Source of the DNA: a virus
Virus record (IMG/VR): IMGVR_UViG_3300038954_000740
Span: 1-37,163 of that record
DNA: 37,163 nucleotides
Reading direction: 5' to 3' (one strand)
Part shown: piece by piece, positions 1 through 37,163 of the stretch
Layout of the letters: every line of letters starts with the position of its first letter
Position numbering within the stretch: the first letter of the stretch is position 1
Notes under the pieces: model-generated
Told to the model about the DNA's origin: nothing
The model's database searches: none
Seen by the model: only the letters and a program-made list of their open reading frames with translations
Program-made: the position numbers and the translations under genes

Positions 1-29
1 TCCGTCGACCGCGCGATGCGGCTTCCGCA
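1..29. repeat. Terminal overlap, first copy
   Basis: The first 29 bases are identical to the last 29 (37135-37163), and the longer element they belong to continues across the junction without a break. This is what an assembler leaves when it closes a circle. It is therefore best read as an assembly overlap of a circular molecule, not a biological terminal repeat. Confidence 0.9.
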
Positions 30-453
30 CGGAGCGACGCGCCCCGGCTGCCGGCCCCCAACGCGAACGAGGACCGACCGACCGCGCGGAGGTGCCGAGG
101 CCGGGGCGACGATGCGAACCCGACCACGTGCCCCAACAGCCCGTGAGCACCGGCGTCCCTGGTGCGCCACGTAGCGCGGCGCCGGGCCTTGTGGCCACCC
201 GGCACGCAGCTGGCACCGCAACCGGCGGCCCGGCCCAGGGAGCGGACGAGGATTCCGACGTGATGTGTGGAAGCGCGGCTGTGCCCCACGTCTGCACGTG
301 CACGGAGCCCGTCGGAGTGGACGGGCCGGGGCACAGGGGAAGCGCTGGAACGCGTATTTCCTTGCCAACGATCTGGGGAGCCGCGTAGCCCGCCGAACCA
401 CGTTCGCTCAGAGCCGACAAGTTGCGCCCGTCCGGGGTGTGGTGCGACGAATC
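1..453 (+). ncRNA. Structured non-coding element copy B, 3' part
   Basis: Continuation across the circle junction of the element that begins at 36953. It aligns with 13490-13920 with scattered substitutions and single-base indels that break every reading frame, so it is unlikely to code. It contains a perfect hairpin with 7-bp arms GCCCGTC/GACGGGC (about 308-327). In the other copy one C-G pair of this stem becomes U-G, which still pairs on the + strand only. A second stem pairs GCCGGGCC with GGCCCGGC across a variable loop (about 181-234). The shared 3' end is a small C-rich/G-rich hairpin followed by GTGTGGTGCGACGAATC. Function is unknown; a large plasmid/phage-borne RNA or a replication or partition locus are the main options. 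Confidence 0.55.
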
Positions 454-511
454 CCGCGAGAATGAACGCCAAAACGCGCTAACACGGGTTAGATTGCGTT
501 TCGGGGGTTCA

Positions 512-539
512 ATGCAAAATAACGGGTGTTATCGTGCAT
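512..539. other. dif-like Xer recombination site 1 (candidate)
   Basis: An 11-6-11 layout: ATGCAAAATAA, spacer CGGGTG, TTATCGTGCAT. The arms are inverted repeats matching at 9 of 11 positions and end inward in ATAA and TTAT, as in dif, cer and pdif sites bound by XerC/XerD. It lies directly 3' of structured element B, the same place where element A is followed by a serine-recombinase site. No Xer gene is in the window, so host XerCD would be needed. This assignment is an inference from layout. Confidence 0.45.
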
Positions 540-565
540 TGGGCACACATCAGATGCACATGATA

Positions 566-593
566 GATTCCGATAAAGACCATTATCCGAATC
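566..593. other. dif-like Xer recombination site 2 (candidate)
   Basis: A second 11-6-11 site, 26 bp after the first: GATTCCGATAA, spacer AGACCA, TTATCCGAATC. The arms match at 10 of 11 positions and again end inward in ATAA/TTAT. The outer arm GATTCCGATAA resembles the XerC-arm style of bacterial dif sites. Two such sites in the same orientation suggest a dimer-resolution or cassette-exchange locus. Confidence 0.5.
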
Positions 594-609
594 TACCTCA
601 CGCACGAAC

Positions 610-656
610 GCCCGCCCCGAACCCGGACGTGGCGTGTCCGAGTCCCCGAGGCGGGC
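610..656 (-). terminator. Branched hairpin 3' of the acidic-protein operon 1
   Basis: Outer arms GCCCGCC (610-616) and GGCGGGC (650-656) enclose an inner hairpin CGGAC/GTCCG (624-640). It lies just downstream of the minus-strand gene ending at 687. A closely similar element, also followed by GCGGGCGCCGTACGTTG, sits near the paralogous gene at 15293-15352. There is no T-run on the minus strand, so termination is inferred from position and from its repetition. Confidence 0.45.
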
Positions 657-686
657 GCCGTACGTTGTGGTTTTTGCGGGCGAAAG

Positions 687-1328
687 TCACTCGCCGTAGA
701 GCTCACCGGCCTTCGTGGTCTTCTCTTCGTCCCCGACGGCCGGAAGATAGTCGCTCGGATCGGCGTCCCAGGTGCTGCCCGGCTCAACGTCGAGCCCTTG
801 CGGCCACATCCACGTGAGCTCATCGACCTCCCGGAGCGCCTGAAGCTTCTTCAGATAGCCGTCCAGATGCTCGTGCTGCCCCGTGATGGCATGATAGATC
901 CACCCGGCCACGTTCTCGTGTACGGCCGCCGGACCCGCGGCCACGATGCGCGGATGCAGGGTCTCTGTCGACCACTCCGAATGTCCTTTGTCTTCAACGA
1001 GCTTAAAGGCCACGGCCGGAAGGAACGCGCCCCGCGGATGCCAGAGGCGGCCAGCGCCGATCTCCGGGTTGATACGGACCTGGCGCCCGCGGCCCGTCGT
1101 GCGCGTGTCCTCGATCATGAAGCTGCGCACGGGCACCCACGTGAGCTTGACGTCTTCGTACCAGAATCCCGGCTCGTCCTCGTCATACAGCGCCTTCAGC
1201 AGTATGGAGATCAGCTCGTCCGTCTCGGTGTAGCTGGGAAGGTGCCCCTGCTCGTCAATGAAATCCGCGATCGGCGGGATGGCGCCGGTGGTGGTTTCGG
1301 TCTGAGGTGCTTCGGTCGTTGCTTCCAT
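687..1328 (-). CDS. Acidic hypothetical protein, copy 1 of a duplicated operon
   Basis: 213 residues, unrecognised family. The start was chosen at the ATG giving MEATTEAPQ because the upstream extension is arginine-rich and looks like out-of-frame DNA. The body is acidic with aromatic patches (FWYEDVKLTWVPVRSF) and a short HPRIVAAGP motif about 60% along. The protein encoded at 15456-16067 has HPRIAAGGP in the same place, a similar W/Y-rich middle and a similar acidic tail ending in a D/P-Y-W or Y-L stretch, so the two are distant paralogs. This gene is the last of a minus-strand set (2244 to 687) with a zinc protein and an acidic protein, and that set is duplicated in half 2. No signal peptide or membrane segment is seen. 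Function unknown; it may be a plasmid maintenance or phage early protein. Confidence 0.75.
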   Translation of the reverse strand: MEATTEAPQTETTTGAIPPIADFIDEQGHLPSYTETDELISILLKALYDEDEPGFWYEDVKLTWVPVRSFMIEDTRTTGRGRQVRINPEIGAGRLWHPRGAFLPAVAFKLVEDKGHSEWSTETLHPRIVAAGPAAVHENVAGWIYHAITGQHEHLDGYLKKLQALREVDELTWMWPQGLDVEPGSTWDADPSDYLPAVGDEEKTTKAGELYGE

Positions 1329-1437
1329 GAGTCTGGAGAGTCTGAGTGAGAGAAAAGCGATCGGGCACGACGCCCGGCCGTGCCTCCAGGCCAATCCCCG
1401 GCGAGAGGCAGGACCCGGCCCCGAGGCCGGGATGGTG

Positions 1438-1650
1438 CTACGCGCGCCGTGCGAGGCGCCGATCGGGCTCGTGGTGCTCCGCGGCCGTACGGGCGTCGAC
1501 GCGGCCCTCACCGCCGCACACGGGGCAGAGGGCTTCGTACGTGCCGCGCGGCGTCGCCGCTTCGGCGCGGCCTACCCCCGAGCACCGGGGGCAGACGTCG
1601 GGCATGGGCTGCGGTTGGCGCGTGAGGCGTGAAACTCCGTTCGAGTTCAT
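1438..1650 (-). CDS. Small two-CxxC zinc-binding protein, copy 1
   Basis: 70 residues. Two CxxCxGxG-type knuckles (CPRCSGVGR and CPVCGGEGR), spaced about 17 residues apart, resemble one half of a DnaJ-type zinc finger, so one zinc is probably bound by the four cysteines. The tail is basic (PDRRLARRA). A paralog of identical length is at 16629-16841, with the same N-terminus MNSNG, the same zinc core and the same VDARTA tail. It sits between the two other conserved genes of the minus-strand operon. Downstream on the minus strand lies a GC hairpin (CCCGGCC, loop, GGCCGGG) that is also kept in the second copy. A role as a small nucleic-acid-binding or adaptor protein is plausible but unproven. 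Confidence 0.75.
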   Translation of the reverse strand: MNSNGVSRLTRQPQPMPDVCPRCSGVGRAEAATPRGTYEALCPVCGGEGRVDARTAAEHHEPDRRLARRA

Positions 1651-1698
1651 TGGACTGGAGGAGCTGGATGAGCAGACGTGAGCAGGTGTGCGTGGACG

Positions 1699-2244
1699 TC
1701 ACGGTGCGGGCGTCGTCTCCCGCTCGATCGCGGCCAGGAGCGCCGCATCGATGCGATCCTCCAGCTCCGTCGCCTTCTGCGCGTGCTCGATCGCGATGCG
1801 GAGCGCCGCGTCATTGCCGGTGCGGTCGTACCGAGTGAGAAAGCCCACCGCGTGGCTCATCTGCGTCCGGCGGGCGGCCTGCATCTCGTTCACGCTCTCG
1901 ACGCTCATCCAATCGTCGTCCTCGTCCTCGTCTTCGTCTTCGAGCTCCGGTTCGGCCGTGCCGGCCGGGGCGCCGTCGCCGGCGAAGGAGGTGCCGGCGT
2001 AGGTCTGATTTGGGCTGCCGACCAGATCGTGAAGCTCCGACTGCACAGTGTCGAGCTCGTCCCGCTGCGCGTCGGTGAGCTCGCCCGCGGCCCCGAGCTG
2101 CGTGAGCACGGCTTCGCGCCGTTCGAGCTCGTCAACGTGCTCGGCCGTGTCCCAGTCCATGCCGTCCGAGACGAGCGACTTGATGCGAGTCCAGTTCGGG
2201 GACTCGTGCTGCTGAATCAGTTGCTTCTTCTGAGAGTTGGTCAT
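1699..2244 (-). CDS. Acidic helical protein with conserved N-terminus, copy 1
   Basis: 181 residues. The first 55 or so residues (MTNSQKKQLIQQHESPNW, then IKSLVSDGMDWDTAEHVDEL) are almost identical to the protein at 16936-17481, while the second half is divergent. The middle is a run of Asp/Glu (about residues 97-107). The C-terminus is helical and rich in Ala and charged residues. The start at MTNS is fixed by the shared start in both copies; the upstream extension is not conserved. This is the first gene of the minus-strand operon and is divergent from the HTH gene at 2474, with a hairpin and phased GATC repeats between them. A conserved N-terminal interaction module with a variable C-terminal half is a reasonable reading. 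Family not recognised. Confidence 0.85.
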   Translation of the reverse strand: MTNSQKKQLIQQHESPNWTRIKSLVSDGMDWDTAEHVDELERREAVLTQLGAAGELTDAQRDELDTVQSELHDLVGSPNQTYAGTSFAGDGAPAGTAEPELEDEDEDEDDDWMSVESVNEMQAARRTQMSHAVGFLTRYDRTGNDAALRIAIEHAQKATELEDRIDAALLAAIERETTPAP

Positions 2245-2276
2245 GGTGATACGCGGTTGATTCCGTGTGTCAATGG

Positions 2277-2326
2277 AGCCCCGCGCCGGTTGTCTGTCCA
2301 GGACTGCCCCGGCGACGGGGCTTTCT
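2277..2326 (+). terminator. GC hairpin with T-run between divergent operons (half 1)
   Basis: Arms AGCCCCGCGCCGG (2277-2289) and CCGGCGACGGGGCT (2309-2322), with a one-base bulge, followed by TTCTT. It reads as a + strand intrinsic terminator, yet it lies just upstream of the minus-strand operon start at 2244 and upstream of the + strand HTH gene. The equivalent place in half 2 (17511-17556) has a similar structure, so it may block antisense transcripts or attenuate the HTH transcript. Confidence 0.6.
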
Positions 2327-2338
2327 TCGTTGCTGCGT

Positions 2339-2471
2339 GATCTCAAATGATCAACGGTGATCACCGTTCCCCATCCCTCGAATCGTTACATTTGATCACG
2401 GCGGATCACTTCCGATCAAGGCCCGTTGATCATCGTGACTCAGGTTCGTACTCTGCAGATCACCACCGATC
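2339..2471. promoter_or_regulatory. Helically phased GATC array upstream of the HTH gene
   Basis: GATC occurs at 2339, 2349, 2359, then 2394, 2404, 2414, then 2428, 2458 and 2468. Within each group the spacing is exactly 10 bp, about one helical turn. Several copies extend to TGATCA. This looks like an operator or origin-type array bound by a protein on one face of DNA, or a methylation-sensitive switch if the host methylates GATC. A promoter-like pair, TTGATC (2426-2431) and TACTCT (2449-2454) with 17-bp spacing, lies inside it, 20 bp before the ATG at 2474. Confidence 0.6.
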
Positions 2472-2473
2472 CA

Positions 2474-2689
2474 ATGCCAGCAACCGCACCCGCAGACGTG
2501 AGCGCAGACGAGACCATTTACAGCCCCCAGGAGGTAGCCGAGGCCACCGGCAAGGGCATTGCCACCGTCTATCGGCACCTACGGAGCGGGAAGCTCCCCG
2601 CAGAGAAGTGGAGTGGGGAGTGGGTGATCACGGACGAAGGGCTGAGGGAGTGGCTGCCGGCGCCGCTGTACCGGAAGCACTTTGGGTGA
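2474..2689 (+). CDS. Small excisionase/MerR-type HTH DNA-binding protein
   Basis: 71 residues. A helix-turn-helix of the excisionase/MerR-like kind covers most of the protein: YSPQEVAEATGKGIATVYRHL, followed by a wing-like RSGKLPAEKW...VITDEGLREWL. The start ATG at 2474 (MPATAPADV) was preferred over an upstream TTG at 2426 because the TTG would overlap the phased GATC array and the promoter-like elements. It is divergent from the minus-strand operon and is followed by an intrinsic terminator at 2736-2775, so it is likely monocistronic. The equivalent position in half 2 has another small HTH gene (17672-17896). It probably binds the adjacent array and regulates the two divergent transcripts, by analogy with small plasmid or phage regulators. 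Confidence 0.85.
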   Translation: MPATAPADVSADETIYSPQEVAEATGKGIATVYRHLRSGKLPAEKWSGEWVITDEGLREWLPAPLYRKHFG

Positions 2690-2735
2690 GTTGCAGACGC
2701 GGGGCACTCTCCGTAGATTGTCCCAAACGTAGAAA

Positions 2736-2775
2736 CGCCCGATCCGCCGAAGGCGAACCGGGCGCCGCTTTTTGG
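2736..2775 (+). terminator. Intrinsic terminator of the HTH gene
   Basis: Arms CGCCCG and CGGGCG with an inner stem TCCGCC/GGCGA around GAAG, followed by CCGC and TTTTT at about 2769-2773. It lies 47 bp after the stop of the HTH gene. Confidence 0.8.
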
Positions 2776-2911
2776 AGCACCGCTGAACTTTGGTAGGGGA
2801 CGCGGTGCGCTCACACACGCAGCTCTAAACCGCGCGCTTGACTGTATGGTAGCACGACCGGAGGACACTTGCAAAACGACGCGACGGCATTTTCACGCCG
2901 TCAGTGAGATA

Positions 2912-2957
2912 GGCCGCCCGCCTGTGGATCGCATCCGCTGGCGAGGTGGCCTTTTCG
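2912..2957 (+). terminator. GC hairpin followed by TTTT
   Basis: GGCCGCCCGCC pairs imperfectly with GGCGAGGTGGCC, followed by TTTTCG. It lies in the 363-bp gene-free stretch 2690-3052, which otherwise holds only the HTH terminator and a CTGAA/TTCAG palindrome near 3022-3036 just before the next gene. It could end transcripts entering from upstream or act as an attenuator for the RHH gene at 3053. Confidence 0.5.
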
Positions 2958-3052
2958 TGTTTCAGATCGCCGTTTCTGGCAATCTGAGAAGGATTCAGCG
3001 GTCTCCCCCCGTTGTTGGTGACACTGAAAACTTCAGATAATTTCTTCTCACC

Positions 3053-3241
3053 ATGGAAATGATAGGCGCGCGAGTCCCGGCCTCCGTGGCCGAGGCGACA
3101 CGTGAAGAGGCGGCCCGCTACGGCATGTCCGTCAGCGAATACATCCGCTTTCAGTTGCGGAAACTGACGCAGGCCGAGCCGCGGTCGCTGGACGAGCTCG
3201 ACGAACCCGCCGCATCGGACGAGGCGCGTGCGGCCGCATAA
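3053..3241 (+). CDS. Small ribbon-helix-helix (CopG/ParD-like) protein
   Basis: 62 residues. The N-terminal part (MEMIGARVPASVAEATREEA, then YGMSVSEYIRFQLRKL) has the beta-strand followed by two helices of CopG/Arc-type ribbon-helix-helix proteins, with the V-S-E-Y-I-R segment typical of the second helix. The acidic C-terminal tail of about 20 residues is probably flexible. It would act as a dimeric DNA-binding repressor. No toxin partner is adjacent, so it is more likely a regulator of the replication operon that follows than an antitoxin. A strong hairpin separates it from that operon. In half 2 the corresponding position is taken by a small HTH gene (20703-20927). Confidence 0.75.
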   Translation: MEMIGARVPASVAEATREEAARYGMSVSEYIRFQLRKLTQAEPRSLDELDEPAASDEARAAA

Positions 3242-3246
3242 TTAGT

Positions 3247-3282
3247 GAAGGGCGCCCACCTTGGCCGGTTGGGGCGCCCTTC
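3247..3282 (+). terminator. Perfect 11-bp hairpin after the RHH gene
   Basis: GAAGGGCGCCC (3247-3257) and GGGCGCCCTTC (3272-3282) form a perfect 11-bp stem starting 5 bp after the stop codon. The loop is 14 nt and no T-run follows. Terminator or mRNA-stabilising hairpin. Confidence 0.65.
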
Positions 3283-3310
3283 AAATCTCGTATCACGACG
3301 ACACGACACG

Positions 3311-3649
3311 ATGAAAACACAGACCCAAACCCACAGTTCCGACCCTCCAGAGCGGCCCGACGATCGGCCGCCGTCCGCCCCACCGTCCGGGGCACCCCCT
3401 CTGCCTGACGACGACCTCGACGCCGAGGCCGGGGCAGAGGCGTGGTACGAACGTCTCTTCGGGACGCCCGCTCTTGACCCGCCGGATCACCACGGCTTCT
3501 TCGTCACCACGCTCGCCACGGTGCTCCGGTGGCCGCGATTGCTGGGGACGCTGAAAGCCGTCGTCCGCGTCGCAGAGAACATGCGCATGGAGCGGGCCGA
3601 GCCGTTCAACTACGAGATCGCGCCGGAGCGCGGGGGGCAGTCAGCATGA
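3311..3649 (+). CDS. Small acidic protein translationally coupled to the primase-helicase
   Basis: 112 residues. The N-terminal half is a proline- and acid-rich, probably disordered segment (about residues 1-50). The C-terminal half is a hydrophobic/basic helix (FFVTTLATVLRWPRLLGTLK, then AVVRVAEN). Its stop overlaps the ATG of the next gene (ATGA at 3646), so the two are translationally coupled. A small gene in the same place in half 2 (20999-21271) also ends in ATGA overlap with a replication gene and has a similar helix (LLLLLLKCPELRGTTRAVLL, then VVENA). The two are therefore distant paralogs with a conserved position. Family not recognised; an accessory factor of replication initiation is an inference from context. 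Confidence 0.8.
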   Translation: MKTQTQTHSSDPPERPDDRPPSAPPSGAPPLPDDDLDAEAGAEAWYERLFGTPALDPPDHHGFFVTTLATVLRWPRLLGTLKAVVRVAENMRMERAEPFNYEIAPERGGQSA

Positions 3650-6357
3650 GATTCCCAACCAACGACCCCAGACGCGCAGCCGCGTGGCTCCACAAGCACG
3701 GCGCCAACGTGCTGGCCCTCGACGGCAAGGCCCCGATCGGCCGGTGGAAGGAGTGGCAGTCCGCGCCCCAGGAGACGAGCGATGCCCGCTCCCTTCCGTG
3801 GGACGCCGCAACGGGCGTGGGCATCCTCCACGGCCCCGGCGGATGGCGATGCTTCGACATCGACGACTGCACCACGTGGGCGCCGATCGAGCGCCTGTGT
3901 GATGCGCTCGGGCTCCCGCACTCGTACCGCTGGATCGTGCAGAGCGGATCGGGCGAGGGCTGGCACCTGTGGGTGCGATGCCCGGAGGACGAGGCGTTTC
4001 CCGGCAAGGTGGAGCGGAAACCCAAACGCGAGGGCGCCTTCGATCACCTGGAGCTCCGGTGGGCGAACCACCAGACGGCCGCCCCACCGTCAATGCACCC
4101 GAGCGGAAATCGCTACACGTTCGCCCACGACGTGCCAGACGCGCCCCCGATCGAGCTCGGTGCGGATCGCGTCGAGGCGGGCTTGGAGGCCGTGTCGCGC
4201 CCGACGCGGACGAACACCGGCGCCCCACCGAAGCGCCGCAACGGGCGCACGTCCACCGGCGATGCGGACGTGGACGAGATGCGCGAGGCGCTGTCGCACA
4301 TCCCACCGCGCCCCGATTACCCCGAGTGGATTCGCGTCATTGCGGCCGTACAGGACGGCGCCCCGGACGACCACACGGCCGCGTCGCTTCTGCGGGAATG
4401 GAGCCCGGAAGAGAAGAACGGAGAGTACGAGCGGAAGCTGAACAGCGGATTGGACCGCGTGACTGTCGCCACGCTCTTCTACAAGGCGATGGAGAACGGC
4501 TACGATCCCGGCGGGGGCGATCCGCCGGACGACCACGCGCCCACCGGCTTCCAGTCTCTCACGCCTCCATCTTCCGATCCCATGCCTACGCCTCCCCATC
4601 CCGCAGACACGGCCGATGCCTCCGCACCGGCCGACACCGACACCTTCACCGTTGACGACTTCCGCACGGCCCTCGACGGGCTCGACGGCCGCGACGCCGA
4701 GCGCACCGCGACGGACCTGCTGGAGAAGGTTGCGACCCTGAGCCGTGCCGACATCTCCCGATGCCGGGATGTCCTCGAGGATCACGGCGCCCGCGCTCGA
4801 CGGCTCCGGTCCTGGCATTCCGACGCGAAGGCCGTGAAGAAGGAGCTCGCCAACCAGGCCGACGCCGCGCGGTCCACCGGCCCTCAGGATTTGGAGCACG
4901 GGGAGCTCACCGCGTGGATTGCCGACCAGGTAGAGGACGAGGATCACTTTGCCCTGGACCGCTCCGGGGCGCTCTACTACTACGAAGGCGGCCGCTATCG
5001 CGCCGGTGGGGAGCGCTACCTGAACCAGCGGATCAAGGCGGTCCTCGACGAACACGACATGACGAGCGAGTTCAGCCGCTACCGCTGCGAAGAGGTACGC
5101 CACCGCGTCGAGACGAGCGCCCCGCGCCTCTGGGAAACCCCGCCCGACGATCGGATCAACCTGCTGAACGGCATCCTGAACCTGAACACGGGCGAGATCG
5201 AAGAGCACACGCCCGAATGGCTGTCCACGCGACAGGTGCAGATCCACCACGACCCGGAAGCGGAGGGCACCGCGTGGCGTGAGTTCTTCGCCTCCGTGCT
5301 CCCAGAGGATGCGGGCCCCGAGCTCGGCTACGAGTTGGCCGCGAAGCTCATCACACCCGCGTTCGGCCGCCGCAAGGCGTACTACCTCCAGGGCGGGCCC
5401 AACACGGGCAAGTCGACCTTCATCCGCAACCTCATCACGGGGATCGTGGGCGAGGACGGCGTGACGCACATCACGCTCCAGGACCTCGAAACGGACAGCT
5501 TCGCCCGGGCCGACCTGTTCGGCCGTATGCTCAACGTCTGCGCGGATCTGCCGTCCGAGCCGCTGGAAGGGACGAGCGTCTTCAAGCAGATCACCGGCGG
5601 GGACCGGATGAACGCGCAGCGGAAGTACAAGGACCGCTTCAACTTCACCCCGCACTGCCACCTGCTGTTCAGCGGAAACGGCCCGATCAAGGCGCCCCAG
5701 GCGGGCGAGGCGTTCTGGGATCGGTGGGTCGTCATTCCCTTCGAGAACCAGTTCTCCAAAGGGGACGACGGCTACGTGCCGCGGGACGAGCTCGACGCCG
5801 CCCTTCAGGATGAGGAAGAGCTCTCCGCTCTGCTGAACGAGATCCTCTCCGTGCTCCTGGAGGTGCGAGACGAGGGCGTGACCGTCACCGACAGCATGGC
5901 CCGCGCCCTGGACGCGATGCGGCGCGACACCGACAACCAACCCCCGGCCCACGCCGGGGATGGCGCGCAGCCGAAACCGTCGGACACGCCGGACGAAGCC
6001 CCCGAGATGCAACCAGCGGGCGTTAGGTACCCCGAAACCAGCGGGGAGCGGGCGTTAGACCCCGAAAACCCCGGCTCTCAAGACTTTGAAAAAGAAAGAG
6101 ACTCGGACACGGGGGGTACGTGTCCGAAAAGAGATGCTTTTCAAAGTTCTGAGCGGGACGACGTGCCGGACGAACAGACGCTTCGCCACGTGCTGAAACG
6201 GTACGGGTCCGGGATGCGCGTGCAGACCCCGGACGGACCCGGCGAGGTGAAGGAGATCGACCACAGGGGCCCGCGGATCGTCGTGATGCTGGACGATGAT
6301 ATAGCGACGCGGCCGTACGCGCCCGAAGACGTCGACCCGGACGAGGCTCCGTTCTGA
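3646..6357 (+). CDS. Bifunctional primase-polymerase / SF3 helicase replication protein
   Basis: 903 residues. The N-terminus is a PrimPol domain (about residues 1-180) with the metal-binding DIDD (71-74), the GWHLWVR strand (105-111) and a PPSMHPSG segment. A PriCT-2-like primase C-terminal region follows (about 205-285: HIPPRPDYPEWIRV, then LLREWSPEE). After an acidic linker comes a D5_N-type region and an SF3/P4-like ATPase with Walker A GGPNTGKST (583-591), an NVCADL Walker B region and the sensor LLFSGN. The C-terminal 60 residues form a small beta-rich module (GMRVQTPDGPGEV) after a long disordered linker. It would prime and unwind at the plasmid or phage origin. The start at 3646 is set by ATGA coupling with the preceding gene; a longer upstream frame reads through that gene and is rejected. 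The linker DNA holds repeats and an AT-rich palindrome (6016-6147). Confidence 0.93.
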   Translation: MRFPTNDPRRAAAWLHKHGANVLALDGKAPIGRWKEWQSAPQETSDARSLPWDAATGVGILHGPGGWRCFDIDDCTTWAPIERLCDALGLPHSYRWIVQSGSGEGWHLWVRCPEDEAFPGKVERKPKREGAFDHLELRWANHQTAAPPSMHPSGNRYTFAHDVPDAPPIELGADRVEAGLEAVSRPTRTNTGAPPKRRNGRTSTGDADVDEMREALSHIPPRPDYPEWIRVIAAVQDGAPDDHTAASLLREWSPEEKNGEYERKLNSGLDRVTVATLFYKAMENGYDPGGGDPPDDHAPTGFQSLTPPSSDPMPTPPHPADTADASAPADTDTFTVDDFRTALDGLDGRDAERTATDLLEKVATLSRADISRCRDVLEDHGARARRLRSWHSDAKAVKKELANQADAARSTGPQDLEHGELTAWIADQVEDEDHFALDRSGALYYYEGGRYRAGGERYLNQRIKAVLDEHDMTSEFSRYRCEEVRHRVETSAPRLWETPPDDRINLLNGILNLNTGEIEEHTPEWLSTRQVQIHHDPEAEGTAWREFFASVLPEDAGPELGYELAAKLITPAFGRRKAYYLQGGPNTGKSTFIRNLITGIVGEDGVTHITLQDLETDSFARADLFGRMLNVCADLPSEPLEGTSVFKQITGGDRMNAQRKYKDRFNFTPHCHLLFSGNGPIKAPQAGEAFWDRWVVIPFENQFSKGDDGYVPRDELDAALQDEEELSALLNEILSVLLEVRDEGVTVTDSMARALDAMRRDTDNQPPAHAGDGAQPKPSDTPDEAPEMQPAGVRYPETSGERALDPENPGSQDFEKERDSDTGGTCPKRDAFQSSERDDVPDEQTLRHVLKRYGSGMRVQTPDGPGEVKEIDHRGPRIVVMLDDDIATRPYAPEDVDPDEAPF
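6016..6147. other. Candidate replication origin inside the primase-helicase gene
   Basis: Two direct repeats, GCGGGCGTTAGGTACCCCG with following AAACC (6016-6039) and GCGGGCGTTAGACCCCGAAA with following ACC (6048-6070), lie 32 bp apart. They are followed by an AT-rich nested palindrome: outer arms ACTTTGAAAA (6083-6092) and TTTTCAAAGT (6138-6147), inner arms CGGACAC (6104-6110) and GTGTCCG (6120-6126). Both arm pairs are perfect. The segment encodes a disordered linker, so it is free to carry DNA signals. Iterons next to an AT-rich element inside an initiator gene is the arrangement known from the lambda O gene. Confidence 0.45.
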
Positions 6358-6522
6358 CGCCTGTTATTGCACGATGCCACATAGATCACACACCACCTGC
6401 TATAACGGAAGTTCAGACGTCCGGCGCCGTGGGAGGGCCCCGAGTGGCCGTAGGCTGGGGAGCCGAAACGCGCGCCGGGCGGCAAATTGCTCACGATCCA
6501 CGAATCTTCCAACCCCGATCTC

Positions 6523-7017
6523 ATGGACGGCAAAGACCAGGCGGCTGCGTTGTACGGCGGCCCCGAGCACGCCACCGACACGATCAGCCACACCGAGGCC
6601 CGCGACCTGTTCGGCCAGTCGCGTACGGAGGACGAGATCCACCGCGCGTGTGTCCAGTGGGCCGACGCGCAATCCGGCGCGATGCCCGAGCTCCGTGCGC
6701 TCTTTCATCCGCCGAACGGTGGGGCCCGTGACGGCCGCAGCGGCGCCCGCATGAAGGCACTGGGGGCGAAGGCCGGCGTCCCGGACCTGTGCTTGCCCGT
6801 AGTGAAGCCGATCCTCGAGGACGGACAGACGCGATCCGCCGGCGCCCTGTGGATCGAGCTGAAGTCGCAGTCGGGCCGGCTCCGGGACACGCAGAAGACA
6901 TGGAGGGACCGGCTCCTGGAGTACGGCCATGCGTGGGCGCTCTGCCGGTCGCTGCCGGATTTCCAGGTGGTCGTGACCGACTACGTCGCCGGCGACCTCG
7001 AGCTCGACGTCTCGTAA
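6523..7017 (+). CDS. VRR-NUC family nuclease
   Basis: 164 residues. The core motifs of the VRR-NUC (PD-(D/E)xK) fold are visible: E-D-E-I-H-R-A near residue 37, FHPPNGG, GARMKALGAKAGVPDL (with the catalytic Asp) and LWIELKSQSGRLRDTQKTW (the E-x-K motif), followed by a basic helix and a C-terminal strand FQVVVTDY. Phage VRR-NUC proteins of this length are stand-alone structure-specific nucleases, usually next to replication helicases, as here. The start ATG at 6523 was preferred to TTG 6487. It acts on branched or flap DNA during phage/plasmid replication, by family knowledge. The 165 bp before it hold no other gene. Confidence 0.92.
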   Translation: MDGKDQAAALYGGPEHATDTISHTEARDLFGQSRTEDEIHRACVQWADAQSGAMPELRALFHPPNGGARDGRSGARMKALGAKAGVPDLCLPVVKPILEDGQTRSAGALWIELKSQSGRLRDTQKTWRDRLLEYGHAWALCRSLPDFQVVVTDYVAGDLELDVS

Positions 7018-7077
7018 AAACCGTCAAACACGCCGAACTGCCCGCAGCGCCGCTGAAGGCCGATTTCGTCTTCACAA

Positions 7078-7136
7078 TCTTTGACTGTCTTTGACGAGAT
7101 CCGCGATTGACGCCCGCAATGTCTCACAATGTCTCA
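7078..7136. repeat. Short direct repeats between nuclease and zinc-protein genes
   Basis: TCTTTGAC occurs at 7078-7085 and 7088-7095. CAATGTCTCA occurs as a perfect head-to-tail pair at 7117-7126 and 7127-7136. They lie in the 190-bp gap between 7017 and 7208 and may be a binding site or promoter region of the virion-like block. Confidence 0.6.
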
Positions 7137-7207
7137 AGGCGCGCGCGAGGGTAGTGCTCACGATGCTGGCGTTCGATTCGGCCGACCCCAAAACCGAAAA
7201 CAACCCC

Positions 7208-7573
7208 ATGCAAGGCGCTATGCCGCTGAACGAGAAGGCCAACCGCTGCACAGCGACGACCCGCGACGGGAGCCGGTGCAAGAACCCGGCAGTGACGGGC
7301 TCCAATGTCTGCCGGATGCACGGCGCCGGTGGCGGGGCGCCGGCGGGGAACCAGAACGCGGTGACGCACGGCGGATACGCGCGCCCCTCGCTCCCGCACG
7401 GGACCCGCACGATGTTCATGCTGGGGCGTCATACGGCGCTGACGCGCGCGCTCGACGCGGCCCTCGACGACGGGGACGCAAGCCGTGCGAATCGCCTGCT
7501 GGGCCTACTCACGACCCTGGACAACTGCATGACCCGACAGACCGGCCGTTTCCGCCGGTCCCTCTCACCGTAA
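7208..7573 (+). CDS. HGGYA-type small phage protein with Cys/His knuckle
   Basis: 121 residues. The pattern C-T-A-T-T-x-x-G-x-x-C-K-N-P, then C-R-M-H-G-A-G-G-G-A-P-x-G-N-x-N-A, then H-G-G-Y-A, is widespread in phage and prophage proteins found near packaging or structural genes. The three Cys and His residues probably bind zinc, and the GNQNA/HGGYA part may contact DNA. The ATG at 7208 was chosen; ATG 7220 is possible. It begins the run of virion-like genes after the nuclease. Its exact role (small-terminase-like, DNA binding) is not established. Confidence 0.82.
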   Translation: MQGAMPLNEKANRCTATTRDGSRCKNPAVTGSNVCRMHGAGGGAPAGNQNAVTHGGYARPSLPHGTRTMFMLGRHTALTRALDAALDDGDASRANRLLGLLTTLDNCMTRQTGRFRRSLSP

Positions 7574-7594
7574 CCACACGAACCAACTGAAGCC

Positions 7595-8179
7595 ATGCGA
7601 ATCACCGACTTTTCCGAAGTAAAAGAAGCCCAATCCAAGCTCGACAGCGCACAGTCACGCCTGTCGCAACTCCAGTCCGAGCGGTCCCGGCTCCCGGACG
7701 CGATCGAGGACCTACGCGACCGCATCAGCGACGCCCAGGCCGAGGCCGAGGTCGACGGCCGCGACCCGGACGAAGACGACCGCGTGCAGGAGCTCCGAGA
7801 CGAGCTGACGGCGAAGCGGGAGCGGGCCGATGAGCTCGAGGACGAAATCGAGACGGCGAAGCGCGTCGTCTCGAAGCTCGAGGACCGCGTGCAGAAGGCG
7901 AAGACCACCGCGCTGTCGACGTTTCAGAAGCAGGCGGATGCCGAAGCGGCCGATGCTGTGGACGACGCCCTCGACGCGCTGGAGCAGCTGCGAGAGGCTC
8001 ACGAGCGCCTGCAGGAGCTCAAGCAGAAGGTGACGCCCCTTCACAACGAGTGGCGTCAGAATCCGACCCGACTGCCGAGCCCGCTCACCGTTCGCCTGAC
8101 CGATCTCCACGTGTCCGACGTCGACTTTACCGACGCGGAGGCCCACCTGAAGGACGTGCGCGCATCGGTGGCCGCGTAG
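7595..8179 (+). CDS. Long coiled-coil protein
   Basis: 194 residues, almost all predictable as coiled coil: heptad-like runs such as LDSAQSRLSQLQSERSRL, LRDRISDAQAEAEV and LRDELTAKRERADELEDEI, rich in Glu, Arg and Leu. The last 40 residues are a short non-coiled acidic segment. There are no cysteines, signal peptide or membrane segment. It lies two genes before the tape-measure-like protein. A scaffold-like or tail-chaperone role would fit its position, but nothing in the sequence proves it. Confidence 0.85.
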   Translation: MRITDFSEVKEAQSKLDSAQSRLSQLQSERSRLPDAIEDLRDRISDAQAEAEVDGRDPDEDDRVQELRDELTAKRERADELEDEIETAKRVVSKLEDRVQKAKTTALSTFQKQADAEAADAVDDALDALEQLREAHERLQELKQKVTPLHNEWRQNPTRLPSPLTVRLTDLHVSDVDFTDAEAHLKDVRASVAA

Positions 8180-8214
8180 GCCCGCAGTTTTCTTTCACGC
8201 AACCCCGCAGAGTC

Positions 8215-8583
8215 ATGGCAAAGCAAGACATCAGTTTCCAGACCGAGCACGGCCGTACTGAGGATGGACAGCGGATCTACACGAGGGATGAGTACCGGGA
8301 TCTCAAGGATGTGTTGGACCGACTGAGCGACCGCGACTACAAGGATTGGATTCGTGCCCCGGTCGAGGGGCGCATCCGCTCCGAAGACGAGGACACGAAC
8401 GAGGACGAGGCCGGCGGCGGCATGGAGAGCATGAGCACAGAAGAGCGCGCGAAGGCGCTGAATCAGCCCCGACACGGGTCGACGTCGAGCACTGGCGACA
8501 CGAGCTCGTCCGACACCGACCGGCCGATGGAAGAGATGAGCGCAGCCGAGCGTGTCCGCCGGCTCAACGGCCGCTCGTGGTGA
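8215..8583 (+). CDS. Acidic, Ser/Thr-rich protein before the tape measure
   Basis: 122 residues. The N-terminal 55 residues look folded (RIYTRDEYRDLKDVLDRL, then DYKDWIRAPVEG). The rest is a low-complexity acidic and Ser/Thr-rich stretch that contains an internal repeat: MESMSTEERAKALNQ and MEEMSAAERVRRLNG. It lies directly before the tape-measure gene, where tail-assembly chaperones usually sit; I see no slippery heptamer to support a chaperone frameshift. Function unknown. Confidence 0.8.
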   Translation: MAKQDISFQTEHGRTEDGQRIYTRDEYRDLKDVLDRLSDRDYKDWIRAPVEGRIRSEDEDTNEDEAGGGMESMSTEERAKALNQPRHGSTSSTGDTSSSDTDRPMEEMSAAERVRRLNGRSW

Positions 8584-8633
8584 TCTCTGCCCCCGCAGTA
8601 CACGCACGCCTGTTTCACTGACTTCATAGCCTC

Positions 8634-10610
8634 ATGGCCGACGTCTCCGAATCGCTACAGTACAAGTTCACGACGAAGGGGCTCCGTAAGGTGCGGAGGG
8701 ACATGAAGAAGCTCGCTGGCGACGTCGAGGACTTGGGCGATGAAGCCTTGCGCGCTGGCGAGAACCTGGTCACGGCCATGGAGGCCGGCGAGGACTCGAT
8801 CGAGGACCTACAGAGCCGTGTCGACGGCTTCGACACGCGACGGATGCGCGTCGCGCTGCAGCGGGTGAGCGACAAATTCGAGGCGATCGAGGACCAGATT
8901 GATCGTTTGGACAACCGTACGATCGACATCCACACGGACGTCGACCGCGATCGCATCGGCGGTGGGTCCAGTCGTGGACGGAGTGGAGGGCTACGGCTGC
9001 CCGGCGAGCTCGACGAAGTGGGCGAAACCATTAGCTTCATCGGCGGCCTGTCTCCGAAGGTTCAGGCGCTCGGAGCGGCCCTCACGGCGTCGGCCGTGGC
9101 CCTCGGGTCGGCCGGTGGGCTCGCCGCGGCCGCGACGAAGCTCGCCAACCAGTTCGGTGACGCCGATCTCCGGCAGGACTTGAGCCTCCTGAAGCAGCGG
9201 TTCCGCAGCGTCGGCGCTCAGTTCGTGGATGAGTTCGAGCCGGTCATTCGGTCGACGATCATCCCGGCCGGTGTGGCCCTGGCGGAGAAACTGCGGGACG
9301 TGATTCCTGAGCTCCGGACATTCACTGAGAAGAATCTGCCCACCTTGAGCTCGGTGACGGTTGGGCTCGTAGAGGCGATGGTTGAGACGATCAAGGCGTT
9401 CGGTCTCGTCTCCCGTGGGCTTGGCGTGCTTATCAGCTCGATTCAGGGGATCGCAAAGCTACCAGGCCTGATTCAGCTGTTTGGCAAAGAGGACCCGTTC
9501 GCCGGCGTCCGCAAAGAGATGATTGACATCTTCCAAGGACTCGGGTTTGGCGGGCAGACGGTCGCAGGTGTCGAGGTGCCCCAATCGCAGGTGTCGAGAA
9601 TCCTGGAGCGCATCCAGTCGGGCGAGCTCACGATCGGCCCCGAAACGCTCGTGGCTCCCGACAAGCTGAAGGAGATCACGCGGCAGATCGAACAGGCCCG
9701 CATCAAGTTCAAGGAACTGGGTGTGACGACTCGCACGGAGTTCCTGCAGGCGCTCGTGGATGCACGGATGCAAGGTGTGGACGCCCTCACGGCCCTCCAG
9801 GCGAAGACGGGCGAGGTGCCGCCCATGCTGGACATCTGGGTGAAGAAGCTGAAGGAAGTGCAGAAACGGTTGGCGAACCTCACGTCCGAGATCCCAATCG
9901 ATCAGTTCAGTCAGCTTCAGAAGACCATTGACCGGCTGTTCGGAGACATCGACTTCCGCTCGATGCGCGCCGACCCCGCCGCGCCCGAGGGCGCGGATGC
10001 CACGCAAGAGGTTGGGCCCACACAGGGCGGCACGTTCCGGCCCGGCTCCACGTCGGTCGGCAGCCTCCGAGAGCAGTCGAAACGGCTGAGTCAACGCTTG
10101 CGCCGGATCAAAGACAGCTACAAACGTCTCGCGAAGGTGGGATCGCTGACAGGCCGCATCCTCGGTGACAGCGTCGGCGCTCTCGTCAGCTCCTTCACGA
10201 CCTTCGGGGACGAGATCGTGTCGGTGAAAGAACGCTTCAAGCAGTTCGGAAAGGCGGTCACTCGCATTCTAAGCCGCGTCGTGTCCCGTCTAGCGTCGGC
10301 CGTCGCTGAAGCTGCGGTGCTGGCGACCGTCATGAGCCTGATTCCGGGGTTTGGACAGGCGAGTTTCGGGGCCAATTTCGGGAACGTGATTGGCCGGGTG
10401 ATTCCGAGCCTCGACAGCGGCGGTTTCGTCAAGCGGGACACCCTGGCGATGATTCATGCCGGCGAGGTGGTTGCTCCGCTTGACCAGGCGCCGAACCTGA
10501 TGGGCGGTGGAGTGCAGTCGCTCGACCAGTCGTTTAGTGCCACGTGGGACATCTCCCTCGATCGTCTGCGCCTCGAACTCGAACGCAACCAATTCTTCCG
10601 CAATGCCTGA
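8634..10610 (+). CDS. Phage tape-measure-like protein
   Basis: 658 residues. The N-terminus is a charged helix/coiled coil (KGLRKVRRDMKKLAGDVEDL). A hydrophobic Ala/Gly segment (about residues 138-175, LGAALTASAVALGSAGGLAA) is followed by long amphipathic helices. A second hydrophobic stretch (about 550-590, ATVMSLIPGFG) precedes the C-terminal GGFVKRDTLAMIHAGEVVAP, a signature found near the end of many tape-measure proteins. It would span the tail lumen and set tail length. The length predicts a fairly short tail. No other clear tail-tube, portal or capsid gene is present, so it may have been recruited for another use. The stop overlaps the start of the next gene by 8 bp. Confidence 0.85.
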   Translation: MADVSESLQYKFTTKGLRKVRRDMKKLAGDVEDLGDEALRAGENLVTAMEAGEDSIEDLQSRVDGFDTRRMRVALQRVSDKFEAIEDQIDRLDNRTIDIHTDVDRDRIGGGSSRGRSGGLRLPGELDEVGETISFIGGLSPKVQALGAALTASAVALGSAGGLAAAATKLANQFGDADLRQDLSLLKQRFRSVGAQFVDEFEPVIRSTIIPAGVALAEKLRDVIPELRTFTEKNLPTLSSVTVGLVEAMVETIKAFGLVSRGLGVLISSIQGIAKLPGLIQLFGKEDPFAGVRKEMIDIFQGLGFGGQTVAGVEVPQSQVSRILERIQSGELTIGPETLVAPDKLKEITRQIEQARIKFKELGVTTRTEFLQALVDARMQGVDALTALQAKTGEVPPMLDIWVKKLKEVQKRLANLTSEIPIDQFSQLQKTIDRLFGDIDFRSMRADPAAPEGADATQEVGPTQGGTFRPGSTSVGSLREQSKRLSQRLRRIKDSYKRLAKVGSLTGRILGDSVGALVSSFTTFGDEIVSVKERFKQFGKAVTRILSRVVSRLASAVAEAAVLATVMSLIPGFGQASFGANFGNVIGRVIPSLDSGGFVKRDTLAMIHAGEVVAPLDQAPNLMGGGVQSLDQSFSATWDISLDRLRLELERNQFFRNA

Positions 10611-11016
10611 CAACGATCCAAAAACCGTTCGCTCCTGGATGCGCGGATGGTGTCTGACGTACGTGCCGAATGAGGACACGGCCGATTGTCTTGCGGAGCT
10701 CATTCTAAAGCGGATGGACCGCTTCGAGCTGGCAGACGCAACCCTCACGCCCGCCGTGCGGGAGGCGCTGGAGGACGCGGTGAGCGGCCCCAGTGGGAGC
10801 GTCGCACAGATCATTCGCGATGTCTTGAAGCCTGCGATGCCAGGTGCGCAGCCCACGAACGCGCAGTGTCGATCGTTGGCCCGGCAGTGGATCGAGGGCC
10901 ACGCGCCCCAGGGGGTTAGAGACGCCGGGATCACGGCAACCACCGAGCTCCCGCCCCCGATCTACCGGCTCGTCAAGGCCGATGCCGAGCAGGGGCTGAA
11001 GGAAGCCATGCGGTAA
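10603..11016 (+). CDS. Post-tape-measure protein, paralog 1
   Basis: 137 residues, unrecognised. It begins inside the tape-measure stop and is thus translationally coupled to it. A T-V-R-S-W-M-R-G-W start, the pattern LTPAVREALEDAV in the middle and ATTELPP near the end are shared with the protein at 11418-11885, so the two are paralogs that bracket a lipoprotein. Both are soluble, helical and acidic. They may be baseplate or tail-associated proteins, judged only from their place after the tape measure. Confidence 0.82.
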   Translation: MPDNDPKTVRSWMRGWCLTYVPNEDTADCLAELILKRMDRFELADATLTPAVREALEDAVSGPSGSVAQIIRDVLKPAMPGAQPTNAQCRSLARQWIEGHAPQGVRDAGITATTELPPPIYRLVKADAEQGLKEAMR

Positions 11017-11074
11017 CGACTGGCGCGGCCGTGTCGTGGTGCATGTGCAAGTCTTCCAATCAACTCGTAGACCG

Positions 11075-11425
11075 ATGACTCGCCTTGCTGTACTTCTCGT
11101 CTTCGCTGGCCTTCTCACGGCGTGCATCACCACGGACATGACGCGGCTCTCCAACGCGCCGGTCGACCTGGAGCCGGTGCCGGCCTCCGAGGTGAGCGTC
11201 TACAACGACACGAGCTCGGTGCCGTGCTCTTTCCAGGAGGTGGGTATTATCGATGCGCAGAGCGGAAATGTAGCCACGCCGAATAAGCGCCTCGTACAGC
11301 GCGCGAAGGAGAAGGCGGGCCCGGCCGGTGCGAATGCGCTCGTTGTAGAGGGCTTCACACCTGGCGACAATCCCTCTGGGCAATTTTTGGCAATCCTCGA
11401 AAACCGTCCGTGTGATGATGGCTGA
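11075..11425 (+). CDS. Small lipoprotein
   Basis: 116 residues with a type II signal peptide: basic MTRL, hydrophobic AVLLVFAGLL and lipobox LTAC with the lipidated Cys at residue 17. The mature part is about 100 residues with a conserved-looking VPCSFQEVGIIDAQ strand and a C-terminal ANALVVEGF; two or three cysteines remain. It resembles small outer-membrane lipoproteins in which a VGxI/NALV pattern forms a compact alpha/beta fold. A phage- or plasmid-borne lipoprotein between two structural-like paralogs could be a superinfection-exclusion or lysis (spanin-like) factor. That is inference. The stop overlaps the next start. Confidence 0.85.
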   Translation: MTRLAVLLVFAGLLTACITTDMTRLSNAPVDLEPVPASEVSVYNDTSSVPCSFQEVGIIDAQSGNVATPNKRLVQRAKEKAGPAGANALVVEGFTPGDNPSGQFLAILENRPCDDG

Positions 11426-11885
11426 TTCGAGCCCCCGCACCGTTCGGCAGTGGATACGAGGGCACACCTACGCTGTGATGGCGGACGAGCCCGACGACGT
11501 CGCGGATCGGATGGTGGACGCTCTCCTTCGCGACATCGACCATCCCGATCGGGAGCTCACACCCGACGTCCGTGCCGTCCTCGAGGATCAGTTGATCGGG
11601 CCCACATCGTCGCTCAAGGGGCTTTTTCTCGACGCACTGGAGCGGCAGACGGACACCGAACAGGAGCTCACCACCTTGGCCACGAACATGGCGAGGCATT
11701 GGCTCAAGCAGGACGAGGATGATGCGTTCGGGCTCCGGTCGATAGGCGTCGAGGCCACGACCGAGCTCCCGCCGATCGTCGTGCGGTCGATCCGCCCATC
11801 CGTGGAGCGTGGCGTGAGCAACATCCTCGACGCATACGATTTGGGAACCGGGGGTCGACCGCGCATCGATGATACGCTGTACTGA
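11418..11885 (+). CDS. Post-tape-measure protein, paralog 2
   Basis: 155 residues. It starts within the end of the lipoprotein gene (stop at 11425); three successive possible starts exist (GTG 11412, ATG 11415, ATG 11418), and the last matches the paralog best. Shared features with 10603-11016 are T-V-R-x-W-x-R-G at the start, LTPDVRAVLEDQL in the middle and G-V-E-A-T-T-E-L-P-P near residue 115. The C-terminal tail (GGRPRIDDTLY) is extra. The pair suggests a heteromer or a duplication followed by divergence. Function unknown. Confidence 0.82.
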   Translation: MADSSPRTVRQWIRGHTYAVMADEPDDVADRMVDALLRDIDHPDRELTPDVRAVLEDQLIGPTSSLKGLFLDALERQTDTEQELTTLATNMARHWLKQDEDDAFGLRSIGVEATTELPPIVVRSIRPSVERGVSNILDAYDLGTGGRPRIDDTLY

Positions 11886-11950
11886 CGGCCGAACAATCGC
11901 CGGGTCGGCGGCTGCAAGAGAGTCCGTTCCGCTCACGTAAGCCGCCGCCT

Positions 11951-12187
11951 ATGCGTCCCGACGCCGGTCTCGACGAAGAAGATGCTGCTCGCAAGCTGAA
12001 GCAGGCGCTCCTGTCCTACCCCGGTGATCCGCGTCACGTCACTCTTTACGTGCTACGGCAGGAGCACGGATGGAATTCGCTCCCTACCATCGCCGCAGAG
12101 ATCGACGGCATCAGCGGATCGCGGTCCGAGCTGAGCCGCATCTGTGAGCGCGTCGAGGCGCACCTCCGTCGCGAGCTTGAGCCGTGA
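11951..12187 (+). CDS. Small hypothetical protein, end of half-1 virion-like block
   Basis: 78 residues, helical and charged. A segment TLYVLRQEHGWNSLPTIAAE followed by ISGSRSELSRICERVEAHL could form a small HTH-like bundle. It is the last + strand gene before the convergent minus-strand partition cassette 1. The 65-bp gap before it has a GGCGGC/GCCGCC hairpin (11907-11946). No further function can be read from the sequence. Confidence 0.65.
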   Translation: MRPDAGLDEEDAARKLKQALLSYPGDPRHVTLYVLRQEHGWNSLPTIAAEIDGISGSRSELSRICERVEAHLRRELEP

Positions 12188-12212
12188 TGCAATCGCAGGC
12201 CGTGTTCTCACA

Positions 12213-12230
12213 TAGGTAGGTACCTACCTA
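12213..12230. promoter_or_regulatory. Partition operator 1, site 3 (TAGG palindrome)
   Basis: TAGGTAGGTACCTACCTA is a perfect 18-bp palindrome overlapping the 3' end of the RHH gene. TAGG tetramers also stand between the two partition genes and upstream of parA. It is probably bound by the RHH protein. Confidence 0.7.
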
Positions 12231-12512
12231 CGCCGTGCGGTCCAGGTACAGCCGAATCAGATCCTCGAGGACGAATCGCATCTGGAGCCCTTCCGCCTGG
12301 ACGTGTGCCTTGAACCGGCGCTTCAGCTCGTCCGGCAGGTCGATGTTCGTCTGTTTCCGGCGGGGCTTCTCGTCCGCGTCCCGCTCTTCGGCCACGCGCC
12401 CCACGTCCGTCCAGTCGAGCGGAGCGGCTGCGCCTTGCGCGTCGTCCGAGCCCTGAGCGGCCCGCTGCTGCTTCTTCGATCGAAGAGCGTCCCCGAGTCC
12501 GGTGTCTGACAT
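12228..12512 (-). CDS. Ribbon-helix-helix partition protein (ParB/ParG-like), cassette 1
   Basis: 94 residues. The N-terminal half is charged and disordered (RSKKQQRAAQGSDDAQ). The C-terminal part, KQTNIDLPDELKRRFKAHV then QMRFVLEDLIRLYLD, is a ribbon-helix-helix fold. This two-part layout (flexible arm plus RHH) is that of centromere-binding proteins such as ParG and Omega that work with ParA ATPases. It follows parA on the same strand with a 26-bp gap that holds TAGG repeats. It probably binds the TAGG repeats at 12213, 12512 and 13204, represses the operon and stimulates the ParA ATPase. Confidence 0.88.
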   Translation of the reverse strand: MSDTGLGDALRSKKQQRAAQGSDDAQGAAAPLDWTDVGRVAEERDADEKPRRKQTNIDLPDELKRRFKAHVQAEGLQMRFVLEDLIRLYLDRTA

Positions 12513-12529
12513 AGGTATGTAGGTAGGTA
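12512..12529. promoter_or_regulatory. Partition operator 1, site 2 (between parA and RHH genes)
   Basis: TAGGTATGTAGGTAGGTA lies in the gap between the stop of parA and the start of the RHH gene (minus strand) and touches the RHH start codon. It has the same tetramer as the sites at 12213 and 13204. Confidence 0.7.
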
Positions 12530-12538
12530 CGTGAGCGG

Positions 12539-13195
12539 TTACTGAGCGGCGATCTGCGCGGTGTCCTGAAGGAGCTGCCGGACTTCGGCCGCGGCCTTGT
12601 CGTCGTACCCGTCGAGGACCGTACGGCCGTCCTGGACCGCGTAGGCGTACGCCACGCGCTGCGCGGTGCCGTCGAGCACCGGAAAGCCGTAGACGTCGAG
12701 CACGTCGGCAATCTGCTTCGCGAGGGCCGTCCGCGGGTCGCGCCGGCTTGCCACGAAGGCCGGGCGGATGGTGCCCTCGTCCGCGGCCGTCTGCACGGTG
12801 TCCATGAACTCGACGGTGCCCCACAGATCCAATGCCGACGGCTGCACGGGGATGAGGAGCACGTCGGCCACCGCGGCCACAGCGCCGGTGTGCGTTCCGA
12901 GCCGGGCGGACCCGTCAATCACCACCGCGTCGACGCCGGCCGCGTGACGCTCCACGAGAATCCCGAGCTGGCCCGCATTCGTCGCGCGCTCGACGCGGGG
13001 GCCGTCATAGTCGGCCGGGCTTCGAGCTCGCCAGTCGCGGGCGCTGCCCTGCGTGTCGGTGTCCAGGATCACCGTCTCGTATCCGTCGAGCTGGATCGCG
13101 CGGGCGAGGTTCACCGCGATCGTGGTTTTCCCGCACCCGCCCTTCGGGTTCTGCACGGCAATCACGAGGGCATCCACGTCCGGGCGCGTCGGCAT
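12539..13195 (-). CDS. parA: ParA-type partition ATPase, cassette 1
   Basis: 218 residues. It has the deviant Walker A NPKGGCGKTTIAVNLA (residues about 15-30), the A' segment VILDTDTQGSARDW with the signature Asp, and a Walker B-like VVIDGSARLG. It lacks an N-terminal HTH extension, so it is a small type Ib-like ParA that relies on a separate DNA-binding partner, here the RHH protein. It would form a DNA-associated gradient to separate plasmid copies. The start at 13195 is just downstream of four TAGG tetramers (13204-13219). It differs clearly from the second ParA in this window (35852-36673), so the two partition systems are not recent copies. Confidence 0.93.
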   Translation of the reverse strand: MPTRPDVDALVIAVQNPKGGCGKTTIAVNLARAIQLDGYETVILDTDTQGSARDWRARSPADYDGPRVERATNAGQLGILVERHAAGVDAVVIDGSARLGTHTGAVAAVADVLLIPVQPSALDLWGTVEFMDTVQTAADEGTIRPAFVASRRDPRTALAKQIADVLDVYGFPVLDGTAQRVAYAYAVQDGRTVLDGYDDKAAAEVRQLLQDTAQIAAQ

Positions 13196-13203
13196 TGTGC
13201 AGA

Positions 13204-13219
13204 TAGGTAGGTAGGTAGG
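13204..13219. promoter_or_regulatory. Partition operator 1, site 1 (upstream of parA)
   Basis: Four head-to-tail TAGG tetramers, 8 bp upstream of the parA start. Likely operator and centromere-like site of cassette 1, bound by the RHH protein. Confidence 0.75.
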
Positions 13220-13283
13220 CGAGACGAGAGGATGCAACGTCGGGACGAGCTCGCCACGGCGTCAAGATGTGTGGAGCATGAGA

Positions 13284-13920
13284 AGCGCAGATCCGCACCG
13301 GCAGGGGCTCACCCGCGACCCGGCCCCTCCGGTGCGGATCGGAGCGACGACCAGGCGGCTGCCAGCGATCGGGGCACGATCGGCGGGCGACGTTCAGGAC
13401 GGCCGGACACGCCTGGAGGCGTCCGGGGCGCATGAGCGACGCGGGGAGGAAGCAGGCGCGGGAGGTCCGTCGACCGCGCGATGCGGCTTCCGCACGGAGC
13501 GACGCGCCCCGGCTGCCGGCCCCCAACGCGAACGAGGACCGACCGACCGCGCGGAGGTGCCGAGGCCGGGGCGACGATGCGAACCCGACCACACGCGCCC
13601 AACAGCCCGTGAGCAGCGTCGTCCCTGGTGCGCCACGTAGCGCGGCGCCGGGCCTTGCGGCTGCCCCTACACGCAAACGGCACCCCGGCCGGTGGCCCGG
13701 CCCAGGGAGTGGACGAGGATTCCGACATGATGTGTGGAAGCGCGGCTGTGCCCCACGTCTGCACGTGCACGGAGCCTGTCGGAGTGGACGGGCCGGGGCA
13801 CAGGGGAAGCGCTGGAACGCGTATTCCCGTGCCAACGACTGGGTGGACGGACAGCCCGCCGAACCCACGTCCGCTCAGAGCCGAAAGATTCCGCCCCGAA
13901 GGGGTGTGGTGCGACGAATC
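13284..13920 (+). ncRNA. Structured non-coding element, copy A
   Basis: 637 nt, aligning end to end with 36953-37163 joined to 1-453. The first 300 nt differ at only about seven positions, the rest at more, with single-base indels that destroy all frames. Clear stems: GATCCGCACCGG (13290-13301) plus AGGGGC (13303-13308) with GCCCCT plus CCGGTGCGGATC (13323-13340); CGATC (13366-13370)/GATCG (13378-13382); CCGGA..CGCC/GGCGTCCGG; GGAAGC (13448-13453)/GCTTCC (13486-13491); GCCGGGCC (13647-13654)/GGCCCGGC (13694-13701); GCCTGTC (13774-13780)/GACGGGC (13787-13793); CCCC-GAAG-GGGG near 13895. Three substitutions inside stems change A-U to G-U (13297, 13368) or C-G to U-G (13777). All keep pairing on the + strand and would break it on the minus strand. 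No known RNA family was recognised. It starts about 90 bp upstream of, and divergent from, parA. Confidence 0.6.
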
Positions 13921-13989
13921 GAGCGAGAGCGGATGCGATCTGACGGGGTGCACATCCACCGCACAATGTCCGCAGGGGCGTTTCGGGGT

Positions 13990-14017
13990 TGTACAAACAT
14001 TCTTGAAAGTTTGTACA
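13990..14017. other. res-like inverted repeat of the serine recombinase
   Basis: TGTACAAAC (13990-13998), 10-bp spacer, GTTTGTACA (14009-14017): perfect 9-bp arms in a 28-bp site, the size of a resolvase/invertase subsite. A further half-site TTGTAC is at about 14030. It lies 54 bp upstream of the recombinase start, so it could serve both as crossover site and operator. It directly follows the last bases shared with the half-1 copy (GCGTTTCGGGG), where half 1 instead has dif-like sites. Confidence 0.6.
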
Positions 14018-14071
14018 GGCTTCGCCACGTTGTACGGCCCGTCCGATCCGACCGAAAACCGCCCCGCAGCC

Positions 14072-14821
14072 ATGCCGACGTTCGCTGCCTACACCCGCGT
14101 CTCCACTCGTGAGCAGGCCGAAGGCCACGGCCTCGGTACCCAGCGCGAGAAGATCCGACAATGGGCCGACCTGCACGACGTGGAGGACCTGGAATGGTAC
14201 GAAGACCCGGGCGTCTCCGGTGGGACGATGGACCGGGACGGGCTCATGTCGATGCTGGCGGCCGTCGAGGACGGAGACGTCGCGGGCGTGGTCGTCTACA
14301 AGGCCGATCGGCTGTCTCGCAGCCTGCGGGATCTCCTCACGATTCTGGACCGGCGTCTGGAGCCGAACGAAATCCGCTTCGTCTCCGTCACCGAGCAGTT
14401 CGACACGTCGACTGCGTCGGGGCGGCTCTTCCTCCAGATGCTTGGATCGTTCAGCGAGTTCGAGCGCAACGTGATCACCGAACGCACCACCGAGGGGCGC
14501 CGATCGAAGGCCGAGCGCGGGGGCCACGCGTGCGGATCGGTGCCGTACGGCTACCGGAAGAGCGAGGACGGCGAGCTCGTGGAGGACCCGGACACCGCAC
14601 CGATCGTCCGGCGGATCTTCCGCGAGCGGGACGCCGGCGAGTCGCTACGAGCGATCGCCGAAGGGTTGAACGACGACGGCATTCCCACGCGGCGCGGCGG
14701 GGACTGGCACGCGTCGACCGTCTCGTACATCCTGAAGAACCCGAAGTACCGCGGCGTCATGCGACACGTCTTCAGCGGGAAGGAGATGGAAACGGAGGCC
14801 GAGCGCCTGGAAATCGCGTGA
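14072..14821 (+). CDS. Short serine recombinase
   Basis: 249 residues. The N-terminal resolvase domain (about 1-140) has the catalytic Ser in YTRVSTREQ (Ser11), the arginine-containing YKADRLSRSLRDLL and the conserved FLQMLGSFSEFERNVI. A 'Recombinase' domain follows (about 150-235: VPYGYRK...DPDTAPIVRRIFRERDAGESL...GIPTRRGGDWHASTV...NPKYRG). The zinc-ribbon and coiled-coil C-terminus of large serine integrases (usually 450 residues or more) is absent and the frame ends with its own stop. It is therefore either a compact resolvase/invertase-like enzyme or a truncated integrase. The start at 14072 was chosen because the longer upstream frame runs into the non-coding element. Likely role: dimer resolution or cassette inversion/exchange at the adjacent res-like site. 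Confidence 0.93.
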   Translation: MPTFAAYTRVSTREQAEGHGLGTQREKIRQWADLHDVEDLEWYEDPGVSGGTMDRDGLMSMLAAVEDGDVAGVVVYKADRLSRSLRDLLTILDRRLEPNEIRFVSVTEQFDTSTASGRLFLQMLGSFSEFERNVITERTTEGRRSKAERGGHACGSVPYGYRKSEDGELVEDPDTAPIVRRIFRERDAGESLRAIAEGLNDDGIPTRRGGDWHASTVSYILKNPKYRGVMRHVFSGKEMETEAERLEIA

Positions 14822-14836
14822 TGCATAGCTCATTCA

Positions 14837-14864
14837 AAACGCCCGCCCCGGCCGAAACCGAGGC
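14837..14864 (-). terminator. Minus-strand terminator of the small membrane protein
   Basis: On the minus strand CGCCTCGG and CCGGGGCG form an 8-bp stem (one G-U), followed by GGCGTTTTG. It lies 18 bp beyond the stop at 14882 and also faces the recombinase stop at 14821, so it may serve convergent transcripts. Confidence 0.6.
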
Positions 14865-14881
14865 GTATTCGTTAACCTTGG

Positions 14882-15073
14882 CTACGCACCCATCAGGACT
14901 GCTGTCGCTGCCAAAACAGCGACGAACAGGATGCCAATGGTGCCATAGATGAGCACCCTACCGTGTCGATCGGGAGCATCATACTTCGCGTAGGCCCAGT
15001 ACATGAGCGCAAGCGAAATCCCCAAGGCTGTCGTTACTTCTGCAAACGAAAGAATTACATCGAGAAAGGACAT
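14882..15073 (-). CDS. Small two-helix membrane protein
   Basis: 63 residues. Two hydrophobic segments, FLDVILSFAEVTTALGISLA (about 3-22, extending to LMYWAYA) and VLIYGTIGILFVAVLAATAV (about 39-60), are separated by a short charged turn KYDAPDRHGR. The start MSFLDV was preferred to a longer frame because the extra N-terminus is charged and unconserved; AGGAC lies 9-10 nt before the ATG. A minus-strand terminator follows. It may be a holin-like or exclusion protein by size and topology, but that is only an inference. Confidence 0.7.
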   Translation of the reverse strand: MSFLDVILSFAEVTTALGISLALMYWAYAKYDAPDRHGRVLIYGTIGILFVAVLAATAVLMGA

Positions 15074-15210
15074 CGAGTTAGTCCTATCGCTAGTGGTTAC
15101 CCAAACTTCGGGGGAACGGTCGGCAGTTCTACCGACCTTGCCACACTCCATTATGTGGCGACTTGATACGCTCCCTTCTCAATGTAGCTGCTCGCGGTCG
15201 ATGCGATGAA

Positions 15211-15279
15211 AAGCCCCCGGTCATTTCGCTGTAGCCCCCCCTCTCGGCGATCATCTATCGGGGGCTTCCGACTCTTTTT
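15211..15279. terminator. Two-way hairpin with T-run
   Basis: AAGCCCCCG (15211-15219) and CGGGGGCTT (15259-15267) form a perfect 9-bp stem with a long loop. TTTTT follows at 15275-15279 on the + strand and TTTTC follows on the minus strand. It stands in the gene-poor stretch 15074-15455. Confidence 0.55.
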
Positions 15280-15292
15280 GGCTGCACCGACA

Positions 15293-15352
15293 GGCGCCCG
15301 CCCCAAACCCGGACAGGCTTCGTCCGGGCTCCGCTGGCGGGCGCCGTACGTT
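15293..15352 (-). repeat. Branched palindromic element, second copy
   Basis: Outer arms GGCGCCCGCC (15293-15302) and GGCGGGCGCC (15336-15345), inner arms CCCGGAC (15308-15314) and GTCCGGG (15322-15328). The sequence and the trailing GCGCCGTACGTTG match the element at 606-670. Each copy lies beyond the 3' end of one of the two paralogous minus-strand operons. It may be a terminator or a small palindromic repeat family. Confidence 0.6.
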
Positions 15353-15361
15353 GGTTGGAAT

Positions 15362-15373
15362 GTTCGCGCGAAC
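15362..15373. repeat. GTTCGCGCGAAC palindrome (motif-related)
   Basis: A perfect 12-bp palindrome that matches the left part of the dispersed half-2 motif GTTCGCGCGCAAACG but lacks the inner CA. Confidence 0.5.
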
Positions 15374-15398
15374 ACTGGAGATGACGTAGAATGAACAC

Positions 15399-15426
15399 GC
15401 CCGCCCCGGCCGATGCCGAGACGGGC
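15399..15426 (-). terminator. Minus-strand terminator of operon 2
   Basis: On the minus strand GCCCGTCTCGGC and GCCGGGGCGGGC pair fully if G-U pairs are allowed; the + strand would have A-C mismatches. The same stem sequence is used at 20278-20304. Only a weak T-rich tail follows. Confidence 0.6.
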
Positions 15427-15437
15427 GACTGTTCGCG

Positions 15438-15452
15438 TTTGCGCGCAAACGG
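15438..15452 (+). repeat. Dispersed motif, palindromic variant
   Basis: TTTGCGCGCAAACGG: contains the perfect palindrome TTTGCGCGCAAA and the right part of the half-2 motif. It lies just past the stop of the minus-strand gene ending at 15456. Confidence 0.6.
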
Positions 15453-15455
15453 TCA

Positions 15456-16067
15456 TCACGAGCTGTCGCCGTCGTCTGCCACCCAGTAGTCGGGCCAGGT
15501 CGCAGACATGTCCCGATCGAGGGCCTGCTCCATCTCGTGCGCATTCAGCAGAAGAGCTGCAGCCTGCTCGCGTTCCGTGCGGATTTTTTGGCGCAGGGCA
15601 CCTCGTATCCGTTCGGGTCCGCCAGCAGCGATACGAGGATGAATGAAGAACTGGACCTCCTCGTGCTCGCGGCCGTCGCTGGCCACGGGCGTGTAGCACA
15701 GTGCGGGCACCGGGGCCATGATCCCCGTCAGGAATGTCCGCCCGGTGATGTCGCACGTATGACGAATCATCCGCGTCGGAGTGCGGGCCACACCCTCATC
15801 CTCGGTGACGACCTCGCGATTCACCATCACCTCGCGCGTGCTATCGTCAGAGCCGCGGTACTCCTCCCACTCGGAGTAGTAGACCAGCCGCAGCTGGATA
15901 GGACTCCCTTCCCGGGGAGCCCACAGGTAGTTCTCTGGCTCGGCATCGTCTTCATCGACGTCGTGCAGCAGGTCGCTGTAGAGCGCAGCCCATTCGGTGA
16001 TGTCTTGGGGGACGTCTGGGCCTTTTTCAGCGTTCGTAACACTGGGGATTTCATTTCCGTTGATCAT
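15456..16067 (-). CDS. Acidic hypothetical protein, copy 2 of the duplicated operon
   Basis: 203 residues. Distant paralog of 687-1328: both have a W/Y-rich middle, the motif HPRI(A/V)A(G/A)GP followed by a helical region, and an acidic end. Here the middle carries IQLRLVYYSEWEEYRG and a segment with two cysteines (HTCDITGRTF, PALCYTP). The start MINGNEIPS was chosen; upstream is a strong hairpin (16102-16135). No membrane or export signal is seen. In half 2 an extra gene (16247-16489) stands between this gene and the zinc protein. Function unknown. Confidence 0.78.
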   Translation of the reverse strand: MINGNEIPSVTNAEKGPDVPQDITEWAALYSDLLHDVDEDDAEPENYLWAPREGSPIQLRLVYYSEWEEYRGSDDSTREVMVNREVVTEDEGVARTPTRMIRHTCDITGRTFLTGIMAPVPALCYTPVASDGREHEEVQFFIHPRIAAGGPERIRGALRQKIRTEREQAAALLLNAHEMEQALDRDMSATWPDYWVADDGDSS

Positions 16068-16101
16068 AGTGACTCGGGTGGTTTGCGTTAGAGTCGTCGA
16101 G

Positions 16102-16135
16102 ACCCCGGCCGTGCTACGGACACGGCCGGGGTTTT
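16102..16135 (+). terminator. Perfect 12-bp hairpin with TTTT, + strand, upstream of copy-2 gene
   Basis: ACCCCGGCCGTG (16102-16113), 7-nt loop, CACGGCCGGGGT (16121-16132), then TTTC. It is a textbook + strand terminator, but it lies 35 bp upstream of the minus-strand gene starting at 16067. On the minus strand it would be a 5' leader hairpin. Confidence 0.7.
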
Positions 16136-16246
16136 CTGCGTTCGGGCAAGCGGCGCCCGGGACAGCGGCTCGAACGAGCCGGGCCGCTGTGCCCGACGTC
16201 GCGGCCGGAGCACGTCAGTCGTCGAAGGTGGACAAAAGGGCAACAT

Positions 16247-16489
16247 TCACGCCGCGCGTAGGACGATCGGGGGAGGCGCGCGAATCGTGTGCTGGTGGGG
16301 CTTGACGCCAACGAGCTTGCTGGGGATGACGAGACGTGAGGCGCCGCGGCGAATGCACATGCGGACGCTGGACAGCGCTTTCGGCCACGCGTACGAGGGG
16401 GTGAGACCCGCACGGATCGCGGTGAGCGCCCACCGCTCGGCGTGCTCATGCAGCTCGGTGACGCGCCCCACGTCGATGGAGGTCGACAT
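16247..16489 (-). CDS. Small basic protein, extra gene of operon 2 (uncertain)
   Basis: 80 residues starting MSTSIDVGRV. The first half is helical (VTELHEHAERWALTAIRAG); the C-terminal half is basic with PSKLVGVKPHQH and IRAPPPIVLR. It lies on the minus strand between the two-CxxC gene and the copy-2 acidic gene, and has no counterpart in half 1. The leader DNA upstream of it resembles the leader upstream of the acidic gene in half 1, which supports the start. It could be a real insertion into the operon or a chance frame. Confidence 0.5.
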   Translation of the reverse strand: MSTSIDVGRVTELHEHAERWALTAIRAGLTPSYAWPKALSSVRMCIRRGASRLVIPSKLVGVKPHQHTIRAPPPIVLRAA

Positions 16490-16628
16490 GGATGCAGGTG
16501 GAATGGTGGAGTGGAGTGGACAGTCAGTCAGGCCGAGGGACCCGGCCGTGTCTCCAGGCCCAACGGCGACGACGAATCGCCAACTCCAGGCGAGAGGCAC
16601 GACCCGGCTCCGGAGGCCGGGTGTGGTG

Positions 16629-16841
16629 CTACGAACGTGCGAGGCGACGATCGGGCTGCCGGTGCTCTACGGCCGTGCGGGCGTCGACGCGGCCCGTGCC
16701 GTCGCACACAGGGCACACATGCACGTGAGTCCCGAAGGGCGTGGAGCACTCGCGACGGCCGTCCCCCGCACACTTCGGACAAATGCCGGGCGAGAGCGGT
16801 TGTGGGGCGCGCGTGAGACGATGGGTGCCGTTGCTGTTCAT
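16629..16841 (-). CDS. Small two-CxxC zinc-binding protein, copy 2
   Basis: 70 residues, the same length as its paralog at 1438-1650. The knuckles are CPKCAGDGR and CPVCDGTGR, with the shared start MNSNG and tail VDARTAVEHRQPDRRLAR. The cysteine spacing is identical and the region between the knuckles differs, as expected for a zinc-stabilised fold with a free loop. It is preceded by the acidic N-terminally conserved protein and followed by a GC hairpin (CCCGGC/GCCGGG) kept in both halves. Confidence 0.78.
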   Translation of the reverse strand: MNSNGTHRLTRAPQPLSPGICPKCAGDGRRECSTPFGTHVHVCPVCDGTGRVDARTAVEHRQPDRRLARS

Positions 16842-16935
16842 GGGTCGTGGGAGGCTGAAATGTGAGGTCGTGTTAGGGAGCCCCGCCCGAGTGGCGACGA
16901 CCACCCGGACGGGACGGACTCGGGGTAGGGGTGGG

Positions 16936-17481
16936 CTACACCGACGGGACGCGGCCGCGAATGGCCTGGACGAATCCGTCGTCGATCCGCTCCTCGATGC
17001 GACCGGCCTCCGAGGCGTACCGCTGTGCGATCCGGAGCGCGGCTTCATCGCCCGTGTCCGCATGCCGGTTGAGGAAGTCGCACGCGAGGCGCTGCGCCCG
17101 TCGTTGCTCGTCCCGTAGGTCCTCCAACTCGTCGGACGTCATGCGAGTAGGCTCCGAGGTCGTGTCCTCCACGTCGAGCGCCGGCGGTGCCCCATCGCCG
17201 GACGTGGCTCCGTCGCCGACGAAGGTCGTGCCCACGAACGTCTCGTGCGGGCTGCCGACGAGCTCCAGGAGTTCGGTCTGGATCGTATCGAGCTCGTCCC
17301 GCTGGTCGGCCGAGAGCTCACCCGCGGCGCCCAGCTGCGTGAGGACGGCTTCACGGCGCTCCAGCTCGTCAACGTGTTCGGCCGTGTCCCAGTCCATGCC
17401 GTCGCTGACGAGCGACTTGATACGGGCCCAGTTCGGGGAATCGTGTTGCTGAACAAGTGCTGCTTTCTCAGAGTTGGTCAT
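16936..17481 (-). CDS. Acidic helical protein with conserved N-terminus, copy 2
   Basis: 181 residues, the same length as the copy at 1699-2244. The first 55 residues are nearly identical (MTNSEKAALVQQHDSPNW, then IKSLVSDGMDWDTAEHVDEL) and the DNA is also highly similar there. The C-terminal half is largely different (DELEDLRDEQRRAQRL, then a helical end). The pattern of one conserved and one diverged half suggests recombination or selection for a fixed N-terminal interaction with variable C-terminal specificity. First gene of the minus-strand operon in half 2; divergent from the HTH/toxin-antitoxin operon. Confidence 0.85.
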   Translation of the reverse strand: MTNSEKAALVQQHDSPNWARIKSLVSDGMDWDTAEHVDELERREAVLTQLGAAGELSADQRDELDTIQTELLELVGSPHETFVGTTFVGDGATSGDGAPPALDVEDTTSEPTRMTSDELEDLRDEQRRAQRLACDFLNRHADTGDEAALRIAQRYASEAGRIEERIDDGFVQAIRGRVPSV

Positions 17482-17510
17482 GTGCTTGCTGGTTTCAGTG
17501 AGCAATCCAA

Positions 17511-17556
17511 GCCCGCTCGGTCCCTTCCGACAAGAATGCGACCGGGTGGGCTTTTT
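17511..17556 (+). terminator. Hairpin with T-run between divergent operons (half 2)
   Basis: GCCCGCTCGGTC (17511-17522) and GACCGGGTGGGC (17540-17551), 10 of 12 pairs canonical, then TTTTT (17552-17556). Same position and orientation as 2277-2326 in half 1. Confidence 0.7.
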
Positions 17557-17560
17557 CTAT

Positions 17561-17647
17561 TTGCGTGACCTTATACGCCTGTGTATGACAGTGTTCCGAA
17601 AAAGAGGAAACTTTCGTCTATCGCTGTCATACCGTATCATGCACAGG
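17561..17647 (+). promoter_or_regulatory. Promoter-like pair and inverted-repeat operator of the HTH operon
   Basis: TTGCGT (17561-17566) and TATGAC (17584-17589) with 17-bp spacing form a plausible promoter. The -10 overlaps TATGACAG (17584-17591), which is a perfect inverted repeat of CTGTCATA (17624-17631). An outer pair CCTGTG (17578-17583)/CACAGG (17642-17647) surrounds them. This looks like a two-site operator for the HTH protein encoded just downstream. Confidence 0.5.
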
Positions 17648-17671
17648 CACCGAACAGCGACCAGTCAACCG

Positions 17672-17896
17672 ATGCCCGCACAAATGAAGCGACCCGCCGC
17701 ACTCACACCGAAGCAGGTTGCTGCTGCGCTCAACATGAGCCGTCGGCAGATCTACCGCTGGATTGAAAAGGGAGAGATCGAAACAACGAAGATCGACAAG
17801 AACCACCGCATCTTCGAGCGACAGCTTGCGGGGAAGATCGGTGAGCAGGCCGCCGCTGACGTGTTCGATTCAGTTGCAGATGCAGAGACGGCGTAG
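17672..17896 (+). CDS. Small HTH (excisionase-type) regulator upstream of a toxin-antitoxin pair
   Basis: 74 residues. The HTH covers LTPKQVAAALNMSRRQIYRW, with IEKGEIETTKIDKNHRIFER as the wing, a classic excisionase/MerR-like layout. The C-terminus is a short acidic helix. The stop TAG is followed at once by the ATG of the DUF4258 gene, so the three genes 17672-18492 form one operon. It is the positional equivalent of the HTH gene at 2474. Probably autoregulates through the inverted repeats at 17578-17647. Confidence 0.87.
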   Translation: MPAQMKRPAALTPKQVAAALNMSRRQIYRWIEKGEIETTKIDKNHRIFERQLAGKIGEQAAADVFDSVADAETA

Positions 17897-18214
17897 ATGC
17901 TCGACCGGATTGTATACACCGACCATGGTGAAGAAAAACGGCGGGCTGTAGGCGTGTCGGCCCCCGAGGTACGGGCCGTACTTGCCAACGGGACCGTTCT
18001 ACGCCGCTACCCCGAGGACCGCCCGTTTCCGAGCTATCTCGTGCTGGGGTGGATCGACGGTCGACCGGTGCACGTGGTGGCGGCGGATGACGAGGATCGA
18101 GAGGTTACGTGGATCATCACGATCTACGAGCCCGACCCGGACAAGTGGACGGAAGGCTTCAAGTGGAAACCTGAATGGAAGAGCACTGAAAACACATGGA
18201 AAAGCGAGAACTGA
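17897..18214 (+). CDS. DUF4258-type toxin of a toxin-antitoxin pair
   Basis: 105 residues. The beta-rich core with PSYLVLGWIDGRPVHVVAA followed by VTWIITIYEPDPDKW matches the DUF4258 pattern (hydrophobic strands, HVV, then IITxYxPD and a conserved Trp). DUF4258 proteins are found with YgiT/MqsA-type zinc-finger antitoxins, and exactly such a gene overlaps its end by 19 bp. By family analogy with MqsR and related folds it is expected to be a translation-linked RNase. The activity is inferred. Confidence 0.85.
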   Translation: MLDRIVYTDHGEEKRRAVGVSAPEVRAVLANGTVLRRYPEDRPFPSYLVLGWIDGRPVHVVAADDEDREVTWIITIYEPDPDKWTEGFKWKPEWKSTENTWKSEN

Positions 18215-18492
18215 AGGAGGCCCTACATGACGTTGAGGACCTGGAGGGCACACCGTGCTTCCATTGCCCAGAAGGGACGATGGAGCTCGGGACCGTGACC
18301 CGCACGCTGGAGGATGGAGACACTGTCCTCGTGGTGAAGGACGTGCCGGCGCTCGTGTGCGACCTCTGCGGGGCTCCGTCCTTCCCGGAGAGCGTGAGCG
18401 TTCACCTGGAGGAGCTGATGAACGTGGCTGTGACTGCCGACGTCGACTCGGCCGTGCAGCACTACACGCATCCCAAACCGCAGGCTGCGTGA
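18196..18492 (+). CDS. YgiT-type zinc-finger antitoxin
   Basis: 98 residues. CFHCPEGTMELGTVT and LVCDLCGAPSF carry the four zinc-binding cysteines of the YgiT/MqsA N-terminal domain. The usual C-terminal HTH of MqsA is absent, as in many DUF4258 partners; the end is a short helix. It overlaps the toxin gene by 19 bp. It would bind and neutralise the toxin. Confidence 0.9.
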   Translation: MEKRELKEALHDVEDLEGTPCFHCPEGTMELGTVTRTLEDGDTVLVVKDVPALVCDLCGAPSFPESVSVHLEELMNVAVTADVDSAVQHYTHPKPQAA

Positions 18493-18536
18493 CGGACGCA
18501 GCCATGAGCCTTGACGACCCGATGAGCTGGACCCGA

Positions 18537-18745
18537 TGAGACCGATGGACGCACCGACGCCCCCGCTCCGACTGGACGACATTCCGTTCCTCACGTACGC
18601 GTTCCTGTATCGGTCACCGATCGTGCCGATCTGTCTGCGTCCCACGGAGACGGGCTACACGTCGAAGGGTGTGTTCGTGATGGCCCTGGGGACGGAGGCC
18701 GTGAGCGAAGCCGGGCCGACCGGCCTGGTCGCATTGCTCAATTGA
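18537..18745 (+). CDS. Short uncharacterised ORF before the second antitoxin
   Basis: 69 residues (MRPMDAPTPPLRLDD, then FLTYAFLYRSPIVPI). It stands where a toxin would be expected upstream of the second YgiT-type gene but has no DUF4258 pattern. It may be a small unrelated protein, a degenerate toxin or no gene at all. Confidence 0.35.
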
Positions 18746-18762
18746 CCCTTGCCACTGAACCG

Positions 18763-19044
18763 ATGACGCTCGACAGAGGCGAAGCGACTGACAGCGCACA
18801 GTGCCCCATGTGTCCCGTGGGCACGCTGCGGGAAGGCACGACGACCCTCACGATGGAGCGGGGCGAAGCCACGATCGTCGTCAAGGAGGTGCCCGCCGAC
18901 GTGTGCGACATCTGCGGGGAGGCATTCATCGACGAGGACGCATCGGAGAAGGTGTACGAACAAACCGAGGCGGCCGTGGAGAACGGAGTTAAGGTGAACG
19001 TCAGACGCTTCGATCTTCGACGGAAGACGCAAGACAACCGCTGA
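18763..19044 (+). CDS. Second YgiT-type zinc-finger antitoxin (orphan)
   Basis: 93 residues. CPMCPVGTLREGT and DVCDICGEAFIDE provide the two CxxC knuckles of the YgiT/MqsA family. It is clearly related to the antitoxin at 18196, with the shared segment V-V-K-x-V-P-A and equal knuckle spacing. The C-terminus is helical and then basic (RRFDLRRKTQ). ATG 18763 was chosen over TTG 18742. No recognisable toxin lies next to it, so it may be a duplicated antitoxin kept as an anti-addiction element. Confidence 0.85.
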   Translation: MTLDRGEATDSAQCPMCPVGTLREGTTTLTMERGEATIVVKEVPADVCDICGEAFIDEDASEKVYEQTEAAVENGVKVNVRRFDLRRKTQDNR

Positions 19045-19053
19045 CACTACGTG

Positions 19054-19383
19054 ATGATGGAGCGCATCGTGGGAATCATCGGCATTACGCTGATCGCAGT
19101 GGTCGGCGTATACGTTCCGTACGAGGCAGAGTACTACTACACGACGAACAACCGAATCATCGACCGGTCCATCGGCTACGTCATGCTCTTCAACATGCCG
19201 ACGCACGAGGAGACGTGCCGAGACGCTGGATTCGAGGATGACGAGATCGGCGTTCTCTGCTCCGGGGCCATCAATTTCCGCCAGGCAACCTTCGAGCTCC
19301 TGTTGTCCTCGGTCCTCGTGGGGATAGGACTCTACGTGTTTCGGCAACCTCTACGTCCGGACGAAAAGGCCGACCGTGAGTGA
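19054..19383 (+). CDS. Membrane protein with two transmembrane helices
   Basis: 109 residues. An N-terminal hydrophobic segment (VGIIGITLIAVVGVYV) and a C-terminal one (TFELLLSSVLVGIGLYVF) flank a soluble loop of about 55 residues. The loop contains YYYTTNNR and two cysteines (TCRDAGF, LCSGA) that could form a disulfide. This suggests a periplasm-exposed loop with both termini inside. It follows the antitoxin closely. Possible superinfection-exclusion or envelope function; no family recognised. Confidence 0.75.
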   Translation: MMERIVGIIGITLIAVVGVYVPYEAEYYYTTNNRIIDRSIGYVMLFNMPTHEETCRDAGFEDDEIGVLCSGAINFRQATFELLLSSVLVGIGLYVFRQPLRPDEKADRE

Positions 19384-19417
19384 AACGGGAACTGATTGAG
19401 ACCTCGACTCACCATTT

Positions 19418-19434
19418 TTCGCGCGCAAACGCTG
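19418..19434 (+). repeat. Dispersed motif copy upstream of HTH gene 1
   Basis: TTCGCGCGCAAACGCTG, preceded by TTT, 10 bp upstream of the ATG at 19445. Same motif at the same place before the tandem paralog at 19782. Confidence 0.8.
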
Positions 19435-19444
19435 GTGACAGCTG

Positions 19445-19747
19445 ATGACAGACGAAGAGCTGCGGACCCTAGCGGACTACGTCGTCGACGAGCTCGAGCA
19501 TCGCGGCCTCGTGACGCCGCGCGAGCGCGACCTCGTGCCCGTGCGCAAACTGGCTGAAGAGGAGGATGTGAGCCGCAGCACGGTGTACCGCCGGCTGAAC
19601 CGCTACGACATCCCGAAGCGGGACGTGACGGGCAAGCCCAAACCCGAGGGGGACACGCGGACGACGTACGTGAGCCGGTCGGAGTGGCGGTCGGCTGGCG
19701 AACTCTCCACGCGCCAGGTGCGACGAGCCGACGGTCAGTACGACTAA
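19445..19747 (+). CDS. HTH protein, tandem copy 1
   Basis: 100 residues. The N-terminal helix LRTLADYVVDELEHRGL is followed by an HTH: VRKLAEEEDVSRSTVYRRL, then NRYDIPKRDVTG. The C-terminus is basic (RQVRRADGQYD). It is about 90% identical to the next gene, including DNA, so this is a recent tandem duplication. Both copies carry the dispersed motif just before the start codon. It may be a DNA-binding protein acting on that motif or an excisionase-like factor; the differences between copies cluster in the HTH (RSTVYRR versus TRTVYRR). Confidence 0.85.
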   Translation: MTDEELRTLADYVVDELEHRGLVTPRERDLVPVRKLAEEEDVSRSTVYRRLNRYDIPKRDVTGKPKPEGDTRTTYVSRSEWRSAGELSTRQVRRADGQYD

Positions 19748-19763
19748 CCACACCCCCAGTTTT

Positions 19764-19781
19764 GTTCGCGCGCAAACGCTG
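19764..19781 (+). repeat. Dispersed motif copy upstream of HTH gene 2
   Basis: GTTCGCGCGCAAACGCTG directly abuts the ATG at 19782. There is no other ribosome-binding signal. Confidence 0.8.
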
Positions 19782-20084
19782 ATGACAGACAAAGAGCTGC
19801 GAACCCTAGCGGACTACGTCGTCGACGAGCTCGAGCGTCGCGGTCTCGTGACGCCGAGCGAGCGCGACCTCGTGCCCGTGCGCAAACTGGCTGAAGAGGA
19901 GGAGGTGAGCACACGCACGGTGTACCGCCGGCTGAACCGCTACGACATCCCGAAGCGGGACGTGACGGGCAAGCCCAAGGCAGACGGCGACACGCGAACG
20001 ACGTACGTGAGTCGGTCGGAGTGGCGGTCGGCCGGCGAACTCTCGACGCGCCAGGTGCGACGAGCCGACGGTCAGTACGACTGA
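19782..20084 (+). CDS. HTH protein, tandem copy 2
   Basis: 100 residues, the near twin of 19445-19747. Substitutions are few: K for E at position 4, E-R-R-G for E-H-R-G, SERD for RERD, VSTRTV for VSRSTV, and KADG for KPEG. The last 30 residues are identical. The HTH would be in the middle (residues 31-60). It is followed by a 618-bp gene-free region with a small RNA. Confidence 0.85.
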   Translation: MTDKELRTLADYVVDELERRGLVTPSERDLVPVRKLAEEEEVSTRTVYRRLNRYDIPKRDVTGKPKADGDTRTTYVSRSEWRSAGELSTRQVRRADGQYD

Positions 20085-20202
20085 CCGTGTAGAACTTGAC
20101 TGTGCTTCGAGCCGTGCTGTGAGGTGGTATTTCCGTTATGTTTGCGGGCCCAAATCAGCCTTCAGACGCGTCAAACGCCGGTTTTCCCTGTTAATCTTCG
20201 GG

Positions 20203-20250
20203 TTGCATCGACCCCCGACAGCACCTATACTGTAGATCACAATTGTGTGA
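20203..20250 (+). promoter_or_regulatory. + strand promoter-like pair and TCACAATTGTGTGA palindrome
   Basis: TTGCAT (20203-20208) and TATACT (20226-20231) are 17 bp apart. Just downstream CACAATTGTG (20238-20247) is a perfect palindrome within TCACAATTGTGTGA. No + strand gene follows within 450 bp. It could drive an antisense transcript across the small RNA. Confidence 0.4.
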
Positions 20251-20272
20251 CCTTCTGCCGGGTGGCGAAAAG

Positions 20273-20360
20273 AAAAAGCCCGCCCCGGCAGCGCCGAGAC
20301 GGGCCCAAGTCGTGCTGAGCTGCGTGACCTTCCAAACCAGCGCTCAGCGTGACGACCAGC
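20273..20360 (-). ncRNA. Predicted small RNA, about 88 nt
   Basis: Transcribed on the minus strand from about 20360 (promoter at 20367-20395) to the T-run at 20277-20273. Structure: a 5' hairpin with arms GTCGT + GCTGAGC and GCTCAGC + ACGAC (two coaxial stems with a 3-nt bulge), then a terminator stem GCCCGTCTCGGC/GCCGGGGCGGGC that pairs fully only on the minus strand with G-U pairs, then TTTTT. One regulatory hairpin plus a terminator is the size and layout of plasmid copy-control antisense RNAs. No protein frame fits. A target is not apparent. Confidence 0.65.
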
Positions 20361-20366
20361 GCCATC

Positions 20367-20411
20367 ATTATACGGCGGTAAACAAAGTTTGTCAATCCTC
20401 TTGACAAACTT
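20367..20411 (-). promoter_or_regulatory. Consensus minus-strand promoter with overlapping operator palindrome
   Basis: On the minus strand TTGACA (20395-20390), 17-bp spacer, TATAAT (20372-20367): a perfect sigma70-type promoter. Its -35 lies in a perfect 11-bp inverted repeat, AAGTTTGTCAA (20385-20395), TCCTC, TTGACAAACTT (20401-20411), a likely repressor operator. It drives the predicted small RNA. Confidence 0.7.
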
Positions 20412-20702
20412 GATTTACTGGTAAGCCCGTAGCGGCGGCCGTTCCGTGATCTTCACGCGGACTACGCCGTATGATGGATGACATTGCCGGACGCGATTGC
20501 GTCCAGACGTTGGAGTGCAGCGAAGGAGCGAGCCCGCTTTACGGTTCGTCCTGCACTACCATGCGTCGATTCTCCAACATTCGAGCTTGCTTCCTCGGGC
20601 CCCTCGCCCGCAGGACTTGGACACTGGGTGCTCTCTGCACGTGCTGACCGCGCGTGTGGGAGCACCCTTTTTTCGTTTGCCTCTCACTTTCTGAGACCTC
20701 CC

Positions 20703-20927
20703 ATGGCCGACCAGACGAACGAAGACCTTCCGAACGAAGACCTTCCTGTCCTCACGGCGCAGCAGACCGCCGCCGAGCTCGACATTCGATTGGAGACCTT
20801 CTATCGGAAGGCCGGTCGAGGTGAGATCGAAGGGGCCCGTAAGGTGGGAGGAATCTGGCTCGTGGAGCGGGATGCCGTGAAGCGGCAGGCCAGAGAGGGG
20901 CAGTCGAAAGAGCTGCAACCTGCATAA
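20703..20927 (+). CDS. Small HTH protein before the half-2 replication genes
   Basis: 74 residues. LTAQQTAAELDIRLETFYRK is an excisionase-type HTH, followed by AGRGEIEGARKVGGIWLVER (wing) and a basic/acidic tail. The N-terminus contains a short internal repeat (NEDLPNEDLP). It occupies the place of the RHH gene at 3053 in half 1, immediately upstream of the replication operon, and may bind the palindrome at 20385-20411. A strong hairpin follows. Confidence 0.85.
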   Translation: MADQTNEDLPNEDLPVLTAQQTAAELDIRLETFYRKAGRGEIEGARKVGGIWLVERDAVKRQAREGQSKELQPA

Positions 20928-20932
20928 CCCAC

Positions 20933-20975
20933 AAAAAAAGGGGTGCCCCTCGAGCCGCAAAACTCAGGGCACCCC
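20933..20975 (-). terminator. GC hairpin flanked by seven A/T
   Basis: GGGGTGCCC (20940-20948) and GGGCACCCC (20967-20975) form a perfect 9-bp stem. On the minus strand it is followed by TTTTTTT (20939-20933), a textbook terminator; on the + strand it follows the HTH gene stop by 12 bp. Confidence 0.7.
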
Positions 20976-20998
20976 GCAAGTCGATTTCCAGACCGACA

Positions 20999-21271
20999 AT
21001 GAGAAAACTACCAAGCAGCACCGATGTTCGCAAGTCTCATCACCGGCCTGGCCGCGACCTCGAGCGGCGGCCGACCCGGATCGCTTCAGATGGTCCAGAC
21101 GATGGACCCACCGACAGCTCACGGACGGACAGCGATCCGCCCAACCACTTCCGGTACGCCCAGGCTTTACTTCTGCTTCTTCTGAAATGTCCGGAGCTCC
21201 GCGGGACCACCCGCGCAGTGCTTTTGGTCGTCGAGAACGCCGGCGGAGGCCGGGAGGGCGGCCGGCAATGA
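20999..21271 (+). CDS. Small protein translationally coupled to the half-2 initiator
   Basis: 90 residues. Basic/acidic disordered N-terminus (about 1-50), then a hydrophobic helix YAQALLLLLLKCPELRGTTR and VLLVVENAGG. The stop overlaps the next ATG as ATGA at 21268. The 3311-3649 product has the same layout, a similar final helix (P-R-L-L-G-T-x-K-A-V-V-x-V-x-E-N) and the same ATGA overlap with a replication gene, so the two are positional and probable sequence paralogs. Confidence 0.75.
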   Translation: MRKLPSSTDVRKSHHRPGRDLERRPTRIASDGPDDGPTDSSRTDSDPPNHFRYAQALLLLLLKCPELRGTTRAVLLVVENAGGGREGGRQ

Positions 21272-22617
21272 GACAGCTATCGATCGCAGAACCACCGGCG
21301 GGATCCTCGACGCATGACCAGTCTCAATCCGACCAGCAAGTAGTTCGAGGCGAGTCCGTCGATTACAGCGAAGGAGGCTTCAGTCGCACAAAGGATGCAC
21401 TCAAGGAACGTGCAGTCGACTTGGGATCCTCTCCCGCACTGGCGTACTGGTCGCTTTGCTGTCTGGCAAATCGGGCCGCCTCCGATGGAGCGCCAGTCTG
21501 CTACGCCAAGTGGCAAACTCTTGGTGAGGAAATGGGCAAGTCAGCCAGCACAGCAAGGCGCGCCGTCCGGAAGCTACAGGATGCAGGCCTCGTGCTCATC
21601 ATTGCCCGGAATCGCGTAGACGGCAAAAAGGTGTGCAACGCGTTCTGGATCCTCTCTGGCAAGCACGGACGGTGTCGACTGGGCGACCGGGTGCGCCTTC
21701 CGCCTCCAGTCGCACGGCGCGTGGTCAAAGGAACCGGCCAATCGCTCCCGAAGGGATATACGCTCGAGGTGGAGTACATTCCGCCACCGAGCGACGGCGA
21801 AAAACAGCCCGGTGCGACCTACAACGCGTACCGCGTGCCGGTCGATGGGCTTCGCGAAATCACGCCTGAGGACGAGGGGGGGGTAGGTGGCACCGATGCA
21901 CATGGGAAGGTTCCACCCATGCACCCTACCCCCAAAGGCGGAAAAACAGGCGATTCTGCCCCAAAATCGCCTTCTGACGGCGATGAGGACGGAAACGCGC
22001 GCGAAAAGACCAACCAGGGGGTAGGTGGCACCCATGCTACCTCCTTAAATACAGATAAGAAGAAAGATAAAGAGAGAGGGGCGCGCGCGATGTCTGAGCT
22101 CGTGGAGGACTTCCAATCCGACCTCGATGCCAACCAGCGCGGCGACGGCGCAGACTCTGCCCCGCCCGAGCTCGACGAGAGCGAAAGCGAGGACGACCCG
22201 GTTGCCGAGCGGTTCGAGGCCCTGGTGAAGGCATGGCGCAACACGTCGGCGGCGCCCCCGCTTCGCCAACAGACCGAGCAGACCCTGTACGAGTGGGCCA
22301 AGCGTGGGGCGATCGACGACGTCTGCCTCTTCAGTCGGGTCCTCCAGAAGGACGCGACGGGATGCACGGGACGACTAAACCTCGGTGTGCTCCTGGAGAA
22401 GTACCGGCAGGAGCGCGACCGGTACCGCGAGAAGCAACAGCGGCGTGCAGAGAACGGTCGCTGCCACGTCCGAGACCCCGGCCCGGACGATCTGATGACG
22501 TACGCCGAGATGCTGGAGGTGTGGAAGCAGCGGGGCCGTTCGACGCCGATCGAGGAGATGTTCGAGCCCGTGGACCAACCTGAGGGGAAACCGCTCTGGA
22601 AACTGCGTGAGCCGTGA
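21268..22617 (+). CDS. Winged-helix replication initiator-like protein
   Basis: 449 residues. Residues about 55-140 contain a winged-helix segment (YAKWQTLGEEMGKSASTARR, then KLQDAGLVLII) of the kind found at the N-terminus of phage and plasmid initiators. The middle (about 195-290) is low-complexity and its DNA holds iteron-like repeats and an AT-rich stretch. The C-terminal part (about 315-449) is helical (FEALVKAWRNTSAAPPLRQQ, then EWAKRGAIDD), in the place of a helicase-loading domain. The DnaB gene follows 50 bp later, so this protein likely recognises the origin and recruits that helicase, as lambda O/P or DnaD-type proteins do. Start fixed by ATGA coupling. Family assignment by layout rather than by clear motifs. 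Confidence 0.75.
   Translation: MRQLSIAEPPAGSSTHDQSQSDQQVVRGESVDYSEGGFSRTKDALKERAVDLGSSPALAYWSLCCLANRAASDGAPVCYAKWQTLGEEMGKSASTARRAVRKLQDAGLVLIIARNRVDGKKVCNAFWILSGKHGRCRLGDRVRLPPPVARRVVKGTGQSLPKGYTLEVEYIPPPSDGEKQPGATYNAYRVPVDGLREITPEDEGGVGGTDAHGKVPPMHPTPKGGKTGDSAPKSPSDGDEDGNAREKTNQGVGGTHATSLNTDKKKDKERGARAMSELVEDFQSDLDANQRGDGADSAPPELDESESEDDPVAERFEALVKAWRNTSAAPPLRQQTEQTLYEWAKRGAIDDVCLFSRVLQKDATGCTGRLNLGVLLEKYRQERDRYREKQQRRAENGRCHVRDPGPDDLMTYAEMLEVWKQRGRSTPIEEMFEPVDQPEGKPLWKLREP
21879..22075. other. Candidate replication origin inside the initiator gene
   Basis: GGGGGTAGGTGGCACC followed by GATGC (21879-21899) recurs as the same 16-mer followed by CATGC (22017-22037), 20 of 21 bases identical. 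A related inverted copy, reading CACCCTACCCCC, is at about 21922-21933. Between them is an AGGCGATT/AATCGCCT inverted repeat (21948-21972). An AT-rich tract (about 22040-22075, encoding NTDKKKDKERG) follows the last copy. Iterons plus an AT-rich segment within the initiator gene match the lambda O-type origin layout. Confidence 0.5.
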
Positions 22618-22667
22618 CGAGGCGAACCCGTGCCCTCACGCCCCCCTGTATCCAGACCAACAGACGC

Positions 22668-24191
22668 ATGACCGATTCAACGCAGCACAACGGAACGACC
22701 GAGAACGGACAGTCCCCGAACGGGCAGCCGCAGCGCATGAACGTCGACGACCGAGAGGAGCCGTCGTACCCGCTGGAGAAGATGAGCGGCCGGCAGAACG
22801 GCCGATCGTCGCGCTCCGGCCCGAAGACCGCACGCGTCCCGCCGCACAGCCTGGAGGTTGAACGCGCCGTGCTGGGCGCGGCGCTCCTCGACAACGAGGT
22901 GATCCCGACGGCAATCGACGTCCTAGACGGCGTGGACGAGCCGTTCTACGCCCGCAAGAATGCGATCCTGTGGGATGTGATCTGCACGCTCTTCAACCGC
23001 GGGGAGGCCGCGGACATGGTCACCGTCCACACCGAGATCGAGCGCCGCGGCGAGGCGGACCGCGTGTCCCAGTACTACGTGTCGGAGTGTACGGCGGAGG
23101 TCGCGTCGACGGCCAACGTCGAGGTTCACGCCCACATCCTCGCCGAGCACGCGCTGAAGCGATGTCTCGCCCGGGACGCCGGCACGATCCACCACAAGGC
23201 GTACGAGCCGGAGACCGACGCCTTCGAGCTCCTGGAGGAAGCGGAGTCCGCAATCTTCGGCGCCGGCCAGTCGCTGGCATCGGGACGAGCGGAGAGCTCC
23301 GGCGATCTCGTCGACTCGACGCTCGAACACCTGGAGTCCATCCACGGCAGTCCCGACGGGCTCACGGGCATCCCCTCCGGCTTTGGCCGCCTGGACGACC
23401 TGACGGCCGGCTGGCAGGACATGGACCTGATCGTGATCGCAGCCCGGCCGAGCATGGGGAAGACGAGCTTCGCGCTCGCCAATGCCTTGAACGCGTCGAT
23501 GCACCGGAAGCGTCCGACAGGCGTGGGGATTTTCTCCCTGGAGATGGGCGGCCGCCAGCTCATGCAACGGCTTCTCACGAGTCAGGCCCGCGTGGATGCC
23601 CAGAAGGCCCGCACCGGCCGCATGAGCGACGACGAGTGGCAACGCCTGTCCCGGGCCGCTGGCAAGCTCAGCAAGGCCGAAATCTTCATCGACGACACGC
23701 CCGGACTGTCGCCGATGCAACTGCGGGCGAAGGCCCGACGGATGAAGGCCGAACACGACATCGGCCTGATTCTCGTCGACTACTTGCAGCTCATGCAGTC
23801 GAGCGGCCCGAACATCAACACGCGCGAGCAAGAGATCGCGCACATCTCGCGCTCGCTCAAAGGGCTGGCGAAGGAGCTCGACCTTCCCGTGATCGCCCTC
23901 TCGCAGCTGAACCGGAAGTGCGAGCAGCGGAATCCCCCGCGGCCGAAAATGTCGGACCTCAGAGCCTCCGGGGCGATCGAGCAAGACGCCGACGTGGTCG
24001 CGTTCATCTACCGCGCGGAGCGGTACGACATCACGACCGACGAGAACGGCAACTCCACGGAGGGCATCGCCGAAATCCTCGTCGAGAAGCAGCGGAACGG
24101 CCCGACCGGGAAGGTGCACCTGTCGTTCGTCGAGCAGTTCGCCCGGTTTGAGAATTTGAGCGTGATCGGCGATGAGGATGCTCCCTTCTGA
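22668..24191 (+). CDS. dnaB: DnaB-type replicative helicase
   Basis: 507 residues. After a disordered N-terminal 55 residues comes the DnaB N-domain (VPPHSLEVERAVLGAALLDN, about 58-160), a linker, and the RecA-like ATPase: Walker A ARPSMGKTS (Lys265), IFSLEMGG, Walker B LILVDYLQLM (Asp371), and the arginine-rich/sensor segment ALSQLNRKCEQR...LRASGAIEQDADVV. All catalytic motifs are intact. It would unwind the replication fork of the half-2 replicon. ATG 22668 was preferred to GTG 22614, which overlaps the upstream stop and adds an unconserved stretch. No intein is present. Half 1 instead has an SF3 helicase. Confidence 0.96.
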   Translation: MTDSTQHNGTTENGQSPNGQPQRMNVDDREEPSYPLEKMSGRQNGRSSRSGPKTARVPPHSLEVERAVLGAALLDNEVIPTAIDVLDGVDEPFYARKNAILWDVICTLFNRGEAADMVTVHTEIERRGEADRVSQYYVSECTAEVASTANVEVHAHILAEHALKRCLARDAGTIHHKAYEPETDAFELLEEAESAIFGAGQSLASGRAESSGDLVDSTLEHLESIHGSPDGLTGIPSGFGRLDDLTAGWQDMDLIVIAARPSMGKTSFALANALNASMHRKRPTGVGIFSLEMGGRQLMQRLLTSQARVDAQKARTGRMSDDEWQRLSRAAGKLSKAEIFIDDTPGLSPMQLRAKARRMKAEHDIGLILVDYLQLMQSSGPNINTREQEIAHISRSLKGLAKELDLPVIALSQLNRKCEQRNPPRPKMSDLRASGAIEQDADVVAFIYRAERYDITTDENGNSTEGIAEILVEKQRNGPTGKVHLSFVEQFARFENLSVIGDEDAPF

Positions 24192-24553
24192 CCGCCGTTT
24201 TTGGAAGGATCGACATGCCGACCTCACGCCCGACTCGCACTCCTGAAGGCCCGACGACGAGGAGGCAACACGGCCGCTAGCGCCTCCAAACGTCCACTGC
24301 GATAACGGACCCAAGACCCCGACAATCCCCGACATCCGGTACCGACGAAAACGCACGCCTACGAGACCGCGCTCCCTTTCTGCTGACTCTACAGAACCAG
24401 CCCTCAGCGCCTGTGCGCGCCGATTTTGCACGGTATGCGAGGAGAGAGGTGGAGGCTCGATGTTACGGAGCGACACACGACGAAAACAGGTGCGGCGACG
24501 GAGCTCAACGCACCTTTTCAACCAGACGGCGCCCCCAGAGGCGCCACGAGATC
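24192..24553 (+). other. Gene-free stretch between dnaB and the virion-like block of half 2
   Basis: 362 bp with no convincing frame. The only structure I see is a small hairpin GGCGCC (24528-24533), loop CCCAGA, GGCGCC (24540-24545), ending 8 bp before the ATG at 24554, where it could affect translation initiation. Confidence 0.5.
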
Positions 24554-25132
24554 ATGGCTCTTTTTGGACTTTTCAGCGGGGCGGACATCCCGCACGCACC
24601 GACTCGCGACCGTAGGAAGCGGGTTCTGTCGTTCTTGGAGAAGCAATCCACCCAGAAGCAGGATCCGAGCGAGGACGATCGTTTTCAGTTGGGGCTCTCG
24701 GAGCTCCGTCGGCGAATCGAGGATCGACGAGACCGAGACTCGGCCTCGGCCGCCGCGCGAGGACTGACGGGCTCTCAGTTTGAGATCGCCCAGCAGGGAA
24801 ACCGGACCCGAGCGATGGCGGAGGGCACGTCGAAGCTTCTCTCATCGGCGGCCAGTCGTCAGCAGCGGGAGCAGTTTCGCAGTCTCGGTGCCCTCCTCAG
24901 CGGCCTCGATCAGCAGGACGACAACTACTGGCGACGTCGTGCAGAGAAGGTCCGTCGACGTGGACAGATCCTGGGCGCGCTTTCGCGGGCGGCCGGCAGC
25001 GTAGCGTCTGCGTTTACTGGAGGAGTTGGAGGCGGTGGGGGCTCGGGTCCGTCGAAGGCTCGTGTTCTCGGACCCGAGACGCATGATACGACGCCGATCG
25101 AGGATCTTGTCCCGAACCGGCTCAGCTTTTGA
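24554..25132 (+). CDS. Internal-virion-like helical protein 1
   Basis: 192 residues. The start MALFGLFSGAD is hydrophobic; the body is Arg/Gln/Ser-rich and helical (DRFQLGLSELRRRIEDRRDR); the C-terminus has a glycine run (GGVGGGGGSG) and a short folded end (TPIEDLVPNRLSF). Similar composition is usual for podovirus internal or ejection proteins encoded next to very large internal proteins, as here. That function is inferred from composition and context. There is no signal peptide. Confidence 0.8.
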   Translation: MALFGLFSGADIPHAPTRDRRKRVLSFLEKQSTQKQDPSEDDRFQLGLSELRRRIEDRRDRDSASAAARGLTGSQFEIAQQGNRTRAMAEGTSKLLSSAASRQQREQFRSLGALLSGLDQQDDNYWRRRAEKVRRRGQILGALSRAAGSVASAFTGGVGGGGGSGPSKARVLGPETHDTTPIEDLVPNRLSF

Positions 25133-25153
25133 TGTAGAAGCGGACGGAGGAGC

Positions 25154-25170
25154 GTTCGCGCACAAACACC
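25154..25170 (+). repeat. Dispersed motif copy (intergenic)
   Basis: GTTCGCGCACAAACACC in the 63-bp gap between 25132 and the ATG at 25196. Two or three positions differ from the consensus. Confidence 0.65.
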
Positions 25171-25195
25171 AGACTCTACTGATTTGCATAGACTC

Positions 25196-26365
25196 ATGCC
25201 GATCACAAAAACACGGAAACGGCTCCGACTGGAGGACCCGGGCCGACCGCGTGCCGCAAACATGGTTATGTTTGGGGACGCACAGGGCGCTTTTGAACCC
25301 TTTGGCAGCACAACCCCTGAGGGGGATGGATCACGTCGCCAGGCGCCACGCCTGACGCTTGAAGCGGCAGACCTAAACCAAGAGCGTCCGGAGCTGAACG
25401 AAGGCGCCCAGAAGCGAGATCGCATCCTTTCCCTGATCAGCGCGGCTACGTCGGGGCTCGGCGCGCTAGCGAACGTTCCCGAGTTGGCCGTCACCGGGGC
25501 ATCGCTGGCAGAGGGATTTGCCGAAAACCGGATCCGACGGCAAGAGGCGTTTATGAACGAGCTTGCGGCCTTTCGCGATCGCCGGCAGGAGGTGCAGAGC
25601 GAGCAGCGCCAGACCCGCAACCGCGAGGCCTTGGCCAACTACGAAGCCCAGTTGGAGGACTTTCGCGACGAACGCGAGTTTACGCAGGCGCTGCAGCAGG
25701 AGGAACAGCAGACGGAAGAGGCGAAAGAGCGCGCGCAGTTCAATGACGAGCTCGAACGGGCTCGCACGAAGTGGGAACGGGGACTGCCGCTGACGGAGGA
25801 GGAGCGGCGCACCCTGGAGATCGAGGAGAAGAACGCCCAGACACGGCGGATGCGGGAGAGGCGTCTGCAGGAGGCCAGCCAGGAGGACGAGGACGATGAG
25901 AGGAGCGTCGACGAGCTCTACGGCACGCTGAAGGAAAACAGCTTCGCCATGAGCGAGCTTTCTCGTCAGTGGGCCCTCACGCGGGAAGAGCTCGAATCCC
26001 TGAGCACGACCGATACGAGCGGTGAGAGCGACCGGAAGCGGGATCGCCTTCAATCTCGTGCCGATCGGCTGCAGGAGAAGATCGACGAGCTGGTGACGAA
26101 AAACGCGCGCATCCGGTCGCGCATCCAGGACCGCGAGAGCGATACGCGACAGTCACGACCGTCGCAACGCTCAAACGGACAAGGTGGAGGGGACAGGCGA
26201 CCGGATCTCTCTGAAGCGGTTGATGCCACGTTGCGAAAAGCCCGATCGATGGACCCGCGACAGGCCGACTCCCTCGTCCTGAAGCAGCTGGAGGCGGGTC
26301 GGATTTCCAGGGAGGTCGCGAACAGGGTGCTCACGCGCCTGGAACAGGAGTGGGAGCGCCAGTAG
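25196..26365 (+). CDS. Internal-virion-like coiled-coil protein 2
   Basis: 389 residues. A short hydrophobic Ala/Gly segment (ISAATSGLGALANVPELAVT, about 81-105) lies in an otherwise helical protein dominated by Glu, Arg and Gln (QEVQSEQRQTRNREALANYE, then many E/Q/R heptads). The C-terminal 40 residues resemble a small helical domain (AVDATLRKARSMDPRQADSL). Same type as the previous gene and probably a partner of the giant protein that follows. Candidates: DNA-ejection or internal scaffold protein. Confidence 0.82.
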   Translation: MPITKTRKRLRLEDPGRPRAANMVMFGDAQGAFEPFGSTTPEGDGSRRQAPRLTLEAADLNQERPELNEGAQKRDRILSLISAATSGLGALANVPELAVTGASLAEGFAENRIRRQEAFMNELAAFRDRRQEVQSEQRQTRNREALANYEAQLEDFRDEREFTQALQQEEQQTEEAKERAQFNDELERARTKWERGLPLTEEERRTLEIEEKNAQTRRMRERRLQEASQEDEDDERSVDELYGTLKENSFAMSELSRQWALTREELESLSTTDTSGESDRKRDRLQSRADRLQEKIDELVTKNARIRSRIQDRESDTRQSRPSQRSNGQGGGDRRPDLSEAVDATLRKARSMDPRQADSLVLKQLEAGRISREVANRVLTRLEQEWERQ

Positions 26366-26446
26366 CAAGAGCCCCCCGAAACGGCTGGCACAAGCAGGTG
26401 CAGCGGAAGGAGCTCCGATATCTGCTACACGCCAGGACCCGTATTC

Positions 26447-29400
26447 ATGCCACGACCGCAGAGACGCACCAATCAAGAGCACACGTTCGGCGGAGCCGCC
26501 GGACAGCTTCGGCGCACCCTCGAAACTGCGCTCCGTGAGGGGAACGACGAAGCCGCCGTCGAGCTCGCCCGCGAGGCGAGGAAGATGCGTGCGATCACCC
26601 CAGACGAGTACATGACGATCGTGCAGACACGCGCCGGTGGGGACGGCGCGACGGCGGCCGCGGACGGGGCGTCGCTCGACGTCCGCCCGAGCGACGCCGT
26701 TCGCACGCAAACATCTGGAGCGACATCCAGGACAGGAACGGAGAGTCGTGACGACCCCAACGGCGACTCCCTTGACGCGGTCGCCCGGGCACGACGCCGG
26801 CTCCAGAACGGCCGGCTCCAGGACGGAAGCCAGGCGGCCGAAGACGACGTTCGCGTGCAAACGCCACGCGAGGGCACGGCGCCCGACACGACAGAGCTCG
26901 ACCCAGTCGCACGAGCGCGCCAGCGTCTGCAGGCTGGAGGCCCGACGCCGGATTCGGCCGTGCCCGTAGATACGACCCGTACGGCAGCCGCGATGCAGCA
27001 CCCCGGCTCGGCGCGTACGGGGACCGGCTCTCGTTCAGAGACCGACCCGCCGGACGAGGAGCCCGGCACACTGGGCGCCCTGTGGAACGCCGTGCAGCGC
27101 GGATACCACAATCTGCGAGCGGGGCTGTCGGAGCTGGAGGCGCAGACGTCGTTCGACGAGATCTCTCGTCAACTCTCGCAGATCGAGGCGGACTACCAGG
27201 CAGAGCAGGCCCGGCAGGAGCCTCGTAGCCGCGGAGCCGCACGGACGGCCGAGCGGATGCAGGAGGCGCGCCAGGAGACGACAGAGCGCGTCAAACTGGA
27301 CCCCTTCGGCATCCTCACGATGAGTGGGGAGAGCGCGCGCCGCGCCGGCATCGAGCCCGAGGAGCGCACGCCGACAGAGGTCGAGCGCTTTGGTCAAGCC
27401 GCGGCCGAGGACCCGTCGGGCGCCGCGCAGCTTGCGGCCGAACTCGGGGCAGAGTCGGTTCCCAGCCTCGGATTCACCGCATTGGCCGGAGGCGGAGGCT
27501 CGTCCGCCGGTCGCATCGGTGCGATGTGGCTCGCCGGGTCTGTCCTGGAGGCCGGGCAGAGCCTCCGGGATGCCGCCACCGACCCGGAGACGGGGGAACG
27601 TCGTCCGGTGGAGCCGCGGGACAAGGCGTTGGCCATCGCGGGCGGTGTGGGGGCCGGCGCCGTCGAGGCGATCGGTGCCGCGGGCGTCTCGCAGGGCGTG
27701 CGTCGCCTTCTCGACAAGGCGAATCTCCCCGAGGCGGCGCAGCAGGCCGCCGAGCGTGCGATCGGTCGGGAGCTCCGACGCTACGCAAGCGAGACAGCGA
27801 AATCCGGAGTCGGAGAGGGCACGACCGAGGTTATTCAGGGGATCATCTCCGACGTGGCCGCACAGCAGGGGTGGGACCCGGAGCGCGAGATTGGCGACGG
27901 CTGGTTTCAGCAGTTCCTTGCTGGCTTCGGTGCCGGCAGCGGCGTGACGTCGATCGCTGGAGCCCCCAGCACGGTCGCACGTGCAGCCGGTGGGGGTCGA
28001 GCGGGCACGTCGCAGGCCACTGGACCGGAAGGGCCGACGGGGCAAGCACCCGCGGCAGCACCGAGCACAGGCGGCGAGACAGGCCCAACTGGTTCGGCAC
28101 AGGGAGAGCAGACCCGAGAGCCGGACGCCACGGGCGAAGTGGCTGACGGCGACGTTCGCGCTCAAACACCCGCATCGACGGAGTCGCCCGTCCAGGCAGC
28201 ACGCCGGCGCCTGTTCGACGCTCTTGCGGTGGCCACACCGGAAGAACTGGCGGCCGTCCGGCAGCAGACGGCAAGTCCCGCCGTGCAGGAGGAAATTGAC
28301 ATGGAACGCCGCGTTGGGCGAGGAGAGGACGTGGATATGGCCACACCGCTTCCCGACGTCGTGCCCGAAGACGTCTCGGTGCGCCCGGAGATCCGGGAGG
28401 CCGTGCAGGCTGTCGAGGAAGCCGAACGCGCTGAAGCGACGGAGGCAGCACCAGGTGCCGAGCCGACTCGTCCGGTGGCCACGGAAGCGGAGACCACCGA
28501 ATCGTCTGCTCGTCCGGACGCAGAGGCAGCACGACTACGGCTCGCGGACGAGCTTGCGACTGCATCACTGGAGGAGCTGGCGTCCGTCCGAGAGCAGACG
28601 ACGAGCTCCGTTGTCCAGGAGGAAATTGACTTGGAGCGCAGTGCCGGCCGCGAGGAGGACGCGGACACAGCCGTCGAGCTCCCGGACGTCGACCCTGCCG
28701 AGGTGGACGTTCGGCCGGAGCTCCGGGACGCCGTTCGTGCCGTCGAGCAGGCCGACCCCGATGCGGACGCGGATGTTCGCGCGCAAAGGCCAGAGGAAGG
28801 CACGTCGCCGACGTCCGTGCCCGATTCTGTGCCCGACGTGGTGCGCGAGAATCCCGAGCAGGCCCACCAAGCGGCCGAATCGGCGCTGGAGGAGCGCCGG
28901 CAGCGGCTCGCGTCCGTCCTCGAGGAGACGAGCACCGGTGAACTGGCGGCGCTCCAGGAGCAAACGGAAAGCCCCGCGGTGCAGTCGGCGATCCAGGACG
29001 AGCGGGCCCGTCGCGGCGAGACGGCCGACCCGATCGAGCTCCCCGACCCCGCAGAGGCCGCGCCGATCGACGCGGAACGCGACGTAGCACGTGCGGCGCG
29101 TGACGTGAAGGTTGCCGAGCAGGCCGTAGGCGAGGCCGAGGCCGTGCTGGAGGCCCAACGGGCAGAAGCCGGACGCCCTGAAACGGCGCCGGCAGGGGCC
29201 GAGTCCGATGCGCGTGGGGATGCCACCGGTGAGAGGAGCGCAGAGGCAGACGTTCGCGCGCAAACACAACGGCCGTCGCGCCGTCCCCGCAGCGAGAAGG
29301 ACGTGCTGGAGGAGGTGGCGCGCACGTCGGAGGACCCGGCGGAAATCGCACTCGCGTACCGCCAGGCGCGCGACGTGGAAGAGACGCAGGATACGTCCAG

Positions 29401-32400
29401 CGACGTGGAGCAGGCCATCCGCGACATCGGCCGCGTGCAGACGCAGAGCTACGAGGACGTGGTGGGATCGAACGTGCAGGCCGACGAGGGGGTCGTCCGA
29501 CTGCGTTTCCTGAGCCGGGACGGAATGCCCATCGACCAGGTGGCCCAAGAGGTCACGCAGGAGGTCGGCCGCGAGGTGTCCGTCCAAGAGGTGGCCGACA
29601 CGCTCCGTGACATGGGCACGCGCACCCAGGAGCGGCGCACGTCCGACCGGCTGGCCGACCGGTTCGAGCAGGTGACGGGGCAGCGACTGACCGAGCGCCG
29701 GGCCGAGGCGGCCATTCAGGAGGCCATCGAGGAGGAGGGCGAAGGCGCACCGGAAGAGACGACCACGGACGACCCCGAGCCGTCCATGGTTGCGCCCTTT
29801 CAGACCGAGGGACAGGCCGCCACGCCGCGTTCCCGATCGACCAGCGACCCGGCCCCGTCGGAGGCATCGGAGGGCGATGTTCGCACGCAAACGCCACGTG
29901 AGGGCCGCACGGCCGCCATGCGTGCCGAGGACGGCGGAAGCGTTGAAGAGGGCAGCACCGACGGAGACGAGAACGGCCGGATTCCGGTCGACCCCCGGGA
30001 CGAGGACGGCGAGGACGTGGCCGACTTCCGCGTGATGCTGGAGGACCTGCAGAGCGACACGGGCGTCACGATCCAGCGCGCAGAGCTCCAGGCCGGCGTT
30101 GCCGGACAGTACGACCCGACGGACGCAAGCGTGGTGCAGCGCCGGCCGAACGATGTGGACACGGCGATTCACGAGGTCGCCCACGCGCTCGATGATCGGT
30201 ACGACGTACTGGGCCCGTACGAGGGGGAGTCGACGAGCCCGCTCGACGAGGAATTGATCCCGGCGTTCAGCCAGCACGGAAGCGGCACCGCAAGCGGCGA
30301 ACGCGGCACGGCCACGTACAACCGCGCAGAAGGCTTCGCCGAGTGGCTACGCGCATACGCCGCCAACCCGGAGGCGGCCCGCGAGGCAGCGCCACGGACC
30401 TACGAGCGCTTCGTGGAGGCCGTGCCGGAGTCCGCACGCGAAGGCGTAGAGCGCTTCGGCCGGCGTTGGCGCCAGTGGGCACAGGCCGCACAGGAGGGCG
30501 ACCCGGCCGCCACGACGGCGAACGTCGAGCTCGGATTTGACGAACCCTCTCTCGTCGAGCGGATCAAGGAGCGGTTCAGCGGCCTCTTCGAGCCGGTGGG
30601 CGTGGGGGACACGTTCTGGGATCGGTTGGGGCAACGCGTGTGGGAGTCGATGCGCGTCACGTTCAAGGCGTGGGATTTGGCCCGCGCGATGCAGGGGATG
30701 GAGGAGCTGGAGGTGGACGAGGACTTCCGGGCCCTGCACAAGCTGTTCAACGGCATCGATGGCGTCGTGGAGACGTACATCAAAAGCGGCCTCCAGACCT
30801 ACGACGGCGAGCCGGTGCGTGGGCCCGACGGCCAGCCGCTGGAGGGCTTCGCGTCCATCTTCGAGCCCCTGCTTCGGAGCACGAAAAGCGAACTGCAGGA
30901 GGACCTACGCGCCCTCGTCGCGCTTCTCATCAATGAACGCGTGCTCGAAAAGGGACAGAACCTCCGAGACGCGGCCGAGATCATCGCCGCGTGGCCGGAT
31001 CTCCGCGCCGAGCTCGTCGAGGACATCGAGGCGCAGCAAAAGCGCGTGGAGGAGGCGAAGTCGATTCTGCGGGCCTACCGCGAGCAAGGGCGCCGAGACG
31101 GCTCGATCGGCCAGCAGAAGGAGGCCGTAAAGCAATCCCGTCAGCGCCTTCGAGAGAAGCGTAGGGAGCTCCGAGAGGCCCGCGAGCAGGTGCGAGAGGC
31201 ACAAGATCGGCTCGGCTACGACGGCGACCCCGAGGGCGCGATGGAGTACGCAGAGCGCCGCATTAGCCGGCTTTCGGGCGTGGGCGGTGGCACGCAGAGC
31301 GACGAGACGGTTGCACGTACCTTCCTGGAGCGCCTGCAGGAAGACCCGGAGCGCTACGAGCGGTTGCAGACGGCCGCCAAGCGCTACCGCGCGTGGGCCG
31401 ACGGTCTCCTCCGGCGAATGGTCGACGCCGGGATGCTGACGGAGCAAAAGTACCAGCAGATCAAGGAGGAGAACCAGTACTACGCGGCGTTCAACCGGGT
31501 GCCGGGGCGCGAGGAGGCGTTCGTGATGGGGAGCGTCAGCCCGGCCGTCCGGCGCGCCACTGGCAAACTGACCGGCGATCGGCAGATTCTGTACCGGTTC
31601 AAGGGATCGACGCGGCGCCTGGAGAACCCCATTGCTTCGTTGTTGGGACAGACCTTCGCCGTCGTGTACGAGACGGAGGCAAACCGTATGAAGCGGGCGT
31701 TCGTCGAGCCCTTCCGCTCCGATCGCGGCATGTACGAGGGGGAGGTCCTGGAGCTCGGGCACATCGTCCGGCGGGCCAAGGCCGGTGACGAGCGGACGAT
31801 CACCGTCCACCGGGATGGCGAGCGGGAGTACTGGCAGATCAACGACCAGCTGTACGACACCTGGAAGGAGGTGGAACGCCCCGATCGGGCCCGCGGCGCC
31901 GTCGAGGGGCTACAGCGCGCGATCCAGACGAGCCGAGAGCTTATCACGCATGCCCCGCCGTTCGTACTTCGGCAGCTGCAACGCGACCCGCAGGAAGTGG
32001 CGATCAAGAGTGATGAAGGCGCCAAACCGTGGGACCTGCTGACGTACGCGACGAAGGAGGGGCGCGAGCAGTTCACCGAGGACCTGGAAAACCTCCAGAC
32101 TGCGGGCGGTGCAAACTTCGGGTGGTATCGGAGCGGTCGGGAGGGCTACTACGAGGAGCAGCGGCGCATCATCGACGATCTCGCGGAGACGGACGACGTC
32201 ACCACCACCTTCGGCCGGATCCGAAAGGCCGCGTCGGGCGCGCTGGAGTGGTATACGACGAGAGTTCGGCAGGCAGAAAGCGCGTCCCGCCTCGGGCACT
32301 TCCGCCGCGCGTACGAGCGGTACCAGGAGCAAGGCTACGACGAGTTCGACGCCCGCCGGCTTGCGGCCCGTGATACGCGCGACCTGCTCGACTTCGCCCG

Positions 32401-33562
32401 CGGCGGGACCGTGGTGAAGGAGCTAAATCGCTACCTGCTCTTTCTGAATGCGGCCGTACAGGGCATCCGGTCGGCGATCGAGACGGGCGCGAAGAAGAGC
32501 GCCGCCAAGTACGCCGCCCGGATCATGCTCGTAGCCGTGCTTCCGGACATCGCGGTCTACACGTGGAACGCGATGGCCGGCGGCGAAGACGAGCTTGAGC
32601 GGTGGCGACAGGAGCCTGCGTACCTGAAGGACTTCTTCTATACGTTCCGGATTCCGCTACCCGGCGGCGAGTGGCAGGTTCTACGGGTTCCCAAGACGTA
32701 CGAGTACGGGCTGATTTCCAGCCTCTTCGTCCGCGGTCTGGACGGCGCGTTGCACCTGGCCACCGACGGAGAACGTGGGGGCAGCCGTCCGTTCGCGGGC
32801 TACGAGGACAGCGCCCTCAAGGGGCTCGTCCCGATTCATCCCGAAGCGGTCCTCACGTCTCCGGCACTCGCCCCCGTCGCCGCGGCCGCCAACCGGGATT
32901 TCTTCAGAGGCGAGCAGATCGTCCCGCCCTACGAGGCGAAGCGTGACCTGGACTTGCGGGAGGGCACGAGGTACGCGTCGCGCCTGGGGCAGCAGGTGCA
33001 AGAGCTCGTGGGCGTCGACGCCCGGAAGATCGACTTCCTGATTCGGAATCTCAGTGGCGGAACCGGGCGCCTCTTCATGACGGCCTCCGACGTCGGGAAG
33101 GACGACACGGCCGGCCGCGAGTTCTGGATGGACGCGACCGGGCTATTCGTCCATCCCCCAGTCTACGGATCGCGAGACGTTCAGTACGTGCTCGACTGGG
33201 CTGAGGATCGTGGGAAGATGAACCTCGACGCCGTTGAGCGCCTGCAAGACATGGTGGGCGCCGTCTATGAGGCCAAGACCGCCGAGGAGCGCCGCACACG
33301 GGCTGAGCGCCTATGGGAGTATGCCCGCCAGGTGCGCGACGACATCGAAGCCCGAGCGGATGAGGACGGCTCGACGCCAACCAGCGACGCGAGTGCCGGC
33401 GCGCCGGGTCGTCTCCTCGAGGAGATGGGATTCCGTCGGTCGCGTACGGGCGACACAGGCGCAGACGACACCGACGGCACCCCACGGCGCCGCGTCACGG
33501 ATCTCCTCGGGACGCCGTCTGAGCAGCCGAATCGGCGCCGCATCGAGCACCTGTTCGGATAG
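26447..33562 (+). CDS. Giant polyvalent protein with HExxH peptidase and LPD38-like C-terminus
   Basis: 2371 residues. About 1-1200 is mostly disordered, acidic and Ala/Glu-rich, with one Ala/Gly hydrophobic region (about 320-500) and an ~80-residue unit repeated three times (starting near 585, 693 and 813; cores PAVQEEIDMERR, SVVQEEIDLERS, PAVQSAIQDERA). A metallopeptidase-like domain follows: HEVAH at 1242-1246 and a downstream YNRAEGFAEWLRAYAANP with the possible third ligand. About 1330-2300 is a long helical region ending in an LPD38-like part (ELNRYLLFLNAAVQGIRSAI near 1992-2011, then YLKDFFYTFRIPLPGGEW). Polyvalent proteins of this kind are injected with phage DNA and carry several activities. 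The motif GTTCGCRCGCAAACG is read in frame six times as VR(A/T/V)Q(T/R) at residues 85, 135, 570, 777, 936 and 1145. Confidence 0.93.
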   Translation: MPRPQRRTNQEHTFGGAAGQLRRTLETALREGNDEAAVELAREARKMRAITPDEYMTIVQTRAGGDGATAAADGASLDVRPSDAVRTQTSGATSRTGTESRDDPNGDSLDAVARARRRLQNGRLQDGSQAAEDDVRVQTPREGTAPDTTELDPVARARQRLQAGGPTPDSAVPVDTTRTAAAMQHPGSARTGTGSRSETDPPDEEPGTLGALWNAVQRGYHNLRAGLSELEAQTSFDEISRQLSQIEADYQAEQARQEPRSRGAARTAERMQEARQETTERVKLDPFGILTMSGESARRAGIEPEERTPTEVERFGQAAAEDPSGAAQLAAELGAESVPSLGFTALAGGGGSSAGRIGAMWLAGSVLEAGQSLRDAATDPETGERRPVEPRDKALAIAGGVGAGAVEAIGAAGVSQGVRRLLDKANLPEAAQQAAERAIGRELRRYASETAKSGVGEGTTEVIQGIISDVAAQQGWDPEREIGDGWFQQFLAGFGAGSGVTSIAGAPSTVARAAGGGRAGTSQATGPEGPTGQAPAAAPSTGGETGPTGSAQGEQTREPDATGEVADGDVRAQTPASTESPVQAARRRLFDALAVATPEELAAVRQQTASPAVQEEIDMERRVGRGEDVDMATPLPDVVPEDVSVRPEIREAVQAVEEAERAEATEAAPGAEPTRPVATEAETTESSARPDAEAARLRLADELATASLEELASVREQTTSSVVQEEIDLERSAGREEDADTAVELPDVDPAEVDVRPELRDAVRAVEQADPDADADVRAQRPEEGTSPTSVPDSVPDVVRENPEQAHQAAESALEERRQRLASVLEETSTGELAALQEQTESPAVQSAIQDERARRGETADPIELPDPAEAAPIDAERDVARAARDVKVAEQAVGEAEAVLEAQRAEAGRPETAPAGAESDARGDATGERSAEADVRAQTQRPSRRPRSEKDVLEEVARTSEDPAEIALAYRQARDVEETQDTSSDVEQAIRDIGRVQTQSYEDVVGSNVQADEGVVRLRFLSRDGMPIDQVAQEVTQEVGREVSVQEVADTLRDMGTRTQERRTSDRLADRFEQVTGQRLTERRAEAAIQEAIEEEGEGAPEETTTDDPEPSMVAPFQTEGQAATPRSRSTSDPAPSEASEGDVRTQTPREGRTAAMRAEDGGSVEEGSTDGDENGRIPVDPRDEDGEDVADFRVMLEDLQSDTGVTIQRAELQAGVAGQYDPTDASVVQRRPNDVDTAIHEVAHALDDRYDVLGPYEGESTSPLDEELIPAFSQHGSGTASGERGTATYNRAEGFAEWLRAYAANPEAAREAAPRTYERFVEAVPESAREGVERFGRRWRQWAQAAQEGDPAATTANVELGFDEPSLVERIKERFSGLFEPVGVGDTFWDRLGQRVWESMRVTFKAWDLARAMQGMEELEVDEDFRALHKLFNGIDGVVETYIKSGLQTYDGEPVRGPDGQPLEGFASIFEPLLRSTKSELQEDLRALVALLINERVLEKGQNLRDAAEIIAAWPDLRAELVEDIEAQQKRVEEAKSILRAYREQGRRDGSIGQQKEAVKQSRQRLREKRRELREAREQVREAQDRLGYDGDPEGAMEYAERRISRLSGVGGGTQSDETVARTFLERLQEDPERYERLQTAAKRYRAWADGLLRRMVDAGMLTEQKYQQIKEENQYYAAFNRVPGREEAFVMGSVSPAVRRATGKLTGDRQILYRFKGSTRRLENPIASLLGQTFAVVYETEANRMKRAFVEPFRSDRGMYEGEVLELGHIVRRAKAGDERTITVHRDGEREYWQINDQLYDTWKEVERPDRARGAVEGLQRAIQTSRELITHAPPFVLRQLQRDPQEVAIKSDEGAKPWDLLTYATKEGREQFTEDLENLQTAGGANFGWYRSGREGYYEEQRRIIDDLAETDDVTTTFGRIRKAASGALEWYTTRVRQAESASRLGHFRRAYERYQEQGYDEFDARRLAARDTRDLLDFARGGTVVKELNRYLLFLNAAVQGIRSAIETGAKKSAAKYAARIMLVAVLPDIAVYTWNAMAGGEDELERWRQEPAYLKDFFYTFRIPLPGGEWQVLRVPKTYEYGLISSLFVRGLDGALHLATDGERGGSRPFAGYEDSALKGLVPIHPEAVLTSPALAPVAAAANRDFFRGEQIVPPYEAKRDLDLREGTRYASRLGQQVQELVGVDARKIDFLIRNLSGGTGRLFMTASDVGKDDTAGREFWMDATGLFVHPPVYGSRDVQYVLDWAEDRGKMNLDAVERLQDMVGAVYEAKTAEERRTRAERLWEYARQVRDDIEARADEDGSTPTSDASAGAPGRLLEEMGFRRSRTGDTGADDTDGTPRRRVTDLLGTPSEQPNRRRIEHLFG
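26699..26715 (+). repeat. Dispersed motif, in-frame copy 1 in the polyvalent gene
   Basis: GTTCGCACGCAAACATC, encoding V-R-T-Q-T from residue 85. Confidence 0.8.
26849..26865 (+). repeat. Dispersed motif, in-frame copy 2
   Basis: GTTCGCGTGCAAACGCC, encoding V-R-V-Q-T-P from residue 135, preceded by Asp and followed by R-E-G. Confidence 0.8.
28154..28170 (+). repeat. Dispersed motif, in-frame copy 3
   Basis: GTTCGCGCTCAAACACC, encoding V-R-A-Q-T-P from residue 570, just before the first ~80-residue repeat unit. Confidence 0.75.
28775..28791 (+). repeat. Dispersed motif, in-frame copy 4
   Basis: GTTCGCGCGCAAAGGCC, encoding V-R-A-Q-R-P from residue 777, between the second and third repeat units. 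Confidence 0.75.
29252..29268 (+). repeat. Dispersed motif, in-frame copy 5
   Basis: GTTCGCGCGCAAACACA, encoding V-R-A-Q-T-Q from residue 936, after the third repeat unit. Confidence 0.8.
29879..29895 (+). repeat. Dispersed motif, in-frame copy 6
   Basis: GTTCGCACGCAAACGCC, encoding V-R-T-Q-T-P from residue 1145, followed by R-E-G as in copy 2, about 100 residues before the HEVAH peptidase motif. Confidence 0.8.
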
Positions 33563-33603
33563 ATGCACGATCTCCACCCACCCCACCCACAACACATTCG
33601 CGT

Positions 33604-34086
33604 ATGCGATTTGGTGAAGAAAGAGATGACCGCACTGCCTTTCAGAAAGAACGCGATCGGCTGGAGGAGGCCGAGGGGCGATCGCTCACCGATCAGGAAA
33701 TCGGCTGGCTCCTCGGCGTGCAACCCCGCCACGTGCACAATCTGAAGACGTGGGACGACGAGCAGGTTCGGCCGTCCTATCTGCTGGCCCTGAAGTATGC
33801 TCGTGAGGTCGGCTTCGAGACGGCCGACGGCGTGATCGACACCCCACCGGACGAATTCGACGATATGGTCTCCGATCTCCCGCTCGAATGCCGCGAGATC
33901 GCGCGACTCCTCGGCATTAGCCCCTCCCAGCTTTGGCGACTCCGTCAGGACACGCGCGACGCCGACGTGCCCCGCTCGCATTTCTTGGCGCTCCGCTACC
34001 TCATGCACGTGTACGGGCCGGAGGGCCGGATGCACTCCATCATCGAGCACGCCAACACCTACGCCGAGCACAACCACACGTCGTGA
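33604..34086 (+). CDS. Protein with two tandem HTH domains
   Basis: 160 residues. Two HTH-like units: LTDQEIGWLLGVQPRHVHNL followed by RPSYLLALKYAREVG, and CREIARLLGISPSQLWRL followed by VPRSHFLALRYLMHVYG. The second parts (SYLLALKYA and HFLALRYLM) match each other, so the protein arose by internal duplication. It would bind DNA at a two-part site. It lies between the giant polyvalent protein and the small-terminase-like gene, a usual place for packaging-related or late regulators. The motif GTTCGCGCGCAAACG follows its stop by 4 bp. Confidence 0.83.
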   Translation: MRFGEERDDRTAFQKERDRLEEAEGRSLTDQEIGWLLGVQPRHVHNLKTWDDEQVRPSYLLALKYAREVGFETADGVIDTPPDEFDDMVSDLPLECREIARLLGISPSQLWRLRQDTRDADVPRSHFLALRYLMHVYGPEGRMHSIIEHANTYAEHNHTS

Positions 34087-34090
34087 TCAC

Positions 34091-34107
34091 GTTCGCGCGC
34101 AAACGCT
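34091..34107 (+). repeat. Dispersed motif copy (intergenic, before small terminase-like gene)
   Basis: GTTCGCGCGCAAACGCT followed by GAG, between the stop at 34086 and the start at 34154. Confidence 0.8.
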
Positions 34108-34130
34108 GAGAAGATCCGCAACACGACCAT

Positions 34131-34158
34131 CGCCCACTTATGACCGCCCACTTATGAC
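34131..34158 (+). repeat. Perfect 14-bp tandem duplication at the start of the small-terminase-like gene
   Basis: CGCCCACTTATGAC occurs twice head to tail (34131-34144 and 34145-34158). The first copy's ATG opens a 5-codon frame (M-T-A-H-L) whose TGA overlaps the real ATG at 34154 as ATGA. Confidence 0.9.
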
Positions 34159-34960
34159 TGACATCCTTCCTTCCTCCGACAGGCCTGATGCCGACGCGGC
34201 TGCGCTCCAGGCGCGCGAGGAGGCACTCAGCTCGTGCAAAAGCCTGAAGCAGCGTCGCTTCGTGGAGTACTACGTCGAGAGTGGCGTTGCGACGCGCGCC
34301 GCGGACGAAGCCGGGTTCTCCGATCCGAGCTACGGCCGCGAGCTTCTGAAGAAAACGCACGTACAGAAGGCGATCCGCGCACTGATCGAGGCAGAGACGT
34401 TGAGCCACGCCGAGGTACGCCATCGGCTCAGCCAACAAATCGTGGCCACGCCGGAGGATGTCCTTGACTACATCGAGGTAGAGCACCTGGTGAGCTACCG
34501 TCCCGGGAGCGAGTGGAAGGTGACCAGCGAAATCACGAGCTCCGTGGCCGGTGCGACGATCGAGCGCCTGAATGTGGAGGAGGCCGAGGAGCTGCGTCTT
34601 CTCCACCAGCTCGTGCGCGAGCCGACCGAGGATCAGGAGGGCCGATCGATCGACGACGTGCGCCAGGCGGCCGCGGCGGGCGACGTTCGGTTCGCCCGTG
34701 TTCACATCGCCGTGCCGGTCGTGAACCTCGAGAAGGCCCGCCGCCGCGGCGTCCTCGGTGCGATCAAGGAGCTGAAGTTCGACAGCAACGGCCGGCCGGA
34801 ACTGAAGATGTACGACAGCCAGGACGCGCTGAAGCACCTGGACAAAATGTACTCGATGACCGAGGAGGCCGGGAGTCCCGAACAGGTCGCGCGCAGCCAC
34901 CTGGAGCGGGTGAGCGAGAAGATGGGGCTACAGGTCAACGTCCTGAACGTCAATCTGTGA
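34154..34960 (+). CDS. Small terminase-like DNA-binding protein
   Basis: 268 residues. Residues about 25-75 (LKQRRFVEYYVESGVATRAA, DEAGFSDPSYGRELLKKTHV, then QKAIRALI) match the HTH region of terminase small subunits (K-Q-x-x-F-V-x-x-Y, N/A-T-x-A-A, A-G-F/Y-S-D). A second region TPEDVLDYIEVEHLVSY and the later AIKELKFDSNGRPELKMYDS and DALKHLDKMY are also usual in this family. It would recognise the packaging site and recruit the large terminase, but no large terminase gene is in the window. Its length exceeds the common 140-200 residues because of an inserted helical/acidic middle (about 120-190). Confidence 0.87.
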   Translation: MTDILPSSDRPDADAAALQAREEALSSCKSLKQRRFVEYYVESGVATRAADEAGFSDPSYGRELLKKTHVQKAIRALIEAETLSHAEVRHRLSQQIVATPEDVLDYIEVEHLVSYRPGSEWKVTSEITSSVAGATIERLNVEEAEELRLLHQLVREPTEDQEGRSIDDVRQAAAAGDVRFARVHIAVPVVNLEKARRRGVLGAIKELKFDSNGRPELKMYDSQDALKHLDKMYSMTEEAGSPEQVARSHLERVSEKMGLQVNVLNVNL

Positions 34961-34977
34961 TGAGTCGCTCTGCTTGC

Positions 34978-34994
34978 GTTCGCGCGCAAACGTA
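34978..34994 (+). repeat. Dispersed motif copy (intergenic, after small terminase-like gene)
   Basis: GTTCGCGCGCAAACGTA, 17 bp after the stop at 34960 and at the 3' side of the minus-strand membrane-protein gene. Confidence 0.8.
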
Positions 34995-35013
34995 GGGTGT
35001 ATCCGGCGAGATG

Positions 35014-35364
35014 TCATCCACCGGGTACGGAGGCGAACAAGAAATAGGCACAGACCGGCCACCCCACAAACCCGGCGAGGCTGATTGTCAGCCCTCCGAC
35101 GGCTCGTTCCACGATGTTCATGACCAGCTGGAAGGCGAGACCAGCGACGAAGAGGATGATCGGAGCCCACCAAGCGATGACCCATCCGTAGTAGCCGAGG
35201 AAACCCAGCCCGGTGATCATCCCGGCGAAGGCAAACAGCCCCAAGACGGCCTCGAGTACCTTGCTTCGACCGCGGAAATCTCTGAGGTGCAGTTGCTGGT
35301 AGAACACGAAGGTGGAGAAGAGACAGTAGAGCAGCAGGGTTGAGAGAGGTAGTTCCTCAGGCAT
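35014..35364 (-). CDS. Membrane protein with three or four transmembrane helices
   Basis: 116 residues. Hydrophobic segments at about 7-25 (LSTLLLYCLFSTFVFYQQL), 37-60 (VLEAVLGLFAFAGMITGLGF), 62-82 (YYGWVIAWWAPIILFVAGLA) and 92-113 (GLTISLAGFVGWPVCAYFLF). The facing + strand frame over the same bases is a low-complexity acidic translation, as expected for the shadow of a membrane gene. It is convergent with the small-terminase-like gene and precedes partition cassette 2. Possible holin, immunity or exclusion protein; not resolved. Confidence 0.75.
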   Translation of the reverse strand: MPEELPLSTLLLYCLFSTFVFYQQLHLRDFRGRSKVLEAVLGLFAFAGMITGLGFLGYYGWVIAWWAPIILFVAGLAFQLVMNIVERAVGGLTISLAGFVGWPVCAYFLFASVPGG

Positions 35365-35375
35365 TGGAACGTGAA

Positions 35376-35495
35376 ATGGCGTTCGACCTCCTGGTGTGGC
35401 TCGGATTGGGCAACAAGGCCGAAGCCACGGGCGAGAATATACCCGCGCTCGACACGAGCGAAGATGAGACGTCTTGTGACCCCCTCAACTCATGA
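35376..35495 (+). CDS. 39-residue acidic micro-ORF (candidate)
   Basis: ATG at 35376 to TGA ending at 35495, divergent from the membrane-protein gene. The product has a hydrophobic start (MAFDLLVWLGLG) and an acidic tail (ALDTSEDETSCDPLNS), a protein-like arrangement. Its stop lies inside the partition operator repeats at 35490-35520. It may be a real small peptide; there is no second copy to test it against. Confidence 0.4.
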   Translation: MAFDLLVWLGLGNKAEATGENIPALDTSEDETSCDPLNS

Positions 35496-35520
35496 GGTCA
35501 TGTCCTCATGGGGTCATGAG
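35490..35520. promoter_or_regulatory. Partition operator 2, site 3
   Basis: TCATGAGGTCATG (35490-35502) and CCTCATGGGGTCATGAG (35504-35520) overlap the 3' end of the RHH gene of cassette 2. Unit ATGAGGTCATG. Equivalent in position to the TAGG palindrome at 12213 in cassette 1. Confidence 0.65.
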
Positions 35521-35807
35521 TCCTTCCGCTCCACGTGATGCGGGGGCAGAACCTCGAAGGACTCCCCGCGCTCGTCCTCGGCCTGTGCAATCCACATCCG
35601 GAGAGCTTCGTCCACGATCTGCGCCTTGCTCTTCCCGGTCCAGAAGGCGGCCGCGTTGATCTTCTCTTCCAGGCCGGGCCGGAGCACGGTGCTGAACGGC
35701 TGCTTTTCGCCCTCTTCCCGTCGGCGCCGATCTTCGTCGCGTTCCGCCGGCGGTTCGGTGAACCCGGCGTCGTTGTCGTCGTCCCAGGGGATTTCCGGCT
35801 TGTCCAT
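35514..35807 (-). CDS. Ribbon-helix-helix partition protein, cassette 2
   Basis: 97 residues. The acidic flexible N-terminus (MDKPEIPWDDDNDAGFTEPP) is followed by a charged linker and a ribbon-helix-helix region (PFSTVLRPGLEEKINAAAFW, then TGKSKAQIVDEALRMWI). It is downstream of parA on the same strand and surrounded by ATGAGGTCATG-type repeats. Same design as the protein at 12228-12512 but without sequence similarity outside the fold. Probable centromere-binding repressor partner of the cassette 2 ParA. Confidence 0.86.
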   Translation of the reverse strand: MDKPEIPWDDDNDAGFTEPPAERDEDRRRREEGEKQPFSTVLRPGLEEKINAAAFWTGKSKAQIVDEALRMWIAQAEDERGESFEVLPPHHVERKDS

Positions 35808-35858
35808 GACATCGTGGGGTCCTGATGTGATGAGGTCATGATGTCGGGAGTTCATGAG
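35805..35858. promoter_or_regulatory. Partition operator 2, site 2 (between parA and RHH genes)
   Basis: The gap between the two minus-strand genes holds GATGAGGTCATGATGTC (about 35829-35845) and flanking CATGA units (CATGACATC and TTCATGAGG). Probable RHH-binding site. Confidence 0.65.
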
Positions 35859-36673
35859 GCGTCCAGCTGCGCCGCATCGTCGGGCATGGGAACCAGGTAT
35901 TTCGCGCCTCCCGGAATGGCAACGGCACCGCTTTGCGCGAGCTCGGCACCGAGCGCCTGGTAGTCCGTCCAGGCCGTCGAGCGGGGCGCATACGTGCCGA
36001 GCAGTTCGCCAGCGGCTTCGGCCTCTCGGACAGACACCGTCGACCGCACGTAGTGCTGGGTTCCGCGGCCGTCCTCGGAGAGGGGCCCGAGGTGCTGCAC
36101 GATCTGCCGGGCCGTCTGAACATCGAGCGTCGTCCGCATGTCGACGTTGCACGCAAACGCGGCCGTCACGTCCGCCCCCCCGAGGCGCTTCGTGAACTGG
36201 AGGACGTGGCGGAGGCCATCGACGGAGCCCCGGCCCGCGGCCACCGGCACCACGGCCGACGTAGTGGAGAGGAGCGCGACCGTCACGAGATCTCCGGCCT
36301 GCGGGGGCGTGTCGAGAATGACGAGTTCGTATGCGGCGGCCGCATTGTCGTACAGGCGCTCCAGCTGCCGCGTGAGGTCCGACGTCCGCCGCTCCGTGGT
36401 GTCGTCGAGGGAGCGGTTCGCAGTCACGACGTCAAGGCGTCCACCGTTGTCGTGCTCGGAGACGGCCGTAATGTGCTTTGTCGGATCGAAGCCGCCGGTG
36501 AGAAGGTGCGTCGACGCGTCCGATCGGGACGCCAGCCACGCCGAGGCTGTCCCCTGCGGGTCGAGGTCGACTAGGAGCACCGACGCCCCGGCACGAGCCC
36601 ATACGTCTGCCAAACAGATCGCAGACGTCGTCTTGCCCGCCCCGCCCTTCAGGTTGCAGACGGACAGCGTCAT
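35852..36673 (-). CDS. parA: ParA-type partition ATPase, cassette 2
   Basis: 273 residues. Deviant Walker A NLKGGAGKTTSAICLAD (about 7-23), LLVDLDPQGTASAWL, Walker B-like ELVILDTPPQAGDL, and a C-terminal region with YVRSTVSVREAEAAGELL that resembles the Soj/ParA C-terminus. Longer than the cassette 1 ParA and of a different subfamily. No N-terminal HTH is seen, so DNA recognition would rest on the RHH partner. The start at 36673 lies directly in the ATGAGGTC repeats; an in-frame ATG ten codons upstream is less likely because it would place the operator inside the gene. Confidence 0.93.
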   Translation of the reverse strand: MTLSVCNLKGGAGKTTSAICLADVWARAGASVLLVDLDPQGTASAWLASRSDASTHLLTGGFDPTKHITAVSEHDNGGRLDVVTANRSLDDTTERRTSDLTRQLERLYDNAAAAYELVILDTPPQAGDLVTVALLSTTSAVVPVAAGRGSVDGLRHVLQFTKRLGGADVTAAFACNVDMRTTLDVQTARQIVQHLGPLSEDGRGTQHYVRSTVSVREAEAAGELLGTYAPRSTAWTDYQALGAELAQSGAVAIPGGAKYLVPMPDDAAQLDAS

Positions 36674-36695
36674 GAGGTCATGAGGTCGTGACATC
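36670..36695. promoter_or_regulatory. Partition operator 2, site 1 (upstream of parA)
   Basis: Tandem units TCATGAGG, TCATGAGG, TCGTGACATC overlapping the parA start codon. Related to the repeats at 35490 and 35829. Confidence 0.7.
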
Positions 36696-36788
36696 CAGAG
36701 GTCTGGAGGTAATCGGAACGTGAGCTCGTGACATCGGGAGGCAACGTCGGCACGGGCTCGCCACGGCGTCAAGATGTGCGCTTCATGA

Positions 36789-36952
36789 GGCCGATCTCGT
36801 GTTACAATGGGCGTGTTACAGCAAGCGCCCCCGAAACGCCGCGAAATCCCCACGTGCAGCCGCTGAAGGCGGATTCGGCCGTAACGCGGGCCCGCAGCTG
36901 TAACACGGCCGAATCGGCCTCCAATCGGGACCGCAAACACAGGTGGGCGAGG
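36789..36952. mobile_element. About 164-bp insertion with inverted repeats in the element-B leader
   Basis: Compared with copy A (CATGAG joined to AGCGCAG at 13278-13290), copy B has about 164 extra bases. They contain GTGTTACA twice (36799-36806, 36813-36820), its inverted form CTGTAACAC (36898-36906), a perfect 11-bp pair GATTCGGCCGT (36872-36882)/ACGGCCGAATC (36905-36915), and the palindrome GCGGGCCCGC (36886-36895). It carries no gene. It could be a MITE-like insertion or a separate iteron-bearing control region. Confidence 0.5.
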
Positions 36953-37163
36953 AGCGCAGATCCGCGCCGGCAGGGGCTCACCCGCGACCCGGCCCCTCCG
37001 GTGCGGATCGGAGCGACGACCAGGCGGCTGCCAGCGGTCGGAGCTTGATCGGCGGGCGCCGGTCAGGACGGCCGGACACGCCTGGAGGCGTCCGGGGCGC
37101 ATGAGCGACGCGGGGAGGAAGCAGGCGCGGGAGGTCCGTCGACCGCGCGATGCGGCTTCCGCA
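36953..37163 (+). ncRNA. Structured non-coding element copy B, 5' part
   Basis: Aligns with 13284-13494 of copy A with about seven differences. It contains the long 5' stem (GATCCGCGCCGG at 36959-36970 with CCGGTGCGGATC), in which an A-U pair of copy A is a G-U pair here, and the CGGTC/GATCG stem, where A-U is again G-U. The element continues at base 1-453 across the circle junction. It begins about 280 bp from, and is divergent to, the cassette 2 parA. The ~50 bp before the insertion (36741-36788) are also shared with 13234-13283. Confidence 0.55.
37135..37163. repeat. Terminal overlap, second copy
   Basis: Identical to bases 1-29. Joining the ends restores a 635-nt element that aligns end to end with an internal copy at 13284-13920, which supports true circularity. 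Confidence 0.9.

Follow-up and report, generated by a model that had tools for sequence, protein, structure and literature searches.

What is a duplicated noncoding stretch of about 640 nt doing beside the partition genes of a virus record, and would it act as RNA or as DNA? The window, that is, the whole stretch of DNA analysed here, is the 37,163-nt IMG/VR virus record IMGVR_UViG_3300038954_000740. A sequence-only reading of it had proposed two copies of a structured RNA-like element that align end to end, and the alignment was found to extend far beyond chance, with self-BLAST identities of 91% over 464 nt and 96% over 215 nt. The refined alignment (13280-13928 against 36949-37163 joined to 30-461) contained 46 substitutions over 649 nt, 26 of them transitions, and four 1-nt indels between copies A and B, at 13597, 13664, 13838 and 13864. 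The differences were clustered, with a 199-nt identical run at 13394-13592 (0/20,000 permutations) and other identical runs of 70, 49 and 48 nt. Constraint, gene conversion or homogenisation by the assembler are the alternatives for the identity of the 199-nt core. Directly outside the element the flanks of the two copies did not align, the one upstream exception in the self-comparison being the parA promoter block. The G+C content of the element is 73-74%, as against 65.5% for the window. The element is real and noncoding, and is present as two near-identical stretches of ~640 nt. The features of the locus are collected in Table 1.

Table 1. Coordinates of the element, its predicted hairpins and its neighbours in the window.
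Feature	Position	Strand	Remarks
Element copy A	13280..13928	+	~649 nt, noncoding; based on alignment to copy B and absence of coding signal
Element copy B, 5' part	36949..37163	+	Continued across the contig ends from position 30 onwards
Element copy B, 3' part	1..461	+	Positions 1-29 repeat the last 29 nt of the contig
199-nt core	13394..13592	+	Identical in A and B; from the alignment
Hairpin H1 (5')	13290..13340	+	18 pairs: 13290-13301/13329-13340, 13303-13308/13323-13328
Hairpin H2	13366..13382	+	6 pairs; 13368/13380 and 13371/13377 become G-U in copy B
Hairpin H3	13403..13426	+	Invariant between copies
Hairpin H5	13746..13803	+	Outer stem 9 pairs; inner stem 7 pairs, 13774-13780/13787-13793
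Hairpin H6	13804..13828	+	9 pairs; 13806/13826 G-C to G-U
Hairpin H8	13892..13906	+	Loop differs; 5 pairs retained, pair closing the loop lost
Dyad TGTACAAACATTC-TT-GAAAGTTTGTACA	13990..14017		Candidate res site; lies between the recombinase gene and copy A
Serine recombinase (resolvase domain)	14072..14821	+	Directly downstream of copy A
Dyad CAATGCAAAATAA-CGGGTG-TTATCGTGCATTG	510..541		Downstream of copy B; form ATAA-N6-TTAT
ParA1	12539..13195	-	Divergent from copy A
RHH partner of ParA1	12228..12512	-	58% to pSR14 homologue
ParA2	35852..36673	-	Divergent from copy B; 59% amino acid identity to S. ruber pSR66/pSR84/pSR47 ParA
Predicted parA1 promoter	13235..13265	-	TTG-N20-CGACGTTG; inferred from Bacteroidota promoter type
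parA promoter block	13230..13282		87% identical to 36737-36789

On sequence similarity the host clade, newly identified here, is Salinibacter. ParA1 shares 83% amino acid identity with the ParA of S. ruber SP38 pSR14 and 82% with that of M8 pSR11, and at the place matching the predicted parA1 promoter pSR14 carries TTG-N20-TAGCTTTT. The first half of the window and pSR14 have in common an HTH gene, tail genes, the RHH partner and ParA. A divergent parA gene had been reported beside both copies, and this holds, with ParA1 at copy A and ParA2 at copy B. That the copies end before recombination sites is plausible, both sites being candidates; by its form, the dyad downstream of copy B would resemble an Xer recombination site. 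Like the window, pSR14 (NZ_CP030359) and pSR11 (NC_014026) show the succession of parA, promoter, noncoding gap, terminator, small - strand genes and HTH gene, but their gap between the parA promoter and the terminator-like hairpin measures ~230-270 nt and has no detectable similarity to the element. Since these plasmids have the same layout without the element, the element is a module that related plasmids have gained or lost. A 60-nt repeat (609-667 and 15295-15353, 82% identical) forms a terminator-like GGCGGGCG hairpin in the window, and pSR14 and pSR11 have similar hairpins in the corresponding position. Besides parA and primase, these two small S. ruber plasmids encode terminase and tape-measure-like genes, and may therefore not be plain plasmids but satellites or phage-plasmids. 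In S. ruber pSR66, ~4 kb upstream of the ParA2-type parA contain no annotated genes, and the ~2 kb adjoining this parA are well conserved in pSR84 and pSR47.

We compared the pairing of the two copies in eight hand-defined hairpins (69 pairs), which were chosen with both copies in view. Six pairs differ between the copies; five of these are still paired on the + strand and none on the - strand, and all five are exchanges between G-U and Watson-Crick pairs. The three stem differences named by the sequence-only reading (13297, 13368 and 13777) proved correct, with pairing kept on the + strand only, and two more of the same type were found, C to U opposite G at both 13377 and 13826, again paired on the + strand alone. 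In H1, A13297 of copy A is replaced by G in copy B, opposite U13333, and the local fold has a z of -2.1 in copy A and -2.7 in copy B; the change at 13777 in the inner stem of H5 is between U-G and C-G. H2 is the neatest case, its two pairs turning to G-U alongside changes in 2 of the 5 loop bases. A hairpin near 13895 (H8) had been said to keep its stem while changing its loop: the loop is indeed changed and 5 of the 6 pairs are kept, but the pair closing the loop is lost. No common stem is kept in the variable 3' part, 13842-13872. The predicted loops on the + strand are 38% A and 6% U.

The folding energy of the whole sequence was unexceptional (z of -1.5 on the + strand and -0.2 on the - strand). 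The consensus fold of both copies gave a z of -3.3 on the + strand and -1.0 on the - strand, where 22 control segments of the window had a mean of -0.89 (sd 1.42) and one of them reached -3.3. Among pairs taken from the fold of copy A alone with a probability >0.8, the changed pairs were kept in 3 of 3 cases on the + strand (P = 0.018), and placement tests on the kept fraction across fold spans gave P values of 0.003-0.19 on the + strand and 0.34-0.93 on the - strand; several of the structure P values are ~0.02-0.1 and uncorrected, and the structure tests are not mutually independent and draw on two sequences only. The structure evidence all points in one direction, each piece being modest. 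The earlier proposal of selection on a + strand RNA was thus supported in part: the description as noncoding, without a family and more structured on the + than on the - strand was borne out, though to a moderate degree only.

The absence of a recognised RNA family was borne out at both gathering and lax thresholds: a cmscan against all families of Rfam 15 gave no match at gathering score, and none at E up to 5 for 13200-14080. ARAGORN detected no tRNA or tmRNA in the window. Searches of phages, plasmids, IMG/VR and GTDB genomes yielded no third copy of the element. With BLASTN, phage and plasmid sequences (the latter also searched at E up to 10) gave chance matches to the element only, none of them in Salinibacter. 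Exact patterns of 21, 17 and 16 nt occurred in 0, 5 and 23 IMG/VR stretches, respectively, all by chance and with no wider likeness to the element, and scans anchored on proteins (ParA1, ParA2, DnaB, primase and the duplicated gene) gave useful relatives in no viral or genome contigs; the IMG/VR and GTDB contig scans depend on exact short matches, and sequences closely related to the window may be left out of them. One covariance model was built for the 5' domain (147 nt) and one for the 3' domain (110 nt); in 429 kb made up of phage M1EM-1, the window and stretches of S. ruber plasmids, only the two copies scored well. The 5' model also matched the - strand inside each copy, because the hairpin is self-complementary. 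In Smith-Waterman comparisons with the noncoding gaps of pSR14, pSR11 and pSR66, the element scored no better than shuffles. No sigma-70 promoter or terminator pattern was seen at the element, and host promoters probably differ from the sigma-70 type.

The reading that we favour, tentatively, is that the + strand yields a structured RNA which serves episome upkeep. We infer both the transcription of the element and its whole function. The + strand would encode a structured noncoding RNA of ~0.6 kb, and the element would be an accessory module in the stability region of Salinibacter phage-plasmids, with the parA promoter on one side and a multimer-resolution site on the other. Transcription would run away from parA, and the RNA would fold as a chain of G+C-rich hairpins with A-rich loops. 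Such an RNA may be stable and may act via host factors in plasmid or episome upkeep, through copy number or segregation. A site specific to one ParA, replication or recombinase protein is unlikely, since the two copies adjoin different genes of these kinds. Should the element prove to be an RNA, an extreme halophile would harbour a large structured RNA of no described family, and as Salinibacter can be cultured and has few sequenced plasmids, deletion and transcript tests are feasible.

The nearest precedent for an RNA in plasmid upkeep would, by analogy, be the 520-nt lncRNA of the L. salivarius UCC118 megaplasmid, which is extremely abundant; when it was deleted, the megaplasmid/chromosome ratio fell from 1.61 to 1.16 (PMC5643018). 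Like the element, it is about half a kilobase long, noncoding, plasmid-borne and present in only some related plasmids (PMC5643018). Unlike the element, which is read from DNA alone, it has a demonstrated transcript and copy-number effect, and the two have no sequence or Rfam relation. GOLLD and ROOL RNAs, often found near tRNA islands in phages and prophages, share with the element a large size, a predicted structure, a location on phage-like elements and the lack of a known function (PMC12286853). Membership in either is unsupported, as the element differs from them in having no Rfam match at E up to 5 and no tRNA in the window. A much smaller case is Rcd, an RNA of <100 nt encoded at the cer site of ColE1-type plasmids and serving plasmid maintenance; it arises inside the Xer site and delays the division of multimer-bearing cells. 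The proposed RNA would likewise be noncoding and adjoin a multimer-resolution site, here an Xer-like site judged from its form, but it is ~0.6 kb long as against <100 nt, and no sequence similarity is claimed.

The alternative that survives best, though we consider it unlikely, is a cis-acting DNA element whose hairpins work as DNA, such as an oriT, a single-strand origin, a packaging site (pac or cos) that a helper recognises, or DNA accessory to the multimer-resolution site. The helper would be a phage or a conjugative plasmid, and sharing of the element by two replicons would reflect a common trans-acting machine. The position between the parA promoter and the recombination-like dyads suits this explanation, as does the absence of promoter and terminator patterns, and G-T pairs are also tolerable in hairpins of single-stranded DNA. 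Among the window proteins scanned there was no relaxase or large terminase, a small terminase (34154-34960) being the only one; therefore, both halves may depend on a helper. Against a cis-acting site, the element, with its ~640 nt and its long conserved core, would be large for a site of this kind, and pSR14 and pSR11 have the same layout and terminase genes but lack the element. Moreover, no potential helper phage or plasmid with a match to the element was found in phage and plasmid collections, and loops that are A-rich on one strand are found more typically in RNA. Two specific sites were also considered: a partition centromere was rejected, as the RHH-operator-like repeats (AGGTAGGTAGG) lie outside the element and ParA differs between the halves, and an element-specific oriV is unlikely because the replication genes also differ between the halves.

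More doubtful is the explanation that the element is recently shared DNA without a function of its own, copied by homologous recombination from plasmid to plasmid or produced by an assembly join at the repeat. The first base of the contig corresponds to 13466, which leaves exactly 127 nt to the end of the 199-nt identical run, and its last base to 13494, 101 nt into this run; the 29-nt terminal overlap of the contig also falls within the run. A usual last k of SPAdes is 127, and a graph at k = 127 leaves a 127-nt overlap at a repeat border. Since both contig ends lie inside the identical run, closure of the circle and the order of the halves rest on the repeat. The record may thus represent a single circle of 37 kb, a cointegrate formed in nature, or a pair of plasmids (~13.5 and ~23.7 kb). 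Each half has its own parA and replication genes, and the first matches pSR14 (14.9 kb), so that a pSR14-like plasmid of ~13.5 kb and another of ~23.7 kb may have been merged; the 199-nt identity may come from a bubble collapse by the assembler, which could overstate the identity of the core. Of the earlier view of one copy per replicon half, then, the two copies are real, while the joining of the halves rests on the repeat. A join can account for the identical core and for the topology. It does not explain why both units carry a 640-nt noncoding block, nor why changes keep pairing on one strand only. The local stem comparisons are largely unaffected by this caveat, because they use column differences only. 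Even if the element were only shared DNA, it would warn that two plasmids may have been joined in this viral record.

A protein-coding gene or a decayed gene is very improbable, and is refuted as far as two copies allow: long open frames do cross the element on both strands, as 73% G+C produces such frames, but in agreement with the earlier claim no frame is conserved between the copies, the four 1-nt indels making the frame inconsistent and a synonymous excess, sought in six frames over ungapped A/B blocks, being consistent in none on either strand.

Returning to a structured RNA, a wider form of the proposal, which we hold to be rather unlikely, is a new family of large structured RNAs on Salinibacter phage-plasmids. 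It would be common to two co-resident replicons (e.g. a phage-plasmid and a satellite) with otherwise unrelated partition and replication proteins, and would serve their joint upkeep or packaging. If it is an RNA, its presence on two replicons with different ParA and replication proteins would suggest a shared function, for example copy control, packaging or mobilisation.

Several other genes of the window were noted. Paralogous genes, one per half, lie on the - strand at 1699-2262 and 16936-17481; they are 57% identical overall with an invariant stretch of ~35 amino acids (IKSLVSDGMDWDTAEHVDELERREAVLTQLGAAGEL), the gene at 16936-17481 has no Pfam match, and the pair has no relatives in the genome contigs scanned. 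A small gene occurs as a tandem duplicate at 19415-19749 and 19762-20086 (91% identical). A possible toxin-antitoxin pair at 17897-18492 (+) consists of a small ORF followed by a protein with a weak match to YokU, a putative antitoxin family. At 26447-33562 (+) the window encodes a protein of 2371 amino acids with a large polyvalent protein domain (LPD38).

Follow-up and report, generated by a model that had tools for sequence, protein, structure and literature searches.

A predicted small RNA with a palindrome over its promoter lies upstream of a replication operon in a Salinibacter phage-plasmid

The window analysed here is the whole of IMG/VR virus record IMGVR_UViG_3300038954_000740, 37,163 nt in length. 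The ends of the record repeat by 29 bp, which makes it circular as assembled. Two segments, at 13230-13928 and, across the junction, at 36737-461, align in pieces that are 87–96% identical and split the record into halves. The segments (the second being 36737-37163 plus 1-461) are each about 0.7–0.9 kb long and near-identical; the halves measure 13.4 and 23.7 kb, each with replication and parA genes of its own. The record may represent a cointegrate or a two-part element whose halves have a region in common, or it may have been joined in assembly. The half-1 ParA (12539-13237) is 81% identical to the ParA of the small Salinibacter ruber plasmids pSR14 and pSR11, and pSR14 relatives exist for the half-1 tape-measure-like protein, the parA partner and an HTH gene, which identifies Salinibacter as the host. 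Judged from these genes, the element is a Salinibacter phage-plasmid, a circular virus-like DNA.

The predicted small RNA is located in half 2, between tandem HTH genes (19445 and 19782) and the replication operon (20703 onward). The proteins of the tandem genes (19445-19747 and 19782-20084) are 92% identical to each other, a recent duplication, and have 46% relatives in pSR31. At 17897-18492, a gene for a DUF4258 protein is followed by one for a YokU-like putative antitoxin, probably a toxin-antitoxin pair. The features around the small RNA are as follows.

20203-20231, plus strand: promoter-like pair TTGCAT-N17-TATACT facing the small RNA, score 14.1, second-best in the window
20244-20255, plus strand: TGTGTGACCTTC, a near-copy of TGCGTGACCTTC at 20321-20332; both are possible pairing sites for the small-RNA apical loop
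20273-20360, minus strand: predicted small RNA of about 88 nt, its start placed 6–7 nt past the -10 box
20273-20306, minus strand: intrinsic terminator, stem 20306-20276, followed by TTTTTCTTTT
20309-20357, minus strand: two-part stem-loop, stems GTCGT/ACGAC and GCTGAGC/GCTCAGC, apical loop UUUGGAAGG open
20367-20395, minus strand: promoter TTGACA-N17-TATAAT, -35 box at 20395-20390 inside the inverted repeat, 17-nt spacer, -10 box at 20372-20367
20378-20418: inverted repeat and putative operator; arms of 18 nt enclose TCCTC, and their inner 11 bp match perfectly
20446-20475, plus strand: GTGATC-N18-TATGAT, a weak promoter-like pair that points away from the small-RNA promoter, with the inverted repeat between the two
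20482-20673, plus strand: strongly folded stretch, either a leader or a second RNA, with an 18-bp terminator (20626-20667) and TTTTTT at its end
20703-20927, plus strand: opening ORF of the operon, coding for 74 aa, HTH_17/excisionase-like; GACCTTCC, which complements the small-RNA loop, occurs twice at its start
21187-22617, plus strand: replication initiator, HTH_36, PHROG replication initiation protein
22614-24191, plus strand: DnaB-type replicative helicase, annotated in the operon after the initiator

An earlier note on this DNA had described the site as gene-free and just upstream of the half-2 replication operon. Both descriptions hold: no convincing gene lies within 20085-20702, and the operon comprises an initiator gene with internal iteron-like repeats and the DnaB gene. 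The small RNA is directly upstream of the operon, with two small ORFs between it and the initiator gene. The repeats, GGGTAGGTGGCACC(G/C)ATGC, occupy 21879-22042 and likely mark a lambda-O-style origin, an assignment made by analogy: the lambda O gene contains the lambda origin. No DnaA boxes were found in the window.

The minus-strand TTGACA-N17-TATAAT reported earlier is present and is the only 12/12 promoter match in the 37 kb, where base composition leads one to expect 0.001. With a weight-matrix score of 21.9 it is the strongest promoter of the window, a value reached by none of 100 dinucleotide-shuffled windows (best 19.5). The matrix is of the E. coli type and drawn from general knowledge, S. 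ruber promoters being characterised here only through recurrent TTGACA boxes. Such -35 boxes stand before conserved units and Y-family polymerase genes on S. ruber plasmids, which makes it plausible that the host can use promoters of this kind.

The inverted repeat over the -35 box is real and longer than the 11 bp first described. Its perfect inner arms, AAGTTTGTCAA (20385-20395) and TTGACAAACTT (20401-20411), flank TCCTC in an 11-5-11 arrangement, and the outer arms (20378-20395 and 20401-20418) extend to 18 nt with 89% complementarity and two mismatched positions. The whole palindrome spans 41 bp, from GTAAA to TTTAC, and the -35 box falls in one half of it. It is the only A/T-rich perfect repeat in the window with arms of at least 11, the remaining ones being G/C hairpins. 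The palindrome is of the dimer type and a putative operator.

Downstream of the promoter, the unit of about 88 nt with a two-part hairpin and a terminator is borne out by folding. The predicted RNA has a minimum free energy of -47.2 kcal/mol (z -3.4 against shuffles), with structure that extends beyond the 14-pair terminator stem, and the apical loop is its most accessible part. A near-identical terminator hairpin (15427-15398) stands behind the minus-strand gene 15456-16067, so the small-RNA terminator is probably used by the host. A peptide-coding reading of a 42-codon frame was rejected, as its ATG at 20365 precedes the predicted start and the frame runs through the terminator. A promoter followed by a terminator with no gene in between, the mark of an intrinsic small-RNA transcription unit, is what we find, and on this sequence the locus near-certainly holds an intact unit of that type.

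On the plus strand, the facing promoter-like pair noted earlier at 20203-20231 is also present and ranks second in the window, but its score is ordinary, being reached somewhere in 44% of shuffled windows. A transcript from it, with a predicted start at 20238, would run antisense to the small RNA over its full length; CACAATTGTG (20238-20247), a palindrome of 10 bp, lies at this start. Further along is a leader absent from the earlier note. The stretch 20430-20680 folds with -115.7 kcal/mol (z -5.6), far beyond chance and more strongly than the small RNA, and the leader's 18-bp hairpin and TTTTTT (20626-20673) end 29 nt before ORF 20703. Since no promoter is seen in the gap from this terminator to the ORF, transcription probably enters the operon by read-through. 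The weak pair at 20446-20475 could drive the leader RNA divergently, with the palindrome in between, and the facing promoter could drive a longer version of the leader, antisense to the small RNA. No Rfam family corresponds to the leader (20482-20673). A similar folded stretch lies ahead of the half-1 operon (2840-3045, z -3.3). An anti-terminator or pIP501-type attenuator switch was considered and found no support in equilibrium folding, to which this result pertains: the stem probability of the leader terminator is about 1 with or without blocking of 20270-20360.

The apical loop has a candidate pairing site in cis. Against TGTGTGACCTTC at 20244, just inside the predicted start of the facing transcript, it reaches -29.0 kcal/mol, a value matched by only 0.06% of the 33-mers in the window, probably including the perfect cis target. 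Within the window, GTGACCTTC occurs only at 20244 and at the fully complementary site 20324.

The arrangement recurs. A scan for a promoter of score at least 11.9 followed, after 25–150 nt, by a stable terminator was designed after the first unit had been seen. It returned two units in 37 kb, at 20395 and 2874, where shuffled windows average 0.08. Both are on the minus strand, and each is immediately upstream of the replication operon of its half. The second is:

2735-2874, minus strand: half-1 counterpart unit, TTGCAA-N17-TACCAT and, about 105 nt further, a terminator; the unit precedes the CopG-like/primase operon (3053, 3529)

The same scan finds one unit in pSR14, at 1818 on the minus strand, likewise upstream of a CopG-like/primase operon and thus in the same place and on the same strand, and none at the replication operons of pSR11 (strain M8) and pSR31. 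The promoters of the half-1 and pSR14 units are weak (scores 12.0 and 13.1); with a scan that is post hoc, the recurrence is support and not proof. These two units are seemingly transcribed away from their operons, and full antisense overlap may therefore not be something that all the units share.

No homologue of the small RNA was found in plasmids, phages or viral contigs, and there is thus no covariation to draw on. The viral contigs were queried with the operator, the RNA stem and six proteins. In the same three collections half 2 has no relatives except a DnaB relative at 33% identity (L003). Rfam covariance models give no match at gathering score in the window and only chance-level ones at a relaxed threshold. 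The one operator match in the genome-contig scan falls in an archaeal HD-domain gene and is attributed to chance, and no sequence resembling this palindrome occurs in the S. ruber plasmids examined.

Those plasmids carry units of a comparable build. A conserved, unannotated promoter-terminator unit, GGTTAC..CGTCACAGTTCCTGTTGACA..AAAGCTCGCC..GGCGGGCTTTT, is found on seven of them with 75–100% identity, mostly near a thermonuclease gene, and is a candidate plasmid small RNA:

pSR35, L005:22925-23055
pSR76, L020:32577-32711
pSR66, L022:2501-2635
pSR47, L023:4001-4131
pSR61 (M1), L019:27962-28084
pSR67, L024:4001-4070
pSR84, L025:1701-1770

Like the small RNA described here, these intergenic units have a TTGACA promoter and, within 50–90 nt, a G/C-rich terminator with GGCGGGC-TTTT. 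Their bodies, however, show no sequence homology to it, and they lie beside the thermonuclease gene rather than directly at a replication operon. They were rejected as relatives, the alignment showing the promoter and terminator alone in common. A second apparently shared unit, TTGACG-N19-TATACT and, about 136 nt later, a terminator, lies in thermonuclease-gene neighbourhoods of pSR31 (NZ_CP030370, 17209, minus strand) and pSR16 (NZ_CP030362, 9671, plus strand). Separately, the Y-family polymerase gene of pSR35 has TACACATACAACGCACAT in front of it (L005, about 1431-1449, minus strand), a sequence that resembles the LexA direct repeat of Balneolaeota and is a candidate Salinibacter SOS box.

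Three known systems invite comparison. Lambda OOP is a short RNA transcribed leftward, from a promoter of its own to a hairpin terminator, just left of the initiator gene and with a LexA site on its promoter; it shares 52 bases with the end of the cII gene and damps cII mRNA by antisense pairing (PMC5869508). The locus described here shares with it a leftward RNA beside replication genes, an own promoter and terminator, a putative repressor site on the promoter and an initiator gene with origin-like repeats. In contrast to OOP, the small RNA overlaps no gene (its nearest left-hand neighbour stops at 20084, whereas the RNA reaches only to about 20273), and its palindrome does not resemble the SOS box proposed above for Salinibacter. 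Rfam shows no sequence similarity between the two RNAs. In pIP501 and other Inc18 plasmids, RNAIII pairs with the repR leader, the promoters are convergent, a leader terminator precedes the replication gene, and CopR is a dimeric repressor with an inverted-repeat operator (PMC4981023). Convergent promoters, a long leader, an opposite-strand RNA and a leader terminator are predicted here as well, along with an inverted repeat, and, as with countertranscribed RNAs of the pIP501/pT181 type, the small RNA would be complementary to any transcript from 20203-20231, whose start is a prediction. CopR, however, represses the sense promoter, whereas the palindrome here is on the antisense promoter, and the terminator here is about 270 nt past the antisense region and folds regardless. 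With no gene overlap, a palindrome on its own promoter and an unsupported attenuator switch, the small RNA belongs to neither the OOP nor the RNAIII family. The P4 CI and P1 c4 RNAs are phage-plasmid immunity RNAs processed from the same strand as their target. In both cases a phage-plasmid small RNA has two leader sites to pair with upstream of a replication or antirepressor operon, the sites here being predicted ones, but the small RNA here has its own opposite-strand promoter.

The reading we prefer, at a probability of roughly 45%, is a repressible antisense small RNA that damps rightward early and replication transcription. A very strong promoter would yield an untranslated RNA of approximately 88 nt, made leftward and back to back with the rightward replication operon, and a dimeric DNA-binding protein would repress this promoter through the palindrome over its -35 box. 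The RNA would pair with the leader transcript from the facing promoter, its apical loop starting the contact close to the 5' end of the leader transcript, where UG(C/U)GUGACCUUC occurs twice. Pairing would lessen read-through into the attenuator-like leader and thereby the production of initiator and DnaB. Copy-number control by such an RNA is plausible. From the promoter, palindrome, hairpin, terminator, position and recurrence at the half-1 operon and in pSR14, all directly seen, we infer transcription, repression, the pairing partner and the effect on replication. In favour of this antisense reading are the perfect promoter, the stable fold, the shared terminator, the two units of the scan and the identity of the operon, together with the rank of the facing promoter, the loop-pairing energy and the plausible use of TTGACA by the host. 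It is weakened by the ordinary score of the facing promoter, the divergent half-1 and pSR14 units, the lack of a unit in pSR11 and pSR31, the unchanged fold of the leader terminator, and the lack of a homologue and hence of covariation.

The small RNA could instead act in trans, with its loop GGUUUGGAAGGUC pairing with the start of 20703 (20724 GACCUUCCGAAC, 20739 GACCUUCC) or with other messages of the element or host and blocking translation, the cis overlap being incidental. The loop, the accessible part of the RNA, can form 12 bp, one of them G-U, with GACCTTCCGAAC at codons 8–11 of ORF 20703, and 8 bp with a second copy. The earlier note had proposed a search for such complementarity, which exists but reaches only about p = 0.01 (1% of random 90-nt regions attain it). 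Of shuffled loops, 14% equal the duplex energy, and no pairing with the first ORF is seen for the half-1 and pSR14 units. Pairing sites are not in excess across the window (4 versus 2.0 +/- 1.9, p 0.17), so no target is established, and we consider a trans-acting RNA rather unlikely. We give less credence still to the idea that leftward transcription itself matters, the regulated strong promoter interfering with the facing one or opening the DNA and the short terminated RNA being a by-product. Convergent and divergent promoters do lie within 250 bp, the promoter is very strong, and the terminator is placed to halt the RNA before the plus-strand HTH genes; lambda-type replicons, moreover, require transcription near the origin. 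Yet the RNA body is more stable than shuffles and structured past its terminator, and the iteron-like repeats are 1.5 kb away.

The remaining two explanations concern the control and reach of the promoter. If the palindrome were a host LexA box, DNA damage would turn the RNA on, as befits the OOP layout, in which the promoter of a short leftward RNA beside an initiator gene bears a repressor site (PMC5869508), and LexA-like proteins of Bacteroidetes do use N5-spaced palindromes such as CTAA-N5-TTAG (PMC8565304). What precedes the Y-family polymerase gene of pSR35, however, is not this palindrome but ACACATACAACGCACATA, which resembles the direct-repeat LexA site of Balneolaeota (PMC7739468), and the S. 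ruber plasmids examined hold nothing like the palindrome; LexA control is therefore disfavoured and seems improbable. A strong, operator-bearing promoter in a phage-like element might also be a PL-like leftward early promoter, reading through an anti-termination-controlled terminator into leftward genes. But every likely gene within 2.5 kb to the left of the RNA is on the plus strand, the nearest likely minus-strand gene beginning at 17505, which leaves this the most improbable of the readings considered.

The earlier account is supported in part, in the unit, its palindrome and its position, with a layout that recurs at half 1 and in pSR14. Salinibacter ruber is the model bacterium for life in saturated brines. 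Many small phage-like plasmids occur in this species, and a virus can persist in it as an episome (PMC12064560). In the literature searched we found no report of an RNA regulator on its phage-like elements; the parts of the unit are ordinary in kind but undescribed in the Salinibacter lineage. Tentatively, Salinibacter phage-plasmids may share a layout of an HTH gene, a short opposite-strand RNA with its own promoter, a replication operon and sometimes a terminator-bearing leader, in which RNAs that differ between elements could define incompatibility or immunity groups. We know of no earlier RNA system of this kind in Rhodothermota, and the shared layout, if true, would be the first. Should the small RNA set replication or immunity, its loop and operator, both small and open to testing, would help to show how such elements coexist within a single cell.
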